A stretch of DNA of 64,000 bases from Segatella copri DSM 18205 (GTDB taxonomy: Bacteria; Bacteroidota; Bacteroidia; Bacteroidales; Bacteroidaceae): positions 3,047,501 to 3,111,500 of the forward strand of contig NZ_CP102288.1 in the NCBI RefSeq assembly GCF_025151535.1. Direction: 5' to 3'. The position numbers and the translations under genes were made by a program. Below, piece by piece: positions 1-64,000 of the stretch (position 1 is the first letter of the stretch; each line of letters begins with the position of its first letter). The notes under the pieces were generated by a model. That model was not told where the DNA came from. It saw nothing but the letters and a program-made list of their open reading frames with translations, and did not search any database.

Positions 1-1243
1 TTACAGACATGGCTTTCACCAGTCCGTCTACAGGCATTACAAGCTCAGACATGTTGGTTACCTCTGCTGGCCAATAGTTTTCTTCCAGGTTGATGTTGAT
101 GGTGTAGTTTCCACGCCAAGGAGATTTTCGTGCCGGAGCCCAAAGTCCCTGGAGATTGGCAGGAATGCCTGGAGTTCTCGAACAGCTGATAAGAAGATAT
201 CTTCCATATTGGAAATAGAGCATTTCCAGGTAAGGGTTTTGCTCTTCTTTCTCAGTGTAATCAAAGAGTTGCTGGTCGGTGGTTCGCTTGTTGTCGAACT
301 TTGCTCCCTTGAGTGCAAACTTGGCACGGTTGAAGATGTTCTGATAATCGGTTATATGACGCTGTTTTAACTCTGGATAGGTATAGTTGACCAAGTGCCA
401 GGCATTGTCGTTAACCTTTTCAATATATGGAGCCCCTTCTTTTACCGGATGCTTGTCGAATCCGTTGTAGCTGGTTTCATTCACTAAATAGATAACAGCT
501 TCGCTTACGCCCTGCAGATGGAGGATAGAATCAGAGGCAGTAATGGTTCCGTCCTGGTTTTTGATGCTGAGGATGGAGCAGAAGTGGATACTGTTCTCAG
601 GCTTTCCCATAGCATGGCCCGTGATGGTGAGTTGCTTATTGGAAGCTTTTACCTGATGAGGAATCAGAGAGGTGAGAGAGATGTCGCAGTTGATAGCTTT
701 CTTCTGTGTAGCTGTCAGGTGAATGGCAATCATCTTGTCCGGATGTGATGCGAAATATTCTCGCTGGTATTGTATTCCCCCTCTTGTATAACTCAATGCT
801 GCCGTAGCGTTGTCAAGGCTCAATTCACGCTTGTAGTTACTGAATTGTCCTTTATTTGCATCTTTGATATTGATGATGGCAAGTGGCTGATAGTATTCTG
901 AATTGTGTCCTTGTACATGCAGTTGTAAAGAGTCGGCTGCCTTGTAATCTTCTTTGAACAGAGCCTCGCGAATCTTTGGTATCCATTTGTAGGCATCCCC
1001 TCCTTCCTCGCGATTGACAGGCTTTCCTGTCCACAAGGTGATGTCGTTGAGATAGATAGAGTCATTGTTGGCTCCACCATAGATCAATGCACCTAACTTA
1101 CCGTTACCGATAGGTAATGATTCTTCAAAGGCTGTAGCTGGCTTATTGTACCAAAGCTTCAGCGGTGGAATATTACTCTTTGGGACAGCCTGGAGTGTGC
1201 TTGCTGCAGAGAGTAATAGGCAAGAGATAAGTAAATGTTTCAT
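1..1243 (-). CDS. GH95 family alpha-L-fucosidase-type glycoside hydrolase (5' part, cut by window edge)
   Basis: An open frame runs from ATG at 1243 to the left edge without a stop, giving about 413 residues of a family that is usually near 800. The protein starts with a signal peptide (MKHLLISCLLLSAASTLQA). It then carries the GH95 N-terminal beta domain, with FEESLPIGNGKLGALIYGG near residues 36-54. Near residues 380-400 it has LQGLWAP and YTININLEENYWPAEVTN, characteristic of the GH95 catalytic barrel. The NIN residues in that stretch correspond to the asparagines that, in studied GH95 enzymes, help position the attacking water. The general acid would lie beyond the window. Family members cleave terminal alpha-1,2-L-fucose or alpha-L-galactose in the periplasm. 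It lies 88 bp downstream of gyrB on the same strand. The exact substrate cannot be read from sequence. Confidence 0.88.
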   Translation of the reverse strand, partial: MKHLLISCLLLSAASTLQAVPKSNIPPLKLWYNKPATAFEESLPIGNGKLGALIYGGANNDSIYLNDITLWTGKPVNREEGGDAYKWIPKIREALFKEDYKAADSLQLHVQGHNSEYYQPLAIINIKDANKGQFSNYKRELSLDNATAALSYTRGGIQYQREYFASHPDKMIAIHLTATQKKAINCDISLTSLIPHQVKASNKQLTITGHAMGKPENSIHFCSILSIKNQDGTITASDSILHLQGVSEAVIYLVNETSYNGFDKHPVKEGAPYIEKVNDNAWHLVNYTYPELKQRHITDYQNIFNRAKFALKGAKFDNKRTTDQQLFDYTEKEEQNPYLEMLYFQYGRYLLISCSRTPGIPANLQGLWAPARKSPWRGNYTININLEENYWPAEVTNMSELVMPVDGLVKAMSV

Positions 1244-1274
1244 AAGTTGGTTTGTTGGGTTTTATATAAGCAGA

Positions 1275-1306
1275 GGCTGTGTCATTTATTGGCAAATGGC
1301 ACAGCC
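1275..1306 (-). terminator. Hairpin between gyrB and the GH95 gene
   Basis: Arms 1275-1287 and 1294-1306 are complementary over 13 positions with one mismatch position and a 6-nt loop. It sits just after the gyrB stop codon, so it probably ends gyrB transcription. The T tract after it on the minus strand is weak. Confidence 0.5.
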
Positions 1307-1331
1307 CCTTATGTAAATTAGTTGAATTGTC

Positions 1332-3302
1332 TTAAGCGTCGATGTTTGCGTATGTGGCATTCTGCTCGATAAATTCGCGGCGTGGTTCTACATCATCACC
1401 CATCAACATAGAGAAAATCTCATCAGCCTGGGCTGCGTTTTCAATAGTAACCTGCTTGAGCAAGCGTGTAGATGGGTCCATAGTAGTTTCCCAAAGCTGC
1501 TCTGGATTCATCTCACCCAAACCTTTGTATCGCTGGGTGTGGATATTCTTGTCTTCTACTCCATCTCCATACTTGTCGATGAATGCCTGGCGCTGCTGCT
1601 CTGTATAGCAATACTCGCTTACCTTGCTGCGATAAGTACACTTGTAGAGTGGTGGGGTAGCGATATACAGATGGCCTTCTTCAATAACCTTTGGCATGAA
1701 ACGATAGAAGAGAGTCATAATCAATGTGTCGATGTGAGAACCATCGACGTCGGCATCGGTCATGATGATAATCTTGTCGTAACGCAACTTGTCGGTATTA
1801 GCCTCCTTGCTGTCTTCGCCATCTACACCGAAGCGGACACCGATACTTTGGATGATGTTCATGACAGACTCAGCTTCGAATACCTTGTGCCACTGTACCT
1901 TTTCTACATTCAGAATCTTACCACGCAATGGGAGAATAGCCTGACGGAAACGGTCGCGACCCTGCTTGGCAGAACCACCGGCGGAATCACCCTCGACGAG
2001 GAAGATCTCGCATTCTTTAGGATCCTTCATTGAGCAATCGGCAAGTTTACCAGGAAGACCACCACCTGTCATGAAGTTCTTGCGCTGTACACTCTCACGT
2101 GCCTTGCGGGCAGCTATGCGGGCCGTAGCAGCCAGGACAACCTTTTCGCAGATTCGCTTTGCCTCGTCTGGATGTTCTTCCAGATAATCAGACAAAGCCT
2201 CGTTTACAGCCTGCTGAACGGCACCTTGTACCTCGCTGTTACCGAGCTTGGTCTTGGTCTGTCCCTCAAACTGAGGTTCAGCTACCTTGATGGAGATAAC
2301 GGCAGTAAGACCCTCGCGGAAGTCTTCTGGTGCAATCTCTACCTTTGCCTTCTCAATCTGCTTAGAGATGGTTGGGTCAGCTTCTGCGTAAGCCTTCAAG
2401 GTGCGGGTCAACGCCATACGGAAACCAGTCAGGTGGGTACCACCCTCAATAGTGTTGATGTTATTGACGTATGAGTGGATATTCTCAGAGTAATCTGTGT
2501 TGTACATCACGGCAATCTCGATAGGAATACCCTGCTTTTCTGTCTTCAGATAGATAACATCATCGAAGAGATGAGTGCGGTGACGGTCTACGTAACGGAC
2601 GAATTCCTTCAAACCATCCTTAGCGTGGAAAACCTGCTCCTTGGTCTTACCTTCCTCGTCAGGGCGCAAATCTCTCAAGGTAATCTTGATACCTGCATTG
2701 AGGAATGCTAACTCGCGCATACGGTTGGCAATGATGTCCCACTTATAGACAGTGTGAGTAAAGATGGTTGGATCTGGCCAGAACTGCTGGCGTGTACCGC
2801 GCTTGTTGGTTTCACCTACCACCTTAACCGGATAGAGAGGCTTACCCTTCTCATATTCCTGCTGGTAGATTTTGCCGCCACGGAATACCTGTGATAACAT
2901 GTGGGTAGAAAGTGCATTCACACAACTTACACCCACACCATGTAAACCGCCAGATACCTTGTAAGAACCCTTGTCGAACTTACCACCTGCGTGAAGCACG
3001 GTCATAACGACTTCGAGGGCTGATTTATGTAGTTTCTCGTGCATATCCACAGGGATACCACGACCATTATCTTCTACGGTGATAGAGTTGTCTTCGTTGA
3101 TGGTAACTTCGATGTCGGTACAGTAGCCCGCCATTGCTTCGTCAATAGAGTTGTCTACAGTTTCGTTTACCAAGTGGTGAAGACCCTTTTCGGAGATGTC
3201 ACCAATATACATCGCCGGACGTTTGCGAACAGCTTCCAGGCCTTCCAGAACCTGAATGTTACTCGCAGAGTAATTATTTGCGTTGTTTTGATTTTCTGCC
3301 AT
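1332..3302 (-). CDS. gyrB: DNA gyrase subunit B
   Basis: This is the ATPase and TOPRIM subunit of the type II topoisomerase that introduces negative supercoils. The 656-residue length is normal for Bacteroidota GyrB. The GHKL ATPase motifs are visible: NETVDNSIDEAM (46-57), EDNGRGIPV (77-85) and SGGLHGVGVSCVNALS (117-132). The transducer domain follows, with QTKTKLGNSEV near 348-358. The TOPRIM domain has EGDSAGGSAKQGRDR (437-451), PLRGKILNVEK and TDADVDGSHI (515-524). The QTK lysine and the GyrB-type TOPRIM favour GyrB over ParE. It starts at ATG 3302, a short distance downstream of a TATCTTTG -7 box. The partner gyrA is not in the window. Confidence 0.97.
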   Translation of the reverse strand: MAENQNNANNYSASNIQVLEGLEAVRKRPAMYIGDISEKGLHHLVNETVDNSIDEAMAGYCTDIEVTINEDNSITVEDNGRGIPVDMHEKLHKSALEVVMTVLHAGGKFDKGSYKVSGGLHGVGVSCVNALSTHMLSQVFRGGKIYQQEYEKGKPLYPVKVVGETNKRGTRQQFWPDPTIFTHTVYKWDIIANRMRELAFLNAGIKITLRDLRPDEEGKTKEQVFHAKDGLKEFVRYVDRHRTHLFDDVIYLKTEKQGIPIEIAVMYNTDYSENIHSYVNNINTIEGGTHLTGFRMALTRTLKAYAEADPTISKQIEKAKVEIAPEDFREGLTAVISIKVAEPQFEGQTKTKLGNSEVQGAVQQAVNEALSDYLEEHPDEAKRICEKVVLAATARIAARKARESVQRKNFMTGGGLPGKLADCSMKDPKECEIFLVEGDSAGGSAKQGRDRFRQAILPLRGKILNVEKVQWHKVFEAESVMNIIQSIGVRFGVDGEDSKEANTDKLRYDKIIIMTDADVDGSHIDTLIMTLFYRFMPKVIEEGHLYIATPPLYKCTYRSKVSEYCYTEQQRQAFIDKYGDGVEDKNIHTQRYKGLGEMNPEQLWETTMDPSTRLLKQVTIENAAQADEIFSMLMGDDVEPRREFIEQNATYANIDA

Positions 3303-3325
3303 TTTAGTATTGTCTTATTTCCGTG

Positions 3326-3333
3326 CAAAGATA
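3326..3333 (-). promoter_or_regulatory. Bacteroidota -7 box for gyrB
   Basis: TATCTTTG on the minus strand matches the TAnnTTTG consensus and lies 23 bp before the gyrB ATG. No clear TTTG -33 box is seen at the expected distance. Confidence 0.5.
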
Positions 3334-3550
3334 CTAAAAAAAGCTGAGAAACAGGAACTTTTGTTTGTGAAAAATCACCAAAAAGTGAAGAAAAAACGTA
3401 GAATGTGAACTTTGGCGGCAAAAGTGTCTTGAAAAAGCTGTTTTATAATCGTTTTGCGCGTTTTTATAGGGTATGTTGTAGTATAAAACCGGTTGTGATG
3501 GGAAGATTTTATGATGCAGGAAATGGATAGTCGGATTCATAGAAAAGAAT

Positions 3551-3582
3551 AAGGCTGCGACCCTATAAAGGATTGCAGCCTT
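3551..3582 (-). terminator. Terminator hairpin after rpsT
   Basis: AAGGCTGC (3551-3558) pairs with GCAGCCTT (3575-3582). It lies just beyond the rpsT stop and is followed on the minus strand by a T-rich stretch. Confidence 0.55.
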
Positions 3583-3609
3583 ATTTATTTTTTTGCTTTG
3601 ACTTATAAG

Positions 3610-3864
3610 TTAGGCCAACTTAGCGATGTGCTTTGTAAGACCAGACTTCAAGTTTGCAGCCTTGTTGTCGTGGATAACGTTGATCTTAGCCAACTTGTCT
3701 AAAAGCTTCTGAACAGTAGGATAGAGCTTTGCAGCCTCTTCCTTGTCAGACATGTTGCGCAACTTGCGGACAGCATTGCGCATAGTCTTTGCATAATACT
3801 TGTTGTGCAAAGCCTTCTTCTTGTCCTGACGGATTCTCTTGATTGATGATTTGTGATTTGCCAT
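3610..3864 (-). CDS. rpsT: 30S ribosomal protein S20
   Basis: A basic protein of 84 residues that binds 16S rRNA early in 30S assembly. The opening [17 protein letters not shown] and the later [13 protein letters not shown] are typical S20 sequence, and the length fits the family. Its ATG lies only 37 bp after the 3' end of tRNA-Glu on the same strand, and no promoter motif is visible in that gap. The likely transcript is therefore tRNA-Glu followed by rpsT, driven by the promoter upstream of the tRNA, and ended by the hairpin at 3551-3582. Confidence 0.97.
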
Positions 3865-3901
3865 CTTCTTTATGTTATTTTTTTTATTTCTTAAATGTTT
3901 G

Positions 3902-3973
3902 TAGTCCCTAGCAGAGTCGAACTGCTCTTTAGAGAATGAAAATCTCTCGTCCTAACCGATAGACGAAGGGACC
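3902..3973 (-). tRNA. tRNA-Glu (anticodon TTC)
   Basis: A complete 72-nt cloverleaf on the minus strand. The acceptor arms are 3967-3973 and 3903-3909, with a G-U first pair. The anticodon loop reads TTTTCAT and gives TTC. The T arm contains GTTCGACTC, and the discriminator is A. CCA is not encoded. It lies directly upstream of rpsT. Confidence 0.95.
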
Positions 3974-3991
3974 ATTGCTTATTTGCGGGTG

Positions 3992-4023
3992 CAAAGTTAC
4001 TACTTTTATTTGAATCTAGCAAA
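3992..4023 (-). promoter_or_regulatory. Promoter of tRNA-Glu/rpsT
   Basis: On the minus strand a TTTG -33 box (4020-4023) and TAACTTTG -7 box (3992-3999) are separated by 20 bp, matching the Bacteroidota sigma-70-type consensus. The tRNA begins at 3973. Confidence 0.7.
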
Positions 4024-4038
4024 TTTTTCATGGAAAAT

Positions 4039-4070
4039 TTTCGCTAAATGCGCATTTTTTTGTATTTTTG
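4039..4070 (+). promoter_or_regulatory. Promoter of recO
   Basis: TATTTTTG at 4063-4070 is a -7 box, with TTTC at 4039-4042 in the -33 position 20 bp upstream. The predicted start of transcription is near 4073, about 25 nt before the ATG at 4098. This rules out the longer frame that begins inside the promoter. Confidence 0.6.
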
Positions 4071-4097
4071 CCCTGTTTTTTACTAATATTAGGCAAA

Positions 4098-4823
4098 ATG
4101 GAGATAAAAACTAGTGCTATCGTATTGCAAGCCATCAAGTATGGAGACTCTCAACTTATCGTGGATTTCTTCACAGAAAAGTTGGGAAGACTCTCCTTTA
4201 TGGTACGTGTGCCTAAGTCATCTAAGGGGAAGATGAAACGGCAGCTTTTCCAACCGCTCATGGTCTTGAATTTAGAATTTGATTATCGTCCCAAGTCAAA
4301 TCTGCAGCGCCTTAGGGATGTTTCGATTCAGATTCCATTCTCTGATATCCCTTTTTCTCCATACAAACTTGGCATTTCCATGTTCTTGGCAGAACTGCTT
4401 TCATATGCTACCCGTCATGAGCAGGCTAATGGTGCGCTCTATCTTTTCATACAGGACAGTATCGAATGGTTAGACCATGCTAAAGGTGCTATTGCCAATT
4501 TCCATATAGTCTTTATGATTCAGCTCTCTTTTCATTTGGGTTTTATGCCCAATATAGAGAGCGGTATGTCTGGCGATTATTTTGATTTGGTAGATGGATG
4601 TTTTGCAGCTCATGTTCCTTCGCATGTACATTATTTAAATAAGGAAGATTCTATGCGGCTTGTGTCTTTGTTCCGTTTAGACTATAAAACAATGCACCTC
4701 TACACAATGTCTCGTATGGAACGAAACAGGTGTGTAGAGGTGATACTGGAGTATTATAAACTTCATTTGCCAGGTTTCCCGGAAATGAAGAGTTTTGCTG
4801 TTCTTCAGGAACTGTTTGCTTAG
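4098..4823 (+). CDS. recO: DNA repair protein RecO
   Basis: RecO helps load RecA onto SSB-coated single strands during recombinational gap repair, acting with RecR and RecF. The 241-residue protein starts MEIKTSAIVLQAIKYGDSQ, a typical RecO N-terminal OB-fold opening. FTEKLGRLSFMVRV continues it, and an alpha-helical C-terminal region follows. I chose ATG 4098 because the upstream in-frame TTG lies within the promoter. The zinc-finger cysteines of some RecO proteins are absent, as is common in Bacteroidota. It converges with ftsZ, which ends 62 bp away. Confidence 0.9.
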   Translation: MEIKTSAIVLQAIKYGDSQLIVDFFTEKLGRLSFMVRVPKSSKGKMKRQLFQPLMVLNLEFDYRPKSNLQRLRDVSIQIPFSDIPFSPYKLGISMFLAELLSYATRHEQANGALYLFIQDSIEWLDHAKGAIANFHIVFMIQLSFHLGFMPNIESGMSGDYFDLVDGCFAAHVPSHVHYLNKEDSMRLVSLFRLDYKTMHLYTMSRMERNRCVEVILEYYKLHLPGFPEMKSFAVLQELFA

Positions 4824-4885
4824 TCTTTTCAGGTTTCCTCGCTTGCTTGATTAAACGGGAAACAGACGTTGGCTATGTCCTCTTT

Positions 4886-6217
4886 TTAGGCAAAACTGAT
4901 AACGCCCTGTACTGTAGCATCATCATTATTGTCTTCTTTCGGTTCTGTATTACCGGAAGCTATATTACGGATTTCTTCCAGAGTCTGTCGGGTACGCTTA
5001 TAGGTAGGCGTGTTTTCTACCTGAAGGATGACATCCTCGTTATCCAAATCTTCCTGGCGGAACAGGAATATGTGTGGATGACGCTTATACTGTGTCGTAT
5101 TGCCATCGCTGCCATAATAGCGCTTGCGGCGGTCTTCTCTTTCAGCACGTTTCTCCTCTTCTTCAGCGAGACGGCGAGATTCTTCCTCAGTATGTTTCTT
5201 GAGGTGGCGGTTCATTCCCTCTACATCCTCGAGTCCGAAACCTGTTGCGAGAACGGTTACCTTAACGCGGCTTCCCAATTCAGGGTCAATGGCAAGACCC
5301 CATTTCAGTTCGAAGTCCTCACCGAATTTCTCCATAAAGTCGTTGACATCATTCATCTCGTCCATGGTCAAGCCAGGATTATCTTTCTTCTCGCTTGCAA
5401 ATGCGATGCTGAGCAGAATCTTCTTAGAGTTGAATACGTCATTATCGTTAAGGAGAGGTGAGTTCAAGGCATCTTCTATCGCTTTCTTTACTCTTCCTTC
5501 TCCCTCACCGTAACCTGTACTCATGATAGCCACACCGCCATCTTTCAGTACGGTCTTTACATCATTGAAGTCGAGGTTGATGAGACCATGTACGGTAATG
5601 ATTTCAGCGATACTCTTGGCAGCTACACTCAAGGTGTCGTCAGCTTTGCCGAAGGCATCGAGAACGGCAAGGTCTGGATAAATCTGGCGAAGACGTTCAT
5701 TGTTGATTACCAGTAAGGCATCTACATGCTTCGACATTTCCTCTACACCATCCAATGCCTGGTCAATCTTCTTAGGACCTTCAAAACGGAATGGGATGGT
5801 TACAATACCAACGGTAAGAATGCCTAACTCCTTACTTACTCTGGCGATGACAGGTGCTGCACCCGTACCGGTACCGCCACCCATACCCGCTGTGATGAAT
5901 GCCATTTTTGTTCCATCGTTGAGCATGTTCTTGATATCTTCAAGAGTCTCTTCGGCAGCCTGGCGTGCCTTTGCAGGTTTGTTTCCTGCACCCAGTCCTT
6001 CCTTGCCTAGCTGCAGGTGTACAGGCACAGGTGAGTCGTTAAGTGCCTGGTTGTCTGTGTTGCAGAGTACGAATGTTACATCGTGTATACCTTCGCGGTA
6101 CATGTGGTTGACGGCATTTCCACCGCCACCACCAACACCAATCACCTTGATGATGCTATTTTCTTTTTCAGGTTCCCCAAAGTCAAGAATATGAGGAGCG
6201 TTTCCATTATCTAGCAT
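4886..6217 (-). CDS. ftsZ: Cell division protein FtsZ (dcw-cluster copy)
   Basis: This tubulin-like GTPase forms the division ring. Residues 23-32 hold the nucleotide-binding KVIGVGGGG stretch. The tubulin signature GGGTGTG lies at about 113-119, and the T7 loop NLDFNDV at about 214-220 keeps both catalytic aspartates. The linker is rich in E, R and K. A conserved C-terminal peptide-like ENTPTYKR lies near 401-408 and would bind FtsA. An acidic tail of about 35 residues then follows, which is unusual because this peptide is normally terminal. It is the last gene of the dcw cluster, behind ftsA. A divergent second copy lies at 31856-33247. Confidence 0.97.
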   Translation of the reverse strand: MLDNGNAPHILDFGEPEKENSIIKVIGVGGGGGNAVNHMYREGIHDVTFVLCNTDNQALNDSPVPVHLQLGKEGLGAGNKPAKARQAAEETLEDIKNMLNDGTKMAFITAGMGGGTGTGAAPVIARVSKELGILTVGIVTIPFRFEGPKKIDQALDGVEEMSKHVDALLVINNERLRQIYPDLAVLDAFGKADDTLSVAAKSIAEIITVHGLINLDFNDVKTVLKDGGVAIMSTGYGEGEGRVKKAIEDALNSPLLNDNDVFNSKKILLSIAFASEKKDNPGLTMDEMNDVNDFMEKFGEDFELKWGLAIDPELGSRVKVTVLATGFGLEDVEGMNRHLKKHTEEESRRLAEEEEKRAEREDRRKRYYGSDGNTTQYKRHPHIFLFRQEDLDNEDVILQVENTPTYKRTRQTLEEIRNIASGNTEPKEDNNDDATVQGVISFA

Positions 6218-6306
6218 AGTCGTATAATCTTTATAGGGTTTATCTATCTGATTTTTTATTTAACCTGTTGTGAAATCTGTTTTCTGATAGCCTGGTCTTT
6301 GGCATC

Positions 6307-7752
6307 TTATTCTTCTTCAGAAATGGTATCTTTCACAAACTTCTTGAAACCTCTCATCATTTTATGGATGAGACTGTTTTCTTTGCGTCTCTTTTCTTCT
6401 TCTTCGGCTTCTTTTTCTGCCAGAAGTCTTGCCTCAGCTTCTTCCAGTTCTTTTTGCTTGCGGGCAGCCTCGTCTGCAGCCGCTTTTTCTGCCGCAGTAA
6501 GAACAACGCCCTTGCCGGCAGTCTCGTTAGGGTTTCTAGGAGCCTTGTGCTGCTCGGCTGCTACTGGCTTTTCGGCAGAATTACTGAAGAGATCAGTGCC
6601 GATTTCGTCACCTGCACAGTTCATGTCTCCCTTTGCCAGGAGTCCTAATACGGTATTCATTGTACCATCGTGATTGGTAATCTTAGGATCCTTGGAGTTG
6701 ACTGTTTGAGAAACAAACTTGGCAATGCGTACTTTGTCGATGTGGGTATGTGTTTTGAAAACCTTATCGATTTCAGGCATGTTGCTGCCGCCACCTGTAA
6801 GGATGATACCACCCAACAGCTTATCTGAGAATTCTACAGGAATCTGGAACCATGCGTTTTCTACGATTTCCTCTACGCGTGCTTCTACGATTTCGATGAA
6901 CTTCTTGCTTTCAACCACTCTATCCTTGTCGATAGGGTAGTTCAGGGTCAGGTCGATATTGTTGATATCGGTATAAGCCTTGGCATACTTGAGTTTCATC
7001 TTTTCAGCATCAGGCTCTTCAATCTGAAGACAAGTTAAGTCTTTGGTCACGTTGCCGCCGCCCAATGGGATGACAGAGAGATGACGAAGTATACCTTTAT
7101 AATATACAGAAACGGTTGTCGTATCGGCACCCAAGTCAACAAGCATACAGCCTGCACGCTTTTCTGAGTCTGTCAAAACGCTGTCAGCCATAGCTAAAGG
7201 AGCCAGGTACATTTCTGCAATAGGAATGTTGGCATTTTCAAAACAGGTATTGATATTGTTATAGAAGTTCTTGCGCCAAAGTATATTCAGGAAGATGCCT
7301 TCCAGATGGTTACACTGTATTCCTACAGGGTCTATCTGGTATTGGTTGTCTATCTTGTATTCCTGAGTTGCAGCATCCAGGATTTCCTGGTCCGGATAGG
7401 TCATGTTGCGGTTGATATCCATCAGTTCATTGATCATCTCTTGTGAGATGATGGTGTTACCTGGGAGATCCTTGACAATGACGTTCTTGATACTGCGTAT
7501 AGAGCGACCGCCCACGCCTACATAGACCTGGGTGATATCCTGTTTCAGTATATTCTTCAACTTCTTGATGATGTTGGTCAAGCATTGACAGGTTTTGTCA
7601 ATGTTATAGATCACACCCTTTCTGATGCAAGAAGATGAATCTTCCTCTACGGTGGCAAGTACGGTGATGCTGCCGTCCAAATTCTTCTGACCTGCTATAC
7701 CTGTCATCTTAGATGAGCCAAGTTCGATAGCTACAATAAATTCCTTTGGCAT
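6307..7752 (-). CDS. ftsA: Cell division protein FtsA
   Basis: An actin-like ATPase that tethers FtsZ to the membrane and recruits later division proteins. The N-terminal phosphate-binding segment is EFIVAIELGSSKMTGI. The LVDLGADTTTVSVYYKG segment near 205 and LTGGGSNMPEI near 325 are the second phosphate and adenosine motifs. The protein is long (481 residues) because about 65 residues of charged, probably helical sequence (A, E, K and R rich) precede the C-terminal amphipathic helix MMRGFKKFVKDTI, the expected membrane-targeting helix. It lies between ftsQ and ftsZ, 39 bp after ftsQ. Confidence 0.96.
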   Translation of the reverse strand: MPKEFIVAIELGSSKMTGIAGQKNLDGSITVLATVEEDSSSCIRKGVIYNIDKTCQCLTNIIKKLKNILKQDITQVYVGVGGRSIRSIKNVIVKDLPGNTIISQEMINELMDINRNMTYPDQEILDAATQEYKIDNQYQIDPVGIQCNHLEGIFLNILWRKNFYNNINTCFENANIPIAEMYLAPLAMADSVLTDSEKRAGCMLVDLGADTTTVSVYYKGILRHLSVIPLGGGNVTKDLTCLQIEEPDAEKMKLKYAKAYTDINNIDLTLNYPIDKDRVVESKKFIEIVEARVEEIVENAWFQIPVEFSDKLLGGIILTGGGSNMPEIDKVFKTHTHIDKVRIAKFVSQTVNSKDPKITNHDGTMNTVLGLLAKGDMNCAGDEIGTDLFSNSAEKPVAAEQHKAPRNPNETAGKGVVLTAAEKAAADEAARKQKELEEAEARLLAEKEAEEEEKRRKENSLIHKMMRGFKKFVKDTISEEE

Positions 7753-7791
7753 AGTTCTTATATGTTATCTTAATCTGTTTCTATTTTCTAA

Positions 7792-8586
7792 TTAGCTATT
7801 TTGATGCTTTTTACATATGATCTGGTTGTCGAATTCGATATTGATATACGAATACTTGTTCCAGCCAGCTTGTGAGAGTCCATACTTATAGAATTTCTCT
7901 AATCGATTCATCTTCTTGTTGACGAAATCGTTGATGGCTTGCTCTCGTTTGTCGCTGAGGTTGGTCTCTGGCAGGTTACCTATATATATAATGTGGTTGC
8001 CTACTCGTGGTACCAGTTCTATTCCTCTATCAGGCAGGACATGGATCTGTTCTATCTGGTTTCGCCAGAGTTCATTCGTCATCAGCGCTTTGCTTAGTAA
8101 TGAGATGTATTTTTTAGCATACCACTTGTTGATGTAGCCCGTTGCGATGATAATGTCGCATGTATAGTTCGTGTTGGGCATGATCTGATTGTGGTCATCA
8201 ATATAATAGTCCTCGTTGCTGATGTTTTTGATTCTGACGATTGGCATGCGTTGGGTGAGGTAGATGTCAACAAGACCATCCTGAGTCTTTGAACATTCTG
8301 CCGTCTTGACGAAAGGACTGGTCTTCAAGGTTTCTTCTATCATGCGGGCGTTCACCTCTTTGAGCGGTTCCCCCAGCGGATAGAGTTTCCTGGCTTCCAG
8401 TCGTTTCTTGATTTCCTTCGCATTCAGAAAGCCATTCGTCATCTCATCTTGAATGTTGATGTTCACCTTGGTGCATACCAACTTCGTTTCATCAGGTTTG
8501 TTAAATCTGGTGAAAGCGAATACCAGATAAGTACCGAGTACTAAATCCAGTGCGATGATGATGGTTTTCTTCCAATTGATATGCAT
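7792..8586 (-). CDS. ftsQ: Cell division protein FtsQ (DivIB-like)
   Basis: A bitopic inner-membrane protein of 264 residues. A short cytoplasmic stretch is followed by one membrane segment at about 8-25 (TIIIALDLVLGTYLVFAF), then a periplasmic POTRA-like region (about 40-110) and a beta domain. Similarity to FtsQ is weak outside Bacteroidota, so the call leans on topology, length and position between murC and ftsA. Its ATG follows the murC stop codon without a gap, so the two are probably translationally coupled. It is expected to bridge FtsL/FtsB-type proteins and the septal synthase. Confidence 0.88.
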   Translation of the reverse strand: MHINWKKTIIIALDLVLGTYLVFAFTRFNKPDETKLVCTKVNINIQDEMTNGFLNAKEIKKRLEARKLYPLGEPLKEVNARMIEETLKTSPFVKTAECSKTQDGLVDIYLTQRMPIVRIKNISNEDYYIDDHNQIMPNTNYTCDIIIATGYINKWYAKKYISLLSKALMTNELWRNQIEQIHVLPDRGIELVPRVGNHIIYIGNLPETNLSDKREQAINDFVNKKMNRLEKFYKYGLSQAGWNKYSYINIEFDNQIICKKHQNS

Positions 8587-9963
8587 TTATTTCTCTTCAA
8601 GTATTTTGGTAATTTGTGGAACATAGTTGTCCAAATCGCCCGCTCCTAAGATGACTAGAACATCGAAGTCTCGATTCTTTACCAGGTCAAGAACGTCTTC
8701 TTTGTGAATCATGCTCTTTTCTACACCTGGTTTCAGATTGTCATAGATAAGCTTGGAGGTTACTCCTGGAATAGGCTGCTCGCGAGCTGGATAGATGTCG
8801 CAGAGGATAACCTCGTCCAAGAGACTCAAACTGTTGGCGAAATCTTTATAGAAATCGCGGGTTCTAGTATACAAGTGAGGCTGGAAGATGGCTGTTATCT
8901 TACGGTCCTTGTATAACTCTCTGATACTCTTGGCACTCTGATATATCTCCTTTGGATGATGAGCATAATCAGACAGGAATACCAGTTTGTTATTCTTGAT
9001 CTTAAAGTCGAAACGGCGGTCAACTCCTCCGTAGGTCTTCATGCCGTTACGGAGTTCATCGGCTGTACAACCATTCAACTGTGCCATTGCCATTGCTGCC
9101 ACACCATTTGTGATGTTGATAGGCACAGGCTGTCCGAGTTCTACGCCCGTTACGTTCTCGATAGGAGAGATGAAATCAAAGGTGATACCTCCATTCTCTA
9201 TCTTGATGTTCTCAGCGTGGAAGTCGCCCTCGTCCTGGCTGTATTCGTATATCTTGACACCGTCTTGTACGTGTTGCTTCATCTCCAGACCTTTGTGGAT
9301 GATGAGTGCACCGCCCGGTTGGATCAGTTCTGTATAGTGACGGAAACTCTCCAGATAAGCCTCCTTGGTGCCGTAGATGTCGAGATGGTCTGGGTCTGTA
9401 GCCGTGATGACGCTCATCCATGGGCGCAACCAGTGGAAACTGCGGTCAAACTCATCTGCTTCAATGACAACATAGTCGCTCTTGTCGGAGAGGATATAGT
9501 TGGTGCCATAGTTCTTTGAGATACCTCCCAGGAAGGCATTACAGTCAATATGGCTTTGGTGCATGATGTGAGCACACATGGTAGATGTTGATGTCTTTCC
9601 GTGTGTACCCGCTACGCACAGTCCCTTATGTGTACGGGTTAATGTACCCAGAACCTGAGCTCGCTTCTCGATGGTGAAGCCATTCTCATGGAAGAAAACC
9701 AGTTCCTTGTGTTCAGCAGGAATTGCCGGTGTGTAGACTACCAATGTTGTCTTGGCGTCCTTGCAGGCTTCTGGTATGAGGTCTACATTCTCCTCATAGT
9801 GGATAAGCATACCTTCTTTCTCCAACTCATGAGTTAGATTGGATGGAGTCTTGTCATATCCGGCTACAACCAACTTCTTGCTGAGGAAGTATCTGGCGAT
9901 GGCGCTCATTCCGATGCCTCCCGCTCCTACAAAATAAACTGCTTTAATATCTTTTATTTCCAT
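8587..9963 (-). CDS. murC: UDP-N-acetylmuramate--L-alanine ligase
   Basis: Adds L-alanine to UDP-MurNAc in the cytoplasm, the first amino acid of the peptidoglycan stem. The N-terminal Rossmann-like motif is VYFVGAGGIGMSAIARYF (9-26). The ATP-binding Mur ligase loop is GTHGKTSTSTM near 118-128. The C-terminal domain has DYAHHPKE near 335 and PHLYTRT. Its length of 458 residues is standard. The start codon overlaps the murG stop by one base (TAATG), indicating coupling, and ftsQ follows directly. Confidence 0.97.
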   Translation of the reverse strand: MEIKDIKAVYFVGAGGIGMSAIARYFLSKKLVVAGYDKTPSNLTHELEKEGMLIHYEENVDLIPEACKDAKTTLVVYTPAIPAEHKELVFFHENGFTIEKRAQVLGTLTRTHKGLCVAGTHGKTSTSTMCAHIMHQSHIDCNAFLGGISKNYGTNYILSDKSDYVVIEADEFDRSFHWLRPWMSVITATDPDHLDIYGTKEAYLESFRHYTELIQPGGALIIHKGLEMKQHVQDGVKIYEYSQDEGDFHAENIKIENGGITFDFISPIENVTGVELGQPVPINITNGVAAMAMAQLNGCTADELRNGMKTYGGVDRRFDFKIKNNKLVFLSDYAHHPKEIYQSAKSIRELYKDRKITAIFQPHLYTRTRDFYKDFANSLSLLDEVILCDIYPAREQPIPGVTSKLIYDNLKPGVEKSMIHKEDVLDLVKNRDFDVLVILGAGDLDNYVPQITKILEEK

Positions 9964-11069
9964 TACTTTGTTGCTAATTTGATTACTTCGTCGGCGATGA
10001 CGTCGGCAGAGTTCTTTAATCCTAATTTCTTGATATTCTCACAGAGCGAAACAAGCTTAGCCTCGTCTTTTACCGTGTCAACTGCTTTCTTGAGCAATAC
10101 CTCTGGTGCATCGGCATCCTTTACGTAGATGGCAGCATCTTTGTTGACTAATGCCATGGCGTTCTTGGTCTGGTGGTCTTCTGCCACATTAGGGCTTGGA
10201 ACCAGGATAACCGGTTTGCCGATGAGGCAGAACTCGCTGATACTGCTGGCACCTGCGCGGCTGATAACCAGGTCGGCTGCCTTGTAAGCTGCACCCATGT
10301 CGCTGATGAAATCAGTAACTTTGAGCATTGGCAGCTCCTGACCTTTCAGTTGCTCCATGATGGCAGCATTATAGTATTTACCTGTTTGCCAGATAAACTG
10401 TACGCCGCTTTCTTTCACCAGGTCGAGGTGCTGGAGTACACTCTCGTTGATGGTTCTTGCGCCAAGGCTGCCACCTACGAGCAAGATGGTCTTCTTTTCA
10501 GGGTCGAGACCGAACTGCTTGCGTGCTTCTTCCTGGGTGATGGTAGTTTCCAATACATTCTGGCGAACAGGATTACCGGTCATTATAATCTTGTCTGCAG
10601 GGAAGAAACGCTCCATTCCTTCGTAAGCCACACAGATTTTTTCAGCCTTCTTGGCCAAGAGTTTATTGGTTACACCAGCGTATGAATTCTGCTCCTGGAT
10701 GAGGCAAGGTATTCCTTTGCTGGCACAAACATTGAGAGTCGGACCGCTAGCATAGCCACCTACGCCCACAGCCGCCATAGGCTTGAAGTTTTTGATGATG
10801 CTCTTTGCCATGTGCTGGCTCTTCCATATCTTGAAGAGTACGGCGATGTTCTTGAGCAGATGCTTTCTGTCGAAGCCGCAGATAGGCAAGCCCTTGATTT
10901 CATAACCTGCAGCAGGTACACGCTGCATTTCCATTCTGCCGAGTGCACCTACAAACAAAATCTTAGCATCAGGGCGCTTTGCCTTGATGGCGTTTGCAAT
11001 GGATACGGCAGGGAAGATGTGACCACCTGTGCCGCCTCCGCTTATGATAATTCTTAATTCATTATTCAT
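9963..11069 (-). CDS. murG: UDP-GlcNAc--lipid I N-acetylglucosaminyltransferase
   Basis: A GT28 glycosyltransferase that converts lipid I to lipid II on the inner face of the membrane. The N-terminal loop IISGGGTGGHIFPAVSIA (8-25) is the family G-loop. The C-terminal UDP-GlcNAc site includes LVGGSLGARTIN and SRAGASSISE, with PNVAEDHQTKNA after it. The length is 368 residues. The preceding 91-bp gap to ftsW contains a -7 box, so murG may head an internal transcription unit running to ftsZ. Confidence 0.97.
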   Translation of the reverse strand: MNNELRIIISGGGTGGHIFPAVSIANAIKAKRPDAKILFVGALGRMEMQRVPAAGYEIKGLPICGFDRKHLLKNIAVLFKIWKSQHMAKSIIKNFKPMAAVGVGGYASGPTLNVCASKGIPCLIQEQNSYAGVTNKLLAKKAEKICVAYEGMERFFPADKIIMTGNPVRQNVLETTITQEEARKQFGLDPEKKTILLVGGSLGARTINESVLQHLDLVKESGVQFIWQTGKYYNAAIMEQLKGQELPMLKVTDFISDMGAAYKAADLVISRAGASSISEFCLIGKPVILVPSPNVAEDHQTKNAMALVNKDAAIYVKDADAPEVLLKKAVDTVKDEAKLVSLCENIKKLGLKNSADVIADEVIKLATK

Positions 11070-11089
11070 ATCCGTTCATGTTTATAACG

Positions 11090-11097
11090 CAAAGGTA
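11090..11097 (-). promoter_or_regulatory. Internal -7 box upstream of murG
   Basis: TACCTTTG on the minus strand lies 20 bp before the murG ATG in the largest gap of the dcw cluster. No good -33 box is seen. It may give extra transcription of murG, murC, ftsQ, ftsA and ftsZ. Confidence 0.45.
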
Positions 11098-11160
11098 TAA
11101 AAAAATATCGATTTAACGGCATTTTCTGCCATTTTTTCACCTTAATTTATAAAACTCTTG

Positions 11161-12438
11161 TCAGGCAGCCACCATTTTGCTGTCGTCGAGCTCATTTTGA
11201 GGTATCTCTTTCTTCTTGGCTGTTCTACTGATACTCAGGATGATGCCCAGGTACAGACAGTTGATGATGGTAGATGTACCACCTCTACTGATGAGTGGTA
11301 ATGGCTGTCCTGTAACAGGAGCCAAACCTACTGCTACTGCCATATTGAAGAGTGCCTGGGTAACCAGCATGATGGCGAGTCCCATGCAGAGGAAGGCAGG
11401 GAAATTGTTCTCACACCGGTTGGCTATTCTGCCAGCTCTGAACAGGAGGATGATGTAGAGAAATGCAACCAGTGCGGCTCCCCATATACCCATCTCTTCG
11501 ATGATGATGGCATAGATGAAGTCTGAGAACGCCTGTGAGAGGAAGTCTCTTTCTACTGAGTTTCCAGGCCCTTTGCCTACGATGTTGGAAGAGGCGATGG
11601 CGATGTTGGCATGTGCCACTTGGGCATCTTTGTCGAGATCGACATCTTGTGGGGCTACAGGCTTTGAGTTCATAAACTTGTCAATACGGGCTTTCCAGGT
11701 ATCGGCTCTATGGAACATCTTTTCTGCCATGTTAGGCTTGTTCTGTTCCTGCTCAACCTTTTCGGTCAGCGTATTTTCCGGTTTATTGCCCTCTTCGCCC
11801 TTGTCCTGTCCTACTATCATGATACCTGCAAAGGCTGTGACGATGACAATCATGCACAGTCCCACCAGCTTGCCAATCTGGTTCATCGGCACTCGTCCGA
11901 TGAGCATCATGGCTAAGATTGTGATACTGAGGAGCATGGCTGTGGATAAGTTTTCCAGTCCGATGAGAATTACAAATGGAGCAGTTGCTACAAGTATGAA
12001 CTTGAATGCCTTTCTGTTGGCTCCCTGAGTTGTTTGCATAGCACTAAGAATCTGAGCAACAGCCAGTACTACTGCTCCCTTCGCTATCTCAGAAGGCTGG
12101 AACTGTATGCCCATCAGAGAGAACCATCGGGAGGCTCCGTTGGTAGATTGACCGGTAGCCAAGACCAGGACGAGCAACAATAATGAGATGCCCATTACGA
12201 CGGGGGTAACAATCTTGAAGTACTTGCATTTCACCTTGAGCATGCAAATCATGGTGAACAGACCGCCTCCCAAGAGCAAGATGTGGCGGATGACAGGTGC
12301 CATGTAGTTTCCTGTCTTGTACGACAAGGAGCTGGAGGCAGAATATACCTCCACGATGCTTATCATACAGAGAAAGAAGAAGACCATCCAGATCACCTTG
12401 TCTCCCTTAAAAATATTACCAATGCTCTTGTTATTCAT
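11161..12438 (-). CDS. ftsW: Septal SEDS glycosyltransferase FtsW
   Basis: A polytopic SEDS protein that polymerises lipid II at the septum together with the class B PBP encoded upstream. It has about ten hydrophobic segments in 425 residues. The conserved regions include GASRWFSLMGIQFQPSEIAKGAVV (about 100-123) and the C-terminal PVTGQPLPLISRGGTS. A long hydrophilic loop of about 100 residues (roughly 215-310, rich in E, N and K) lies between membrane segments, as usual for the large extracytoplasmic loop of SEDS proteins. Its place between murD and murG is canonical for FtsW rather than RodA. Confidence 0.95.
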   Translation of the reverse strand: MNNKSIGNIFKGDKVIWMVFFFLCMISIVEVYSASSSLSYKTGNYMAPVIRHILLLGGGLFTMICMLKVKCKYFKIVTPVVMGISLLLLVLVLATGQSTNGASRWFSLMGIQFQPSEIAKGAVVLAVAQILSAMQTTQGANRKAFKFILVATAPFVILIGLENLSTAMLLSITILAMMLIGRVPMNQIGKLVGLCMIVIVTAFAGIMIVGQDKGEEGNKPENTLTEKVEQEQNKPNMAEKMFHRADTWKARIDKFMNSKPVAPQDVDLDKDAQVAHANIAIASSNIVGKGPGNSVERDFLSQAFSDFIYAIIIEEMGIWGAALVAFLYIILLFRAGRIANRCENNFPAFLCMGLAIMLVTQALFNMAVAVGLAPVTGQPLPLISRGGTSTIINCLYLGIILSISRTAKKKEIPQNELDDSKMVAA

Positions 12439-12476
12439 TTCTTTATAGTTCTATCTGTTCTATTTGTTGAAAACTG

Positions 12477-13814
12477 TTATTCTCCGATAGCTCTTGCCAG
12501 CGTCTTAAACTGCTCGCCTCTATCTTCCATGTTCTTGAAGAGGTCGAAACTTGCGCAGCATGGGCTGAGGAGTACGGTATCGCCCGGCTTTGCCAATTCC
12601 TGGCAGGCTGCCACGCAATCCTTCATGCTGTGAGTGTCGCGTACAGGGATGCCGAGTGCGTCAAAGTTGTCGTGCAACTTCTGGTTGTCGGCTCCGAGAT
12701 ATACGATACCAGCACATTTCTCCTTTACCAGGTCCTTGATCTGGTTATAGTCATTTCCCTTATCCTTACCGCCGATGATGAGGATGGTAGGGGTGGTCAT
12801 ACTCTCCAGCGCATACCAGCAGGCATCTACGTTGGTAGCCTTTGAATCGTTCACATAGTAAACGCCCTGGAACTTGCCCACTTTCTCCAGACGGTGCTCT
12901 ACACCTGGGAAGTCGCTCAAGCCTTTGTGCAGGGTCTCGTGGTCGATGCCTACGATGTTACATGCCAGACCTGCAGCCAGACTGTTATAGATGTTGTGCT
13001 TGCCGCGTAGACTCATGTCTGCCTGTGGCATTTCGAAGTCTGAAGGGAAGTTGAGTTTGTATTTGCCGTCTTCGATAAAGCCAACGCAACCTTCCTCCTT
13101 GAACTCAGAGAATGGGCAGAGATGTGACTTGAGGTTGTACTTAGCCAGCTCCTTTGTAACGATAGGATCATCGTTCCAGAAGATGAAACTGTCTTCTTCT
13201 GTCTGGTTCTGGGTAATGCGCATCTTGGCATCGGTATAGTTCTGCATCTTAAACTCATAGCGGTCCAGATGGTCTGGAGTGATGTTGAGCAGAATGGCCA
13301 CATTGGCACGGAACTTATACATATTGTCGAGCTGGAAACTGCTCAGCTCGATGACGTAGTACTTATGAGGAGTTTCTGCCACCTGAAGGGCCAGACTCTT
13401 TCCGATGTTGCCTGCCAGACCTACATCATAGCCAGCCGACTTGATGATGTGGTAAATCAGCGAGGTAGTGGTTGTCTTACCGTTACTTCCCGTGATACAG
13501 ATCATCTTGGCATCAGTATATCTGCCCGCAAATTCTATTTCGCTGATGATAGGTGTACCCTTAGCCATCAGTTTCTGTATCATAGGTGCTTCCTTAGGAA
13601 TACCCGGACTCTTGATGACTTCATCTGCATCTAAAATCTTTTCTTCTGTATGGTGACCTTCTTCCCATTCGATGTTGTGGTCATCCATCAACTTCTTGTA
13701 GTTATCCTTGATCTTTGACATGTCTGAAACAAAGACCTCGAATCCCTCTTTCTTTGCCAGCACGGCTGCACCTGCGCCACTTTCGCCAGCTCCTAAAATT
13801 ACAATTTTGCTCAT
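12477..13814 (-). CDS. murD: UDP-N-acetylmuramoyl-L-alanine--D-glutamate ligase
   Basis: Adds D-glutamate to UDP-MurNAc-L-Ala. The N-terminal nucleotide-sugar motif is IVILGAGESGAGAAVLA. The ATP loop is CITGSNGKTTTTSLIYH near 105-121. DHLDRYE, HRLEKVG and YYVNDSKATN follow as in other MurD proteins, and LLSPCCASFDLFKNMEDRG lies near the C-terminus. The length of 445 residues is normal. It lies between mraY and ftsW with short gaps (43 and 38 bp). Confidence 0.97.
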   Translation of the reverse strand: MSKIVILGAGESGAGAAVLAKKEGFEVFVSDMSKIKDNYKKLMDDHNIEWEEGHHTEEKILDADEVIKSPGIPKEAPMIQKLMAKGTPIISEIEFAGRYTDAKMICITGSNGKTTTTSLIYHIIKSAGYDVGLAGNIGKSLALQVAETPHKYYVIELSSFQLDNMYKFRANVAILLNITPDHLDRYEFKMQNYTDAKMRITQNQTEEDSFIFWNDDPIVTKELAKYNLKSHLCPFSEFKEEGCVGFIEDGKYKLNFPSDFEMPQADMSLRGKHNIYNSLAAGLACNIVGIDHETLHKGLSDFPGVEHRLEKVGKFQGVYYVNDSKATNVDACWYALESMTTPTILIIGGKDKGNDYNQIKDLVKEKCAGIVYLGADNQKLHDNFDALGIPVRDTHSMKDCVAACQELAKPGDTVLLSPCCASFDLFKNMEDRGEQFKTLARAIGE

Positions 13815-13857
13815 TGTCTTGTTCTCTATACTTGTCGGGCTGATAAAAGCCTGTATT

Positions 13858-15126
13858 TTATCTGATCTTCAATGTGATGATGGTCAATGCTGCCAGAATG
13901 ATGGTTACAATCCAGAAACGGATGGTAATCTTTGATTCATGGAAGCAGTTGCGAGGCTTCTTCCACAGATACTTGCAGTCAGGATCCAGCTGACTGTCCT
14001 GTGTGCGGAAGTTGTCGTGGATAGGTGTGCGCTTGAAGATACGCTGCTTCACACCTCTCCGCTTTCCTATCTTGTAATAGTAAACCTGCATCATCACGCT
14101 GAGGCTTTCTACGAAGAAAATACCGCAGAGGATAGGCAGCATCAGCTCCTTGTGGATGATGATGGCACCTACTGCGATGATACCGCCGATGGTCAGCGAA
14201 CCCGTATCGCCCATGAATACCTGGGCAGGGTAGGCGTTGTACCAGAGGAAACCGATGAGGGCTCCGATGAAGGCACAGAAGAATACTACCAGTTCCTCAG
14301 AACCAGGAATATACATGATATTGAGGTAGGCGGCAAACTCGATGTGCGACGACACATACGCAAGTATGCCTAGCGCCACACCTATGATGGCGGAGTTTCC
14401 GGCACACATTCCGTCCATACCATCGTTGAGGTTGGCACCGTTTGATACGGCTGTTACAACGAAGATGGTCATGATGACGAAGAGAATCCAGCCTGCTGCT
14501 ACCTTGTACTTACCGCAGAAACTGGTGATGCTGGAATAGTCGAGGTTGTGTCCCTTGACGAATGGAATGGTGGTCTTCAGCGATTTTCTTGCTTCCGTAC
14601 GATGCTTTACCACCGTTTCCTGTCCCTGTCGATCGATGGCGAGGTTCTCGTTCATCTTTACATCAGGCGAAGACCAGAGTACCAGTCCCACGATCAGGCC
14701 GATGCCAATCTGTCCTATAATCTTATATTTGCCCTTCAATCCCTCCTTGTCGCGCTTGAATATCTTGATGAAGTCGTCCATTCCACCGAGAAAGCCGAGC
14801 CATACGGTGGTGATGATCATCAGGATCAGATAGATGTTGCGCAAACGTCCGAGTAACAGTACCGGTACGAGGATAGCCAGGATGATGATGACACCACCCA
14901 TAGAAGGAACGCCAATCTTCTTGACACCGAACGGGTCGATGCTGGCATCGCGCTGTGTCTCTGTAATTTGCTTGCTCTTGAGATACTTGATGAATTTCTC
15001 GCCGAACCAGGCAGAGATTACCAATGATAAAATCAGCGCAAGCAGGGCACGGAATGAGATGTAGCCCCACATGTGAGAACCTGAGATGCCCCACTGCTCC
15101 AGAAATCTAAAGAGATAGTATAACAT
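13858..15126 (-). CDS. mraY: Phospho-N-acetylmuramoyl-pentapeptide transferase
   Basis: An integral membrane enzyme that transfers phospho-MurNAc-pentapeptide to undecaprenyl phosphate, making lipid I. It has about ten membrane segments. The active-site signatures are PSMGG (near 74), DDFIKIFKRD (near 116, the DDxxK motif), NLNDGMDG (NxxN/D motif, near 233) and GDTGSL (near 305). The 422-residue length exceeds the roughly 360 of E. coli because of an extended cytoplasmic loop near 165-200, a usual Bacteroidota trait. Confidence 0.97.
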   Translation of the reverse strand: MLYYLFRFLEQWGISGSHMWGYISFRALLALILSLVISAWFGEKFIKYLKSKQITETQRDASIDPFGVKKIGVPSMGGVIIILAILVPVLLLGRLRNIYLILMIITTVWLGFLGGMDDFIKIFKRDKEGLKGKYKIIGQIGIGLIVGLVLWSSPDVKMNENLAIDRQGQETVVKHRTEARKSLKTTIPFVKGHNLDYSSITSFCGKYKVAAGWILFVIMTIFVVTAVSNGANLNDGMDGMCAGNSAIIGVALGILAYVSSHIEFAAYLNIMYIPGSEELVVFFCAFIGALIGFLWYNAYPAQVFMGDTGSLTIGGIIAVGAIIIHKELMLPILCGIFFVESLSVMMQVYYYKIGKRRGVKQRIFKRTPIHDNFRTQDSQLDPDCKYLWKKPRNCFHESKITIRFWIVTIILAALTIITLKIR

Positions 15127-15150
15127 TTTTCTTTCTTTTCTTGATTGCTT

Positions 15151-16614
15151 TTACTTCTGTGAAATTCCGAAGATGTCGCGAATCACCTCCTTATCGTCAA
15201 AGTGGTGCTTTACGCCCTTGATCTCCTGGTAATCTTCGTGTCCCTTACCGGCTACGAGAATCACGTCGCCCTTCTTTGCCAGCATGCAGGCTGTGCGGAT
15301 AGCTTCCTTGCGGTCTACGATGCTGATTACCTTCTTCATCTGCTGGGCATTGAGTCCGGCAAGCATGTCGTTGATGATGTCCTGTGGCTCTTCGAAACGT
15401 GGGTTGTCGCTGGTGATGATTACCTTATCGCTCTGCTTTACAGCCTCCTGTGCCATCAATGGGCGCTTGCCCTTGTCACGGTTGCCACCGGCACCGCAAA
15501 CGGTGATGACTTCTCCGCCCTTGCCTTCTAGCACTTCGTGGATGGCGTTCAATACGTTCTCCAGTGCATCTGGTGTATGGGCATAGTCAACAATGGCGGT
15601 ATAACCTTCTGGCGACTGGATTGGTTCCAGTCTTCCGCTTACGCTGTGAAGGGTACTCATCACTACGAGTACATCCTCTGGCTTCTTGCCGAGCATAATG
15701 GCTGCACCATATACGGCGAGCAGGTTGCTCACGTTGAACTTACCGATGAACTGTACGCCCACTTCTCTGCCGTCAATCTCCAGATACATGCCGCCGAAGT
15801 GACACTCCAGGATCCTGGCTCTGAAGTCTGCCATGCTGCGGGTAGAGTAGGTTTTCACGGTAGCCTTGGTGTTCTGTACCATAATCATGCCGTTCTTGTC
15901 GTCGGCATTGGTAATGGCAAAGGCAGTCTTAGACAGTCCGTCGAAGAAAGCCTTCTTGGCGTTACGGTAGTTCTCGAATGTCTTGTGGTAATCGAGGTGG
16001 TCGCGGGTGAGGTTGGTGAACAAGCCTCCGGCAAACTGTAGGCCTCCTATACGCTTCTGTGCGATGGCGTGAGAAGAGCACTCCATGAAGGCATATTCGC
16101 AGCCTGCCTCTACCATCTTGCCCAGGAGCATGTTCAGTTCGATAGGGTCTGGGGTGGTATGGTCGGCAGGGATAGCCTCGTCCTCAATGTAGTTGCAGAC
16201 GGTAGAGAGCAAACCACACTTATGGCCGAACTTGCGGAACATATTATATAATAAGGTGGCAATGGTGGTCTTACCATTGGTACCTGTTACGCCTACCAGT
16301 TTGAGCTTTCTTGAAGGGTCGCCGTAGAAAAGGGTTGCTACCTTGCCGACAGCATCCTCGGTCGAAGCGACCTGAATGTAAGTTACGCCCTCAACTTTCT
16401 CTTCAGGCATGTCTTCGCACAAAACCGACTTTGCGCCCAGTTCCAATGCCTTTGGAATAAACTTGTGACCGTCAACCTGCGTTCCCTTCATGGCAACGAA
16501 GAGATGACCTTCCTTAATCTTGCGAGAGTCGATGTTTACTCCCGTAACCTCTACATCAGCATCGCCGATTATCTGAACCGGCTCGATGTTTTTGAGTAAT
16601 TCTTGTAACTTCAT
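15151..16614 (-). CDS. murE: UDP-MurNAc-tripeptide synthetase (meso-DAP adding)
   Basis: Adds the third stem residue to UDP-MurNAc-L-Ala-D-Glu. The ATP loop [17 protein letters not shown] lies near 108-124 and the carbamylated-lysine region follows. The motif SDNPRFEEP near 413 contains DNPR, which in studied MurE enzymes selects meso-diaminopimelate over lysine, so this organism's peptidoglycan is predicted to be DAP type. The length of 487 residues is standard. It sits 82 bp after ftsI and 24 bp before mraY. Confidence 0.96.
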
Positions 16615-16696
16615 ATCCTGTTTCTGTTTTATATTCTATATATTTCTTTATCTACACCTTATTATATATAGGGTTTCAGATAACTGTTTCTGAGTT

Positions 16697-18856
16697 TTAT
16701 TCGAGCACAATGCTACATACGGCACCTTTCTTGATGACCGTTCCCGGCACCAGGCTCTGCTTTACTACCTTTCCTCTACCTGTAATCTGGGTCTTGATGC
16801 CCCGGCTCTCCATATTGTAGATAGCGTCTCGGGCTCCCATTCCGGTAACGTCGGGTACGATCGTCTTGCCGTATTGCTTCTCCCTGATGAGTTTGATGCT
16901 GTGGTTACCCACGCGCTCTGCCTTGCCCCAGATAGGGTTGCCGTCGGCATAGCTGCCACTCCAGTTGGCATTGGTCTTGATGCCGAGGTGGCTGAGCACA
17001 TAGTTGGCAGCAAGGATATTGCCTGCCTTTACGTCAGGAACGAAGACGGATGCTGAGTCGCGGGCGTCCTTTACGTCAACTTTCAGACTCTGCGCCATGA
17101 TGCCTTCTGAAATCTCATGGAAGACCTTACCGCACATCGTACCGCCCGAAGCAGGCAAACCGGATTTCTGTATGCAGACGATACAGCTGTAGCGTGGCGC
17201 ATCGGCAGGGAAGTAGCCTGCGAAACTGATGAGATAGCTGGTTCCGCCACTCTTATATCCACCGGCACCTTTTGAAATCTGGGCTGTACCGGTCTTTCCT
17301 GCCACTTTGAAGTTAGGCGAACCGGCTTTCTTTCCCAGTCCCAAGCTTACCACCTGTTCCAGGATGGTTTGCAGTTCCTTGATGCTCTTCTCCTTGGCTA
17401 TCTGCTGGCGCATCACTTCAGGAGGAAATTCCATGATGGTTTCTCCGTTCTTCATTACCTTGCTCACGAATCTTGGTCGCATCATCTTGCCGTTGTTGGC
17501 GATGGTGTTGTAGAAGGTGAGGGTAGAGATAGGCGGTATCTGGGTCTCATATCCGATACTCATCCATGGCAAACTGGTCTTTGCCCAGTTGTCATACTGT
17601 CCGTTCTTGTTTCTGTGCGGCATGCGGATTCTGGCTGGCGTTGCTCCTACCAGCGGAATCTTCAGGTCGTCGTGCAGACCGGTACGGTAGATTCCATTTA
17701 CGAATTTCTCCGGGTTGTTGCGGTAATGGTCGTCTATGATGCGGCTCACACCGATGTTCGAACTGTACCACAGGGTCTGTGCGAGGGTCAGCATTCCGTA
17801 TCCGCCTTTTCGCCAGTTGTGGTCTTTCATTTCTCTGCCGTACATCGGCCATATACCGCCACCGGTTTCTACGTGACAGGTCGTGTCAACCACTCCGTCG
17901 TCCAGTGCTACGAGGATAGAGGCTGGTTTGAACACCGAACCTGGCTCCAGAAGGTCGCTCACGGCATGGTTGTGGATTTCTCTGTATTCGCCGTCGAAAC
18001 ATTTCTCCATGTTTACGATGGCCTTGATGTCGCCCGTAGGTACATCCATCACGATGGCTACACCCACATTGGCGTTGATTTCCTTCAGCTCGTCGATGAG
18101 TGAGCGTTCGGCAAGGTCTTGTATGCTCACATCGATGGTGGTCACGATATCGGCTCCGTCAATAGGAGGGGTATCGGTAATGTCGAGGAACTTGTTGCGC
18201 ACCTTGCGGCGATGCACGATACCGTTGGTGCCTCGCAGGATGGAGTCGTAACTCAGCTCCAGACCGAAACGGGCGGTATCCTTGGCGCCATACATGGCTC
18301 CGATGGTACGGCCTGCCAGCGAACCGTAAGTTCTGGTTCGGGCATTATATTCTTCCCAGTGGAAACCGCTCTGGTAGGGTTTCAGGCGGAATACAGGGAT
18401 GTCCTTTATCTCGGTGAAGGTGTTATAGTCTACACGCTTCGGATAAACCGGCCAGTGGCGGCTCATCTTGGCGCGACCTTCGGTGAGGTGCTTCTTGAAA
18501 TCAGACTCGCTCAGATTCGGGAATATCTGGTGCAGGCAAAGACAGATGGAGTCTTGCTTGGCATCCCACAGCGAGTCGTTTTCTGCATCTTTCAGCGCCT
18601 TGAAGTCCATGAAAACCTTAAACTCCGGCAGCGAACTTGCCATCAGCTGTCCTGTGCAGCTCAATATGTTGCCTCGGTTTGGCTTTACGGTCACGGAATC
18701 CTTCTTCTGCCGTTCTGCCACCTTCATCCAGTAATCATGCTTGGCGGTCATGATGTAGAGCGCTTTACCCACTACGGCTATGGCGAAAATCGTCATGATG
18801 ATAGCGATGGCGCTGTAGCGGGGCATTACTTTCTTGTGATCAAATTTGCTGCTCAT
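16697..18856 (-). CDS. ftsI: Septal penicillin-binding protein (FtsI/PBP3) with C-terminal PASTA domain
   Basis: A class B PBP, the transpeptidase partner of FtsW. One N-terminal membrane anchor (about 14-36) precedes the dimerisation region. The transpeptidase domain contains the SxxK motif in LEPGSVFKPAS near 310, the SxN motif in YSSNIGVS near 370, and KTG in AGKTGTAQ near 530. The last 60 residues (IVPDVTGMGARDAIYNMESR and after) form a PASTA domain. E. coli FtsI lacks PASTA, but it occurs in Bacteroidota homologues. The start overlaps the ftsL-like stop by 4 bp (ATGA), so translation is probably coupled. Confidence 0.95.
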   Translation of the reverse strand: MSSKFDHKKVMPRYSAIAIIMTIFAIAVVGKALYIMTAKHDYWMKVAERQKKDSVTVKPNRGNILSCTGQLMASSLPEFKVFMDFKALKDAENDSLWDAKQDSICLCLHQIFPNLSESDFKKHLTEGRAKMSRHWPVYPKRVDYNTFTEIKDIPVFRLKPYQSGFHWEEYNARTRTYGSLAGRTIGAMYGAKDTARFGLELSYDSILRGTNGIVHRRKVRNKFLDITDTPPIDGADIVTTIDVSIQDLAERSLIDELKEINANVGVAIVMDVPTGDIKAIVNMEKCFDGEYREIHNHAVSDLLEPGSVFKPASILVALDDGVVDTTCHVETGGGIWPMYGREMKDHNWRKGGYGMLTLAQTLWYSSNIGVSRIIDDHYRNNPEKFVNGIYRTGLHDDLKIPLVGATPARIRMPHRNKNGQYDNWAKTSLPWMSIGYETQIPPISTLTFYNTIANNGKMMRPRFVSKVMKNGETIMEFPPEVMRQQIAKEKSIKELQTILEQVVSLGLGKKAGSPNFKVAGKTGTAQISKGAGGYKSGGTSYLISFAGYFPADAPRYSCIVCIQKSGLPASGGTMCGKVFHEISEGIMAQSLKVDVKDARDSASVFVPDVKAGNILAANYVLSHLGIKTNANWSGSYADGNPIWGKAERVGNHSIKLIREKQYGKTIVPDVTGMGARDAIYNMESRGIKTQITGRGKVVKQSLVPGTVIKKGAVCSIVLE

Positions 18857-19359
18857 TCTTCGGGTACGTTTATGATGTATGGAGGTTGGGTAGCGATGTG
18901 CAGCACGCTGTCTTTGTTGTTTTTCAGCATGTCGAGCACATTACTTTCACGACTCTTCTCTGTTATCTGGCTGCTTGTAGACAGCGCTTTGTATTTGGTG
19001 TCTTGCAGTTCTTTCTGCAGTTTGTCCAACTCGATGATATCGTTCTGGATATTGTATCGGTTGGATATGTAGATAATGACAAAAAACACGATGAGGATAA
19101 CGAGCCATATCTGCCGGCGTATGATTTGTGCGGTAAGAATGTCTCCACCCAGAATCTTTCGCAGCGTAAAGCTCGATGATCCTGAAGCCTCTTCCTCAAT
19201 GGCTTGCTTGGCAATCACTTCCTTTAGCGAAGCCTGTGGAGCCTCCTGATGCTGTGGCTCCTGCTGCGGAGTTTCCTGCTTCGGCGGTTCCTGTGATGCC
19301 TGTGCCTTTTCTTCGGCTATAGGCTTCTCGCTGATGTTTATGTCTTTATCGTTTATCAT
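18853..19359 (-). CDS. FtsL-like bitopic division protein
   Basis: A 168-residue protein with one membrane segment (IWLVILIVFFVIIYI, about 84-98) and a periplasmic coiled-coil stretch (DIIELDKLQKELQDTKYKAL). This is the topology of FtsL. About 80 cytoplasmic residues precede the membrane segment, and residues 15-45 are rich in Q, P and E. This tail is longer than in E. coli FtsL. Sequence similarity to FtsL is low, so the call rests on topology and on position between rsmH and ftsI, with 4-bp overlaps on both sides. Confidence 0.8.
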   Translation of the reverse strand: MINDKDINISEKPIAEEKAQASQEPPKQETPQQEPQHQEAPQASLKEVIAKQAIEEEASGSSSFTLRKILGGDILTAQIIRRQIWLVILIVFFVIIYISNRYNIQNDIIELDKLQKELQDTKYKALSTSSQITEKSRESNVLDMLKNNKDSVLHIATQPPYIINVPEE

Positions 19360-20270
19360 TTCTTTTCTGCTATTCTTAGTTTGGCGCTTCTGCTCCTAGG
19401 GTTTCTTTCCTGCTCGTCGGCATCGGGAACGATAACCTTGTTGTTCACGAGTTTGAAAGGGGTTTCTATTCTTCCGAAGAAGTCCTGCTCTATCTTGCCT
19501 TCTGCATTGCCCGCTTTCATCATGTTCTTTACGATTCTGTCTTCCAGCGAGTGATAGGTGATGACGCTGAGTCGGCCTCCCGGTTTCAGAAGTGCCGTGG
19601 CTGAGCGGAGCATCTCTTTCAGGGCGTCCATCTCGTGGTTCACTTCTATGCGCAGCGCCTGAAAGAGTTTTGCCATGTCTTTCTTCTCGCGTTCCCGCTT
19701 GAAGAGGGGCTCTACGGCTGCCATGAAGTCTTTGGTGGTGAGGATGGGCTTCTCGGCTCTTGCCTTGACGAGTGCCGAGGCGATACGGCGCGAGTTCTTC
19801 AGCTCACCGTATAGGTAGAAGATGTCGGCAAGGGCACCTTCGTCATATTCGTTTACGATGTCGGCAGCAGTCTTGCCCGCACGTTTGTTCATGCGCATGT
19901 CGAGTGGGGAGTCGAAACGGAAGGAGAAACCGCGGGTCTCGTCATCGAAGTGGTGGCTCGATACGCCCAGGTCGGCTAACAGTCCGTCGAGTCCGTCTAC
20001 CCCGTAGTAGCGCATCCAGTTTTTCAGGAATCTGAAGTTGGAGCATACGAAGGTGAAGTTCTCGTTTGCCACCACGTTGCGTTCTGCATCGGCGTCCTGG
20101 TCGAAACTGTACAGGTGCGCTCCCTCCGTCAGGCGCGACAGAATCTCTCTGGAATGTCCGCCGCCACCGAAGGTTACGTCTACATAGATGCCTCCTGGCT
20201 GTATGTTCAACCCGTCAACGCTCTCCTTGAGGAGCACCGGTACGTGATATGTTTCTGCTGTCTTTATCAT
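19356..20270 (-). CDS. rsmH: 16S rRNA (cytosine-N4) methyltransferase RsmH
   Basis: Methylates N4 of C1402 in 16S rRNA using S-adenosylmethionine. The N-terminal HVPVLLKESVDGL is the family signature, and the SAM-binding motif YVDVTFGGGGHSREIL follows at about 29-44. DGLLADLGVSSHHFDD and GFSFRFDSPLDMRM come near 100-135, with VITYHSLEDRIVK near 237. The length is 304 residues. It is the first gene of the dcw cluster here, with no mraZ upstream. Confidence 0.97.
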   Translation of the reverse strand: MIKTAETYHVPVLLKESVDGLNIQPGGIYVDVTFGGGGHSREILSRLTEGAHLYSFDQDADAERNVVANENFTFVCSNFRFLKNWMRYYGVDGLDGLLADLGVSSHHFDDETRGFSFRFDSPLDMRMNKRAGKTAADIVNEYDEGALADIFYLYGELKNSRRIASALVKARAEKPILTTKDFMAAVEPLFKREREKKDMAKLFQALRIEVNHEMDALKEMLRSATALLKPGGRLSVITYHSLEDRIVKNMMKAGNAEGKIEQDFFGRIETPFKLVNNKVIVPDADEQERNPRSRSAKLRIAEKK

Positions 20271-20337
20271 ATATCTTTTTGCTGTCTTATCGCGTTATAA
20301 TATTGCGTGCGTACTTATTAGTGTATAAATTTGGGTT

Positions 20338-20345
20338 CAAAGGTA
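20338..20345 (-). promoter_or_regulatory. -7 box of the dcw cluster
   Basis: TACCTTTG, 67 bp upstream of the rsmH ATG, matches TAnnTTTG. The -33 region is poor. It is the only good candidate for the main promoter of the twelve-gene cluster. Confidence 0.5.
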
Positions 20346-20591
20346 CATAAAAATCTCCATATAGCCTTACATTTTCCCACAAAATTTATAAAACTTAATG
20401 AAAAAGTTGTTTTTGGTCAACTTCACCTTCCAGTTTCGGGCATCGCCTTTTTGTTCTCATCAAGTGTGATGTTTTTGCAAAAATACGTGCAAAATGGGCT
20501 CGATTTGTCGTGATAGTTTAAAAAAACTAATAAATTTTCGCTTTTTTGCTATTTTTTTTGAAAAAATGGCACGTATTTGAAAAAGTTGAGT

Positions 20592-20599
20592 TACTTTTG
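20592..20599 (+). promoter_or_regulatory. -7 box of glsA
   Basis: TACTTTTG matches TAnnTTTG and ends 27 bp before the glsA ATG. No TTTG lies at the expected -33 spacing. Confidence 0.5.
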
Positions 20600-20626
20600 C
20601 ACTAACTTATATAAGTTTTAGCAAAC

Positions 20627-21454
20627 ATGAGTGAATCAATAGAGAAAACGATAGACATAGATAAGATTCTTAAGAGCAAGATGGGAAACAAGGTGAAATT
20701 CGTACCGCGCTTCCTGGTTTCCTGGCTCAAGAAGATTATTCACGAGGACGAGGTGAACAGGTTCTTGTGGGAGAGCCGTGGCCTTTCGGGTACTGAATGG
20801 CTCACCGAATGTGTGCGCTATCTGAAGATGGATGTTGAAATCGTAGGCTTGGAAAACCTGCCTGACAAGAACGACGGCAAACTCTATACCTTTGTTTCCA
20901 ATCATCCTCTGGGCGGACAGGACGGTGTATGTCTCGGTTCCATCATCGGCAAGCACTATGATGGCAAGTTCCGCTATCTGGTGAATGATCTTCTGCTCAA
21001 CTTGCCGGGGTTGAAACCTGTAAGTATCGGCATCAACAAGACGGGTCGCCAGAGCCGCGATTTCCCACGTATGGTGGAGGCGGGCTTCAAGAGTGACAAC
21101 CACATGCTGATGTTTCCGGCAGGCTTGAACAGCCGCAAGCGCAAGGATGGAACTATTCACGACCTGCCTTGGAAGAAGACGTTTATCTCTAAGAGTGTAG
21201 AATATCAGCGCGATGTAGTGCCTATCCATTTCGGAGGGCGCAACTCTGAGCGTTTCTACCGCATCGCCCGATTTAGCGACAAGTATCTGCCGTTCAATCT
21301 CGCCATGCTGTTCCTGGTTGACGAGATGTACAGGAATGTGGGCAAGCATTTCCGCATCTCCATCGGCAAACCGATTCCTTGGCAGACTTTTGATAAGAGC
21401 AAGTCGGCTACCGAATGGGCGCAGTATGTTGAAGACAGGGTTTATGAACTTTAA
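20627..21454 (+). CDS. glsA: PlsC-like O-acyltransferase, probable GlsA of glycine lipid synthesis
   Basis: A 275-residue acyltransferase. The catalytic motif is SNHPLGGQDG near 90-99, with histidine and aspartate spaced HX5D instead of the HX4D of ordinary PlsC enzymes. The substrate-binding segment MFPAGLNSRKRKDG follows near 163-176. The next gene is an OlsB/hemolysin-type N-acyltransferase, the arrangement known for glsB and glsA in Bacteroides thetaiotaomicron. There GlsB makes N-acyl glycine (commendamide) and GlsA adds the second acyl chain. The specific role is inferred from this pairing and could instead be another lipid O-acylation. Confidence 0.8.
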   Translation: MSESIEKTIDIDKILKSKMGNKVKFVPRFLVSWLKKIIHEDEVNRFLWESRGLSGTEWLTECVRYLKMDVEIVGLENLPDKNDGKLYTFVSNHPLGGQDGVCLGSIIGKHYDGKFRYLVNDLLLNLPGLKPVSIGINKTGRQSRDFPRMVEAGFKSDNHMLMFPAGLNSRKRKDGTIHDLPWKKTFISKSVEYQRDVVPIHFGGRNSERFYRIARFSDKYLPFNLAMLFLVDEMYRNVGKHFRISIGKPIPWQTFDKSKSATEWAQYVEDRVYEL

Positions 21455-21526
21455 TGGTTTGCAAAACCCGTGAACATTGTTTTATATTAACGAAATCGTA
21501 GAATCATAGCATAGAAGAAGAGTAAT

Positions 21527-22522
21527 ATGGAAGAAGAAATCATCCAACCGATTGATCGTGAGCTCCTAAAGAGCGAGCTTACACCCGACAAACAACTGAG
21601 AATGACCAATAAGAGCCATAACGAGATTTACATCGTTACGGCAAATGATTCGCCTAATGTGCTGAAAGAGATTGGTCGACTTCGTGAAATCGCTTTCCGT
21701 GAGGCGGGAGGCGGAACGGGCAAATCTATGGATCTTGATGAGTTCGACTTTGGTGACAACTGTTACAAGCAGCTGATTGTCTGGAATCCTGAAGCCGGTG
21801 AGATTATCGGCGGTTACCGTTATCTCCTGGGTAAGGACTGGCTGCTCGATGAGAAGGGACAGCCTAAGCTGGCAACCAGCCACATGTTCCATTTTTCCGA
21901 CAAGTTTCTCAAGGAGTATATGCCTTATACCGTAGAGTTGGGCCGTTCCTTCGTTTCGCTCGAATATCAGAATGTGCGTACCAACACCAAGAGCATCTTT
22001 GCTCTCGACAATCTCTGGGATGGTTTGGGTGCTTTGACGGTTCTCTATCCGGATGTAAAATATTTCTTCGGCAAGATGACGATGTATCCGTCTTACATCC
22101 GTCGTGGCCGCGACATGATTCTCTATTTCCTCAAGAAGCATTTTGATGACAAGGAGAACCTCGTAATCCCGATGAAACCGCTGAAATTGGATACTCCAGA
22201 GAGTGATTTGGCTGCTATCTTTACAGAAGATGACTTCAAGGCAGACTATCGTATCCTGAACCGTGAAGTTCGCAAGTTGGGTTATAATATCCCTCCTCTT
22301 GTTAATGCCTACATGAGTCTGAGTCCTACGATGAAGCTTTTCGGTACTGCCATCAACTATGGTTTTGGTGATGTGGAGGAGACCGGTATCCTTATCGCCA
22401 TCGATGAGATTTTGGAAGAGAAGCGAGTTCGCCACATCAATAGTTTTATTAAGGAACATCCTGAGGCTCTGAAGATTACGAGCGGAGCCAATAATTTGAT
22501 TTATAAGGAAAAAAATATTTAA
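21527..22522 (+). CDS. glsB: GNAT-type N-acyltransferase (hemolysin/OlsB family), probable GlsB
   Basis: A 331-residue member of the family that includes OlsB and the misnamed putative hemolysins. The GNAT-like core shows IGRLREIAFREAGGGTG near 46-62, DEFDFGDNCYKQLIVWN near 68-84 and GEIIGGYRYLLG near 88-99. ELGRSFVSLEYQ and IRRGRDMILYFL complete the pattern. In Bacteroides the homologue transfers a 3-hydroxy fatty acid to glycine, the first step of glycine lipid synthesis. It follows glsA by 72 bp, probably in one operon that ends at the inverted-repeat element. Confidence 0.82.
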   Translation: MEEEIIQPIDRELLKSELTPDKQLRMTNKSHNEIYIVTANDSPNVLKEIGRLREIAFREAGGGTGKSMDLDEFDFGDNCYKQLIVWNPEAGEIIGGYRYLLGKDWLLDEKGQPKLATSHMFHFSDKFLKEYMPYTVELGRSFVSLEYQNVRTNTKSIFALDNLWDGLGALTVLYPDVKYFFGKMTMYPSYIRRGRDMILYFLKKHFDDKENLVIPMKPLKLDTPESDLAAIFTEDDFKADYRILNREVRKLGYNIPPLVNAYMSLSPTMKLFGTAINYGFGDVEETGILIAIDEILEEKRVRHINSFIKEHPEALKITSGANNLIYKEKNI

Positions 22523-22841
22523 TTCAAGTTTCGCATGTAAGCTTACACGCCCTGAAAGGGCAGAAACTCCTAGCCCAGGGCATCGCCCTGGGTATAAAAG
22601 CAATCAGCAAGGCGCCCTGTAAGGGCAAAAGCCTTATGTTTACCTTGGAGTTTTAAAGCTTTTGCCCTTACAGGGCGACAGATTTGCGTCCGTAATAACC
22701 CAGGGCGATGCCCTGGGTTAGGGGCTTCTGCCCTTTCAGGGTGTTTGGGGCTTACTTGCGAAACTTCAGTTGAATTATTAAACAGAATTAATCAAGATGG
22801 CATTTCGGTGTTTCAGCCATTAAAACAACGAGGGCGTTCCC
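22523..22841. other. glsB-dgt convergent intergenic region
   Basis: Almost entirely occupied by the inverted-repeat element at 22526-22766. The remaining 75 bp holds no recognisable gene or signal. Confidence 0.7.
22526..22766. repeat. 241-bp inverted-repeat element with two head-to-head copies of a 78-bp unit
   Basis: The ends AAGTTTCGCATGTAAGC (22526-22542) and GCTTACTTGCGAAACTT (near 22750-22766) are inverted repeats. Inside lie two inverted copies of one unit, 22549-22626 and 22664-22742. Each begins and ends with small palindromes (GCCCTGAAAGGGC, GCCCTGTAAGGGC) and has CCCAGGGC-ATCGCCCTGGG in the middle. A third copy lies at 29594-29672. The element could fold into a long hairpin between glsB and the convergent dgt. 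It encodes nothing and resembles a MITE or REP-type repeat. Confidence 0.85.
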
Positions 22842-24179
22842 TTATACAATAGGCAGACTGATTCCGTTGATCTTCTGATAGATGTCGAGCGCATAGATGT
22901 CGGTCATGCCGCTGATGTAATCAATTACCGCCATGATGCGCTCCTCCAGATTCTCGTTCTCTATATCGTACTGGCTGCTTACCCGGCGCAAGAGCTGCTT
23001 GGAGTAGAAGCGCGATGGGTTGACGGCTGCCTCGATGAAAACCTCCATCAGAGTTGCCATGATTTTATAACCCGACAGTTCTATGTCAAGTACCGGCTTG
23101 CTTTGGTAAATCTTAGAGTAGGAGATCTTCTCACATTCCTTGTATGCCTTTTTCTGGCGCTCGGAAATATGGTCGATGAGACTGCCCTCGAAAGTTCCGG
23201 CAAGGATTTCCTCCTCGTGAGCCAGGAAGGCTGCCACACATTCGTTCTCCAGTTTGCCGATGACGCTGGCTCTCATGTAAACCACTTTCTCGTTTTCGTC
23301 AGTCAGTTCTTCGTCGATAATGCGCTGGCGTATCTTCTGCTGGATATCTTCATCGAAGAAACTCAGCAGCAAGTGCTCCGTCTCGGCAAAGGAAAGAATC
23401 TTGAGCTTATGGGAGTCTTCGATGTCCATGATTTCGTAGCAGATATCGTCGGCTGCTTCTACCATATATACAAGTGGATGGCGGGCGTATTTGAGAGGCT
23501 CACCCGGTGCAGATTTGCAAAAAATGCCCAATTCATCGGCAATTTTCCTATAAGAATCTGCATCTGAAGCAAAGAAGCCGAATTTGCCGTGGTCGCCGGC
23601 AAGACAGCTTGCAAACGGGTATTTTACGATGGAAGCAAGCATGGAATAGGTCATGACGAAACCACCCTGACGGCGCCCCTTGAACCGGTGGGTCAGGATT
23701 CTGAAGGCATTTGCGTTGCCTTCGAAATGCGTAATATCATCCCAAAACTCCGATGAAACCATTGATTTTATCTTCTGACCCGGTCCTTCAGAGAAGAAAG
23801 TCTGGATGGCTTTCTCGCCGGAATGACCGAAAGGCGGATTGCCCAAATCATGTGCCAGACAGGCTGCACTTACGATGGTACCTATCTCCTCGACGAGCGT
23901 ATCCTTCAGTTCAGGCCGCTTCTGGATGACGTGTCGGGAAATGTCGTTACCTATCGACATGCCCACACTCGCCACCTCCAGACTGTGGGTGAGGCGGTTG
24001 TGAACGAAGATGCTGCCCGGCAAAGGGAAAACCTGCGTCTTGTTCTGCAGGCGGCGGAATGCCGATGAAAAGATAAGACGGTCGTAATCGCGCTTGAATT
24101 CAGAGCGATCATCATGGCGCTCGGCATGCTTATGCTCCTGTCCGAAACGCTTGTTGGATATAAGTTGTTTCCATTCCAT
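22842..24179 (-). CDS. dgt: HD-domain deoxyguanosinetriphosphate triphosphohydrolase-like protein
   Basis: Hydrolyses dNTPs, classically dGTP, to the nucleoside and triphosphate. The 445-residue protein has the opening ERHDDRSEFKRDYDRLIFSSAFRRLQNKTQV region. The HD metal ligands follow: H in NRLTHSLEVA near 66, HD in CLAHDLGNPPFGHSGEKA near 119, and D in VEAADDICYEIMDIED near 235. The length suits the long-form Dgt of Bacteroidota. It is divergent from dut, which removes dUTP, so the pair may both act on nucleotide pools. Confidence 0.92.
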   Translation of the reverse strand: MEWKQLISNKRFGQEHKHAERHDDRSEFKRDYDRLIFSSAFRRLQNKTQVFPLPGSIFVHNRLTHSLEVASVGMSIGNDISRHVIQKRPELKDTLVEEIGTIVSAACLAHDLGNPPFGHSGEKAIQTFFSEGPGQKIKSMVSSEFWDDITHFEGNANAFRILTHRFKGRRQGGFVMTYSMLASIVKYPFASCLAGDHGKFGFFASDADSYRKIADELGIFCKSAPGEPLKYARHPLVYMVEAADDICYEIMDIEDSHKLKILSFAETEHLLLSFFDEDIQQKIRQRIIDEELTDENEKVVYMRASVIGKLENECVAAFLAHEEEILAGTFEGSLIDHISERQKKAYKECEKISYSKIYQSKPVLDIELSGYKIMATLMEVFIEAAVNPSRFYSKQLLRRVSSQYDIENENLEERIMAVIDYISGMTDIYALDIYQKINGISLPIV

Positions 24180-24206
24180 ATTATTGTATTACTTGATTCT
24201 GTAGCG

Positions 24207-24237
24207 CAAAAATACACTAAAGTAAGCACAAATCAAA
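24207..24237 (-). promoter_or_regulatory. Promoter of dgt
   Basis: TATTTTTG on the minus strand (24207-24214) with TTTG at 24234-24237, 19 bp apart, matches the Bacteroidota consensus. Confidence 0.6.
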
Positions 24238-24299
24238 ATAAAATATGATAAATTACATGTTTTTATCCTCAAAAATTCATTTATTCCATCAAAATTGCT

Positions 24300-24307
24300 T
24301 ATTTTTG
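24300..24307 (+). promoter_or_regulatory. -7 box of dut
   Basis: TATTTTTG ending 40 bp before the dut ATG. It may also drive the three downstream genes. No clear -33 box. Confidence 0.5.
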
Positions 24308-24347
24308 CAGATTATTAAACTCAGACACAGATAAAAAAGAAGAAGTC

Positions 24348-24785
24348 ATGATAAAAGTACAGATTATCAACAAGGGGCATCAGCCTCTACCTGCGTTTGC
24401 CACACCTCAGAGTGCCGGCATGGATTTGCGTGCAAACATCGATGAGTCAATCGTGCTTCATCCTATGGAGCGACGACTGGTGCCAACCGGTCTTTATATG
24501 GCTTTGCCTGCAGGTTATGAAGCGCAGATCCGTCCTCGCAGCGGTCTGGCTTTGAAACATGGCATTACCGTGCTGAATACGCCTGGAACCATCGATGCCG
24601 ATTATCGCGGTGAAATCATGGTTCTGCTCATCAATTTCTCTACAGAGGATTTCGTTATCAACGATGGCGAACGTATAGCCCAGATGGTCCTGGCTAAGCA
24701 CGAACAATGCGATTTCATCGAGGTTAATGAACTCGATGAAACCGAACGTGGAGCCGGCGGATACGGTCATACGGGAGTAAAATAA
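24348..24785 (+). CDS. dut: dUTP diphosphatase
   Basis: Converts dUTP to dUMP, preventing uracil incorporation and supplying dTMP synthesis. All five trimeric dUTPase motifs are present in 145 residues: AGMDLRAN (23-30), [11 protein letters not shown] (near 64), [11 protein letters not shown] (near 83), GERIAQMVL (near 108) and the C-terminal [10 protein letters not shown]. It heads a run of four plus-strand genes (dut, TPR protein, DUF4292 lipoprotein, EnvC-like) with gaps of about 25-50 bp, a common Bacteroidota neighbourhood. Confidence 0.97.
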
Positions 24786-24827
24786 CAGATTATTAAAGAT
24801 AGAATAGAAAGGATTAGAATCGTGAAG

Positions 24828-26678
24828 ATGAATCTTAGAAATATCAGTTGGGCAATGGGGCTGGTCTTGCTGGGTTCGGTAGCCATGCCGTCGCTTGCCC
24901 GTAAGAAGAATGTGCAGCCGGTTCAGAAGCCGGCGGTTCAGGAGGATCATCTCTCTCCGACCGACCGCCAGCGCTACAACTATTTCTTCCTGGAGGGAGC
25001 GCGCCAGCAGGCTGCCGGCAATTATTCGGCAGCTTTCGATCTCTTTGAGCATGCCCGGAAGATTGACCCGAAGGCGTCTGAAACCTATTTCTATGAGTCG
25101 CTTTTCTATTCTCAGCTCAAGCAGGATTCCCTGGCACTTGCCTATATGCAGAAGGCAATAGAACTGAATCCCGAAAACCAGACCTATGCAGAGCAGTTGG
25201 GCAGATATTATATAGGTAGCCTGAAATACGATCTTGCCATCGATGCCTATGAGAATCTGTATGCCAAAAAACACGATAATACCGATGCCCTCCGCATCCT
25301 GGTTCAGCTTTATTCCCAGAATAAGGATTATAAATCAGTACTCAAAACAATTTCGCGTCTCGAGGTGGAAGAAGGTGAAAGCGAACAGTTTACCCTCTCT
25401 AAAATGAGAGTTTATGAACTGATGAACGACAAGAAGGCTGCCTATCAGGAACTGAAGTCGCTGGTAGACCAGCATCCGCTGGATATGCAGTACAAGACGA
25501 TGCTGGGCAACTGGCTCGTACAGCACGACCGCCAGAAGGAAGCCTACAAGTGCTTTACCGATGTGCTGAAGGAAGAACCTGACAACTCCTATGCCCAGAT
25601 GTCGCTTTACGACTATTATAATGCTACCCATAAGGAGCAGCTTGCCGGGCAGATGCTCGATAAGATATTGATGAGTCCGAAATCGGATCTGGAGACCAAG
25701 GTGATGATGTACCGCTCTTTCATTCAGAAGAACGAGAGCGAAGGTGGCGATTCTACCAAGGTGATTGCGCTGTTTGACAAGGCGCTCAACGTGGCTCATC
25801 CGTCAGCCGAAGTGGCAGAGATGAGAGCTGCTTATATGAGTTTGAAGAAGATGCCGGCCGACTCTGTTTGCCATGCCTTCGAAAAGGTGCTTACCATAGC
25901 TCCGGATAACGTGAATGCCAGAATGCAACTCGTACAGATGCTCTGGAACGAGAAGAAATATGACCTGGTTTCCCAGCAATGTAAGGCGGCTCAGGAGTAT
26001 AATCCCGAAGAAATGGTGTTCTATTACTTCGGTGGAATGGCGTATTATCAGAAAGATAAGGAAGACGAGGCGCTCCGTGAGTTCCGTCTCGGATTGGCGC
26101 AGGTGAATGCACAGTCGCCGGCTGACCTGGTATCCGACCTCTATGCCGTAACCGGCGATATCCTTCATAAGAAAGGTGAAGAGCAGGAAGCCTTTGCGGC
26201 TTACGACTCCTGCCTGCAATGGAAAGATGACAACGTGATGGCGCTGAACAACTATGCCTACTATCTGAGCGAGAAGGGCGTTGACCTGCATAAGGCTGAG
26301 TCGATGAGCTACAAGACCATCAAGGCAGAGCCGAACAACGGTACTTATCTGGATACCTATGCTTGGATTCTCTTTATGGAGGAACGCTATGCTGATGCCA
26401 AGATCTATATAGACCAGGCACTCAAAAACCGCGATTCTACCGCAGATAACAGTACGGTTATTGAGCATGCCGGCGATATCTATTATATGAATGGTATGGC
26501 CGATGAATCCGTAGATTTCTGGAAGAAAGCCTATACCGGCGAGAACCAGACTGAGGTGCTGGCATGGAAGATTAAGAACAGACAATATATTACCGAAGAA
26601 GAACTGAAGAAGCGTAATGCGCCAAAGCAGAAACCTGCCGCTACGCAGAAGTCAGTTAGAAAAGGTAAGAAGAAATAA
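24828..26678 (+). CDS. Secreted tetratricopeptide repeat protein
   Basis: A 616-residue protein with a signal peptide (NISWAMGLVLLGSVAMPSLA) followed by TPR-like helical pairs across most of its length. Examples are NYFFLEGARQQAAGNYSAAF near 46, YMQKAIELNPENQTYAEQLG near 105 and VMALNNYAYYLSEKGVDLHK near 465. The C-terminus is basic (KSVRKGKKK). The upstream GTG at 24822 is in frame, but ATG 24828 is preferred. TPR arrays bind partner proteins, and this one is probably periplasmic or attached to the outer membrane. Its place between dut and the DUF4292 lipoprotein is shared with related genomes, suggesting an envelope role. The precise function is unknown. Confidence 0.85.
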   Translation: MNLRNISWAMGLVLLGSVAMPSLARKKNVQPVQKPAVQEDHLSPTDRQRYNYFFLEGARQQAAGNYSAAFDLFEHARKIDPKASETYFYESLFYSQLKQDSLALAYMQKAIELNPENQTYAEQLGRYYIGSLKYDLAIDAYENLYAKKHDNTDALRILVQLYSQNKDYKSVLKTISRLEVEEGESEQFTLSKMRVYELMNDKKAAYQELKSLVDQHPLDMQYKTMLGNWLVQHDRQKEAYKCFTDVLKEEPDNSYAQMSLYDYYNATHKEQLAGQMLDKILMSPKSDLETKVMMYRSFIQKNESEGGDSTKVIALFDKALNVAHPSAEVAEMRAAYMSLKKMPADSVCHAFEKVLTIAPDNVNARMQLVQMLWNEKKYDLVSQQCKAAQEYNPEEMVFYYFGGMAYYQKDKEDEALREFRLGLAQVNAQSPADLVSDLYAVTGDILHKKGEEQEAFAAYDSCLQWKDDNVMALNNYAYYLSEKGVDLHKAESMSYKTIKAEPNNGTYLDTYAWILFMEERYADAKIYIDQALKNRDSTADNSTVIEHAGDIYYMNGMADESVDFWKKAYTGENQTEVLAWKIKNRQYITEEELKKRNAPKQKPAATQKSVRKGKKK

Positions 26679-26703
26679 ACGGATAGTAGAAAAATCAGTA
26701 AAG

Positions 26704-27630
26704 ATGAAATATACAATGAAGAAGAATAAGATGATGCTGCTTGCCGCAGCCTGCAGCATCCTGCTCCTCGGTTCTTGCGGAACCAGCAAGAATGTACAGG
26801 GCTCTGGCTCCTCATCAGCCAGTCATCAGAAAGAGAATGCCACCAAGGGTTCTGGCTCTCGTCAGAGTGAGACGCTCAGAAAGTTGGCTTTCGTACAGAA
26901 AGTTTCAGACAATCAGGTGTATACCAAGAATATTGTAGGCAACATGTCGTTTACTCTTCAGGCTGGTGATAAGGACATTACTGTGCCGGGCAAACTGAGC
27001 ATGCGTAAGGATGAAATCATCCGCATCCAGCTCTTTATTCCTATCTTGGGTACAGAGGTGGGCCGTCTGGAGTTTACTCCCGACCATGTACTTATCATCG
27101 ACCGTCTGCACAAGGAATATATCAAGGCAGATTATACCCAGGTAGACTTCCTCAAGAAGCAGGGCATCTCCTTCTATTCTCTGCAGGCTCTCTTCTGGAA
27201 CCAGCTGCTCCTGCCGGGCGAAAGGACTGTAAAGGAATCAGACCTGAAGAAGTTTGATGCCAGACTGGATGTGGCAGGAGATGCTGTGCCGGTTAGTTTC
27301 AGGAACGGCAATATGACCTATGCCTGGACAGCCAACCGCACTACCGGCCGTATCACAGCTGCAGATGTTGTCTATAAGAGTGCTCAGAACGGCACCTTCA
27401 ATCTCCACGTCGACTACGGCAACTTCAAGAGTGTAGGCGTCAAGATGTTCCCTGCCTCCCTGAATCTGGCGATGACCACTACTGCTACCAGGAAAAAGCA
27501 GGAGGCTAAGATCAGTCTGGAATTGAATCAGGTGAAGACCGACAGCAAATGGAGCACTCAGACCGAGATTTCGGGCAAATACAAGCAGATATCTCCAACA
27601 GATGTGCTCAACAAGATATTGAGTATGTAG
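26704..27630 (+). CDS. DUF4292-type lipoprotein
   Basis: A 308-residue predicted lipoprotein. The basic start MKYTMKKNK precedes a hydrophobic stretch and the lipobox LLGSC (cysteine near residue 25), then a Ser/Gly-rich tether. The remainder is beta-rich. IRIQLFIPILGTEVGRLEFT and VLIIDRLHKEYIKADY, near 100-140, resemble the DUF4292 family, which shares the LolA/LolB-like half-barrel fold. A role in lipoprotein or hydrophobic cargo handling at the outer membrane is possible but is inference. ATG 26716 is an alternative start. It follows the TPR gene by 25 bp. Confidence 0.8.
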   Translation: MKYTMKKNKMMLLAAACSILLLGSCGTSKNVQGSGSSSASHQKENATKGSGSRQSETLRKLAFVQKVSDNQVYTKNIVGNMSFTLQAGDKDITVPGKLSMRKDEIIRIQLFIPILGTEVGRLEFTPDHVLIIDRLHKEYIKADYTQVDFLKKQGISFYSLQALFWNQLLLPGERTVKESDLKKFDARLDVAGDAVPVSFRNGNMTYAWTANRTTGRITAADVVYKSAQNGTFNLHVDYGNFKSVGVKMFPASLNLAMTTTATRKKQEAKISLELNQVKTDSKWSTQTEISGKYKQISPTDVLNKILSM

Positions 27631-27680
27631 ATGCTCATCAAGAGTTTGAAATTATAGAACATGGGTTTTTAATATAAGAA

Positions 27681-29462
27681 ATGAAGCGAATCTTATTATT
27701 CATCATGGCAATCACCTTCTCGCTCGCACCTTTTGCGCAGAAGCATTCTGCCCAGAAGAAGCCGATGAGAAAGACTGCCGTAACTGCGAAAAAGAAGGCT
27801 GCTACTCCTGCCAGAAAGACGAACAGCAGAAGTCATGCGGTCAGAAAGACATACAAACCAGCTGCGCCAACCAGAGCAGAACGCAAGGCGGCAACCTATA
27901 GCAATGCCTCTATCCGAGGTTTGCAGGGACAGCGCGCTTCTATCCGGAAGAAGATCAGAGAACAGGAGCAGGCTTTGCAGAGAAATAAGGCGGATGTGAA
28001 GAAACGTCTTGAAGACCTGATGGTGCTGAACGGAGAAATAGACCAGCGTCAGAAGAAGATTGACGGTATCCAGAAGGATATTCATCATATTGACGGCAAT
28101 ATCGGCATTCTGCAGGCACAGTTGAAAACGCTTCAGCAACAGTTGCAGGACCGCAAGAACAAGTATATCCGTTCCATGCGCTATATGAGCCGTCATCATA
28201 CGGTTCAGGACAAGCTGATGTTCATCTTCAGTGCCAAGAATCTGACACAGATGTATCGCCGTCTTTCCTTCATCCGCCAGTATTCTTCCTATCAGAAGGT
28301 GCAGGGCGAGGCTGTAAAGGCTAAGCAGAAGCAGGTGAACGAGAAGCACCAGCAGTTGCAGCATGTAAAGGGACATAAGAACACCTTATTATATAAGGGT
28401 AAGCAGGAGAAGACGGCATTGGAAGGTAAGCAGACCCAGCAGCAGGAGATGGTGCAGGGACTGCAGAAACAGCAGAAGACCATTCAGGCTGTCATTGCCG
28501 ACCAGCGTCAGAAAGATGCGGCAATCAACGCTCAGATTGACCGCTTGATTGCTCAGGAAGTAGCCAAGGCTCGTGCCCGTGCTGCTGCCGAGGCTAAGAA
28601 GAAGGCCGCTGCCGCTGCTGCCGCCAAGAAACGTGCCGAGGAACTGGCTCGCAAGAAAGCTGCTGCCGAGGCTGCTGCCAGGGAGAATGCCCGTCGTATA
28701 GCCGAAGCCAAGGCGCGTGAGGCTGCTGCCGAAGCTGCCCGCAGAAAGGCGGCTGAAGAAGCAAGACTGGCTGCCGAGGCTGCAAGAAAGGCTCAGGAGG
28801 AGGCTGCTGCCCAGGCTGCTGCTCAGGCGAAGGCAAAAGCCCAGGCTAGGGCGCGTGCTGCTGCCGAGGCTGCCAAGCGTGCCGCTGCAGAACAGGCTGC
28901 CCGTGAGGCTGCTGCCGAACAGGCTGCAAGAAAGGCGGAGGCAGAAAGACAGGCTGCCGAGTTGAAGGCGAAGATGGATGCGGAACGCAGTACCCTTGAG
29001 ATTGCCGCTGCCAAGAAGGAGGCACAGGAGGCTTCTACCTTGAGTTCGGTAGACCGCATGCTGAGCGGTGGATTCGAGGCTAACCGTGGTAGATTGCCGA
29101 TGCCTATCAGCGGCAGTTACCGTGTGGTGAGTCATTTCGGTCAGTATCATGTGGAAGGCTTGAAGGGTGTAACGCTCGACAATAAGGGTATCAATATCCA
29201 GGGCAAGCCGGGTTGTGTGGCTCGCAGCATCTACGATGGTGAGGTGAGTGCCGTCTTCGGTTATGGTGGCATGTGGAATGTACTGGTCCGTCATGGTGCC
29301 TACATCTCTGTTTACTGTAATCTGAAATCGGTCAGCGTTCATAAGGGTCAGAAGGTATATACCCGTCAGGCTTTGGGTAGTGTTGGCTCTGATAACATCC
29401 TCCAGTTCCAGCTTCGCAAGGAGACTGCCAAGCTCAATCCGGAGGCTTGGCTGAGCCGATAA
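27681..29462 (+). CDS. EnvC-like murein hydrolase activator with degenerate LytM (M23) domain
   Basis: A 593-residue secreted protein. After the signal peptide comes a basic region, then a coiled coil at about 75-265 (for example KRLEDLMVLNGEIDQRQKKI). A long Ala/Glu/Lys/Arg helix of about 150 residues follows at roughly 285-435. The LytM domain lies at about 470-590. Its metal-binding residues are lost: the HxGxD position reads LDNKGIN and the HxH position reads LQFQLRK. This matches EnvC/NlpD-type activators, which stimulate cell-separation amidases and do not cleave murein themselves. No amidase gene is adjacent. Confidence 0.88.
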   Translation: MKRILLFIMAITFSLAPFAQKHSAQKKPMRKTAVTAKKKAATPARKTNSRSHAVRKTYKPAAPTRAERKAATYSNASIRGLQGQRASIRKKIREQEQALQRNKADVKKRLEDLMVLNGEIDQRQKKIDGIQKDIHHIDGNIGILQAQLKTLQQQLQDRKNKYIRSMRYMSRHHTVQDKLMFIFSAKNLTQMYRRLSFIRQYSSYQKVQGEAVKAKQKQVNEKHQQLQHVKGHKNTLLYKGKQEKTALEGKQTQQQEMVQGLQKQQKTIQAVIADQRQKDAAINAQIDRLIAQEVAKARARAAAEAKKKAAAAAAAKKRAEELARKKAAAEAAARENARRIAEAKAREAAAEAARRKAAEEARLAAEAARKAQEEAAAQAAAQAKAKAQARARAAAEAAKRAAAEQAAREAAAEQAARKAEAERQAAELKAKMDAERSTLEIAAAKKEAQEASTLSSVDRMLSGGFEANRGRLPMPISGSYRVVSHFGQYHVEGLKGVTLDNKGINIQGKPGCVARSIYDGEVSAVFGYGGMWNVLVRHGAYISVYCNLKSVSVHKGQKVYTRQALGSVGSDNILQFQLRKETAKLNPEAWLSR

Positions 29463-29564
29463 TGTATGAATGAGCCGATAAAGTATGAATAGTTGCAGCT
29501 GAAAGTTTTGCCCCACACGCCCTGAACCAATGGTCACCGGCCGAAGGGAAAGGTAAAGGGCAGA

Positions 29565-29709
29565 GAGGGTGTGTCATAAGTCACATCCAATACGCCCTTA
29601 CAGGGCGTCTTGCTGATTGCTATTATATCCAGGGCGATACCTTGGGCTAGGAGTTTTTGGGCTTTCAGCCCGACCTTGCTGCCATTATCTGGACTTATGA
29701 CACACCTTC
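29565..29709. mobile_element. MITE-like element, 145 bp, 18-bp terminal inverted repeats
   Basis: GAGGGTGTGTCATAAGTC at 29565-29582 is matched in reverse complement at 29692-29709 with one mismatch. The interior carries one copy (29594-29672) of the 78-bp palindromic unit seen twice at 22549-22742. It has no coding capacity. A remnant made of the two ends brought together lies at 31781-31813. Confidence 0.75.
29594..29672. repeat. Third copy of the 78-bp palindromic unit
   Basis: Aligned with the reverse complement of 22549-22626, it shares GCCCTTACAGGGCG, TTGCTGATTGCT, CCAGGGCGAT and GGGCTAGGAGTTT in the same order and spacing. It lies inside the MITE-like element. Confidence 0.8.
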
Positions 29710-29715
29710 TTTCCT

Positions 29716-29940
29716 TTATGCCCCCGGCTCGCCCAGGTATTCGAAGATGGTGGATACCTGGCGGGGAGGAAAATACTGGCTATGCTCCTGGTAGCCTAAG
29801 CGTTGCAGCTCGTTCCAGAGGGGCTCTCAACGCTTAATCCATACCATGATATGACGGCGCGCTGTTGCCCCGTCGGTTGTATCGGGAAAATAGAGCAGAC
29901 CCAGCTCGGTCTTGCTGTACATACGTTGGGGATAATTCAT
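29716..29940 (-). pseudogene. DUF4248-type small protein with an in-frame TGA
   Basis: From ATG 29940 the frame reads MNYPQRMYSKTELGLLYFPD through MVWIKR, then TGA (29827-29829, codon 38 of 75). It resumes in the same frame with EPLWNELQRLGYQ and PPRQVSTIFEYLGEPGA and ends at TAA. The whole matches the shape of DUF4248 proteins of Bacteroidota (a YSKTELAxxYFP start, LxxLGY in the middle, FTPxQVxxIxxxLGEP at the end). A single nonsense change appears to have broken it. Its neighbour upstream is also broken, which supports decay. Confidence 0.75.
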
Positions 29941-29997
29941 AAGCTTTATATTTTTTAATGGGGTGAAACGTAAGATTGAGTGATAGGAAAACCGGTT

Positions 29998-30770
29998 TTA
30001 CAGCCCTTCTACACCATGATCCTTAAAGAAACCTACCATGGCTGTGGTCATATAGCCACCCATGTTCATCTTCTTGTTCGAACGCTTGCAGTTGGCTATG
30101 TAATAATCCTTTCGCAGGAAGAAGTCCTCCAGGTCGCCAATCATATATAACCTGAGATAGCCGCTCAGCCTTCTTCTCGCTCACATCATAATTGCATTGC
30201 AGCCGGAGTTTCAGTTTGCTCCGCTGTCCTCTCAGTTCGCTGCTCACTTCTGTACCCTCCGCAGTTTCGTCAGAAGTGCAACGGTCGTGCAGGGTAAAGG
30301 TGATGTGCTCGGGCAGGTGATGCTTCTCTTTTTTACCCTCCTCCAGAAAGAAAGGCTTATAGGTAAGATACTGGTCGATGATGCGGTTCCGGTAAAGGCG
30401 CGAGGTCTTTGCAGGCAAAAGTCAGACATTTGTTGTCTAGTGCCGACCAGGTCTTGTAGTAATCTTCCCTGCCATGCATCAGTTGCTGGATATGTGCCGT
30501 TTTGCTGATGGTGAATCCCTTTACAGCCCAGCAGTTCATGATGAGATATAACTTGATGCTCGATGCGCTGCGGCATTGGTTGATGGCATTGAGGTCGATA
30601 CGGCTGACTCCCTTGTCGAAATTGTAGAAAAACCGCATCACGTTGTTGTCGAAGCGGAATTTTACCATCCAGTTCTTGTGCCGGTCTTGGTATAGCTCAC
30701 TCTTAAACAGGCATGCAAATTTCCGGTAGTAGGTTTGGTCGCCCTGCTGCTGTTGATTTACTTGTTCCAT
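29998..30770 (-). pseudogene. Frameshifted replication initiator (RepB/Rep_3-like) gene
   Basis: Three reading frames join into one protein of about 250 residues. Frame one starts at ATG 30770 (MEQVNQQQQGDQTYYRKFAC) and runs through SASSIKLYLIMNCWAVKGF and LDNKCLTFACKDL. A shift near 30410 leads to YRNRIIDQYLTYKPFF. A second shift near 30180 leads to YLRLYMIGDLEDFFLRKDYY and ends at 29998. The pattern of an initiator winged helix (SIKLYxxxxxWAVKG) followed by a second lobe resembles Rep_3-type plasmid initiators. Iteron-like repeats lie upstream at 31156-31240. The family assignment is tentative, but the frameshifts are direct. Confidence 0.55.
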
Positions 30771-31155
30771 TGTTGGTTTTCTCTTTAAATTGTTAGTGGC
30801 CTACCGATTGGGGCAAGTCTTTGTTGTTGTTTATTGAAAACCGGCATGGAATTAGAGTAAGGTAAACATGGCAAGATAAAAATTCTCAATCCGTGATGGA
30901 AGGAGTTTCAGCCTTTTCTCTTGTTATCAAACATATGTCCTTACTCTGCATCCATGCCGATAAATTTTCATCAAATTTATCAGGCATAGAATGCCCTGTA
31001 AGGATTACAGTTTGATTACTCACCTTTTGGGGCTGAATCCTACTCAATGAGCTATGTTCTAATCCTTAACCGAAAGCATTTCCCGGTGTCCTTCATCAGG
31101 AGGAGAATCACATTCTCCGCGCTTTCATGTTGCAAAAGAATTAGCTTTTGACTGT

Positions 31156-31240
31156 TACCATCAGAGCCAATAATAGATACCATCAGGGAGAATAATGCTT
31201 CTTCAGAATATGCCCGAATCACTACCAGGGAGAATCTTAA
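31156..31240. repeat. Iteron-like TACCATCAG repeats
   Basis: TACCATCAG starts at 31156 and again at 31178, exactly 22 bp apart. A related TACCAGGGAGAAT starts at 31223, and the 31178 copy continues as GGGAGAAT. Spacing of about 22 bp upstream of an initiator gene is typical of iterons, but only two to three copies are recognisable. Confidence 0.45.
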
Positions 31241-31452
31241 AAATACAAGATATTGAATATCAGACAGCTAGGTATAGTTTTTCTTCCCTACACTATACCA
31301 AGTATATGATATATATACATTTACATCTTTTACACTATTCGTAATACGGGAGGAAAAAGATTTTTTTTCAACACTGAAATAAATATTACCGCGAGTTCAA
31401 CAAACAAGTGCCAAAAATACAGGAATTGTTGAAAATTGTAGGTTGTGAATAG

Positions 31453-31647
31453 GTATTCTTATTTGCAGCCGATTTGACTTCTTATGAAGAGCTGATTCGC
31501 TATTATTCTGTTCAGTTGAAGTTTGAAAAAACAGACGAACATCGTGTTGTTATTTCGATGTATGATTTTCCCAGTCAATTTATGAGTTAGAAGACTTACG
31601 TATTAGAGGGAAAAAGAAAACAATTCTTAGAAGAATTTAATGAGTAA
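31453..31647 (+). pseudogene. Coding remnant with in-frame stops, family unknown
   Basis: One frame reads VFLFAADLTSYEELIRYYSV through RVVISMYDFPSQFMS, then TAG (31588-31590), then KTYVLEGKRKQFLEEFNE and TAA. The frame upstream is closed by another TAG at 31450. The composition is protein-like, but I do not recognise the family and no start is present. Confidence 0.35.
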
Positions 31648-31780
31648 TAGCCCCATCTTCGAGGTGATAGTCATGCAGTAAGCTTTCCCCTAGTGGTCCT
31701 ATCCAACAATCTGGCGTAGACCTTTGATGGCTTTCCTCCTGCAAATCGCAGTGATTCCGAGCACTAAATGGTTGTTATAT

Positions 31781-31813
31781 GAGGGTGCGTCATGGTCTTA
31801 TGACACACCCTCT
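31781..31813. repeat. Solo paired ends of the MITE-like repeat
   Basis: GAGGGTGCGTCAT and ATGACACACCCTC form a 13-bp inverted repeat with a 6-nt loop. Each arm matches the terminal repeat of the element at 29565-29709. It lies 43 bp beyond the stop of the second ftsZ, where it might also act as a weak transcription stop. Confidence 0.6.
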
Positions 31814-31855
31814 ATTTCCAACCAAAATCGCTTTCCTAGTATTAATCATCATCAA

Positions 31856-33247
31856 CTACTTGTAGTTTTCATCATCGTAAGTGATGATGTCCAGATCTTC
31901 TGCAATTTTCTTCAGCCCATTTTTGATTCTTCCACCTAATGTCCATGACTTTGGCTTGGCGATAGGCGTTTCAACAGGAACTTCTCTTGAATCTTCGGTT
32001 GTAGAAGGATTGTCTTCCACTAAAACCTTAGCTGGCTCTTCTCCAGACTCATTTCCTGACATTTCTTCTCGATGGACAATAGTAGCTTCCTTCTCTGTAG
32101 CATCTGGATTGATGTTATCTATAGATTCTGCTTCTTGCTTTTGCTCGGTTTTATTTGCTAGCGTCTGGAAGTTGTCTCTGATAGGATGATAGAGCTTGTC
32201 GATGATTCTCTGATAGTCTTCCTCATCCTTCAATACAGAAGAACTTTCAGGAATATCCTCAGCCAACTCATTGTTCAGACCAGTTGCCAGAATGGTGACT
32301 TTGGCATCCTCATCCAGACTGTCATCATCAGAAAGACCCCAAATCACCTTGATATCAGGGTTCAGTTCATCAAAGAAGGCATCAATTTCTCTCATCTCCC
32401 TCACAAAGATAGGGTGCTTGCTGGAAGTGTAGATATTGAAAAGGATGCGCTGGGCATTACTGATATCGCTGCCATAGAGCAGAGGAGAGTCTAACGCATT
32501 CTTGATGGCACTTTGAACCCTTCCCTCACCACTGGCTCTACCCATGGCCATGATAGCACCGCCACCGCTCTTGATGGTAGTCTCGATGTCTCGGAAGTCA
32601 AGATTGATGGTTCCCTCCACAGTGATGAGTTCCGATATACTCTTGGTGGCATCACTCAGTACCTTGTCTGCCAGTTTGAAGGCATCCTTTACGGTAATCT
32701 CGGAGTCGGCATAAACATCGCAGAGACGCTCGTTGTTGACGATAAGCAAGGCATCCACGTTCTTGCGCATTTCTTCTACACCCTGCAGAGCCTTGACAAT
32801 TTTCTTTCGCTTCTCGAAGTAGAAAGGTATGGTGATGATGCCAACGGTAAGGATGCCCATCCCTTTGGCAATACCGGCAATGACAGGTGCGGCACCCGTA
32901 CCCGTTCCACCACCCATTCCGGCAGTAACAAAAACCATCTTGGTTCCGTCGTCCAGCAGTTTCTTGATGTCTTCCTGGGTATTCTGAGCCTCACTTCTTC
33001 CCACTTCGGGATTTGCCCCTGCACCCAAACCACTCTTTCCGAGCATGATCTTGACCGGCACAGGCGACTTGGATAGTGATTGACTATCCGTATTGCAGAC
33101 GGCGAAACTCATGTTTACTATACCCTCTGCATACATATTCTTAACGGCATTGCATCCGCCACCACCCACACCAATCACCTTGATGATGTTCTTGGTAGTA
33201 TCTTCTGTCTGTCCGAAATCTATAGGAGTCCAATCTTCTTTCATCAT
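31856..33247 (-). CDS. Second FtsZ paralogue with membrane-helix-like C-terminus
   Basis: A 463-residue FtsZ-family GTPase outside the dcw cluster. The core is intact: [17 protein letters not shown] (23-39), [12 protein letters not shown] (73-84), GGGTGTG (112-118), and T7 loop NLDFRDI (215-221) with both catalytic aspartates. The core aligns well with the dcw FtsZ. The C-terminal half differs. A long acidic linker (about 340-430, rich in E, D, S and T) leads to [20 protein letters not shown] at about 434-453. This is basic and amphipathic and looks like a membrane-targeting helix. No proline-containing FtsA-binding peptide is evident. It is likely to polymerise, with a specialised or accessory role. 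The function is not known. Confidence 0.93.
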
Positions 33248-33268
33248 TTCTATATTTCAATTTGGATG

Positions 33269-33276
33269 CAAAGATA
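33269..33276 (-). promoter_or_regulatory. -7 box of the second ftsZ
   Basis: TATCTTTG on the minus strand ends 21 bp before the start codon. No -33 box is apparent. It is part of a 140-bp divergent promoter region shared with the 33388 gene. Confidence 0.5.
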
Positions 33277-33371
33277 CATACAAAGAATCAGATTCCCTAT
33301 GAAAAATCAAACGCAAGCCTTGCAAAAGAAGTTTTTTTCTAGATGAGAAACGATTTTTCCCATTCTTTTTG

Positions 33372-33379
33372 TACTTTTG
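33372..33379 (+). promoter_or_regulatory. -7 box of the unknown gene at 33388
   Basis: TACTTTTG matches TAnnTTTG. The predicted transcription start near 33382 leaves either a 6-nt leader to ATG 33388 or a 27-nt leader to ATG 33409. Confidence 0.5.
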
Positions 33380-33387
33380 CAACCAGT

Positions 33388-33975
33388 ATGCAAGAAGAAA
33401 CAAGAAATATGACCCCAGAGGAGAAAGCCGCTCAGGTAAAGACGCTTTCCACCCAGCTTTTAGCAGAAGGTAGAACCGATCTTTTGTTAAAAGCCATCAG
33501 TGTGCCCGTATTGGAACAGCTCCGTATCGAGGCAGCAAGGGCAACCCTCAGTCCTCTGGTCATCACGGAAGATTACCGTTTCTTGCTCCCTGACTATGGA
33601 AACAGGGAAGTGCAGCTCAGTCCCATCCACAAGGCCCTCTATCTGCTCTTTCTGAATCACCCGGAAGGAATAGAGTTCAAGAACCTGGTGGATCATCGTG
33701 AGGAACTGTTTGCCCTCTACCGAAAAATCGGCAACAGAATCGATCCCGATAAAATCACAGAAACAGTGAATCGCCTGACGAACCCTCTTGATAATGCCAT
33801 CAACGAGAAGTGTTCGCGCATCAAGGCAGCTTTCTCTGACCTGATGGACGAATACCAGGCCGACTATTATATCATCAATAGCCATGTCAAGCGCCACCAA
33901 GGCTCTTCCATGAAGCTCTGGTTCGAGAGGTTGAAGATAATCAATCTCCCAAGAGAACTTGTAGTCTATCAATAA
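33388..33975 (+). CDS. Conserved-looking protein of unknown function, divergent from ftsZ2
   Basis: About 195 residues, soluble, with no signal peptide or membrane segment. The N-terminal third is helical (TPEEKAAQVKTLSTQLLAEG). A central segment LSPIHKALYLLFLNHPEGIE resembles a winged-helix-like fold, followed by FKNLVDHREELFALYRKIG. The C-terminus (KRHQGSSMKLWFERLKIINL) is basic. I do not recognise the family, although similar proteins occur in Bacteroidota. It shares its promoter region with the second ftsZ, which hints at a regulatory or functional link but proves none. ATG 33409 is an equally good start given the promoter position. Confidence 0.75.
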   Translation: MQEETRNMTPEEKAAQVKTLSTQLLAEGRTDLLLKAISVPVLEQLRIEAARATLSPLVITEDYRFLLPDYGNREVQLSPIHKALYLLFLNHPEGIEFKNLVDHREELFALYRKIGNRIDPDKITETVNRLTNPLDNAINEKCSRIKAAFSDLMDEYQADYYIINSHVKRHQGSSMKLWFERLKIINLPRELVVYQ

Positions 33976-34116
33976 TGCTTCTCTTACCGTTTATAACGAT
34001 GTAAATACTATCATGTATATATCTCTCCGGCTTTTCTTTCCCCATTTGTGAATCGTTCTACTTTTCACATGGCTGTTTTCCTCTGTCGTTATAATATACC
34101 TTCTATATAGATATTC

Positions 34117-35160
34117 TTATAAATAAGGTATGGCAAACTTCACCAGACAATATCCACCTCCAATGAGCCAGCAATAAAGAATGGCAGCCAAGAGGAAAGG
34201 CTTAATGCCAGCTTTCTTGAATTTGTCAAAGCTTGTCTCGGCTCCCAATGCTGCCATTGCCATGGTCAGGAGGAAAGTATCCAGTTGGTTAATCCAATCC
34301 ACTATGCTTTCCGGAAGCAAACCAAGAGAATTGAATCCAATCACTACCAGGAAGAGAATGGCAAACCATGGAATGCTGATTTTAGGCTTGTTGGTATCAG
34401 TATTTTCCAGATTATCTCTTTTGGCAACATCCCTTGCAACGGTCCATGCAATCACCAGTAATACCGGTACCAGCATCATCACCCTTATCATCTTCACAAT
34501 GATGGCATTGTTGCTCACCTCGGCTCCCATGGCATTGGCAGCACCTACCACATGGGCTACTTCATGAACGGTGGAACCCGTAAAGAGTCCCATCATATCT
34601 GGTGATAGGTCAAAGATGCCAGCTCTGTAGAGAATAGGGTAGAGGAACATGGATAATGTTCCAAAGATGACTACGGTGGCTACGGCTACTGCCGTCTTGT
34701 AAGGCTTTGGACGAATGGCCCCATCCACACCCAAAACTGCTGCAGCTCCACAGATGGCACTTCCGCAAGCGGTTAGCAGTGCGATGCTGCGGTCAATTTT
34801 CAGGAGTCTTCCCACCAGGATTCCCAAGCCGATGGTGCCACATACGATGATGGCATCCATTACGATGGCAGAGAAGCCCACAGCCATCACATCCTGGAAG
34901 GTGAGCTTGAAACCATAAAGGATGATGCCTGTGCGGAGGATTCGCTTGCTGCAAAACTTGATGCCCGGTACCCAGGTGTCGGGCAGGTTGTTACGTAAAC
35001 TATTGGCATAGAGCATACCAATGATGATACCCACCACCATGGGGCTAAACGAAAGAGCTTTCACCCAGTCCATGCCACCGATATAGAAAGCAGCGCATGC
35101 GAAGAGTGCGATGAGCAATACGCCATGCAGCATACTGCTCCTTTGTTCTGATAATCTCAT
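34117..35160 (-). CDS. YeiH/UPF0324 family putative sulfate exporter
   Basis: A polytopic membrane protein of 347 residues with about ten hydrophobic segments. Family-typical stretches are LSFSPMVVGIIIGMLYAN (near 36), LRTGIILYGFKLTFQDV (near 75), ACGSAICGAAAVLGVDGAI (near 131) and GLFTGSTVHEVAHVVGA (near 190). Members are annotated as putative sulfate exporters. In enterobacteria yeiH sits beside, and is controlled by, the LysR regulator YeiE. Here too a LysR gene lies just upstream (84-bp gap, same strand). The substrate is inferred, not shown. Confidence 0.88.
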   Translation of the reverse strand: MRLSEQRSSMLHGVLLIALFACAAFYIGGMDWVKALSFSPMVVGIIIGMLYANSLRNNLPDTWVPGIKFCSKRILRTGIILYGFKLTFQDVMAVGFSAIVMDAIIVCGTIGLGILVGRLLKIDRSIALLTACGSAICGAAAVLGVDGAIRPKPYKTAVAVATVVIFGTLSMFLYPILYRAGIFDLSPDMMGLFTGSTVHEVAHVVGAANAMGAEVSNNAIIVKMIRVMMLVPVLLVIAWTVARDVAKRDNLENTDTNKPKISIPWFAILFLVVIGFNSLGLLPESIVDWINQLDTFLLTMAMAALGAETSFDKFKKAGIKPFLLAAILYCWLIGGGYCLVKFAIPYL

Positions 35161-35202
35161 ATTTTTCTTTTTTGTCGGTTATTCGCTTTTGAAAAGCGGG
35201 TG

Positions 35203-35210
35203 CAAAGGTA
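35203..35210 (-). promoter_or_regulatory. -7 box of the yeiH-like gene
   Basis: TACCTTTG on the minus strand, 42 bp upstream of the ATG, in the gap after the LysR gene. It suggests separate, regulated transcription of the exporter. Confidence 0.45.
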
Positions 35211-35244
35211 CGAAAAATCATGAGATGTTGTATATATATAATAA

Positions 35245-36138
35245 CTATACGTTATAATCTTTAGTTATGAACCTCTTGAATGTCTGCTGGAGTTTAGCGG
35301 TCTCGCCTCTCTTCTCAACAAATAGAAATTCTCGTTCCATCTTCAGATTCTCAATTTCCAGAACCTTGAATACTTGTTCATAGATACTCCTGTAGATGGC
35401 TCTTATGCTGATGATACCCATGCTTAAGGAATGTTCCACGAAATGCTTGATGCCCTCTGTGGTTCCCAGATTCATCTCAATGTTCAGATCAGAAAGAGCA
35501 ATGCCGTTTTCCTGCAGGGCTTTTTGGATGACATCCAAGGTTCCGGAACCTAATTCACGCAGTACAATCGGTGTCTGCCTGAGAAGATTCAAAGAAATCT
35601 CATCTTGCTGGGCTAGGGGATTGGAACAATGTACGAACGCCACCAGCTCATCTTTCATGAAAGGAGTGTATTTAAAGGTGGGCTGCCGCTTGATGCCTTC
35701 CACCATACCCAGATCTATCCTTCCTGCAGCAAGCGCATCCTCTATCTCATGAGAATTTCCGCTGAGCAGGGTAAGACGAATGTCGGGATATAGTTTCCTG
35801 AATTCAGCAATCAGTTCGGGGAGAACATATTGTGAGATGGTGGTACTGGCTCCGATGCGCAGTTCGCCACCAGATTTCTCTGTGAGCTTCTTCATGTCGA
35901 AATCGAGATTCTGATAGGCATCGATAATCTTGCAGGCATGGTCAAGCATAAGTTGTCCGGCACGGGTGAGCTGGATGCGATTGCCGATTCTGTCGAACAG
36001 TTGCACCCCATATTCCTTTTCAAGCTCTTGTATGTGCTTGCTGATGGCAGGCTGACTGATGAACAGTTCGTTGGCAGCCTTAGTGAAACTCAGGAGTGTA
36101 GCCACACTTCTGAAAACTTTCAGTCTTGTATCTATCAT
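35245..36138 (-). CDS. LysR-type transcriptional regulator (YeiE-like)
   Basis: A 297-residue LysR protein. The N-terminal helix-turn-helix is LKVFRSVATLLSFTKAANEL with FISQPAISKHIQELEKEYGV (about 5-50). A substrate-binding domain follows, with GELRIGASTTISQYVLPELI near 90-110. ATG 36138 is chosen because the LysR domain begins right there and the -7 box at 36203-36210 lies upstream. The longer frame from 36174 adds twelve residues without homology. The adjacent yeiH-like exporter is its probable target, by analogy with YeiE. The inducer is unknown, with sulfite or sulfate possible. Confidence 0.88.
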   Translation of the reverse strand: MIDTRLKVFRSVATLLSFTKAANELFISQPAISKHIQELEKEYGVQLFDRIGNRIQLTRAGQLMLDHACKIIDAYQNLDFDMKKLTEKSGGELRIGASTTISQYVLPELIAEFRKLYPDIRLTLLSGNSHEIEDALAAGRIDLGMVEGIKRQPTFKYTPFMKDELVAFVHCSNPLAQQDEISLNLLRQTPIVLRELGSGTLDVIQKALQENGIALSDLNIEMNLGTTEGIKHFVEHSLSMGIISIRAIYRSIYEQVFKVLEIENLKMEREFLFVEKRGETAKLQQTFKRFITKDYNV

Positions 36139-36202
36139 TGTATGTTCCTTTGTTATTTCAAAAATCCTCGTCAATATGATGCCGAGTGCAGCAAATCTTC
36201 TG

Positions 36203-36210
36203 CAAAGATA
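36203..36210 (-). promoter_or_regulatory. -7 box of the LysR gene
   Basis: TATCTTTG on the minus strand, 65 bp before the chosen ATG. The -33 region is poor. Confidence 0.4.
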
Positions 36211-36287
36211 ACAAAATTCTAGAAATCACTCACTGGTTTCGCCTAAAAATAGTAACTTTGCATCCAACAAAAAGAAACCAAAGACAT

Positions 36288-36623
36288 TATGAACATTAAG
36301 AATATCCATTTGGCCTAAGCCATCATCGTATCAGTCTATGGTAACAGAGCCTACCTCATGAGACTTTTCCAATTGTCAAGAAGGTACATGCCCGCCTTTT
36401 AGACATGTTTGATGGGATTGTAGTAAGTGGGGAAGAGAAGATGGTGAAACCGAATCCGGAGATTTATCAGCTATTATTAAATCGCTATCACCTCCAGGCT
36501 TCGGAGAGCATTTTCATTGATGATAGGCCAGCGAATGTAGAAGAAGCCAATCATGTGGGTATTCATGGCAACCTTTTCAAGGGAAGCTTGGACTTGAAGC
36601 TGCAAGTAGGTGCTTGCCTTTGA
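36288..36623 (+). pseudogene. HAD-superfamily hydrolase remnant
   Basis: The segment from 36345 reads HETFPIVKKVHARLLDMFDG, then VVSGEEKMVKPNPEIYQLLL and ESIFIDDRPANVEEANHVG. These are the conserved lysine (KPNPEIY) and acidic (FIDDRPANVE) motifs of HAD subfamily IA. The N-terminal half, with the nucleophilic DxD motif, is missing. Upstream, ATG 36288 opens only nine codons before TAA. A -7 box TAACTTTG lies at 36253-36260, so the gene once had its own promoter. Confidence 0.7.
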
Positions 36624-36791
36624 TTTGATAACTATGATAATGGCTAGCAGGAGAGTAATACCCATCAAGGCACAGCTGGTATCCTGTATGGTAGAAGAAC
36701 GGTCACCCACATTGATTGGTATGTCAAATAGTTCGGGTGCAATGTAGATGCTCTTGCTTTCTGTCTCTGTTGTCTGGAAGCGTTTGAGCAT
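36624..36791. other. Unassigned stretch between two gene remnants
   Basis: On the minus strand a frame contains a hydrophobic segment (ALMGITLLLAIIIVI), but its ends run into the two neighbouring remnants and no family was recognised. Probably debris. Confidence 0.3.
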
Positions 36792-36879
36792 GGTCCATGG
36801 AGCTGGCCGTATCATGAGCCGAACTGAAGCTGTAAAGACACTCAATTTAGCGGAGGAAATCCATAAGCTGGACCACTAG
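36792..36879 (+). pseudogene. C-terminal remnant of an RtcB-type RNA ligase
   Basis: The frame ending at TAG 36877-36879 reads HGAGRIMSRTEAVKTLNLAE and then EIHKLDH. HGAGRxMSRxxA is the signature around the guanylylated histidine of RtcB RNA ligases. Nothing upstream in this frame continues the family, so only the end of the gene remains. Confidence 0.6.
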
Positions 36880-36982
36880 TGTCCCGTTAAAACGAGACGA
36901 TTATTAAATAAATTATTAATACTCAAAAGTTTACGGACTTTTTATAGCGTACTCAGTATTGTAGTCAGAACGAATGTCTCTT

Positions 36983-38047
36983 TCAGATGCTGGCTCTATC
37001 CAAGAGTTCCCGGTATTTAGCTACAGCATCCGAAATCTCGCTTATTTTGATAAATTCATCGGCAGAATGGGAGCGGGAAGATTCGCCAGGACCCAGTTTG
37101 AACGAAGGGAAGTGCATCAGAGCCTGGTCGCTGAGGGTAGGACTGCCGAATGGCTTCATGCCCATGGCTACACATTTCCTGATAAGAGGATGCGCTGGGT
37201 CGATGCGGGATGACTTCAGACGGAAACTGTGGGCCTTCACCTCGCTCTTCAGGTGCTGGCAGATAAACTTGTAAACCTCCTCGTTGTCATAGAACTCGTT
37301 GGTGCGGATATCCACAAGCATCGTACACTTATCCGGAATCACATTGTGCTGGGTTCCGGCATTCACTACGGTAAGCGTCATCTTGGTAGGTCCCAGGAAC
37401 TCGCTTACCTTCTCAAACTTATAGTCACGAATCCATCGCATATCATCCAATGCCTCGTAGATAGCGTTTACTCCCTCGTTGCGGGCAGCATGACCGCTCT
37501 TTCCGTGAGCAATCACATCCAGCACCATCAGTCCCTTTTCGGCAACAGCCGGGTTCATGCCGGTAGGTTCACCTACGATGGCAAGGTCGATATGCGGAAG
37601 CAAAGGCAGGGCACGGGTGATGCCATCCTTTCCCGACACCTCTTCTTCGGCGGATGCCAGATAGATAAGATTATACTGCTGAGGCTTTGCGGTCAGCATT
37701 CTGAATATCTGGAGGAGCGAACAGAGTCCGCCGCCGCAATCGTTGCTGCCCAAGCCGTAAAGTACACCCTCTTCAACATCCGGTGAAAACGGGTTGCGTG
37801 TCCATGAAGCTACAGGCTTCACGGTATCGATGTGAGCGTTGAGCAGCAGGGTAGGTCGGCTCTCATCGTAATGAGGGTCGATAATCCAGATGTTGTTCGC
37901 CTCACGATGAGGTTCGAACCCATATTTGCGGATGGTCTGCTCCATGATGTCGGCAGCCTCCTTCTCGTTTCTGCTTACAGATGGGGTGGCGATGAGCTTT
38001 TTCAGCAAATCCACGGCATCGCTAACATATTCTTCTTGTGTCATCAT
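36983..38047 (-). CDS. M20 family metallopeptidase/deacylase (ArgE/DapE-like)
   Basis: A 354-residue cytoplasmic zinc amidohydrolase. The first metal motif is LLLNAHIDTV near 71-80. The bridging aspartate lies in YGLGSNDCGGGLCSLL near 98-113. The general-base region is YLASAEEEVSGKDG near 134-147, and EPTGMNPAVAEKGLM comes near 158. Bacteroidota proteins of this kind are often the arginine-pathway deacylase that removes succinyl or acetyl groups (ArgE or ArgE'). No other arginine gene is nearby, so the substrate is left open. It diverges from the acyl-CoA synthetase gene. Confidence 0.85.
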   Translation of the reverse strand: MMTQEEYVSDAVDLLKKLIATPSVSRNEKEAADIMEQTIRKYGFEPHREANNIWIIDPHYDESRPTLLLNAHIDTVKPVASWTRNPFSPDVEEGVLYGLGSNDCGGGLCSLLQIFRMLTAKPQQYNLIYLASAEEEVSGKDGITRALPLLPHIDLAIVGEPTGMNPAVAEKGLMVLDVIAHGKSGHAARNEGVNAIYEALDDMRWIRDYKFEKVSEFLGPTKMTLTVVNAGTQHNVIPDKCTMLVDIRTNEFYDNEEVYKFICQHLKSEVKAHSFRLKSSRIDPAHPLIRKCVAMGMKPFGSPTLSDQALMHFPSFKLGPGESSRSHSADEFIKISEISDAVAKYRELLDRASI

Positions 38048-38073
38048 AATCTCTCTATTTTTTGATTTTGGGG

Positions 38074-38081
38074 CAAAGATA
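38074..38081 (-). promoter_or_regulatory. -7 box of the M20 gene
   Basis: TATCTTTG on the minus strand, 26 bp before the ATG. Confidence 0.45.
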
Positions 38082-38122
38082 CGAAAAAAAGAGCAGATAA
38101 AGTGGAAAAAATATCTTTTTAT

Positions 38123-38153
38123 TTTGTGTTCTTGACAAATTCTATTATCTTTG
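38123..38153 (+). promoter_or_regulatory. Promoter of the acyl-CoA synthetase gene
   Basis: TTTG at 38123-38126 and TATCTTTG at 38146-38153, 19 bp apart. Predicted start near 38156, giving a leader of about 21 nt to ATG 38177. This excludes the longer frame that starts at 38102. Confidence 0.7.
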
Positions 38154-38176
38154 CATCAGAATATAAATATAAGCTT

Positions 38177-39985
38177 ATGCAGATTAATAGTCATCTTTCG
38201 GTACTGGTACATGATCTCGCCAAGAAATGGGGAGAGAAAACTGCTTTAACTTTCAGAAAGTTTGGCAGCGACCAGTGGCAATCGGTTTCATTCAACCTCT
38301 TTTCCTTAAGAGTGAAACAAGTGAGCAATGCCCTCCTGAATCTTGGGGCTAAACCTCTTGACAAAATCGCTGTCTTCTCGCAGAACTGTGTGCATTATCT
38401 GTACACCGACTTCGGTGCGTACGGTATCAGGGTAACCTCTGTGCCTTTCTATGCCAACAGTAGCGAGCAGCAGATTCAATATATGATTAATGATGCGCAG
38501 ATTCGCTTCCTCTTTGTTGGCGAACAGGAGCAGTATGACAAGGCTCACCGTATCTTTGCCCTCTGTCCTTCTCTGGAACGTATCATCATCTTCGATTCCA
38601 GCGTGCGCATCAGTACACACGATCCTGCTGCCCTCTATTTCAAGGACTTCCTGAAGTTGGGAGAGAATCTTCCTCGCCAGACGGAGGTAGAGGAACTCTA
38701 CAAGCAGGCAAGTATGGATGATTTGGCTAATATCCTCTATACCAGTGGAACAACTGGAGATAGCAAGGGCGTGATGCTGACTTATAGCCAGTATTATGCT
38801 GCTTTGAAGGCAAACGATGAGTGCATTCCTGTTACCGAAAAGGACCGTGTCATCGACTTCCTTCCATTCACCCATATCTTTGAGCGTGGATGGGCATATC
38901 TCTGCTTGAGCGAAGGTGCCGAACTCATCATCAATACTTATCCTCATGAAATTCAGGAGAGTATGAGAGAGATGCATCCTACCTGTATGTGTAGTGTGCC
39001 ACGTTTCTGGGAGAAGGTGTATATCGCCGTAAAGGCAAAGATGGATGATGCCGGTCCTATCCAGAAGAAACTCTTCTACCATGCCTTGGCGGTAGGAAAG
39101 AAGCGGAATATAGAATATCTGGCAAACTGCAAGCGCCCTCCTCTGGCATTGGAGTTGGAATATAAGATTATCAACAAGACTGTTTTGAGCATGGTTCGCA
39201 AGCAGTTGGGTTTGGAAAAACCGAATATCTTCCCTACAGCGGGTGCTTATGTAAGTCCGGAAGTAGAGGAGTTTGTACATGCCATCGGTATCAATATGGT
39301 GGTGGGTTATGGTCTGACCGAGAGTCTTGCCACCGTATCTTGTGATCATCTCGACAAGAAACGCAGTCTGGGTTCTGTAGGTCGCCCTATCTCCTGCATT
39401 CAGGTAAAGATAGGTGAGGATAATGAGGTGCTCCTCAAGGGTCCTACCATCACTCCGGGCTATTATCATCGTGATACCACCAATGCGAAGGCATTCGACA
39501 AGGATGGATTCTTCCATACCGGTGATGCCGGCTACTTGAAGGATGGCGAGCTTTATCTCACCGAGCGTATCAAGGACCTGTTCAAGACATCCAACGGTAA
39601 GTATATCGCTCCGCAGCAGGTAGAATCGTTGCTCCTGGTAGATAAGTTTATCGATCAGGTGGCTGTTATTGCCGACCAGCGCAAGTTCGTATCAGCCCTC
39701 GTCGTTCCAGAGTTCCGTCTCGTGGAGGACTGGGCACGTGAGCATCATATCGCCTTCACCTGCCGTGAAGACCTGTGTGCTAACGAGAAGGTGCAGAAGA
39801 TGCTGATGGACCGTATCCAGATTCTCCAGCAAAATCTGGCTTATTATGAGCAGATTAAGCGCATTACCCTCCTGGCTCACCACTTCTCTATGGAGTCGGG
39901 TGAGTTGACCAATACCTTGAAGATTCGCCGCCCTATCATCAACAAGAACTACAAGGCGGAGATTGACAAGATGTATGAGGAGTAA
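38177..39985 (+). CDS. Long-chain fatty acid--CoA ligase (AMP-forming)
   Basis: A 602-residue ANL-superfamily enzyme that activates fatty acids through acyl-AMP to acyl-CoA. The P-loop is ILYTSGTTGDSKGVMLTYSQ (about 187-206). FLPFTHIFERGWAY follows near 232, and the A5 motif is VVGYGLTESLATVS near 375. The A7-A8 region is FFHTGDAGYLKDGELYLTER near 444-463, with IKDLFKTSNGKYIAPQQVE after it. Such FadD/FAA-type proteins are membrane associated. The gene has its own promoter, and prfB follows after a heptanucleotide repeat. Confidence 0.93.
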   Translation: MQINSHLSVLVHDLAKKWGEKTALTFRKFGSDQWQSVSFNLFSLRVKQVSNALLNLGAKPLDKIAVFSQNCVHYLYTDFGAYGIRVTSVPFYANSSEQQIQYMINDAQIRFLFVGEQEQYDKAHRIFALCPSLERIIIFDSSVRISTHDPAALYFKDFLKLGENLPRQTEVEELYKQASMDDLANILYTSGTTGDSKGVMLTYSQYYAALKANDECIPVTEKDRVIDFLPFTHIFERGWAYLCLSEGAELIINTYPHEIQESMREMHPTCMCSVPRFWEKVYIAVKAKMDDAGPIQKKLFYHALAVGKKRNIEYLANCKRPPLALELEYKIINKTVLSMVRKQLGLEKPNIFPTAGAYVSPEVEEFVHAIGINMVVGYGLTESLATVSCDHLDKKRSLGSVGRPISCIQVKIGEDNEVLLKGPTITPGYYHRDTTNAKAFDKDGFFHTGDAGYLKDGELYLTERIKDLFKTSNGKYIAPQQVESLLLVDKFIDQVAVIADQRKFVSALVVPEFRLVEDWAREHHIAFTCREDLCANEKVQKMLMDRIQILQQNLAYYEQIKRITLLAHHFSMESGELTNTLKIRRPIINKNYKAEIDKMYEE

Positions 39986-39989
39986 TCAT

Positions 39990-40016
39990 AAAGTTTAAAG
40001 TTTAAAGTTCAAAGTT
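39990..40016 (+). repeat. AAAGTTT heptanucleotide tandem repeat before prfB
   Basis: Units AAAGTTT, AAAGTTT, AAAGTTC and AAAGTT run head to tail and end one base before the prfB ATG (40018). The repeat fills nearly the whole intergenic gap, so copy-number changes would alter the prfB leader. Confidence 0.8.
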
Positions 40017-40017
40017 A

Positions 40018-41145
40018 ATGATTACAGCTGACCAGTTGAAGGATGTGATGGACAGAGCTGATGCTCTGCATCACTATCTCAATATAGACCAGAAGAAAGT
40101 AGAATTCGAAGAGGAGCAGCTCCGCACCCAGGCTCCTGACTTTTGGGAAGACCCGAAGTATGCTCAGGAGCAGATGAAGAAGGTGAAGGGCATCCAGAAA
40201 TGGCTCGACGGTTATAAGACCGTACGTCTTTATGCCGATGAACTGCAGCTTGCCTTCGATTTCTATAAAGATGAAATGGTGACTGAGGAAGAGGTGGATG
40301 CCGATTATGCCAAGGCGATCAAAGCCATCGAAGACCTGGAGTTGAAGAACATGCTTCGTCAGAAGGAAGATCCGATGGACTGCGTGCTCAAGATTAATTC
40401 CGGTGCTGGTGGTACAGAAAGTCAGGACTGGGCACAGATGCTGATGCGTATGTATATGCGCTGGTCAGAGGCTCATGGCTACAAGGTTACCATCACCGAT
40501 ATGCAGGAAGGCGATGAGGCTGGTATCAAGAGCGTGACCATGACCATTGAGGGTGGCGAGTACGCTTATGGTTATCTGAAGAGCGAGAACGGTGTGCACC
40601 GACTGGTGCGTGTTTCTCCTTTCAATGCCCAGGGCAAGCGAATGACCAGTTTCGCCAGTGTCTTCGTAACTCCGCTGGTAGATGATACCATCGAGGTATA
40701 TGTCGACCCAGCCAAGCTCTCTTGGGATACCTTCCGTTCGAGTGGTGCCGGTGGTCAGAATGTGAATAAGGTGGAATCCGGTGTTCGTCTGCGTTATTGG
40801 TATACTGATCCTGATACCGGCGAGGAAGAAGAAATCCTCATCGAGAACACCGAGACCCGTGACCAGCCAAAGAACCGTGCCAAAGCCCTGTTGCTCTTGA
40901 AGAGCCAACTCTACGACCGCGCCATGAAGAAGCGTCTGGAGGCCAAGGCTAAGATTGAGGCCGGTAAGAAGAAGATAGAGTGGGGAAGCCAGATTAGAAG
41001 TTATGTCTTCGACGACCGTCGTGTGAAAGACCACCGTACCAACTATCAGACATCGGATGTAGATGGCGTGATGGACGGCAAGATAGATGATTTCATCAAG
41101 GCATACCTGATGGAGTTCCCAACGAATGATGACGAACAACAATAA
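40018..41145 (+). CDS. prfB: Peptide chain release factor 2
   Basis: Recognises UGA and UAA stop codons and triggers peptide release. The SPF recognition tripeptide lies in VRVSPFNAQG near 198-207, and the GGQ catalytic motif is in SSGAGGQNVNKVESG near 243-257. The frame is uninterrupted over 375 residues. At the place of the usual programmed frameshift (ALHHYLNID, residues 17-25) there is no in-frame TGA, so autoregulation by frameshifting is absent. It is followed by a 49-residue membrane protein and a CYTH protein in one probable operon. Confidence 0.97.
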   Translation: MITADQLKDVMDRADALHHYLNIDQKKVEFEEEQLRTQAPDFWEDPKYAQEQMKKVKGIQKWLDGYKTVRLYADELQLAFDFYKDEMVTEEEVDADYAKAIKAIEDLELKNMLRQKEDPMDCVLKINSGAGGTESQDWAQMLMRMYMRWSEAHGYKVTITDMQEGDEAGIKSVTMTIEGGEYAYGYLKSENGVHRLVRVSPFNAQGKRMTSFASVFVTPLVDDTIEVYVDPAKLSWDTFRSSGAGGQNVNKVESGVRLRYWYTDPDTGEEEEILIENTETRDQPKNRAKALLLLKSQLYDRAMKKRLEAKAKIEAGKKKIEWGSQIRSYVFDDRRVKDHRTNYQTSDVDGVMDGKIDDFIKAYLMEFPTNDDEQQ

Positions 41146-41166
41146 TAATCTAAAAAATATACGACT

Positions 41167-41316
41167 ATGAGTGGAAATAAAGACTTAAGAAGAGCCAAAC
41201 ATGAGGCTTATCAGAAGAAACAGGCTGCAAAAGGCGAGAAAATAATCAAGTGGATATTCGGTGGATTGATAGTCCTCGGTATTCTTTTTGCCATCTATGC
41301 AACATCATTAGTATAA
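41167..41316 (+). CDS. Small single-pass membrane protein, 49 residues
   Basis: A short frame from ATG 41167 to TAA 41314-41316. The N-terminal half is hydrophilic and basic (MSGNKDLRRAKHEAYQKKQA). The C-terminal half is one membrane segment (IFGGLIVLGILFAIYA). The stop lies only 4 bp before the CYTH gene start and 21 bp after prfB, so it sits inside that transcription unit. The spacing, composition and clean topology support a real gene. The function is unknown. Confidence 0.7.
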   Translation: MSGNKDLRRAKHEAYQKKQAAKGEKIIKWIFGGLIVLGILFAIYATSLV

Positions 41317-41320
41317 AACA

Positions 41321-41821
41321 ATGAGTGGATTAGAGATAGAAAGAAAATTCCTCGTTAAGAAGGGCGACGCTTATAAAAGCGCCGCCTTTTCTTCTAGTCA
41401 TATCCAGCAGGGATATATTCCTGCCGAGGGGGCTACGGTGCGGGTTCGCACACGGGATGAGAAGGCTTACCTTACTATTAAGGGCAAGTCGGTAAATGGC
41501 GGCATGACCCGCTATGAGTTTGAAAAGGAGATAACGATGGACGAGGCGCAGCATCTTCTGCAACTTTGTCAGGGTGGCGTCATCGATAAGCGTCGCTATC
41601 TTGTGAAAAGTGGCAGTCATACCTTCGAGGTAGATGAGTTCTATGGCGATAATGAAGGTCTGGTCATGGCAGAGGTGGAGTTGGCTAGCGAGACCGAAGC
41701 CTATGAGAAACCTGATTTCATCGGTATGGAGGTAACAGGCGACAAGCGATTCTACAATTCGCATCTCTTGGGCAATCCTTTCTCGAAGTGGCGTGATACC
41801 TTGCCGGCTGAATATCGTTAG
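41321..41821 (+). CDS. CYTH domain protein (probable triphosphatase)
   Basis: A 166-residue CYTH/triphosphate tunnel metalloenzyme. The signature EIERKFLV occurs at residues 5-12. Charged tunnel residues alternate through TVRVRTRDEKAYLTIKGK (about 40-57), YEFEKEI (near 68), KRRYLV (near 90), FEVDEFYGDN and LVMAEVELAS (near 120). Short bacterial members hydrolyse inorganic tripolyphosphate or nucleoside triphosphates, so adenylate cyclase activity is unlikely. It lies 4 bp after the small membrane protein. The physiological substrate is unknown. Confidence 0.9.
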   Translation: MSGLEIERKFLVKKGDAYKSAAFSSSHIQQGYIPAEGATVRVRTRDEKAYLTIKGKSVNGGMTRYEFEKEITMDEAQHLLQLCQGGVIDKRRYLVKSGSHTFEVDEFYGDNEGLVMAEVELASETEAYEKPDFIGMEVTGDKRFYNSHLLGNPFSKWRDTLPAEYR

Positions 41822-41932
41822 AAAATGTATCGAAAAAATCATTTCTGCGTCCTAAAACAGACTAAATTGCATAAATATTACTAAATTTGTGTTTTTGCTT
41901 TCAAATAATTCATTTATTTCAGAATTATTTTA

Positions 41933-41940
41933 TAATTTTG
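41933..41940 (+). promoter_or_regulatory. -7 box of the first transporter gene
   Basis: TAATTTTG, 47 bp before the ATG at 41988. Confidence 0.45.
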
Positions 41941-41987
41941 CATGAAGAAAAATTAAAAAATAAGAAATTAGTAATAGAAAGATAGAA

Positions 41988-43352
41988 ATGACTGATTCAA
42001 ATAGAGGAAGTTTTGGTAGCAAGATTGGATTGATTCTTGCTACAGCAGGTGGCGCCGTAGGTTTGGGTAACGTATGGCGCTTTCCTTATATGGCTGGTCA
42101 GGAAGGTGGCGCAGCCTTTATTCTGGTATACATCGGAAGTGTGCTCCTGTTGGGCATTCCATGTATGATTTCTGAGTTTATCATCGGCCGTCATGGTGCC
42201 TCAAATACCGCACGTGCCTATACCAAGCTCTCTAATGGTACGGCATGGAAGTGGGTAGGCTACCTGGAGGTGCTTACCGGTTTCCTGATTACGGGCTATT
42301 ATGCGGTGGTTTCGGGCTGGTGTCTGCAGTATGTTTATGCCAGCATCATGGGCGAACTGCATGGTGACCCTACCTTTGTGGCGAATTACTTCAAGGAGTT
42401 TTCTTCTGATCCTGTGCGTCCGGTTATGTGGACGGTAGCGATATTCCTGATTTGTCATTTCGTGATTATTCATGGTGTGCGCGGCGGTATAGAGAAGGCT
42501 TCTAAGGTGATGATGCCTCTCCTGTTCATCCTGCTTTTGATCATTGTGGTAGCAGCTTGTCTGTTGCCGGATGCAGGTAAGGGCGTGGAGTTCCTGTTGA
42601 AGCCTGATTTCGGAAAGGTAGACAGAAACGTGTTCCTGAATGCCTTGGGACAGTCGTTCTATTCTATGAGTATCGGTATGGGCTGTATCTGTACCTATGC
42701 CTCTTACTTCAGCCGTCAGACCAATCTCTTCAAGAGTGCTTTGCAGATTTCCATCATCGATTTGCTGGTAGCAGTACTGGCTGGTCTGATGATTTTCCCT
42801 GCAGCCTTCTCTGTAGGAGTATCACCGGATAGTGGTCCTTCGCTCATCTTTATCACTTTGCCGAATGTCTTTAATCAGGCGTTTGCATCGTTACCTGTAC
42901 TGGGTTGGATTATCTCGCTGCTCTTCTACGTATTGCTGTCGGTAGCTGCCTTGACTTCGCTGATGTCACTTCATGAGGTGAATACTTCTTTCTTCTACGA
43001 GGAGTTGAAGATCGACCGCAAGAAGGGTGCTACCATCGTTACGGTTTCCTGTGCCATCATCGGAGCCTTCTGTTCGCTCTCTTTGGGTGCAACAGATAAG
43101 CTTTCGTTTTTCGGAAAGGCGCTGTTCGATTGGTTCGACTTTGTTACGGGTCAGATATTCCTTCCTCTGGCAGGATTCCTTACCTGCCTGTTCCTGGGCT
43201 GGTATGTACCTAAGCAGATCGTACAGGATGAGTTTACTAACTGGGGAACCTTGAAGGGCCGTCTCTTCGGTATCTATCTTTTCCTGATTAAGTTCGTTTG
43301 TCCTGTCCTCATCTTCCTGGTATTCCTGAACCAGTTTGGTGTCTTCGGATAA
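41988..43352 (+). CDS. Sodium-dependent transporter (NSS/SNF family), copy 1
   Basis: A 454-residue symporter of the LeuT-like neurotransmitter:sodium family. The opening SFGSKIGLILATAGGAVGLG and NVWRFPYMAGQEGGAAF form the unwound first helix with sodium and substrate ligands. About eleven to twelve membrane segments follow. The TM6 region reads FYSMSIGMGCICTYASYFSR near 225-244. Bacterial members take up amino acids such as tryptophan, tyrosine or leucine, and the substrate here is unknown. The second copy follows after 93 bp, so this looks like a tandem duplication. Confidence 0.94.
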   Translation: MTDSNRGSFGSKIGLILATAGGAVGLGNVWRFPYMAGQEGGAAFILVYIGSVLLLGIPCMISEFIIGRHGASNTARAYTKLSNGTAWKWVGYLEVLTGFLITGYYAVVSGWCLQYVYASIMGELHGDPTFVANYFKEFSSDPVRPVMWTVAIFLICHFVIIHGVRGGIEKASKVMMPLLFILLLIIVVAACLLPDAGKGVEFLLKPDFGKVDRNVFLNALGQSFYSMSIGMGCICTYASYFSRQTNLFKSALQISIIDLLVAVLAGLMIFPAAFSVGVSPDSGPSLIFITLPNVFNQAFASLPVLGWIISLLFYVLLSVAALTSLMSLHEVNTSFFYEELKIDRKKGATIVTVSCAIIGAFCSLSLGATDKLSFFGKALFDWFDFVTGQIFLPLAGFLTCLFLGWYVPKQIVQDEFTNWGTLKGRLFGIYLFLIKFVCPVLIFLVFLNQFGVFG

Positions 43353-43445
43353 AGTATTTGTAATCGGATATAACTATATATAATAAGGTGTAGCATCTGC
43401 CGTTTCGTCGGAAGAAATAAACACTACACATTAAAGATTTAGATA

Positions 43446-44801
43446 ATGGAAACAAGAGGAAATTTTGGTAGTAAGTTGGGCGTTATTCTTGCCACAGCCG
43501 GCTCGGCAGTCGGTTTGGGTAATGTGTGGCGTTTCCCTTATATGGCAGGTCAGAATGGTGGTGCTGCCTTCATTCTCATCTATTTGGTATGTATCATCCT
43601 GCTCGGATTGCCTGGCATGATGAGCGAATTCATCATCGGCCGTCATTCCGCTTCTAATGCAGCCCGAGCTTATTCCAATCTGGGAAAGCATAAGGCTTGG
43701 GGTGCTTTGGGCTTGATGGGGGTCATCACTTCTATGATTATCCTGGGTTTCTATGCCGTGGTGGCTGGCTGGTGCCTGCAGTATCTCTATGCCAGTATCA
43801 TGGGCGGTGTTCATGGCGACGCAGAGTATGTGAAGACCTATTTCCAGACCTTTGCAGCCGATCCTATCCGTCCTACCTTATGGGCAGTAGGTTTTATCCT
43901 GCTTACCCACATGGTGGTAGTACGCGGTGTGCGCAATGGTATAGAGAAAGCATCCAAGATACTGATGCCTATGCTTTTCTTCCTGTTGATTGTGATTGTG
44001 ATAGCTTCCTGCTCTCTGCCGGGAGCGGTGAAGGGAGTGGAGTTCCTGCTGAAGCCGGATTTCTCTAAGGTAGATGAAAACGTGTTGCTCGAAGCGCTGG
44101 GACAGGCGTTCTTCTCTTTGAGTATGGGTACGGCATGTCTGTGTACTTATGCCTCTTACTTCAACAGACAGACCAATCTCTTGAAGTCTGCTACTCAGAT
44201 TGTGACCATTGATACGGTAATCGCCGTATTGGCAGGTTTGATGATCTTCCCTGCAGCCTTCTCGGTAGGTGTGCAGCCAGACAGCGGTCCTTCGCTCATC
44301 TTCATTACCTTGCCAAACGTATTCCAGCAGGCTTTCGGTAACATGCCGGTTGTCGGTTATGTGATTTCGGTGTTGTTCTATGCTTTGCTTGTATTGGCAG
44401 CCCTGACTTCTACCATCTCGATGCACGAGATAGGTACCGCCTTTATTTATGAGGAGGGTAAGATAAGCCGTGCCAAGGGAGCCTGGTTCGAGACCATCGT
44501 TTGCAGCATCATAGCTGTATTCTGTTCGCTCTCTCAGGGTGCCGTACCTGATTTGGGCTTCTTCGGCAAGGATTTCCTGAGCAATTGTGACAACTTTACT
44601 GCCCAGCTGCTCATGCCGTTGAGTTCATTCATCACCTGTCTGTTCCTGGGATGGTATGTGCCAAAGAAGATTGTGCGTGATGAGTTTACTAACTGGGGAA
44701 CCCTGAAGGGAACTCTCTTCCCGGTCTTCCTGTTCACCATCCGTTTTATCTGTCCAGTCTGTATTTTCCTTATCTTCCTGCACCAGTTTGGTGTCATTTA
44801 G
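43446..44801 (+). CDS. Sodium-dependent transporter (NSS/SNF family), copy 2
   Basis: A 451-residue paralogue of the preceding gene, with the same order of motifs. It opens NFGSKLGVILATAGSAVGLG and NVWRFPYMAGQNGGAAF. TM6 reads FFSLSMGTACLCTYASYFNR, and FTNWGTLKG near the C-terminus is shared. Differences cluster in TM3-4 and in the external loop after TM3 (HGDAEYVKTYFQTFAADP), so the two may differ in substrate or affinity. No promoter motif was found between the copies, which suggests co-transcription. Confidence 0.94.
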   Translation: METRGNFGSKLGVILATAGSAVGLGNVWRFPYMAGQNGGAAFILIYLVCIILLGLPGMMSEFIIGRHSASNAARAYSNLGKHKAWGALGLMGVITSMIILGFYAVVAGWCLQYLYASIMGGVHGDAEYVKTYFQTFAADPIRPTLWAVGFILLTHMVVVRGVRNGIEKASKILMPMLFFLLIVIVIASCSLPGAVKGVEFLLKPDFSKVDENVLLEALGQAFFSLSMGTACLCTYASYFNRQTNLLKSATQIVTIDTVIAVLAGLMIFPAAFSVGVQPDSGPSLIFITLPNVFQQAFGNMPVVGYVISVLFYALLVLAALTSTISMHEIGTAFIYEEGKISRAKGAWFETIVCSIIAVFCSLSQGAVPDLGFFGKDFLSNCDNFTAQLLMPLSSFITCLFLGWYVPKKIVRDEFTNWGTLKGTLFPVFLFTIRFICPVCIFLIFLHQFGVI

Positions 44802-44837
44802 TAAAACCGGCAAACTTGCAGACAGGCTATCTTGCCC

Positions 44838-45770
44838 CTAATAGGCAAGATACGGCTTGATTCTTTCTATTTCGGCAGGTGGAAAGTCTTTGAGGAGACG
44901 CAGCTCTTCAGCACTTTTCAGCGGACCATGGGTTCTGCGGTAGTTTACGATTTCCTTTGCCTGGTAAAAGTCCAGGTAAGGATGTTTGCGCAGTTCGGCT
45001 AAACTGAGCTGGTTGACATTCATTTTCCGGATATGTTTTGCATCAATATTCATATAGTGGAGGGCTGTCTCGGGCACGCCTTCCACTTCTTGTATCTGGC
45101 TCATGGAAACAAAACCGCCTAACCGCTCTCTGTAACGGATGATGCTTCTGGCATAGTAAGAGCCTATGCCGGGAATTTTCTGCAGTTCGGTCGTATCAGC
45201 AGAATTGATGTTGACATACTGACCTTCTTTCAGTTTTCGTGGATAACTGTATTGGGTAGAGTCTTTCTTCCTTTCTTCTCTAGTTCTTATAGCCGTCTCT
45301 TGATAGCCGTAGTTGTATCTTTCTCTTGGGTAAAAGTTGGCAGCCGGCTGGTAGTCTTTACCAATTCTGATAAAGGGCAGCAGTTTTTCGAATTGCTTCT
45401 TGGTTAGTCCGTAAACCCGTGCAAAGTCTCTAGGTGTCCTGAAGATACCTCCTTTATTTCGATATTTGATGATGTTTCTGGCTTGCCATGATTCCAGTCC
45501 CAGCCGTTGGAAATCAGAATGGCTTGCCGTATTGGGGTCAAAGGCGAATACTTCGCTCGACTGAAGTCCTTCGTCATAATAGCCTGGCTGTTGCCGCGTG
45601 GCATGTCTGATGATACTATCGTTATGGGCTTGTTGCTTTTCTGAGGGCATAGTTTCTTTAGAACCTACAATGAAAATCATTGTGGTACTGACAACGAGCA
45701 GGGTCAGGATTACGAGTAATGCTCGCCGTTCATGGTAATTGATATAAAAAAAATCCTTTAAAAACTTCAT
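44838..45770 (-). CDS. Membrane-anchored helix-hairpin-helix (ComEA-like) protein
   Basis: A 310-residue protein with one N-terminal membrane segment (ALLVILTLLVVSTTMIFIVG, about 16-35) and HhH motifs. These include FQRLGLESWQARNIIKYRNK (near 88), NINSADTTELQKIPGIGSYY (near 185) with ARSIIRYRERLGGF, and PYLDFYQAKEIVNYRRTHG near 265. HhH motifs bind DNA backbone, and in ComEA they receive incoming DNA during transformation. The role here is unproven. ATG 45770 is chosen because the longer frame from 45899 runs through tRNA-Pro. It lies 32 bp after the encoded CCA of that tRNA, without a visible promoter in between. Confidence 0.85.
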   Translation of the reverse strand: MKFLKDFFYINYHERRALLVILTLLVVSTTMIFIVGSKETMPSEKQQAHNDSIIRHATRQQPGYYDEGLQSSEVFAFDPNTASHSDFQRLGLESWQARNIIKYRNKGGIFRTPRDFARVYGLTKKQFEKLLPFIRIGKDYQPAANFYPRERYNYGYQETAIRTREERKKDSTQYSYPRKLKEGQYVNINSADTTELQKIPGIGSYYARSIIRYRERLGGFVSMSQIQEVEGVPETALHYMNIDAKHIRKMNVNQLSLAELRKHPYLDFYQAKEIVNYRRTHGPLKSAEELRLLKDFPPAEIERIKPYLAY

Positions 45771-45802
45771 AGGCTTACGGATTTTAAGTCTATATGATTG
45801 TT

Positions 45803-45878
45803 TGGTCGGGATTACTGGACTCGAACCAGCGACCTCATCGTCCCGAACGACGTGCGCTACCAACTGCGCTAAATCCCG
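45803..45878 (-). tRNA. tRNA-Pro (anticodon CGG)
   Basis: A minus-strand cloverleaf with acceptor arms 45872-45878 and 45807-45813 starting with a C-G pair, typical of bacterial tRNA-Pro. The anticodon loop TTCGGGA gives CGG with G37. Discriminator A is at 45806, and CCA is encoded at 45803-45805. A -7 box TACCTTTG lies just upstream at 45889-45896. Confidence 0.95.
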
Positions 45879-45888
45879 ATATCTGCTG

Positions 45889-45896
45889 CAAAGGTA
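45889..45896 (-). promoter_or_regulatory. -7 box of tRNA-Pro
   Basis: TACCTTTG on the minus strand, 10 bp before the mature tRNA end. A TTTG at 45920-45923 lies 23 bp further up, slightly long for the -33 box. Confidence 0.55.
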
Positions 45897-45966
45897 CATT
45901 AAATAATGGACAATACCAACAAAAATAGACTTTTTTATCTTTTTTTGAAAGAAATTTCCCGAAAAA

Positions 45967-45998
45967 TTTGCAGGAACCAGAAAAAAGTATTACCTTTG
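45967..45998 (+). promoter_or_regulatory. Promoter of tRNA-Phe
   Basis: TTTG at 45967-45970 and TACCTTTG at 45991-45998 with a 20-bp spacer, the full Bacteroidota consensus. Confidence 0.75.
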
Positions 45999-46033
45999 CA
46001 CCCGCAAATGATAAATCGCGATTTGTGAAAGTT

Positions 46034-46106
46034 GGTGCCATAGCTCAGTTGGTAGAGCAAAGGACTGAAAATCCTTGTGTCCCCGGTTCGATTCCTGGTG
46101 GTACCA
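46034..46106 (+). tRNA. tRNA-Phe (anticodon GAA)
   Basis: A 73-nt cloverleaf. Acceptor arms GGTGCCA (46034-46040) and TGGTACC (46099-46105) pair with one G-U. The D arm has AGCTCAGTTGGTAGAGC, the anticodon loop CTGAAAA gives GAA, and the T arm has GGTTCGATTCC. Discriminator A is at 46106. CCA is not encoded. A terminator follows directly. Confidence 0.96.
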
Positions 46107-46117
46107 CTTCTTTATGA

Positions 46118-46152
46118 GACTGAATCTTCGTAACAGGATTCAGTCTTTTTTT
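46118..46152 (+). terminator. Intrinsic terminator of tRNA-Phe
   Basis: GACTGAATC (46118-46126) pairs perfectly with GATTCAGTC (46137-46145), followed by seven T. Confidence 0.9.
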
Positions 46153-46244
46153 ATGCTCTTTTTTATAATACTCCATTTTACACTTATGAAAACGTTTGCG
46201 TAAGAAAAATGTGCCAGGATGTTTTAGAATAGATATTTTTTCAC

Positions 46245-46252
46245 TACTTTTG
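46245..46252 (+). promoter_or_regulatory. Promoter -7 box of the small secreted protein/pectate lyase unit
   Basis: TACTTTTG with TTTT at 46222-46225 in the -33 position (19-bp spacer). The leader to ATG 46307 is about 50 nt. Confidence 0.5.
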
Positions 46253-46306
46253 CATTGTAAAATTCAAAAACAAACCAAAAAATTAATCTAGCAAACATTC
46301 ATTAAA

Positions 46307-46663
46307 ATGAAAAAAGCTTATTTATTATTGTTGGCTGGAATGTTGTCTACGGCAGTATTTGCCGGCAGCAAACAGACGGTTAAGATTGATGGTCAGCTCA
46401 TAGAAAAGACTGTCTCAGAGATTACCTTCGATGGTGACAATGTTGTTCTTCAGTATTCAGATAATACATCTAATCAGGCAGACATGTCGCTCGTAACCCT
46501 TTCTTTCACTTATCAAACTACCGGCATCAGCCAGATAGAAGATATAAAGAAAGCATTGCAAGGTAAGGTTTATAACCTTCAGGGCCAGTATGTAGGTTCT
46601 TCCCCTAAGGGCTTATCTAAGGGCGTTTATATGATTAATGGTAAGAAAGTAATTATCAAATAA
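46307..46663 (+). CDS. Small secreted protein of unknown function preceding the pectate lyase
   Basis: A 118-residue protein with a clear signal peptide (KKAYLLLLAGMLSTAVFA). A small beta-rich domain follows (TVSEITFDGDNVVLQYSD near 35-52). The C-terminal segment GKVYNLQGQYVG with KGVYMINGKKVIIK resembles the end of Bacteroidota secretion-tail sequences. It lies 17 bp before the pectate lyase gene in the same orientation, so both are probably co-expressed. The lyase N-terminus has a comparable small beta domain (TADLTSVKFEGDKAIIT), which may be related. No known family was assigned. A binding or partner role is speculation. Confidence 0.75.
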   Translation: MKKAYLLLLAGMLSTAVFAGSKQTVKIDGQLIEKTVSEITFDGDNVVLQYSDNTSNQADMSLVTLSFTYQTTGISQIEDIKKALQGKVYNLQGQYVGSSPKGLSKGVYMINGKKVIIK

Positions 46664-46680
46664 AAAAGGAGGATTGAACA

Positions 46681-49005
46681 ATGAAGAAAATGGTATTTAC
46701 TTTGGCACTCCTCTTGATGAGTTTGAGTGCAGCTTTGGCACAGACTTCGACATTTAAGATTACCCATGCCGTGGCTCGTAACAGCAAGGTGAACCAGATG
46801 TATGTTACCACCAAGTCGGGTGATGTAAAGTATTATAATACTGCAGACTTGACAAGTGTGAAGTTCGAAGGTGATAAGGCAATCATCACACCTAAATCAG
46901 GTTCAGAGAATGATGAGTACAATGCTTCAGTTCAAGCCATCAGATTTGCTAAGAAGGCCGATCAGGGCGAAAGTGGTGATATTGACAATCCTGCAGGTGT
47001 GATTCAGATTACTGAGGCAAAGGGCTGGCAGGAGTCTGCCTACCTGAAGTGGGCTCCATTCGAGGGTGCTTCTTCTTATAATGTATATGTAGATGACAAG
47101 AAGATTGATGCTCAACTGGTTCGTCAGTATAAATCTTACTATCGTGCTGATGTTCTCGGTTTGAAGGAAGGCACTTATTCTGTAAAGGTTGTTCCTGTAA
47201 ATGCTGACGGTAAAGAGATTGCTGGTGCCAATACTGCTTCTAACTTGGTTGTAAAGAGCTACAACCGTGAGGGCTTTGCTCATTTCAAGTATGATGGTGT
47301 AGGTGCTTATAATAATGATGGTACTTTGAAGGCTGGTGCTAAGGTTCTGTATATTACAGCCAAGACAGCTAAGACCGTTTCTACAACCGTTAATACGGGT
47401 AAGCTTGAGACGATTACAGGTCTTCAGTCTATTATTGATGCTTATTCTAAGGGCAAGGATACTACTCCTATCGCCTTCCGTATCATCGGTAAGGTAAATC
47501 TTTCTGATTTGGATCACATTTCAAGTTCTGCTGAAGGATTGCAGATTAAGGGAGCTATGATGAATATGACATTCGAAGGTGTCGGTGATGATGCTACCGT
47601 ATATGGCTTCGGCTTCTTGCTTAGAGAGGCTGAGAGTGTAGAGTTCCGTAACTTTGCTATCATGCGTTGTCTGGATGATGCCATGTCTCTTGATACCAAT
47701 AACTCTCATGTATGGATTCACAACATGGATCTCTTCTATGGTAAAAAGGGTAGTGCTGCCGACCAGGCTAAGGGTGACGGTACTGTAGACATCAAGGGCG
47801 ATTCTAAGTATGTTACTGTAGCTTACAACCGCTTCTGGGATAATGGTAAGGCTTCTATGTGTGGTATGAAGAGTGAAACTGGTGAAAACTGGATTACTTA
47901 TCATCACAACTGGTTCGACCATTCAGACTCTCGTATGGCTCGCGTTCGTACCATGAGTGTTCACATGTACAACAACTACTATCAGCATTGTGATGTTTAT
48001 GGTATTGGTGCAACCAGTGGTTCAAGTATATTCATGGAGTCTAACTACTTTGATGCTGTTAAGCGTCCTATCATGAGCTCTTTGCAGGGTACTGATGCCA
48101 AGGGTGATGGTACTTTCTCTGGTGAGAAAGGTGGTTTGATTAAGGCATACGGCAATGTATTTACCAACAAGCCAGCAAACTTCAGCTATATCCCATACGC
48201 AGAAAACAATACAAGTTTTGATGCCTACGAGGTTTCTCATCCAAGTGAGCAGGTTCCTGCAAGCGTAAAGACTTTGGTTGGTGGTACTTCTTACGACAAT
48301 TTCGATACGAACCCAAGCCTCATGTATGCATACGCTGCAGATAAGGCAGAAGATGTTCCTTCTATCGTAGAAGGTTTCTATGGTGCAGGTCGTTTGAATC
48401 ATGGTGACATTGATTTCGTTATTCCTGATGAGACGGTAGTAACCAATGGCCACCAGCAGCCATGGCCTGCTTTGGCAAGTATTCTTGACGCTTATACTTC
48501 TGGTGTTGTTAAGGTATTCGGTGAGAGCAATGCTTCTGGCGAAGGTGGTTCTGCTGAAGGTGGCAGCACTGGTGGTTCTGGCGAAGGTGGTAGCACTGGT
48601 GGTACAGAAGGTGGCAGTATTATAACTCCTATCGAGGGTACTGTTTTGGTAACATTCACAGATTCTAAGCCTTCAAGTAGCATAGTAACAGTTTCAGGTA
48701 ACTATGCTACAAATAAGGGAACTGCTACTATTGACGGCACTTCATATTCTACTTGTGTAAAGATGGAGTCTGCAACTAATATCTCAGTAACGGTTGATAA
48801 GAAAGTCACAATGACCCTTTATTTCAGTTCTGCAGATACCAAGACGAACGCCAAAATTGATGGAAAGAAGCCTGCTGAAGTAAATGCAGTTATTGATTCA
48901 ACAGCTAAGACAATGACTGTAACATTGGATGCAGGTTCTCATACTATTACAAAGCAGGATACATGCAACCTCTTCGGTATTAAACTTGTACCTGTAACAG
49001 AGTAA
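46681..49005 (+). CDS. Secreted pectate lyase, polysaccharide lyase family 1, multidomain
   Basis: A 774-residue enzyme cleaving homogalacturonan by beta-elimination. After the signal peptide (1-20) comes a small beta domain (about 21-95), then a fibronectin-III-like module (about 103-187) and the PL1 parallel beta-helix (about 215-590). In the helix, LDDAMSLDTNNSHVWIHN and DGTVDIKGDSKYVTV carry calcium-binding acids. HHNWFDHSDSRMARVR near 405-420 holds the catalytic arginine, with alanine where PL1 enzymes usually have proline. A Gly/Ser linker (about 618-646) leads to a C-terminal beta domain (about 650-774) of unknown, perhaps carbohydrate-binding, role. It supplies pectin debris to the neighbouring galactan genes. 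Confidence 0.93.
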   Translation: MKKMVFTLALLLMSLSAALAQTSTFKITHAVARNSKVNQMYVTTKSGDVKYYNTADLTSVKFEGDKAIITPKSGSENDEYNASVQAIRFAKKADQGESGDIDNPAGVIQITEAKGWQESAYLKWAPFEGASSYNVYVDDKKIDAQLVRQYKSYYRADVLGLKEGTYSVKVVPVNADGKEIAGANTASNLVVKSYNREGFAHFKYDGVGAYNNDGTLKAGAKVLYITAKTAKTVSTTVNTGKLETITGLQSIIDAYSKGKDTTPIAFRIIGKVNLSDLDHISSSAEGLQIKGAMMNMTFEGVGDDATVYGFGFLLREAESVEFRNFAIMRCLDDAMSLDTNNSHVWIHNMDLFYGKKGSAADQAKGDGTVDIKGDSKYVTVAYNRFWDNGKASMCGMKSETGENWITYHHNWFDHSDSRMARVRTMSVHMYNNYYQHCDVYGIGATSGSSIFMESNYFDAVKRPIMSSLQGTDAKGDGTFSGEKGGLIKAYGNVFTNKPANFSYIPYAENNTSFDAYEVSHPSEQVPASVKTLVGGTSYDNFDTNPSLMYAYAADKAEDVPSIVEGFYGAGRLNHGDIDFVIPDETVVTNGHQQPWPALASILDAYTSGVVKVFGESNASGEGGSAEGGSTGGSGEGGSTGGTEGGSIITPIEGTVLVTFTDSKPSSSIVTVSGNYATNKGTATIDGTSYSTCVKMESATNISVTVDKKVTMTLYFSSADTKTNAKIDGKKPAEVNAVIDSTAKTMTVTLDAGSHTITKQDTCNLFGIKLVPVTE

Positions 49006-49044
49006 AGGTATAGAACTGATTTAAAGATTCCTGCCTCTTTAATG

Positions 49045-49091
49045 AAAAAACGGACAAAAGCTAGATAAATATTTGCTTTTGTCCGTTTTTT
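49045..49091. terminator. Strong intrinsic terminator after the pectate lyase gene
   Basis: A perfect 17-bp stem (49045-49061 with 49075-49091), 13-nt loop, flanked by A and T runs. It separates the lyase unit from the susC operon. Confidence 0.92.
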
Positions 49092-49113
49092 CTTTATTTT
49101 TGTCTTAAATCTA

Positions 49114-49145
49114 TCTGCTGTTTTCTTCTTTTTTCTCTACTTTTG
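49114..49145 (+). promoter_or_regulatory. Promoter of the susC-susD-susE-GH53-GH2 operon
   Basis: TACTTTTG at 49138-49145 with TCTG at 49114-49117 in the -33 position (20-bp spacer). The leader is about 58 nt. An in-frame TTG at 49143 lies inside the -7 box, so the start is ATG 49206. Confidence 0.6.
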
Positions 49146-49205
49146 CAACTGAAAACAATTTTAAACGTAATATTTAAACGTAAAACGCAACCTAAAAGTA
49201 AAACA

Positions 49206-52172
49206 ATGAACGCAATCCAGAATTTAGCAAAGAGAAGTTTGCTTCTCGTGGCATTGTTCGTCATCGGATGTCTGCAACTCATGGCGCAGACAAGAACCAT
49301 CAAAGGTGAGGTGACTGATGCGCAGAATGGTGAGGCTCTGATTGGCGCCACTGTCATGGTGGAAGGCGAAAAGGGCGGTACAGTTACTGATTTTGACGGT
49401 AACTTCAGTCTTCAGGTATCTTCTTCAGCCAAGAAGATCAAGGTATCTTATATCGGTTATATTGATAAGGTACTTTCTGTCTCAGACAATATGAAGGTGA
49501 AACTCGAATCTGACAGCAAGGCGCTGGCTGATGTCGTGGTCATCGGATATGGTACGGCAAGAAAGAGTGACCTGACTGGTTCCGTAGCTACCGTGAAATC
49601 GAAGGACTTTAATAAAGGTCTCGTTTCTTCTCCAGAACAGTTGATCAACGGTAAGGTTTCGGGTGTACAGATTATGTCCAACAGTGGTTCTGCCTCTGCC
49701 GGTAGTACCATCCGTGTGCGTGGTGGTGCATCTCTTAATGCCAGCAACGACCCTCTTATCGTGCTCGATGGTGTGCCATTGGAGCAGGGGGGTATCTCGG
49801 GTAACAGCAGCAACTTCCTCAGCATGATCAACCCTTCTGATATCGAGAGCATGACTGTATTGAAGGATGCTTCTTCTACAGCCATCTATGGTTCCCGTGC
49901 ATCTAACGGTGTCATCATTATTACTACCAAGAAGGGACAGCAGGGTGCTGTAAAGGTGAACTTCAATACCACCAACAGTTTGCAGACCCGTGCGCAGATG
50001 GTAGATATGCTCAGCCGTGATGAATTTGTGAATGTCATCAACCAGTTTGGTGACGCTAATCAGAAATCATTGCTCGGTACTGCCAATACCGACTGGAATG
50101 ATGTGGTTTACCGTACTGCCTTCGGTACAGATAATAACCTCAGCGTGAGCGGCAGCATCGACAAGTGGTTGCCATTCCGCGTGTCTGTAGGCTATTACAA
50201 CCAGAGCGGTCTGGTTCGCAAGGACAATGTAGAGCGTTGGACAGGTAACGTGGTATTGACTCCTAGCTTCTTCCAGGATCACCTGAAGTTGACCATCAAT
50301 GCCAAGGGAACGCTCAATAACAACTCATTCAATAATGGTGGTGCCGTATGGGCAGCTGCCACATTCAACCCAACCATCCCGGTTTATTCCGGTAACGACA
50401 AGTATGGTGGCTATAATGAGGCACTCGATGCTGATGGCGTTCCAGTGAATGCCGGTGTAAGAAACCCTCGCGGTCTGGTTGATCTGTATGATTCAAAGAG
50501 TAAGGTAAGCCGCTTCATCGGTTCTATGGATGTAGATTACAAGGTTCATTTCCTGCCAGACCTCAAGCTCCATGCTACCGTGGGTGCTGACTATGCCAAG
50601 GGCGACGGAACCATCTATGTTCCTGCCTACGCAGCACAGAGCTACAACAAGGATGAGTCTTTGGGCGGTAGCGATTACAAGTATGGTCCTCAGAAGAACG
50701 AGAACCGCTTGCTTACCCTCTATGCCAACTATGCAAAGTATTTCGAAGATATCAAGAGTAATGTAGATCTGACAGCCGGTTACGACTACCAGTACTGGAA
50801 GAGTACTACACCTCTTTATTATACCAAAAGTGCGGCAGGCACAAACCTGTCAACCGTAAAGGCATCAGATTACCGTCATGTAATGTTGTCATATTACGGA
50901 CGTATCAACTATTCATTCGATGGAAAGTATCTCCTGACGGCAACCGTTCGTCGAGACGCATCTTCCCGTTTCTCTAAGGATACCCGTTGGGGTACTTTCC
51001 CATCTGTTGCTTTGGGCTGGACTTTGACAGAAGAGCCTTGGTTGAAGAACCAGAAGGTACTTTCTAACTTGAAACTCCGTGCCAGCTATGGTGTTACCGG
51101 TCAGCAGGAAGGTATCGGCAACTACAACTATCTGCCGGTTTATACCTACAGCGTGACAGGTGCCGAAGCATTCATCAACGGACAGTATATCAATACTTAC
51201 CGTCCTGAGGCATACGTATCAGACTTAAAGTGGGAGACTACAACCTCCTGGAACTTCGGTCTCGATTTCGGATTCCTGGATGGTCGTATCGGTGGTGCCA
51301 TCGATTTCTATACCCGTAAGACCAAGGACCTGTTGGCATCTGTACCAACAGCAGCTGGTACCAACTTCTCAAAGACTATCCTTACCAACGTAGGTAATGT
51401 GGACAGCAAGGGTATTGAGGTTTCTCTGAATGCAACCCCTATCCAAACCAAGGACTGGGAGTGGAATCTGAGCTACAACTTCACCTGGCAGGACATGAAG
51501 GTGAAGAACCTCTCACTCACAAAGGGTGGAAGCCAGACCAACGTGAAGGTAGGTCCATCTATCGATGCTTACCAGTTTCAGGTACTCTCAGAGGGATATG
51601 AGCCATACATGTTCTATGTATATCATCAGCTCTACGACTCTAAGACAGGCAAGCCAATCGAGGGTGCTTATGCTGATCTCAACAACGATGGCGAAATCAA
51701 TGAGTCTGATCTCTACCGCTATCATTCTCCAGCCCCTAAGTACATCATGGGATTGAGTACATCATTGAGATACAAGCAGCTGACACTCGGTATGAGTTTC
51801 CGTGCCAACATCGACAACTATGTATACAACGGTATGGGTATGAGTACAGGTGCTTTTGAGACAGTAAGCTACAACAACTCACAGCTCAATAATCTCAACA
51901 CCAGTTTCCTGAAGACAGGTTTCAAGACCCGTCAGTATCTCTCAGATTACTATGTAGAGAATGCTTCGTTCCTGAAACTCGACAACCTGAGTTTGAGTTA
52001 CAACGTAGGTAAGATCAACAAGTGGGCTTCACTTACCGTATCTGCGATGGTACAGAATGTATTCACCATCACCGGTTACTCAGGTACAGACCCTGAGGTG
52101 CCAAACGGAATGGACAACTCATTCTATCCACGTCCTCGCACTTACTCAGTAAGCCTCGGACTTCAGTTCTAA
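49206..52172 (+). CDS. SusC/RagA-type TonB-dependent outer-membrane transporter
   Basis: A 988-residue TonB-dependent porin that imports oligosaccharides with its SusD partner. The signal peptide ends near LQLMAQ. A carboxypeptidase-like regulatory domain follows (TIKGEVTDAQNGEALIGATV and GTVTDFDGNFSLQV, about 30-105). The plug domain contains VVVIGYGTARKSDLTGSV near 112, VRGGASLNASNDPLIVLDGV near 175 and LKDASSTAIYGSRASNGVII near 220. The rest is a 22-strand barrel ending in an aromatic residue (LGLQF). With SusD, SusE, GH53 and GH2 downstream, galactan-derived oligosaccharides are the predicted cargo. Confidence 0.96.
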   Translation: MNAIQNLAKRSLLLVALFVIGCLQLMAQTRTIKGEVTDAQNGEALIGATVMVEGEKGGTVTDFDGNFSLQVSSSAKKIKVSYIGYIDKVLSVSDNMKVKLESDSKALADVVVIGYGTARKSDLTGSVATVKSKDFNKGLVSSPEQLINGKVSGVQIMSNSGSASAGSTIRVRGGASLNASNDPLIVLDGVPLEQGGISGNSSNFLSMINPSDIESMTVLKDASSTAIYGSRASNGVIIITTKKGQQGAVKVNFNTTNSLQTRAQMVDMLSRDEFVNVINQFGDANQKSLLGTANTDWNDVVYRTAFGTDNNLSVSGSIDKWLPFRVSVGYYNQSGLVRKDNVERWTGNVVLTPSFFQDHLKLTINAKGTLNNNSFNNGGAVWAAATFNPTIPVYSGNDKYGGYNEALDADGVPVNAGVRNPRGLVDLYDSKSKVSRFIGSMDVDYKVHFLPDLKLHATVGADYAKGDGTIYVPAYAAQSYNKDESLGGSDYKYGPQKNENRLLTLYANYAKYFEDIKSNVDLTAGYDYQYWKSTTPLYYTKSAAGTNLSTVKASDYRHVMLSYYGRINYSFDGKYLLTATVRRDASSRFSKDTRWGTFPSVALGWTLTEEPWLKNQKVLSNLKLRASYGVTGQQEGIGNYNYLPVYTYSVTGAEAFINGQYINTYRPEAYVSDLKWETTTSWNFGLDFGFLDGRIGGAIDFYTRKTKDLLASVPTAAGTNFSKTILTNVGNVDSKGIEVSLNATPIQTKDWEWNLSYNFTWQDMKVKNLSLTKGGSQTNVKVGPSIDAYQFQVLSEGYEPYMFYVYHQLYDSKTGKPIEGAYADLNNDGEINESDLYRYHSPAPKYIMGLSTSLRYKQLTLGMSFRANIDNYVYNGMGMSTGAFETVSYNNSQLNNLNTSFLKTGFKTRQYLSDYYVENASFLKLDNLSLSYNVGKINKWASLTVSAMVQNVFTITGYSGTDPEVPNGMDNSFYPRPRTYSVSLGLQF

Positions 52173-52190
52173 CAATCAAAACAGATAACA

Positions 52191-53903
52191 ATGAAACTTA
52201 AGAATATATTATATAGTATGATGATGGGAACAGCGGTGCTGACAGGCACAACCAGCTGTGTTTCCGATCTCGACCAATATCCTCATACAGAGACAACCTC
52301 TAAGGATGTTTATACCTCGCTTGCCAATTATGAGGCTGTGCTGGGTAAGATTTATGCTGCCATGGTGACCAGTGGTCAGGGCAAGGGCGGCGATAATAAG
52401 GATATGGAATCCGTATTGAACAAAGGAGCAGGTTTCGACTACATGCGTATGTTTATCAATATGCAGGAGTGTGGTACCGATGAATTTGCCTCTACCTGGC
52501 TGACTGGTGAGCAGACTACGGGGCTTACTTATCTTTCCTGGGATGCCAACGATGCGTGGGTATCAGATATGTATTATCGTATCTACTACAACATCGCCCT
52601 CTGCAACGAGTTCCTGCGCAATGCCAACAGTGCCAATTTCTCGGGTGCTGATGCTGAGAAGATGAAGGAGTATAAGGCAGAAGTCCGTTTTATGCGCGCT
52701 CTGTTCTATTACCATGCCCTCGATTTCTATCGCAACATTCCGATGGTGACAGAGAATGACCCTGTTGGCAGCTACATTCCTCCTCGTTATACTCCTCAGC
52801 AGACATTCGATTATATTGAGAGCGAGTTGAAGGATTGTGTAGGTGATATGCTTCCTGCTTCTACCTGTCCTTACGGTCAGGCTTCTCAGGGTGCTGCCTA
52901 TACCTTGCTTGCCAAGCTTTATCTGAACAGCGAGGTTTATACTGGCGTTGACAAATATGCTGAGTGCAAGGAGGCTTGTGAGAAGGTGATGGATATGGGC
53001 TACTCTTTGGAGTCTGATTACAGCAAGCTCTTCAATGCTGATAACGACAAACGTACCAACGAGATTATCTTCGCCTTGCCGGTAAGTGCTGAGCATATTG
53101 TAAGCTGGGGTTCTTCTACCTATCTGGTTTGCGGACAGGTGAGTCTGTCGAATGCTAACCAGAATGTAGCCGATTATGGTGTAACTGCCGGTTGGAGTGA
53201 ATTCCGTCTTCGTCCTGAGTTCGTGGATAAGTTTACCCAGACCGATATTGATGGCGGCGACGACGGTGACAAGCGTTGCAAGTTCTTCACCAATGGTCAG
53301 AGCAAGGATATTTCCAGCATGACTACAGAAACCGCCGGTTATCTTTCTGAGAAGTGGAGCAACCTGAAGGATGATGGCATTACTGCAGCATCTAATACTG
53401 CCGATGCAGGTGTAGAAACCGATTTCCCTCTCTTCCGTTTGGCAGATGTCTATCTGATGTATGCCGAGTGCGTGGTTCGTTGTAAAGATGCTAATGATAA
53501 ACCACTGGATTGGGATCCTTGGAATGGAGGTATCAATATTAACGATCAAACTGTAATTGAAAGCCGTAAGAAGGGCGCTATCTATTGGATTAACCTTCTC
53601 CGCGAGCGTGCATATGGAAAAGATGAAAATGGAAATCCTAGAGGACAAGTATGGAAAGAGAACTTCTCATCAAAAGAAGCCTTCCTCCAGTTCATCCTCG
53701 ATGAGCGTGCCCGTGAGCTTTATCATGAAGGTTATCGCCGTACCGACCTGATTCGCTATGGTCAGTTCACAACCAACAAGTACATCTGGCAGTGGAAGGG
53801 TGGAACTCACGACGGACAGGCAGTGGATAGCAAGTACAACATCTATCCAATCCCTAACACCGAGCTTACCGCCAATCCAAATCTTCATAACGACAACTAT
53901 TAA
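52191..53903 (+). CDS. SusD/RagB-type surface glycan-binding lipoprotein
   Basis: A 570-residue lipoprotein forming the lid on SusC. The lipobox is TTSC, with the cysteine near 23. TPR-like helices include DMYYRIYYNIALCNEFLRNA near 124, MRALFYYHALDFYRNIPMV near 168 and AAYTLLAKLYLNSEVYTG near 236. The C-terminal SusD motif LDERARELYHEGYRRTDLIR lies near 504-523. It follows susC by 18 bp. Bound ligand is inferred from context to be galactan. Confidence 0.96.
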   Translation: MKLKNILYSMMMGTAVLTGTTSCVSDLDQYPHTETTSKDVYTSLANYEAVLGKIYAAMVTSGQGKGGDNKDMESVLNKGAGFDYMRMFINMQECGTDEFASTWLTGEQTTGLTYLSWDANDAWVSDMYYRIYYNIALCNEFLRNANSANFSGADAEKMKEYKAEVRFMRALFYYHALDFYRNIPMVTENDPVGSYIPPRYTPQQTFDYIESELKDCVGDMLPASTCPYGQASQGAAYTLLAKLYLNSEVYTGVDKYAECKEACEKVMDMGYSLESDYSKLFNADNDKRTNEIIFALPVSAEHIVSWGSSTYLVCGQVSLSNANQNVADYGVTAGWSEFRLRPEFVDKFTQTDIDGGDDGDKRCKFFTNGQSKDISSMTTETAGYLSEKWSNLKDDGITAASNTADAGVETDFPLFRLADVYLMYAECVVRCKDANDKPLDWDPWNGGININDQTVIESRKKGAIYWINLLRERAYGKDENGNPRGQVWKENFSSKEAFLQFILDERARELYHEGYRRTDLIRYGQFTTNKYIWQWKGGTHDGQAVDSKYNIYPIPNTELTANPNLHNDNY

Positions 53904-53915
53904 TAGGATAAAAGA

Positions 53916-55325
53916 ATGAAAAAGATATTTAGAAACCTGATGATGCTTCTCTGCGCACTCACCGCCCTGGTGAGTTGCGACGAGAGTGGCGACAAGATAT
54001 ATCTGGATGGCTTCAAGGCATCCGATCTGATGGCATCGGCATCCGATGTGAAGCTGTCTGTAGATAACAGTAAGGACGTTGTCCTCTCGTTAGCTTGGCA
54101 GAATCCTACCTTGCTTTCGAGCGATGAAACCAAGCCTGCGGGCAGTGGAGTGCTGAAAACTTATCTGCAGGTATCAGCCTCAGAGAACTTTACTTCAGAA
54201 AAGGAATACACCGTAACCGACCTTTCCAAGGCTTTCACCGGTGCAGACCTCAATGCTGCAGCCAAGGATCTCGGCTTGTCTCCTGATGTGAGTTCACCTC
54301 TTTATTTCCGTATCAAGAGTCAGATGGGTGCCAATCTTGATGCCGCTTACAGCAATGTCTGCCAGGTAAAGGTTACTCCATACCTCATTGATATGAGCTA
54401 CATCAATATCCTGAATGAGAATAAGGAACAAGTTCTGACAAAACTCTATTCTCCTAATTCTGATGGAGTTTATTCTGGCTATATGAATGCCTCTTCTTGG
54501 TTCCATATCTGGGGTAAGGAAAATGATGGTACCATTTGGGGTAATGTAGGACAAGATGGTCATGTGTACGAAATGGATAATACTGAGTCTGCATGGAACA
54601 TCTGGTTCCCAGGTCAGACAGGTATTTATTATACAGTTCTTGATACAAAAGCTAAGGAACTTAAGCCAACTTACATCAAGTCGATGCAGTTGAATGGTGA
54701 AGATATGACCTATGATGCTCCTAACTATGCTTGGACCAAGGTGATTACAACCACAGCCGATAATACTCCAGTCAGCATTGTAGCTACAGGTGCAGAGTAC
54801 AGCAAGGCTACTGGTACAGAAGATGCTGCAGCCGTTGAGAAGACATTGAACTATACTTTGGCTGATGGCAAGATGACAGATTCAGAGAACGCTGGTAGCG
54901 TGAATATACCTACGGCGGGTACTTATACCATAACCGTGAAGGTTGGAGATAAGAGTGATTTGACTTATTCTATCGTATCGGGAGATCAGACAACTCCGAA
55001 ACCAACCATCAGTAATACTATCGGTATGTTCTCGAAAGATGGCAGTACTTTGTATGCAACCTTTACCAAGGTGAGTGAAGGCGTATATACATGTACCTAC
55101 GATTTGTCGAATCTATATGATATGCGTTTCTATTTTATAGGAGATGATATAGATGACAAACGAGTATGTTATGGTTCTGTTCCTAACAGCCAATTCTCTC
55201 TTTATAAGGAGGAAGATGATAGCAATCGCCAAGGTTGGGACATCTGGTTTAATGATGATGCTAAAAGCATGGAATCGGCAACGATTACAGTTGACCTCAA
55301 CACCATGACATGGAAGTATGAATAA
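53916..55325 (+). CDS. SusE/SusF-like surface glycan-binding lipoprotein
   Basis: A 469-residue lipoprotein with lipobox ALVSC (cysteine near 24). An N-terminal SusE-type immunoglobulin-like domain contains VVLSLAWQNPTLLSSDE near 50-66. At least two further beta domains follow. The first has WFHIWGKENDGTIWG near 190-205 and the second has FYFIGDDIDDKRVCYG near 405. Both resemble the carbohydrate-binding modules of SusE/SusF. Position after susD (13-bp gap) and before GH53 is the standard order of a galactan utilisation locus. It probably captures galactan at the cell surface. Confidence 0.88.
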   Translation: MKKIFRNLMMLLCALTALVSCDESGDKIYLDGFKASDLMASASDVKLSVDNSKDVVLSLAWQNPTLLSSDETKPAGSGVLKTYLQVSASENFTSEKEYTVTDLSKAFTGADLNAAAKDLGLSPDVSSPLYFRIKSQMGANLDAAYSNVCQVKVTPYLIDMSYINILNENKEQVLTKLYSPNSDGVYSGYMNASSWFHIWGKENDGTIWGNVGQDGHVYEMDNTESAWNIWFPGQTGIYYTVLDTKAKELKPTYIKSMQLNGEDMTYDAPNYAWTKVITTTADNTPVSIVATGAEYSKATGTEDAAAVEKTLNYTLADGKMTDSENAGSVNIPTAGTYTITVKVGDKSDLTYSIVSGDQTTPKPTISNTIGMFSKDGSTLYATFTKVSEGVYTCTYDLSNLYDMRFYFIGDDIDDKRVCYGSVPNSQFSLYKEEDDSNRQGWDIWFNDDAKSMESATITVDLNTMTWKYE

Positions 55326-55343
55326 TTAATAAGAAAAATAGCA

Positions 55344-56438
55344 ATGAAGAATATATTTGGAAAAGCCATATTGCTGGCTTCAGCACTCTTGTTTTCTATC
55401 ACGGGCACGAGTTGCAGCAATGATGATAATACCACTTCTGAAAAGGAGAAGATATACGATATGAGTGGCTTCGCCAAGGGCGCCGATGTAAGTTGGCTCA
55501 CAGAAATGGAGAAGGATGGTGTGAAATTCTATAATCAGAATGGCAAGGCTACAGAATGCATGAAGCTCCTCCGCGAAGAGGGAACCAATTCCATCCGTCT
55601 GCGTGTCTGGGTAAATCCGGAAGGTGGCTGGTGTGGCAAGGATGATGTCATCGCCAAGGCTTGGCGAGCTCAGCAGCTCGGCTTCCGTCTGATGATTGAC
55701 TTCCACTATTCTGATACCTGGGCTGACCCGGGCAACCAGAAAGTTCCTGCTGCATGGCAGGGCTATACTGCCGAACAGATGAAACAGGCTGTGGCTGATC
55801 ATACCAAGGATGTGTTGAAAGCCTTGAAGGATAGAGGTGTAACCAACGTAGAGTGGGTACAGGTGGGTAATGAAACCCGCGACGGTATGCTCTGGAATAG
55901 CGATGAGGCTGTAACCGGTCAGGTATCTAAGAATGCAGCCAACTTTGCTGCTTATATCAACGTCGGATATGATGCTGTAAAGGAAGTTTATCCTAATGCA
56001 AAGGTCATCGTGCATGTAGATCAAGGACAGGACCTCGGTGGTCTTACCTGGCTCTACGATAAGCTGAAGGAAAATGGTGGAAAATGGGATGTCATCGGAC
56101 TGTCTCTTTATCCGGAAGATGATAACTGGCAGAGTTATGCAGAGAGTTGTCTCTCTAACATCCAGACTCTTTCTTCCATGTATGGCAAGGACGTCATCAT
56201 CTCTGAAATCGGTATGTGGTGGGGCTCTGACCAGGCTGCGCCATTGATGAAGAAGATGGTGGATGGCTGTAAGAAGATTTCTACCTGCGAAGGTGTCTTC
56301 TATTGGGAACCAGAAGTTTACAACAACTGGAAGCCAGCCAACTATATCACTCTGGGTTGGTCTGCATATACCAAGGGAGCGTTCGACAACAGCGGCAAAC
56401 CAACTGCCGTATTTGATGCATATAAAAATATTAAATAG
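55344..56438 (+). CDS. GH53 endo-beta-1,4-galactanase
   Basis: A 364-residue enzyme cleaving beta-1,4-galactan side chains of type I arabinogalactan or rhamnogalacturonan I. The signal sequence ends in a lipobox-like TSC (cysteine near 24), so it is probably a surface lipoprotein. Family motifs are SIRLRVWVNPEGGWCG near 86, MIDFHYSDTWADPG near 118-131, the acid/base glutamate in VQVGNETRDGMLW near 176, and the nucleophile in VIISEIGMWWG near 289. The length is normal for a GH53 catalytic domain alone. The GH2 gene starts 5 bp after its stop. Confidence 0.96.
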   Translation: MKNIFGKAILLASALLFSITGTSCSNDDNTTSEKEKIYDMSGFAKGADVSWLTEMEKDGVKFYNQNGKATECMKLLREEGTNSIRLRVWVNPEGGWCGKDDVIAKAWRAQQLGFRLMIDFHYSDTWADPGNQKVPAAWQGYTAEQMKQAVADHTKDVLKALKDRGVTNVEWVQVGNETRDGMLWNSDEAVTGQVSKNAANFAAYINVGYDAVKEVYPNAKVIVHVDQGQDLGGLTWLYDKLKENGGKWDVIGLSLYPEDDNWQSYAESCLSNIQTLSSMYGKDVIISEIGMWWGSDQAAPLMKKMVDGCKKISTCEGVFYWEPEVYNNWKPANYITLGWSAYTKGAFDNSGKPTAVFDAYKNIK

Positions 56439-56442
56439 CAAT

Positions 56443-58893
56443 ATGATCAAGAGAAGCATTACTTTCATGACTCTTGCCCTGGCACTCACTACGCTGTGCC
56501 AGGCGCAGAGCCGAAAAATAATAAACCTGCCTTCATGGGACTTCTCCCGTGATGGCAAGGCGTGGCAGCAGGTAGCTGTTCCGCACGATTGGGCTATCTC
56601 GGGACCTTTTGATAAGAAATGGGACCTGCAGATGGTGGCCATCGAGCAGAATGGCGAAACCGAAAAGACCGAGAAGTCGGGACGTTCTGGTGCGCTGCCT
56701 TGGATAGGTGAGGGTATGTATAAGATGAACTGGACGGCCCCTAAGGGCTATAAGCGTGCCGTACTCGTCTTCGACGGTGCCATGAGCCAGCCTGTTGTCA
56801 GCGTCAATGGCAAGGAGGCAGGCAGATGGGCTTACGGCTACAATGCCTTCCGCATCGACATCACACCTTTCATCCAGTTTGGTAAGAGTAATCTCATCGA
56901 GGTACATCTTAATAATGTAGAGGAGAGCAGCCGATGGTATCCGGGAGGCGGTCTTTACCGTCCGGTTTCCGTAGAACTCTATGGCAACGAGAACTTCTCT
57001 ACCTGGGATACCTTCGTGCGTACCCTGAAAGCTGATAAGCAGGAAGCTGAAGTAGAAGTAAATGCGCTGCTTGAAGGAAAGACTGGTAAGTCGGGCAAGA
57101 CCGTCATCGCCCTGTTGGATGAGGCTGGCAAGAAGGTTGCCGAGCAGATCGTCACAGGTGCCAATCCTGAAATCAAGACTACTCTGAAGGTGGCGAATCC
57201 TCAGCTCTGGTCTCCGGAATCTCCTTACCTCTATCAGGTAAAGCTTACCCGATATGAAGGAAAGAAGGTGGCTGATGTGCAGACCCTGAAGACCGGTATC
57301 CGCACCATTGCCGTATCCAAGAATAATGGTTTCCAGCTCAATGGCATCACCCGCAAACTGAAGGGTGTCTGTCTGCACCACGACCTCGGTCCATTGGGCG
57401 CAGCAGAGAACAAGGCTGCCCTCATCCGCCAGATCAAGATGATGAAGCAGATGGGTTGCGACGCCATCCGTACTGCCCACAACATGCCTTCTACCATGCA
57501 GATGGAACTCTGCGATTCCCTTGGTATGATGGTAATGGCAGAGAGTTTCGATATGTGGATTTATCCTAAATGCAAGAATGGCTATGCCAAGTTCTTCAAG
57601 GAGTGGAGCGATAAAGATATCACAAATCTGGTAAAGCACCACCGCAACCATCCTAGCATCGTGATGTGGAGCATCGGTAACGAGATTCCTGAACAGTGGA
57701 GCAAGGAGGGTATGGAGATAGCCAAGCATCTGCAGGATATCTGTCATCAGTACGACCCTTCCCGTCCTGTTACCCAGGGTATGGACAAGGCTGAGGATGC
57801 CTTGAAGAGCGGATTTGCCCAGGTAATGGATGTACCGGGCTTCAATTATCGCGTACATAAATATTTTAAGAATATAGAGCAGTTGCCTCAGGGCTTCCTC
57901 CTCGGTTCTGAAACCGCCTCTACGGTCAGCTCCCGTGGCGTATACAAGTTCCCAGTAGTGGTAAGTGATAAGGCTACCTATCCTGATGGTCAGTGCTCAA
58001 GCTATGACACCGAATATTGTTCCTGGAGTAATCTTCCGGATGATGACTGGAAGATGCAGGATGACTACAGTTGGGTAATCGGTGAGTTTGTATGGACCGG
58101 TTACGACTATCTGGGCGAGCCGACTCCTTACGATACCTACTGGCCAAGCCGTAGCAGCTACTTCGGCATCTGCGACCTTGCCGGACTTCCAAAGGACCGC
58201 TACTATATGTATCGTGCCCGCTGGAACGAGCAGCAGCATACCACCCATCTTCTCCCTCACTGGAACTGGAAGGGCAGGGAAGGACAGGTTACCCCTGTAT
58301 ATTGCTACACCGATGGTGTGGAAGGCGAGCTTTTTGTAAACGGCAAGAGCCAGGGCAGAGTTCGCAAGGACAAGTCAAGCCGTCTGGACCGCTATCGCCT
58401 CCGCTGGAACAACGTGAAGTATGAACCGGGTGAGATTCGCGTGGTTACCTACAACCAGTATGGCGATAAGATAGGTGAGGACGTGAAGCGTACTGCCGGC
58501 GAGCCTGCACAGATGAAGTTCAGTGTAGAAACTCCTGATCATGAGCCTATTGCCTGCATGGTAGAAGGCTGTACCGATGAGCACAATGTGCTTCTGAATG
58601 CCGATGGCAACGACCTTGCTTTCATCACCGTGAGTCTGCAGGATAAGGACGGCAATGAATGTCCGCTTGCCGATGACGAACTGACCTTCGAGGTGAGTGG
58701 TGCCGGCACTTTCAAGGCAGCCTGCAATGGCGATGCCACATCGCTCGAACCGTTCACCCAGCCTCAGATGAAACTCTTCTCCGGCAAACTCGTTGTCATC
58801 GTACAGAGTAGCAAGCAGAAGGGCGACATCATCCTGAAGGTAAAAGACAGCAAGCGAAATATCGAACAGTCGATTACGCTCCAGGCAATATAA
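56443..58893 (+). CDS. GH2 beta-galactosidase
   Basis: An 816-residue secreted enzyme, presumably periplasmic, releasing galactose from galacto-oligosaccharides made by the GH53 enzyme. The signal peptide is at MIKRSITFMTLALALTTLCQ. The sugar-binding domain has VPHDWAISGPF near 45 and RWYPGGGLYRPV near 165. The TIM barrel has GVCLHHDLGPLGAAEN near 307-322, the acid/base in MWSIGNEIPEQW near 413 and the nucleophile in LLGSETAST near 489. Two C-terminal beta domains follow. ATG 56443 is chosen because upstream codons overlap the GH53 gene and lie before the signal peptide. Confidence 0.94.
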   Translation: MIKRSITFMTLALALTTLCQAQSRKIINLPSWDFSRDGKAWQQVAVPHDWAISGPFDKKWDLQMVAIEQNGETEKTEKSGRSGALPWIGEGMYKMNWTAPKGYKRAVLVFDGAMSQPVVSVNGKEAGRWAYGYNAFRIDITPFIQFGKSNLIEVHLNNVEESSRWYPGGGLYRPVSVELYGNENFSTWDTFVRTLKADKQEAEVEVNALLEGKTGKSGKTVIALLDEAGKKVAEQIVTGANPEIKTTLKVANPQLWSPESPYLYQVKLTRYEGKKVADVQTLKTGIRTIAVSKNNGFQLNGITRKLKGVCLHHDLGPLGAAENKAALIRQIKMMKQMGCDAIRTAHNMPSTMQMELCDSLGMMVMAESFDMWIYPKCKNGYAKFFKEWSDKDITNLVKHHRNHPSIVMWSIGNEIPEQWSKEGMEIAKHLQDICHQYDPSRPVTQGMDKAEDALKSGFAQVMDVPGFNYRVHKYFKNIEQLPQGFLLGSETASTVSSRGVYKFPVVVSDKATYPDGQCSSYDTEYCSWSNLPDDDWKMQDDYSWVIGEFVWTGYDYLGEPTPYDTYWPSRSSYFGICDLAGLPKDRYYMYRARWNEQQHTTHLLPHWNWKGREGQVTPVYCYTDGVEGELFVNGKSQGRVRKDKSSRLDRYRLRWNNVKYEPGEIRVVTYNQYGDKIGEDVKRTAGEPAQMKFSVETPDHEPIACMVEGCTDEHNVLLNADGNDLAFITVSLQDKDGNECPLADDELTFEVSGAGTFKAACNGDATSLEPFTQPQMKLFSGKLVVIVQSSKQKGDIILKVKDSKRNIEQSITLQAI

Positions 58894-58900
58894 GATGATA

Positions 58901-58935
58901 GGCACGGATTACACTCGTAATCCGTGCCTTATTTA
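58901..58935 (+). terminator. Terminator of the galactan operon
   Basis: GGCACGGATTAC (58901-58912) pairs perfectly with GTAATCCGTGCC (58917-58928), 4-nt loop, then a T-rich run. Confidence 0.85.
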
Positions 58936-58998
58936 TACTCTTGGCATGATACTTATGACACTCCCTCTTCTTTTTTTTATAAATTTTCTCCGATATTT

Positions 58999-59030
58999 TT
59001 TGGCGTTATCATGAATATTGTGTAAATTTG
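58999..59030 (+). promoter_or_regulatory. Promoter of the HTCS-like regulator gene
   Basis: TTTG at 58999-59002 and TAAATTTG at 59023-59030 with a 20-bp spacer. The predicted transcription start near 59033 is only about 3 nt before ATG 59036. Confidence 0.65.
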
Positions 59031-59035
59031 CACAC

Positions 59036-61915
59036 ATGAAAAAGTCAAAAGAACCTATATCTCGCATCAGCATGGCAATTGCTATGCTCTTTGTTTCGCT
59101 CGCCATCCATGCGCAGCGTTTCGTAAACACCTCCCTTGAAGGTGCTCAGACAGTTTGTGCCATTACCCAGAACAGTGATGGAATGATATGGCTCGGAACC
59201 GACAACGGTCTTTACAGCTATGATGGTTATCATGGCTACCGCCATTTTCAGGAACATACATTCAGCAATACGCGTGTCAATGCGCTCGGTTTCGAGGGCA
59301 GGATGCTCTATCTGGCTACTGGCAACGGCATCCTGAAATTCGATACGCAATCTTATCAATATGCCGAAACACCAGCCATGAAGGCTTTTGCCGATAAGGC
59401 GAAGCGCAAGCAGCTGAAGGAACTCCGTGTGCTCGATATCAAGGGTGGTAAGACTGACTTCGGTGGCGATGTCTATGCCTTGCTCTCTACTCCGCGAGGC
59501 TTGCTCGTAGGTTCGCTCGCTGGTCTGCATCTCGGCAGCAGACTGATTCCGCTCCGTGCCGGAGAACAGCCGCTGGTCAATGCGCTCGCCTATGATGCCA
59601 AGCGCCGATGCTACTGGATTGGTACCGAGGGCGCTCTCTATTGTGCCGATCTGCAACTCAGGAACTTCTCACAGATTCCAGCTCTGAACGGCAATTCCAT
59701 CAAATGTCTTTCTACAGATGCTGCCGGCAATCTCTATATCGGAACAGATAACGGACTCTATCAGATGGCACTCTCCAATGCCATCACCCATTATATCCAC
59801 GATTCCCGCGATGATACTTCTATTCCTAACAACATCGTCTGGGCTTGCTTTGTAGATAAATGGCAGAATGTATGGGTGGGTACTGACAATGGACTCTCCC
59901 GTCTCACTACCCATACCTATTACCGCTATGTATCGCTCGATAAGATTACGATGTCGGGTGAGGGCAACTGTCTCCATGCCATGCTCCAGACCCGTAACGG
60001 CGAATGGTGGATGGGCGGTACCAACGGTCTGATTCATTTCACCCGGAATGCTGAAGGCTATCAGAATGTGGCATGGTACAAGCAGAACAGCTCTGCCTTC
60101 CCGCTGAGTCATAACCGTGTACGCAAGATTTATGAAGACCATGACGGCGATGTATGGATCTGTACCGACCATGGCATCAACTTCTATGACCGCAGTTCCC
60201 GTCAGATGCGCAACTTCATCGTCTACGATAAGAGTGGCAAGTATTCTACTGCCTGGGCTTACGATATTCTCCAGGACAAGAAGGGCAGAATATGGATGGG
60301 TTCTTATCAGGGCGGTGTCTTCGTGATGGATAAGGCGGCTCTTCTGAGCGGCAAGACCATAGCCGACTGGCATTACTCGGACAAGGGAAAGAATGCGCTC
60401 TCTGGTCTGCATGTAGGTCAGATGGTGATGGATGGAAAGGGTAGGATTTGGGTTTCTACCTATACCCGTCTCGACTGCATCAATCCGAACGATATGAAGG
60501 TGGTGCAGGTAGCTAACTCAGATGTTGTCAACTATCTGATGGCAGACAGCAAGGGCAATATCTGGATGGGTGATAACAATTCGGTAACCTGTTATTATGT
60601 AGCCGGTACTGTGCTGGGTAACAGCTTTTCTTCCAAGACATGGCAGATTGGTGGCAAGGTAAGTACCATGTGCGATGTGGAAGGCAAGATATGGGTGGTA
60701 TCGGGCAATGAATGCTGCGTAATCAATCCTGAGGGCGAGAGCCAGCGCTTCATGATTCCTTCTGTTGTGCCGCTCAACATCTGTTACAGCAGACAGACTC
60801 ATGAGGTAATGATGGGCGGTAATGACGGCTATGTAGCAATCAGTTCCGATGTAGCACAGAAGCCTAAGCTGTTTACCCGCCTGATGCTGGCAGGAATCAT
60901 CGTAAACGGACAGGCTTGTGAGGAGCGTGGAGAAATCCTGAAACTGAAGAGTGATGAGAATAACTTCACCCTGCAGCTCACCGACCTTCCTTTTGCTGAT
61001 CATCCTTCAGCCGTTTATGCTTACAAACTCGAAGGCAGCGACCACGACTGGCATTATCTGAACTCAGGCAATATCGATATCACCTACAATGGTTTGTCGT
61101 ATGGCGATTATCATCTTACGGTTCATGCCGTGGATGGTGAAGGCAAGATAGCTGCCGAGGTTTATTCGCTCGACATCTCCGTCCTGCCGCCTTGGTATCT
61201 CTCCTTCTGGTGCAAGCTCTTCTATATCACGGCACTCATCGTGTTTGTGGCATGGCTGGTAAGCTGGTATTTTCTGCGCAAGGAACTGGCTGATGCCCAG
61301 AAGCAGAAGGCTGAGGTGTTGGAGCAGGTACAGATGCGTATTGACTTCTTCAACCGTCTGACGGAAGATTTGAAGGCTGCCGTAGCTCATCGTTCATTTG
61401 ATGAGGTGACAGCTCTGATGGTCCGCTACCTGAATGTGAAGATGCCAGAGGAGCCATCAGCTGTTGCTACTGGCTTATCCGCTTCGCCTGAATCTGAGCC
61501 TGAGTCATCATCCTCAGAACCAGTTCCTGCACGCTCTGAATCTTCTGAAGAGGAAAAGAAGGAAGTAGATGTCAGCGAGTTGGATGTGTCAGACAAGCGT
61601 CTGCTCGAAGAGATCAATGAAGCGATAGAGAAGCACATGATCGATTCTGACTTCAATGTTTCGATGTTGCAGGATGTGATAGGCATAGGTGGCAAACAGC
61701 TGTATCGCAAGATGAAGGCGATAACGGGCCGTACGCCTGTAGAGTATATCCGTGAGATGCGTATGAACCGTGCTGCCGAGCTCCTGAGCCAGGGCAAGTT
61801 CAGTGTTTCCGAGGTGATGTATACCGTTGGTTTTTCCAACAGCAGTTATTTCTCCAAATGCTTCTCCAAGGAGTATGGCATGACTCCTACGGAATACATG
61901 AAGGTGAAGAGGTAA
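59036..61915 (+). CDS. Membrane-spanning sensor/AraC regulator, HTCS-like but lacking kinase and receiver
   Basis: A 959-residue protein. A signal peptide precedes a large periplasmic sensor made of two beta-propeller-like halves with repeated MIWLGTDNGLYSYDG-type blades. A Y_Y_Y domain (YKLEGSDHDWHYLNSG near 668) and one membrane segment (about 727-748) follow. The cytoplasmic part is only about 210 residues. It has a coiled segment RIDFFNRLTEDLK near 767 where an HTCS has its phospho-accepting SHELRTPL box, an acidic Ser/Glu/Pro linker near 810-845, and an AraC domain (about 850-959) with two helix-turn-helix units. Histidine kinase, ATPase and receiver domains are absent. It probably controls the adjacent galactan genes directly. 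Confidence 0.93.
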   Translation: MKKSKEPISRISMAIAMLFVSLAIHAQRFVNTSLEGAQTVCAITQNSDGMIWLGTDNGLYSYDGYHGYRHFQEHTFSNTRVNALGFEGRMLYLATGNGILKFDTQSYQYAETPAMKAFADKAKRKQLKELRVLDIKGGKTDFGGDVYALLSTPRGLLVGSLAGLHLGSRLIPLRAGEQPLVNALAYDAKRRCYWIGTEGALYCADLQLRNFSQIPALNGNSIKCLSTDAAGNLYIGTDNGLYQMALSNAITHYIHDSRDDTSIPNNIVWACFVDKWQNVWVGTDNGLSRLTTHTYYRYVSLDKITMSGEGNCLHAMLQTRNGEWWMGGTNGLIHFTRNAEGYQNVAWYKQNSSAFPLSHNRVRKIYEDHDGDVWICTDHGINFYDRSSRQMRNFIVYDKSGKYSTAWAYDILQDKKGRIWMGSYQGGVFVMDKAALLSGKTIADWHYSDKGKNALSGLHVGQMVMDGKGRIWVSTYTRLDCINPNDMKVVQVANSDVVNYLMADSKGNIWMGDNNSVTCYYVAGTVLGNSFSSKTWQIGGKVSTMCDVEGKIWVVSGNECCVINPEGESQRFMIPSVVPLNICYSRQTHEVMMGGNDGYVAISSDVAQKPKLFTRLMLAGIIVNGQACEERGEILKLKSDENNFTLQLTDLPFADHPSAVYAYKLEGSDHDWHYLNSGNIDITYNGLSYGDYHLTVHAVDGEGKIAAEVYSLDISVLPPWYLSFWCKLFYITALIVFVAWLVSWYFLRKELADAQKQKAEVLEQVQMRIDFFNRLTEDLKAAVAHRSFDEVTALMVRYLNVKMPEEPSAVATGLSASPESEPESSSSEPVPARSESSEEEKKEVDVSELDVSDKRLLEEINEAIEKHMIDSDFNVSMLQDVIGIGGKQLYRKMKAITGRTPVEYIREMRMNRAAELLSQGKFSVSEVMYTVGFSNSSYFSKCFSKEYGMTPTEYMKVKR

Positions 61916-61944
61916 ATAAATGATGTGCTTCCGTTTGCCTATAG

Positions 61945-62164
61945 ATATGGCTGTGTGGGGTTAAGAATATGGCTGTGTGGGGTTACGGATACGACTCCGT
62001 TGGGTTACGGATACGACTCCGTAGGCTAATGGAGACGTATCCTTCGGCTTGTCGAGATATCTGCGTCAGCTGACGGAGCTACTTGATTCAGCTGATTGAG
62101 CTACTTGCGTCAGCAGACAGAACCACTTATGTTAGCTGACTGAACTATATCAGTATTCAGTTGT
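61945..62164. repeat. Degenerate 22-bp tandem repeat, about ten units
   Basis: Cut every 22 bp from 61945, units line up as ATATGGCTGTGTGGGGTTAAG-, ATATGGCTGTGTGGGGTTACG-, ATACGACTCCGTTGGGTTAC-, ATACGACTCCGTAGGCTAAT-, AGACGTATCCTTCGGCTTGT-, AGATATCTGCGTCAGCTGAC-, AGCTACTTGATTCAGCTGAT- and so on. Neighbouring units are most alike and drift along the array. Several have dyad cores such as GTCAGCTGAC. Since 22 is not a multiple of three, it is not coding. Confidence 0.8.
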
Positions 62165-62446
62165 ATTACATGTGTATATTTTCTCTAACTTAATACCACA
62201 TCTGCCACACTTATACTTAACTCTTTGATTATAAGCGAATAACGAGTGGCAATAAGGGGTGTTTCTGTTGTCACCTTATTGCCACCTGTTGCCACATTTT
62301 GCCTAAAACCAGCAAAATATCGGTGTTTTAGATGGATTTTGGGGTGAAAACTAAGATGATATTGAGCAAAAACGCTGATTTTTCGGTTCAATATTAGGCT
62401 TTTTCAATCGTTTTTTGCAATTTTACTTGGCAACAAAGGAAGAAAA

Positions 62447-62556
62447 ATACGTTCCGATGCAGTAAAAAATGCGTCCCGATGTAGCATTTGCTACGTCCCG
62501 ACGCAGCAAAAGATACGTCCGGACGTAGTACAAGATACGTCGGGACGTAATTTCAG
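62447..62556. repeat. 22-bp tandem repeat, five units with palindromic core
   Basis: Units start at 62447, 62469, 62491, 62513 and 62535. Each holds an ACGTCC(C/G)GACGT-type dyad followed by A-rich sequence. Examples are CTACGTCCCGACGCAGCAAA and ATACGTCCGGACGTAGTACA. The period matches the array at 61945-62164. Confidence 0.88.
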
Positions 62557-62721
62557 CATTATGAAAACGGCTGCATAGAAACAAAAAAAAGTGTGTATTG
62601 AACTTGTTTTTGCAAACTGTAATCGGATGTGACAAAAAACCAACAATTAACTAAATTTATGAGCAAATATGCTAAAAAAGATAGATATTTCGTGTTAATT
62701 ATTTAAATTTTAAGCGATTAT

Positions 62722-62753
62722 CTTGGGCAAATAAGAAAATATTCGTAATTTTG
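62722..62753 (+). promoter_or_regulatory. Promoter of the second susC gene
   Basis: TAATTTTG at 62746-62753 with CTTG at 62722-62725 in the -33 position (20-bp spacer). The leader to ATG 62916 is long, about 160 nt. Confidence 0.6.
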
Positions 62754-62915
62754 CACCGATTTAAGTTAAATAGGTATTTCCATGCGTGCATTTTAGTGAA
62801 AGAATGTATAAATGGAGGGGCGAAGTGTTGCCCTGAGTGCTTTCGGCTTTTACCAAACGAGAAAAAAATGAGAAAAAATGATAATTATTAATTAATAAAC
62901 TTGAAACAAACAAGG

Positions 62916-64000
62916 ATGAGAAGATTAACTCTTTTACTTGTCTCACTTGTATTGTTGTCTATCCAATCGGTCTTGGCGCAGAGTTTCAGCGTCAAGGGTA
63001 CAGTCGTGTCTGCTGAAGACAACGAACCGATGATTGGTGTGACCATTATGCAAGAGGGAACATCAAATGGCGTAGTGACCGATATTGACGGTAACTATAC
63101 CATCGAAATTAAGGGTGCTTCGAAGGCTACGCTTGCCTACTCTTATGTGGGTTGCGTTACGCAGAAGCACGTTGTGAAAGCGCAGACTAATACGCTCAAC
63201 ATCACCCTTGCTTCGGATTCCAAGATGATGGATGAAGTGGTTGTGGTGGCGTATGGCGTGAGAAAGAAGGGAACCATTGCGGGTTCCGTGTCTGCCGTAA
63301 AGTCTGAAAAGATAGAAAATGTGCCGGCGGCAAGCTTCGACCAAGCTTTGCAGGGACAGAGTACTGGTTTGCAGGTCATCTCTTCTTCGGGTGAACCTAG
63401 CAAGGCGGCTACCTTCCAGATCCGTGGTACCAACTCTATCAACTCCGGCAAGTCGCCACTCTTTATCCTCGACGGCGTGCCAATCTCAAGTTCTGATTTC
63501 AATACCTTGAGTCCTAACGATATCGAAAGTATCTCTGTATTGAAGGATGCCTCTTCTACCTCAATCTATGGTGCACGTGCTGCCAATGGTGTGGTTGTCA
63601 TCACTTCCAAGCGAGGCTTGTCAATGGACAAGGCGAAGATTACGCTCCGTGCACAGTATGGTTTCTCTGAGTTGGCACAGACCAACTGGAAAATGATGAA
63701 TACCGACGAGCGTATCCAGTTTGAGAAAGAAGTAGGTCTGGATACAGGTAAGGATTACAATCTCCTTTCAAGAGTAAACGTAAACTGGCTGGACGAGGTG
63801 TTCAACGACCGCGCTCCGCTGCAGAGCTACGAACTCTCTATCAACCGTGCTACCGACCGCTTGAACTACTATGTTTCTGGTGGTTTCTACGATCAGGATG
63901 GTATCGCACAGAATTCAACCTTCCGCCGTTACAACATCCGCACCAATGCTGATGTAAAGGCTGGCAAGTGGTTGAAGGTAGGTACCAACACCATGGCTGC
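62916..64000 (+). CDS. SusC/RagA-type TonB-dependent transporter (5' part, cut by window edge)
   Basis: The frame is open from ATG 62916 to the right edge, about 361 residues. The signal peptide MRRLTLLLVSLVLLSIQSVL is followed by the regulatory domain (FSVKGTVVSAEDNEPMIGVT and GVVTDIDGNYTIEIKG). The plug domain has VVVVAYGVRKKGTIAGSVSA near 108, IRGTNSINSGKSPLFILDGV near 168 and LKDASSTSIYGARAANGVVV near 209. The barrel begins beyond this. It is clearly divergent from the SusC at 49206. A susD partner would be expected just past the edge. The substrate is unknown. Confidence 0.95.
   Translation, partial: MRRLTLLLVSLVLLSIQSVLAQSFSVKGTVVSAEDNEPMIGVTIMQEGTSNGVVTDIDGNYTIEIKGASKATLAYSYVGCVTQKHVVKAQTNTLNITLASDSKMMDEVVVVAYGVRKKGTIAGSVSAVKSEKIENVPAASFDQALQGQSTGLQVISSSGEPSKAATFQIRGTNSINSGKSPLFILDGVPISSSDFNTLSPNDIESISVLKDASSTSIYGARAANGVVVITSKRGLSMDKAKITLRAQYGFSELAQTNWKMMNTDERIQFEKEVGLDTGKDYNLLSRVNVNWLDEVFNDRAPLQSYELSINRATDRLNYYVSGGFYDQDGIAQNSTFRRYNIRTNADVKAGKWLKVGTNTMA

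Follow-up and report, generated by a model that had tools for sequence, protein, structure and literature searches.

A predicted self-anchoring second FtsZ and its conserved, predicted winged-helix partner in Segatella copri and other Bacteroidaceae

The genome of Segatella copri DSM 18205 codes for a second FtsZ (FtsZ2) that has intact GTPase motifs, lacks the anchor-binding C-terminal peptide, and ends in a predicted amphipathic helix resembling that of FtsA. The gene was analyzed within a 64,000-nucleotide stretch of contig NZ_CP102288.1 (the window), which also contains the dcw-encoded FtsZ (FtsZ1) and FtsA, and it is accompanied by a conserved protein with a predicted winged helix (the partner) and a conserved 13-bp palindrome. 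The reading that we favor, with a probability of roughly 0.7, is that FtsZ2 is a self-anchored accessory FtsZ with its own autoregulator, which would form FtsA-independent filaments at the membrane, most likely at division.

A second FtsZ with an altered C-terminus

The initial annotation recognized a second, motif-complete FtsZ besides the dcw ftsZ, and the gene withstands closer inspection (Table 1). The 463-aa open reading frame begins with ATG and has no internal stops; its product scores 328.1 bits against the NCBI equivalog profile TIGR00065 (ftsZ), above the curated cut-off of 295.2, and contains both the Tubulin (PF00091, 137.5 bits) and FtsZ_C (PF12327, 57.3 bits) domains. The GTPase signature GGGTGTG is intact in 49 of 49 FtsZ2 proteins, and the T7-loop aspartates D217 and D220 are invariant in an alignment of 47 FtsZ2 rows. 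With its GTPase motifs intact, FtsZ2 is a genuine FtsZ paralogue, and a relative with 96% identity (P0051) is annotated as 'cell division protein FtsZ [Prevotella copri]'. When the genome that contains the window (G000; 3,325,514 bp in one contig) is searched with FtsZ2, there are two matches, FtsZ1 and FtsZ2. We note that the T7 loop varies among the 49 proteins, reading KSDFRD or KSDFKD in nine and DLDFRD in three; these variants depart from NxDxxD in part of the clade, and the GTPase rate may change.

Table 1. Features of the window discussed in the text, with positions counted from its first nucleotide
Feature	Position	Strand	Basis or remark
ftsZ2, second FtsZ, 463 aa	31856..33247	-	intact ORF, TIGR00065 match, monophyletic clade
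Tubulin/FtsZ GTPase signature GGGTGTG, residues 112-118	32894..32914	-	read from sequence
T7 loop NLDFRD, residues 215-220	32588..32605	-	read from sequence
Post-core motif YQRIIDKLY, residues 345-353	32189..32215	-	FtsZ2-specific, possible interaction site
Disordered linker, residues 368-436	31940..32146	-	AlphaFold2 block means 35-48
Predicted membrane-anchoring amphipathic helix at the C-terminus, residues 437-456	31880..31939	-	AlphaFold2, moment 0.59
13-bp palindrome CGCAAGCCTTGCA, putative operator	33312..33324	.	between divergent ftsZ2 and partner
Partner, 195 aa, predicted OmpR/PhoB-like winged helix	33388..33975	+	adjacency, AlphaFold2, fold matches
dcw FtsZ (FtsZ1), retains PTYKR peptide	4886..6217	-	for comparison
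FtsA, C-terminal helix SLIHKMMRGFKKFVKDTI	6307..7752	-	for comparison, adjoins dcw ftsZ
Decayed Rep3-type replication initiator fragment	30357-30773	-	PF01051, E 1.2e-5
M23 peptidase gene	27681-29462	+	about 2.4 kb from ftsZ2

Two further motifs were compared between the paralogues. A regular expression for the post-core motif, in which Y353 is invariant in the FtsZ2 alignment, matches 26/49 FtsZ2 proteins versus 0/62 Bacteroidaceae FtsZ1, 0/14 outgroup proteins, and 0/6 copies from the tandem ftsZ pairs of genus group g14. The T3-loop pattern PExG[RK], scanned with heteropolymers in mind, is present in 28/49 FtsZ2 and 6/14 outgroup proteins, and in FtsZ1 it occurs in 0/52 proteins outside and 0/10 inside the sister clade of FtsZ2.

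A PxYxR-like C-terminal peptide is the motif through which FtsZ binds its anchors (FtsA, ZipA, or SepF). The initial annotation took the FtsA-binding peptide to be missing from FtsZ2, and the wider comparison bears this out: within the last 110 residues a PxYxR-like motif is found in 0/49 FtsZ2 proteins, and likewise in 0/77 from named loci, versus 55/62 Bacteroidaceae FtsZ1, 11/14 outgroup FtsZ, and 3/6 g14 tandem copies. In the AlphaFold2 model of FtsZ2 the core is confident, a disordered linker follows, and the tail forms a helix with a block pLDDT of only 48 to 65; seven residues lie beyond the helix in the window's protein, so it is near-terminal in this species. An FtsA-like amphipathic tail had been proposed at the outset, with disorder as the alternative, and the tail is predicted to be helical at modest confidence and amphipathic.

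Hydrophobic moments, calculated for the highest-scoring 18-residue segment of the C-terminal 34 residues, differ between the two paralogues. The scan skips 18-mers with a proline after position 3, a rule that zeroes two FtsZ1 rows and one FtsZ2 (L196) whose tail still looks amphipathic. The median is 0.58 for FtsZ2 in 48 rows and 0.62 in 77 named-locus rows, of which 76 reach at least 0.40; it is 0.20 for FtsZ1 in 13 Bacteroidaceae rows and 0.22 in 27 other rows. The membrane helices of FtsA, used as a positive control from the same data, also have a median of 0.62 (40 rows, 39 distinct), and a moment of 0.58 is reached by 1.6% of 436 other C-termini of mechanical ORFs from FtsZ2 neighborhoods. 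A HeliQuest-type score exceeds 0.68 in only 48/77 FtsZ2 tails, but also in only 19/40 of those of FtsA.

Amphipathicity is retained while the tail sequence drifts: when the last 25 residues are aligned, median identity is 0.38 for the 75 tails from named loci and 0.30 for the 47 distinct tails of the wider 48-locus set. A K-W-x-W-L-like pattern recurs, and 64/75 named-locus tails have a K, R, or S immediately before W[LIM]. Lipid binding is the best reading of this predicted helix. It could instead bind a protein, such as FtsZ1, FtsA, the partner, or a coiled coil, with FtsZ2 reaching the membrane only through others; amphipathic helices also make protein contacts, the net charge of the tail is close to neutral in many species, the shared tail pattern could reflect a specific contact, and the post-core motif is a second feature specific to FtsZ2. 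However, the wider 48-locus tails keep their high moment at that low identity, the FtsZ2 values equal those of the FtsA membrane helices, and the tail helix persists without the partner. FtsZ2 proteins that lack an orthologous partner have tail moments of 0.44 (L036), 0.45 (L018), 0.59 (L049), 0.64 (L058), and 0.74 (L047), and the helix is thus not simply a partner-binding site. We consider the protein-binding explanation unlikely.

Distribution, descent, and selection

FtsZ2 is present in 80 of the 200 sampled genus genomes and absent from the other 120, a match of at least 389 bits being required (the next match listed has 371 bits, and lower ones were taken as FtsZ1 or fragments) and FtsZ2 fragments in other genomes being left out of the count. 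Among the 86 genus genomes with a completeness of 90% or more and a contamination of 5% or less, 40 carry it (hand count). Loci from g7, g9, g12, g13, g17, g20, and g26 extend it to at least seven other genera of the family, and across 296 genomes sampled from the phylum the highest-scoring match outside the family, among the matches listed, has 318 bits.

All FtsZ2 proteins form one clade, which is supported at SH-aLRT 99 by the larger of two trees (131 rows) and at 100/99 by the smaller (64 rows, mixture model). The clade is nested in Bacteroidaceae FtsZ beside the dcw FtsZ1 of other genera (98; 100/99), whose genes adjoin FtsA, and the exact sister is less sure because long branches are present. 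The larger tree left out the near-duplicates L034 and L164, the duplicate neighborhood copies L089 to L128, fragment L176, 13 of 27 outgroup loci, and the FtsZ1 loci L174, L179, L181, and L187; loci numbered L189 and above were collected later, and the 64-row tree drew on its rows. In the 20 genomes with both proteins, FtsZ1 and FtsZ2 distances correlate (Mantel r 0.425, with 0 of 5,000 permutations as high), 12 of the 20 share one of their two nearest neighbors, and by the distances FtsZ2 has evolved 3.3 times faster than FtsZ1. This history fits mostly vertical descent with many losses and leaves room for some transfer between lineages.

Comparison of the window with G042 gives dN/dS values of 0.02 for the core, 0.38 for the linker (about residues 331 to 433), and 0.14 for the last 30 residues; the core is under purifying selection, and the tail is better kept than the linker. 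Several genomes carry broken copies, a sign of ongoing loss: the G124 ftsZ2 is internally deleted and its partner interrupted, G151 retains only an N-terminal piece adjoining the partner, and G161 has a decayed copy. The initial annotation had raised the prospect of a sporadic, pseudogene-like copy, and selection and distribution rule this out; what stands is a widespread, selected lineage, to be qualified by its absence from more than half of the sampled genus genomes and its decay in some. A related explanation treats FtsZ2 as a relic or duplicate that is dispensable, has no role of its own, and persists through drift. The patchy distribution, the decayed copies, and the faster evolution lend it some color, but dN/dS is far below 1, the GTPase signature is intact in all 49 FtsZ2 proteins compared, the partner and palindrome are conserved over deep divergence, and the clade reaches at least seven other genera. 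The relic explanation is already disfavored, and we regard it as extremely improbable.

Other FtsZ duplications were encountered in the same searches. Three loci of genus group g14 (L172, L182, and L183) have a tandem ftsZ pair that appears to be a separate duplication; these copies were considered as FtsZ2 and rejected, as they are placed with FtsZ1 in the 131-row tree, and one copy of this type in G276 has one internal stop. Genomes G048, G062, and G176 each have two full-length FtsZ matches below the FtsZ2 scores, the first copies of which group with FtsZ1, and in the phylum sample several genomes of family f17 (g74 and g79), which is of another class than the window's, have two to three FtsZ-type matches. 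Some genomes have multiple ftsZ2-partner pairs, namely, Prevotella ruminicola KHT3 (L207 and L227), G254, and G070. There is no sign of a phage origin: PHROGs gave one weak match to FtsZ2 (E 0.027) and none to the partner, and the partner has no match among 50,697 phage records.

The predicted winged-helix partner, the palindrome, and their genomic context

The partner, whose ORF can be extended to position 33343, has an AlphaFold2 model with a pLDDT of 91.9 and fold matches that suggest a winged helix of the OmpR/PhoB type, residues 55 to 194 having been compared. It adjoins FtsZ2 in 77 of 80 named loci. Among the 200 genus genomes, 73 have both genes, seven have FtsZ2 alone, two have the partner alone, and 118 have neither (Fisher p 1.3e-43); the two genes are no more than 1.2 kb apart in 74/74 paired loci, and both genomes with the partner alone have an FtsZ2 that is either truncated or carries an internal deletion. 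Partner matches of at least 183 bits were counted, leaving out a fragment in G018 (134 bits, without FtsZ2). The clear exception to pairing among the named loci is L236, where the partner has full 4-kb flanks and both FtsZ2 and the palindrome are absent. A further S. copri record (L189) carries the partner gene at 90% identity. Judged from these patterns, FtsZ2 is half of a two-gene module, and it is the adjacent partner together with the conserved palindrome that turns the 'second FtsZ' of the initial annotation into one.

The winged-helix-like domain of the partner is also found in other proteins, either alone (about 170 to 190 aa) or at the end of proteins of about 420 to 470 aa (e.g., L112:12413-13810, L114:11100-12362, and L118:2338-3597). 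In g17 and g13, a paralogue of this domain is encoded close to ftsZ2.

The palindrome was evident from a word count of 74 upstream regions versus 274 control regions, which picked out CGCAAGSCTTGCG. In 68 of 75 loci, the 300 bp preceding ftsZ2 contain a single copy of the pattern YRCAAG[S or rarely A]CTTGYR, usually 65 to 100 bp from the start codon (range 65 to 290 bp); these 75 were scored from 77 FtsZ-bearing loci, leaving out L244 (score <400) and one locus cut at its 5' end. In six of the remaining seven loci the partner comes first in order and the palindrome is 60 to 85 bp upstream of it, and in the seventh (L231) a contig edge cuts the region. The center is A instead of S at two of the 68 sites (L203 and L242) and also in G046, a genome with 0 sites under the strict, S-centered pattern.

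Presence of the palindrome largely follows that of the partner. In an earlier set of 48 loci it was found in 31; of the 17 without it, 14 lack an orthologous partner, two are partner-first with the site further upstream, and one is cut. It is thus found in 0/14 FtsZ2 loci without an orthologous partner, two of which (L046 and L054) have a paralogous partner domain 0.6 to 1 kb away, and is likewise absent from a fifteenth such locus, in G063. We found 0 sites in 200 kb of FtsZ1 loci, including 0/40 genus FtsZ1 loci, and among partner-bearing genus neighborhoods a site lies within 1.3 kb of ftsZ2 in 32/33, the exception being L115.

The palindrome is not exclusive to the module, as 171 of the 200 genomes have at least one strict match, including 93 of the 118 with neither gene. 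Strict matches number 0 to 12 per genome (0 to 6 for a reversed control pattern), averaging 3.77 where both genes are present (73 genomes) and 1.95 where both are absent (118 genomes). Of the four in the window's genome, the three besides the module's own are inside mechanical ORFs. Sites this few argue against a genome-wide nucleoid mark. Among other neighborhood ORFs, 10/386 have a site within 350 bp upstream, some of these being the next gene at the same site. The idea that the palindrome marks the wider partner family generally is not supported, since 0/10 partner paralogues carry it in the 350 bp upstream, and because of this the palindrome-partner link rests on co-occurrence; we note that G028 has strict sites upstream of one partner paralogue and two other ORFs. 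The simplest reading is that the FtsZ2-linked partner is a putative autoregulator that binds the palindrome and controls the module.

In Segatella hominis HDD12 (NZ_CP137560.1, 42269-50035; L269/L271) the ftsZ2-partner pair is carried by a circular secondary replicon of 317 kb, with ParA and RepB genes within about 1 to 6 kb. In the window, the interval separating ftsZ2 from the M23 peptidase gene contains the Rep3 fragment and weak 15-nt direct repeats (31157-31235). A match to a DnaB-type replicative helicase is located within a few kilobases of ftsZ2 in 13/121 sequences (e.g., L107, L113, L192, and L224), of which 10 are at about 55% identity or more and three are weak or partial. The M23 peptidase, presumably EnvC-like, is possibly a division-related neighbor, or its position may be chance.

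An alternative that draws on this context is a DNA-linked system of the TubZ-TubR or nucleoid occlusion kind, in which the DNA-bound partner would hook membrane-anchored FtsZ2 and move or position DNA. It would account for a tubulin-family GTPase and a winged-helix protein sharing one module, for the S. hominis pair near repB and parA, and for the decayed Rep3 initiator about 1.1 kb from ftsZ2 in the window. The module, however, shows one palindrome rather than a clear iteron array; repeat scans of three loci found no clear array beside the genes, the window having only three weak copies of its 15-nt repeat. The S. hominis RepB and ParA have matches in 0/121 sequences (the window and 120 neighborhoods, with short flanks and some overlapping), RepB has no match in the window's genome, and a general link of the module to plasmid replication is rejected on this basis. 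Strict sites are also few, and most of those in the window's genome are within ORFs. We judge the DNA-linked system very unlikely.

Proposed mechanism and relation to known FtsZ systems

In the self-anchored reading, FtsZ2 would have traded the anchor-binding peptide for an amphipathic helix of its own, similar to that of FtsA and borne by a long disordered linker, and with this helix its filaments could bind the inner membrane without FtsA. The adjacent winged-helix protein would set FtsZ2 expression, most likely by binding the single palindrome in the module's promoter region and thereby autoregulating it. Once expressed, FtsZ2 would most likely constitute an additional membrane-bound FtsZ assembly, which at division would act jointly with the FtsA-tethered FtsZ1 ring or alongside it. 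The weakest step is the division role, which we infer purely from membership in the FtsZ family. A bolder version, in which the dedicated winged-helix protein both switches on a self-anchored FtsZ and tethers its filament to DNA, coupling division or membrane remodeling to the state of the DNA, is distinctly unlikely.

Chloroplast FtsZ1 is one of a pair of paralogues. Self-anchored FtsZ as such has been reported outside Bacteroidota: Odinarchaeota FtsZ1 binds membranes directly via an N-terminal amphipathic helix (PMC12583498), Mycoplasma FtsZ has a membrane-targeting sequence at its N- or C-terminus, and in Arabidopsis the chloroplast FtsZ1 binds membranes through its C-terminus (both cited in PMC12583498). 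The Odinarchaeota resemble the FtsZ2 case in that one of two FtsZ paralogues is membrane binding and the other uses an anchor protein, but they are archaeal, the helix is N-terminal, and a winged-helix partner is not mentioned in the available extract (PMC12583498). As predicted for FtsZ2, an end of the Mycoplasma and chloroplast proteins binds the membrane directly; these are, however, unrelated lineages, whereas FtsZ2 has been added beside a full FtsA/dcw system and has its own putative regulator. Engineered FtsZ-YFP-mts proteins with a C-terminal MinD or FtsA helix form treadmilling rings on bilayers (PMC7320174); these are man-made, and FtsZ2 would be their natural counterpart, having a linker and promoter control of its own.

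The TubZ-TubR-TubY plasmid partition systems combine a tubulin-family GTPase with DNA-binding proteins, and TubY binds both membrane and DNA (PMC7762940). A TubZRC system would have a TubZ-type GTPase outside bacterial FtsZ; in contrast, FtsZ2 has FtsZ_C, sits inside the Bacteroidaceae FtsZ tree, is predicted to carry the membrane helix itself, and is associated with one palindrome rather than a clear iteron array. An extra ftsZ away from the dcw cluster has been described in a few bacteria, including Bipolaricaulota (PMC9871819), and in the extract of that report neither a membrane helix nor a partner is mentioned, with Bacteroidota included only for tree placement. The two divergent FtsZ-like families (PMC2875224) are, as far as the extract describes them, a different thing from a second ftsZ outside dcw. 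Among the best matches in the open-licence PubMed Central literature there is no description of a Prevotella or Bacteroidota FtsZ2, its partner, or the palindrome, and the regulated two-gene Bacteroidota module is apparently unreported.

FtsZ needs an anchor to act on the membrane, and reconstitution work uses FtsZ-mts chimeras to dispense with one; evolution seems to have made an FtsZ-mts-like protein beside a complete FtsA system and under its own control. The 'ftsZ' annotation in Prevotella spans two different proteins, and the partner family, presently annotated as hypothetical only, gains a hypothesis for its function. The hosts of FtsZ2 are gut bacteria, such as S. copri, and rumen bacteria, in which it would provide a natural case for a division of labor between anchor-dependent and self-anchored FtsZ.
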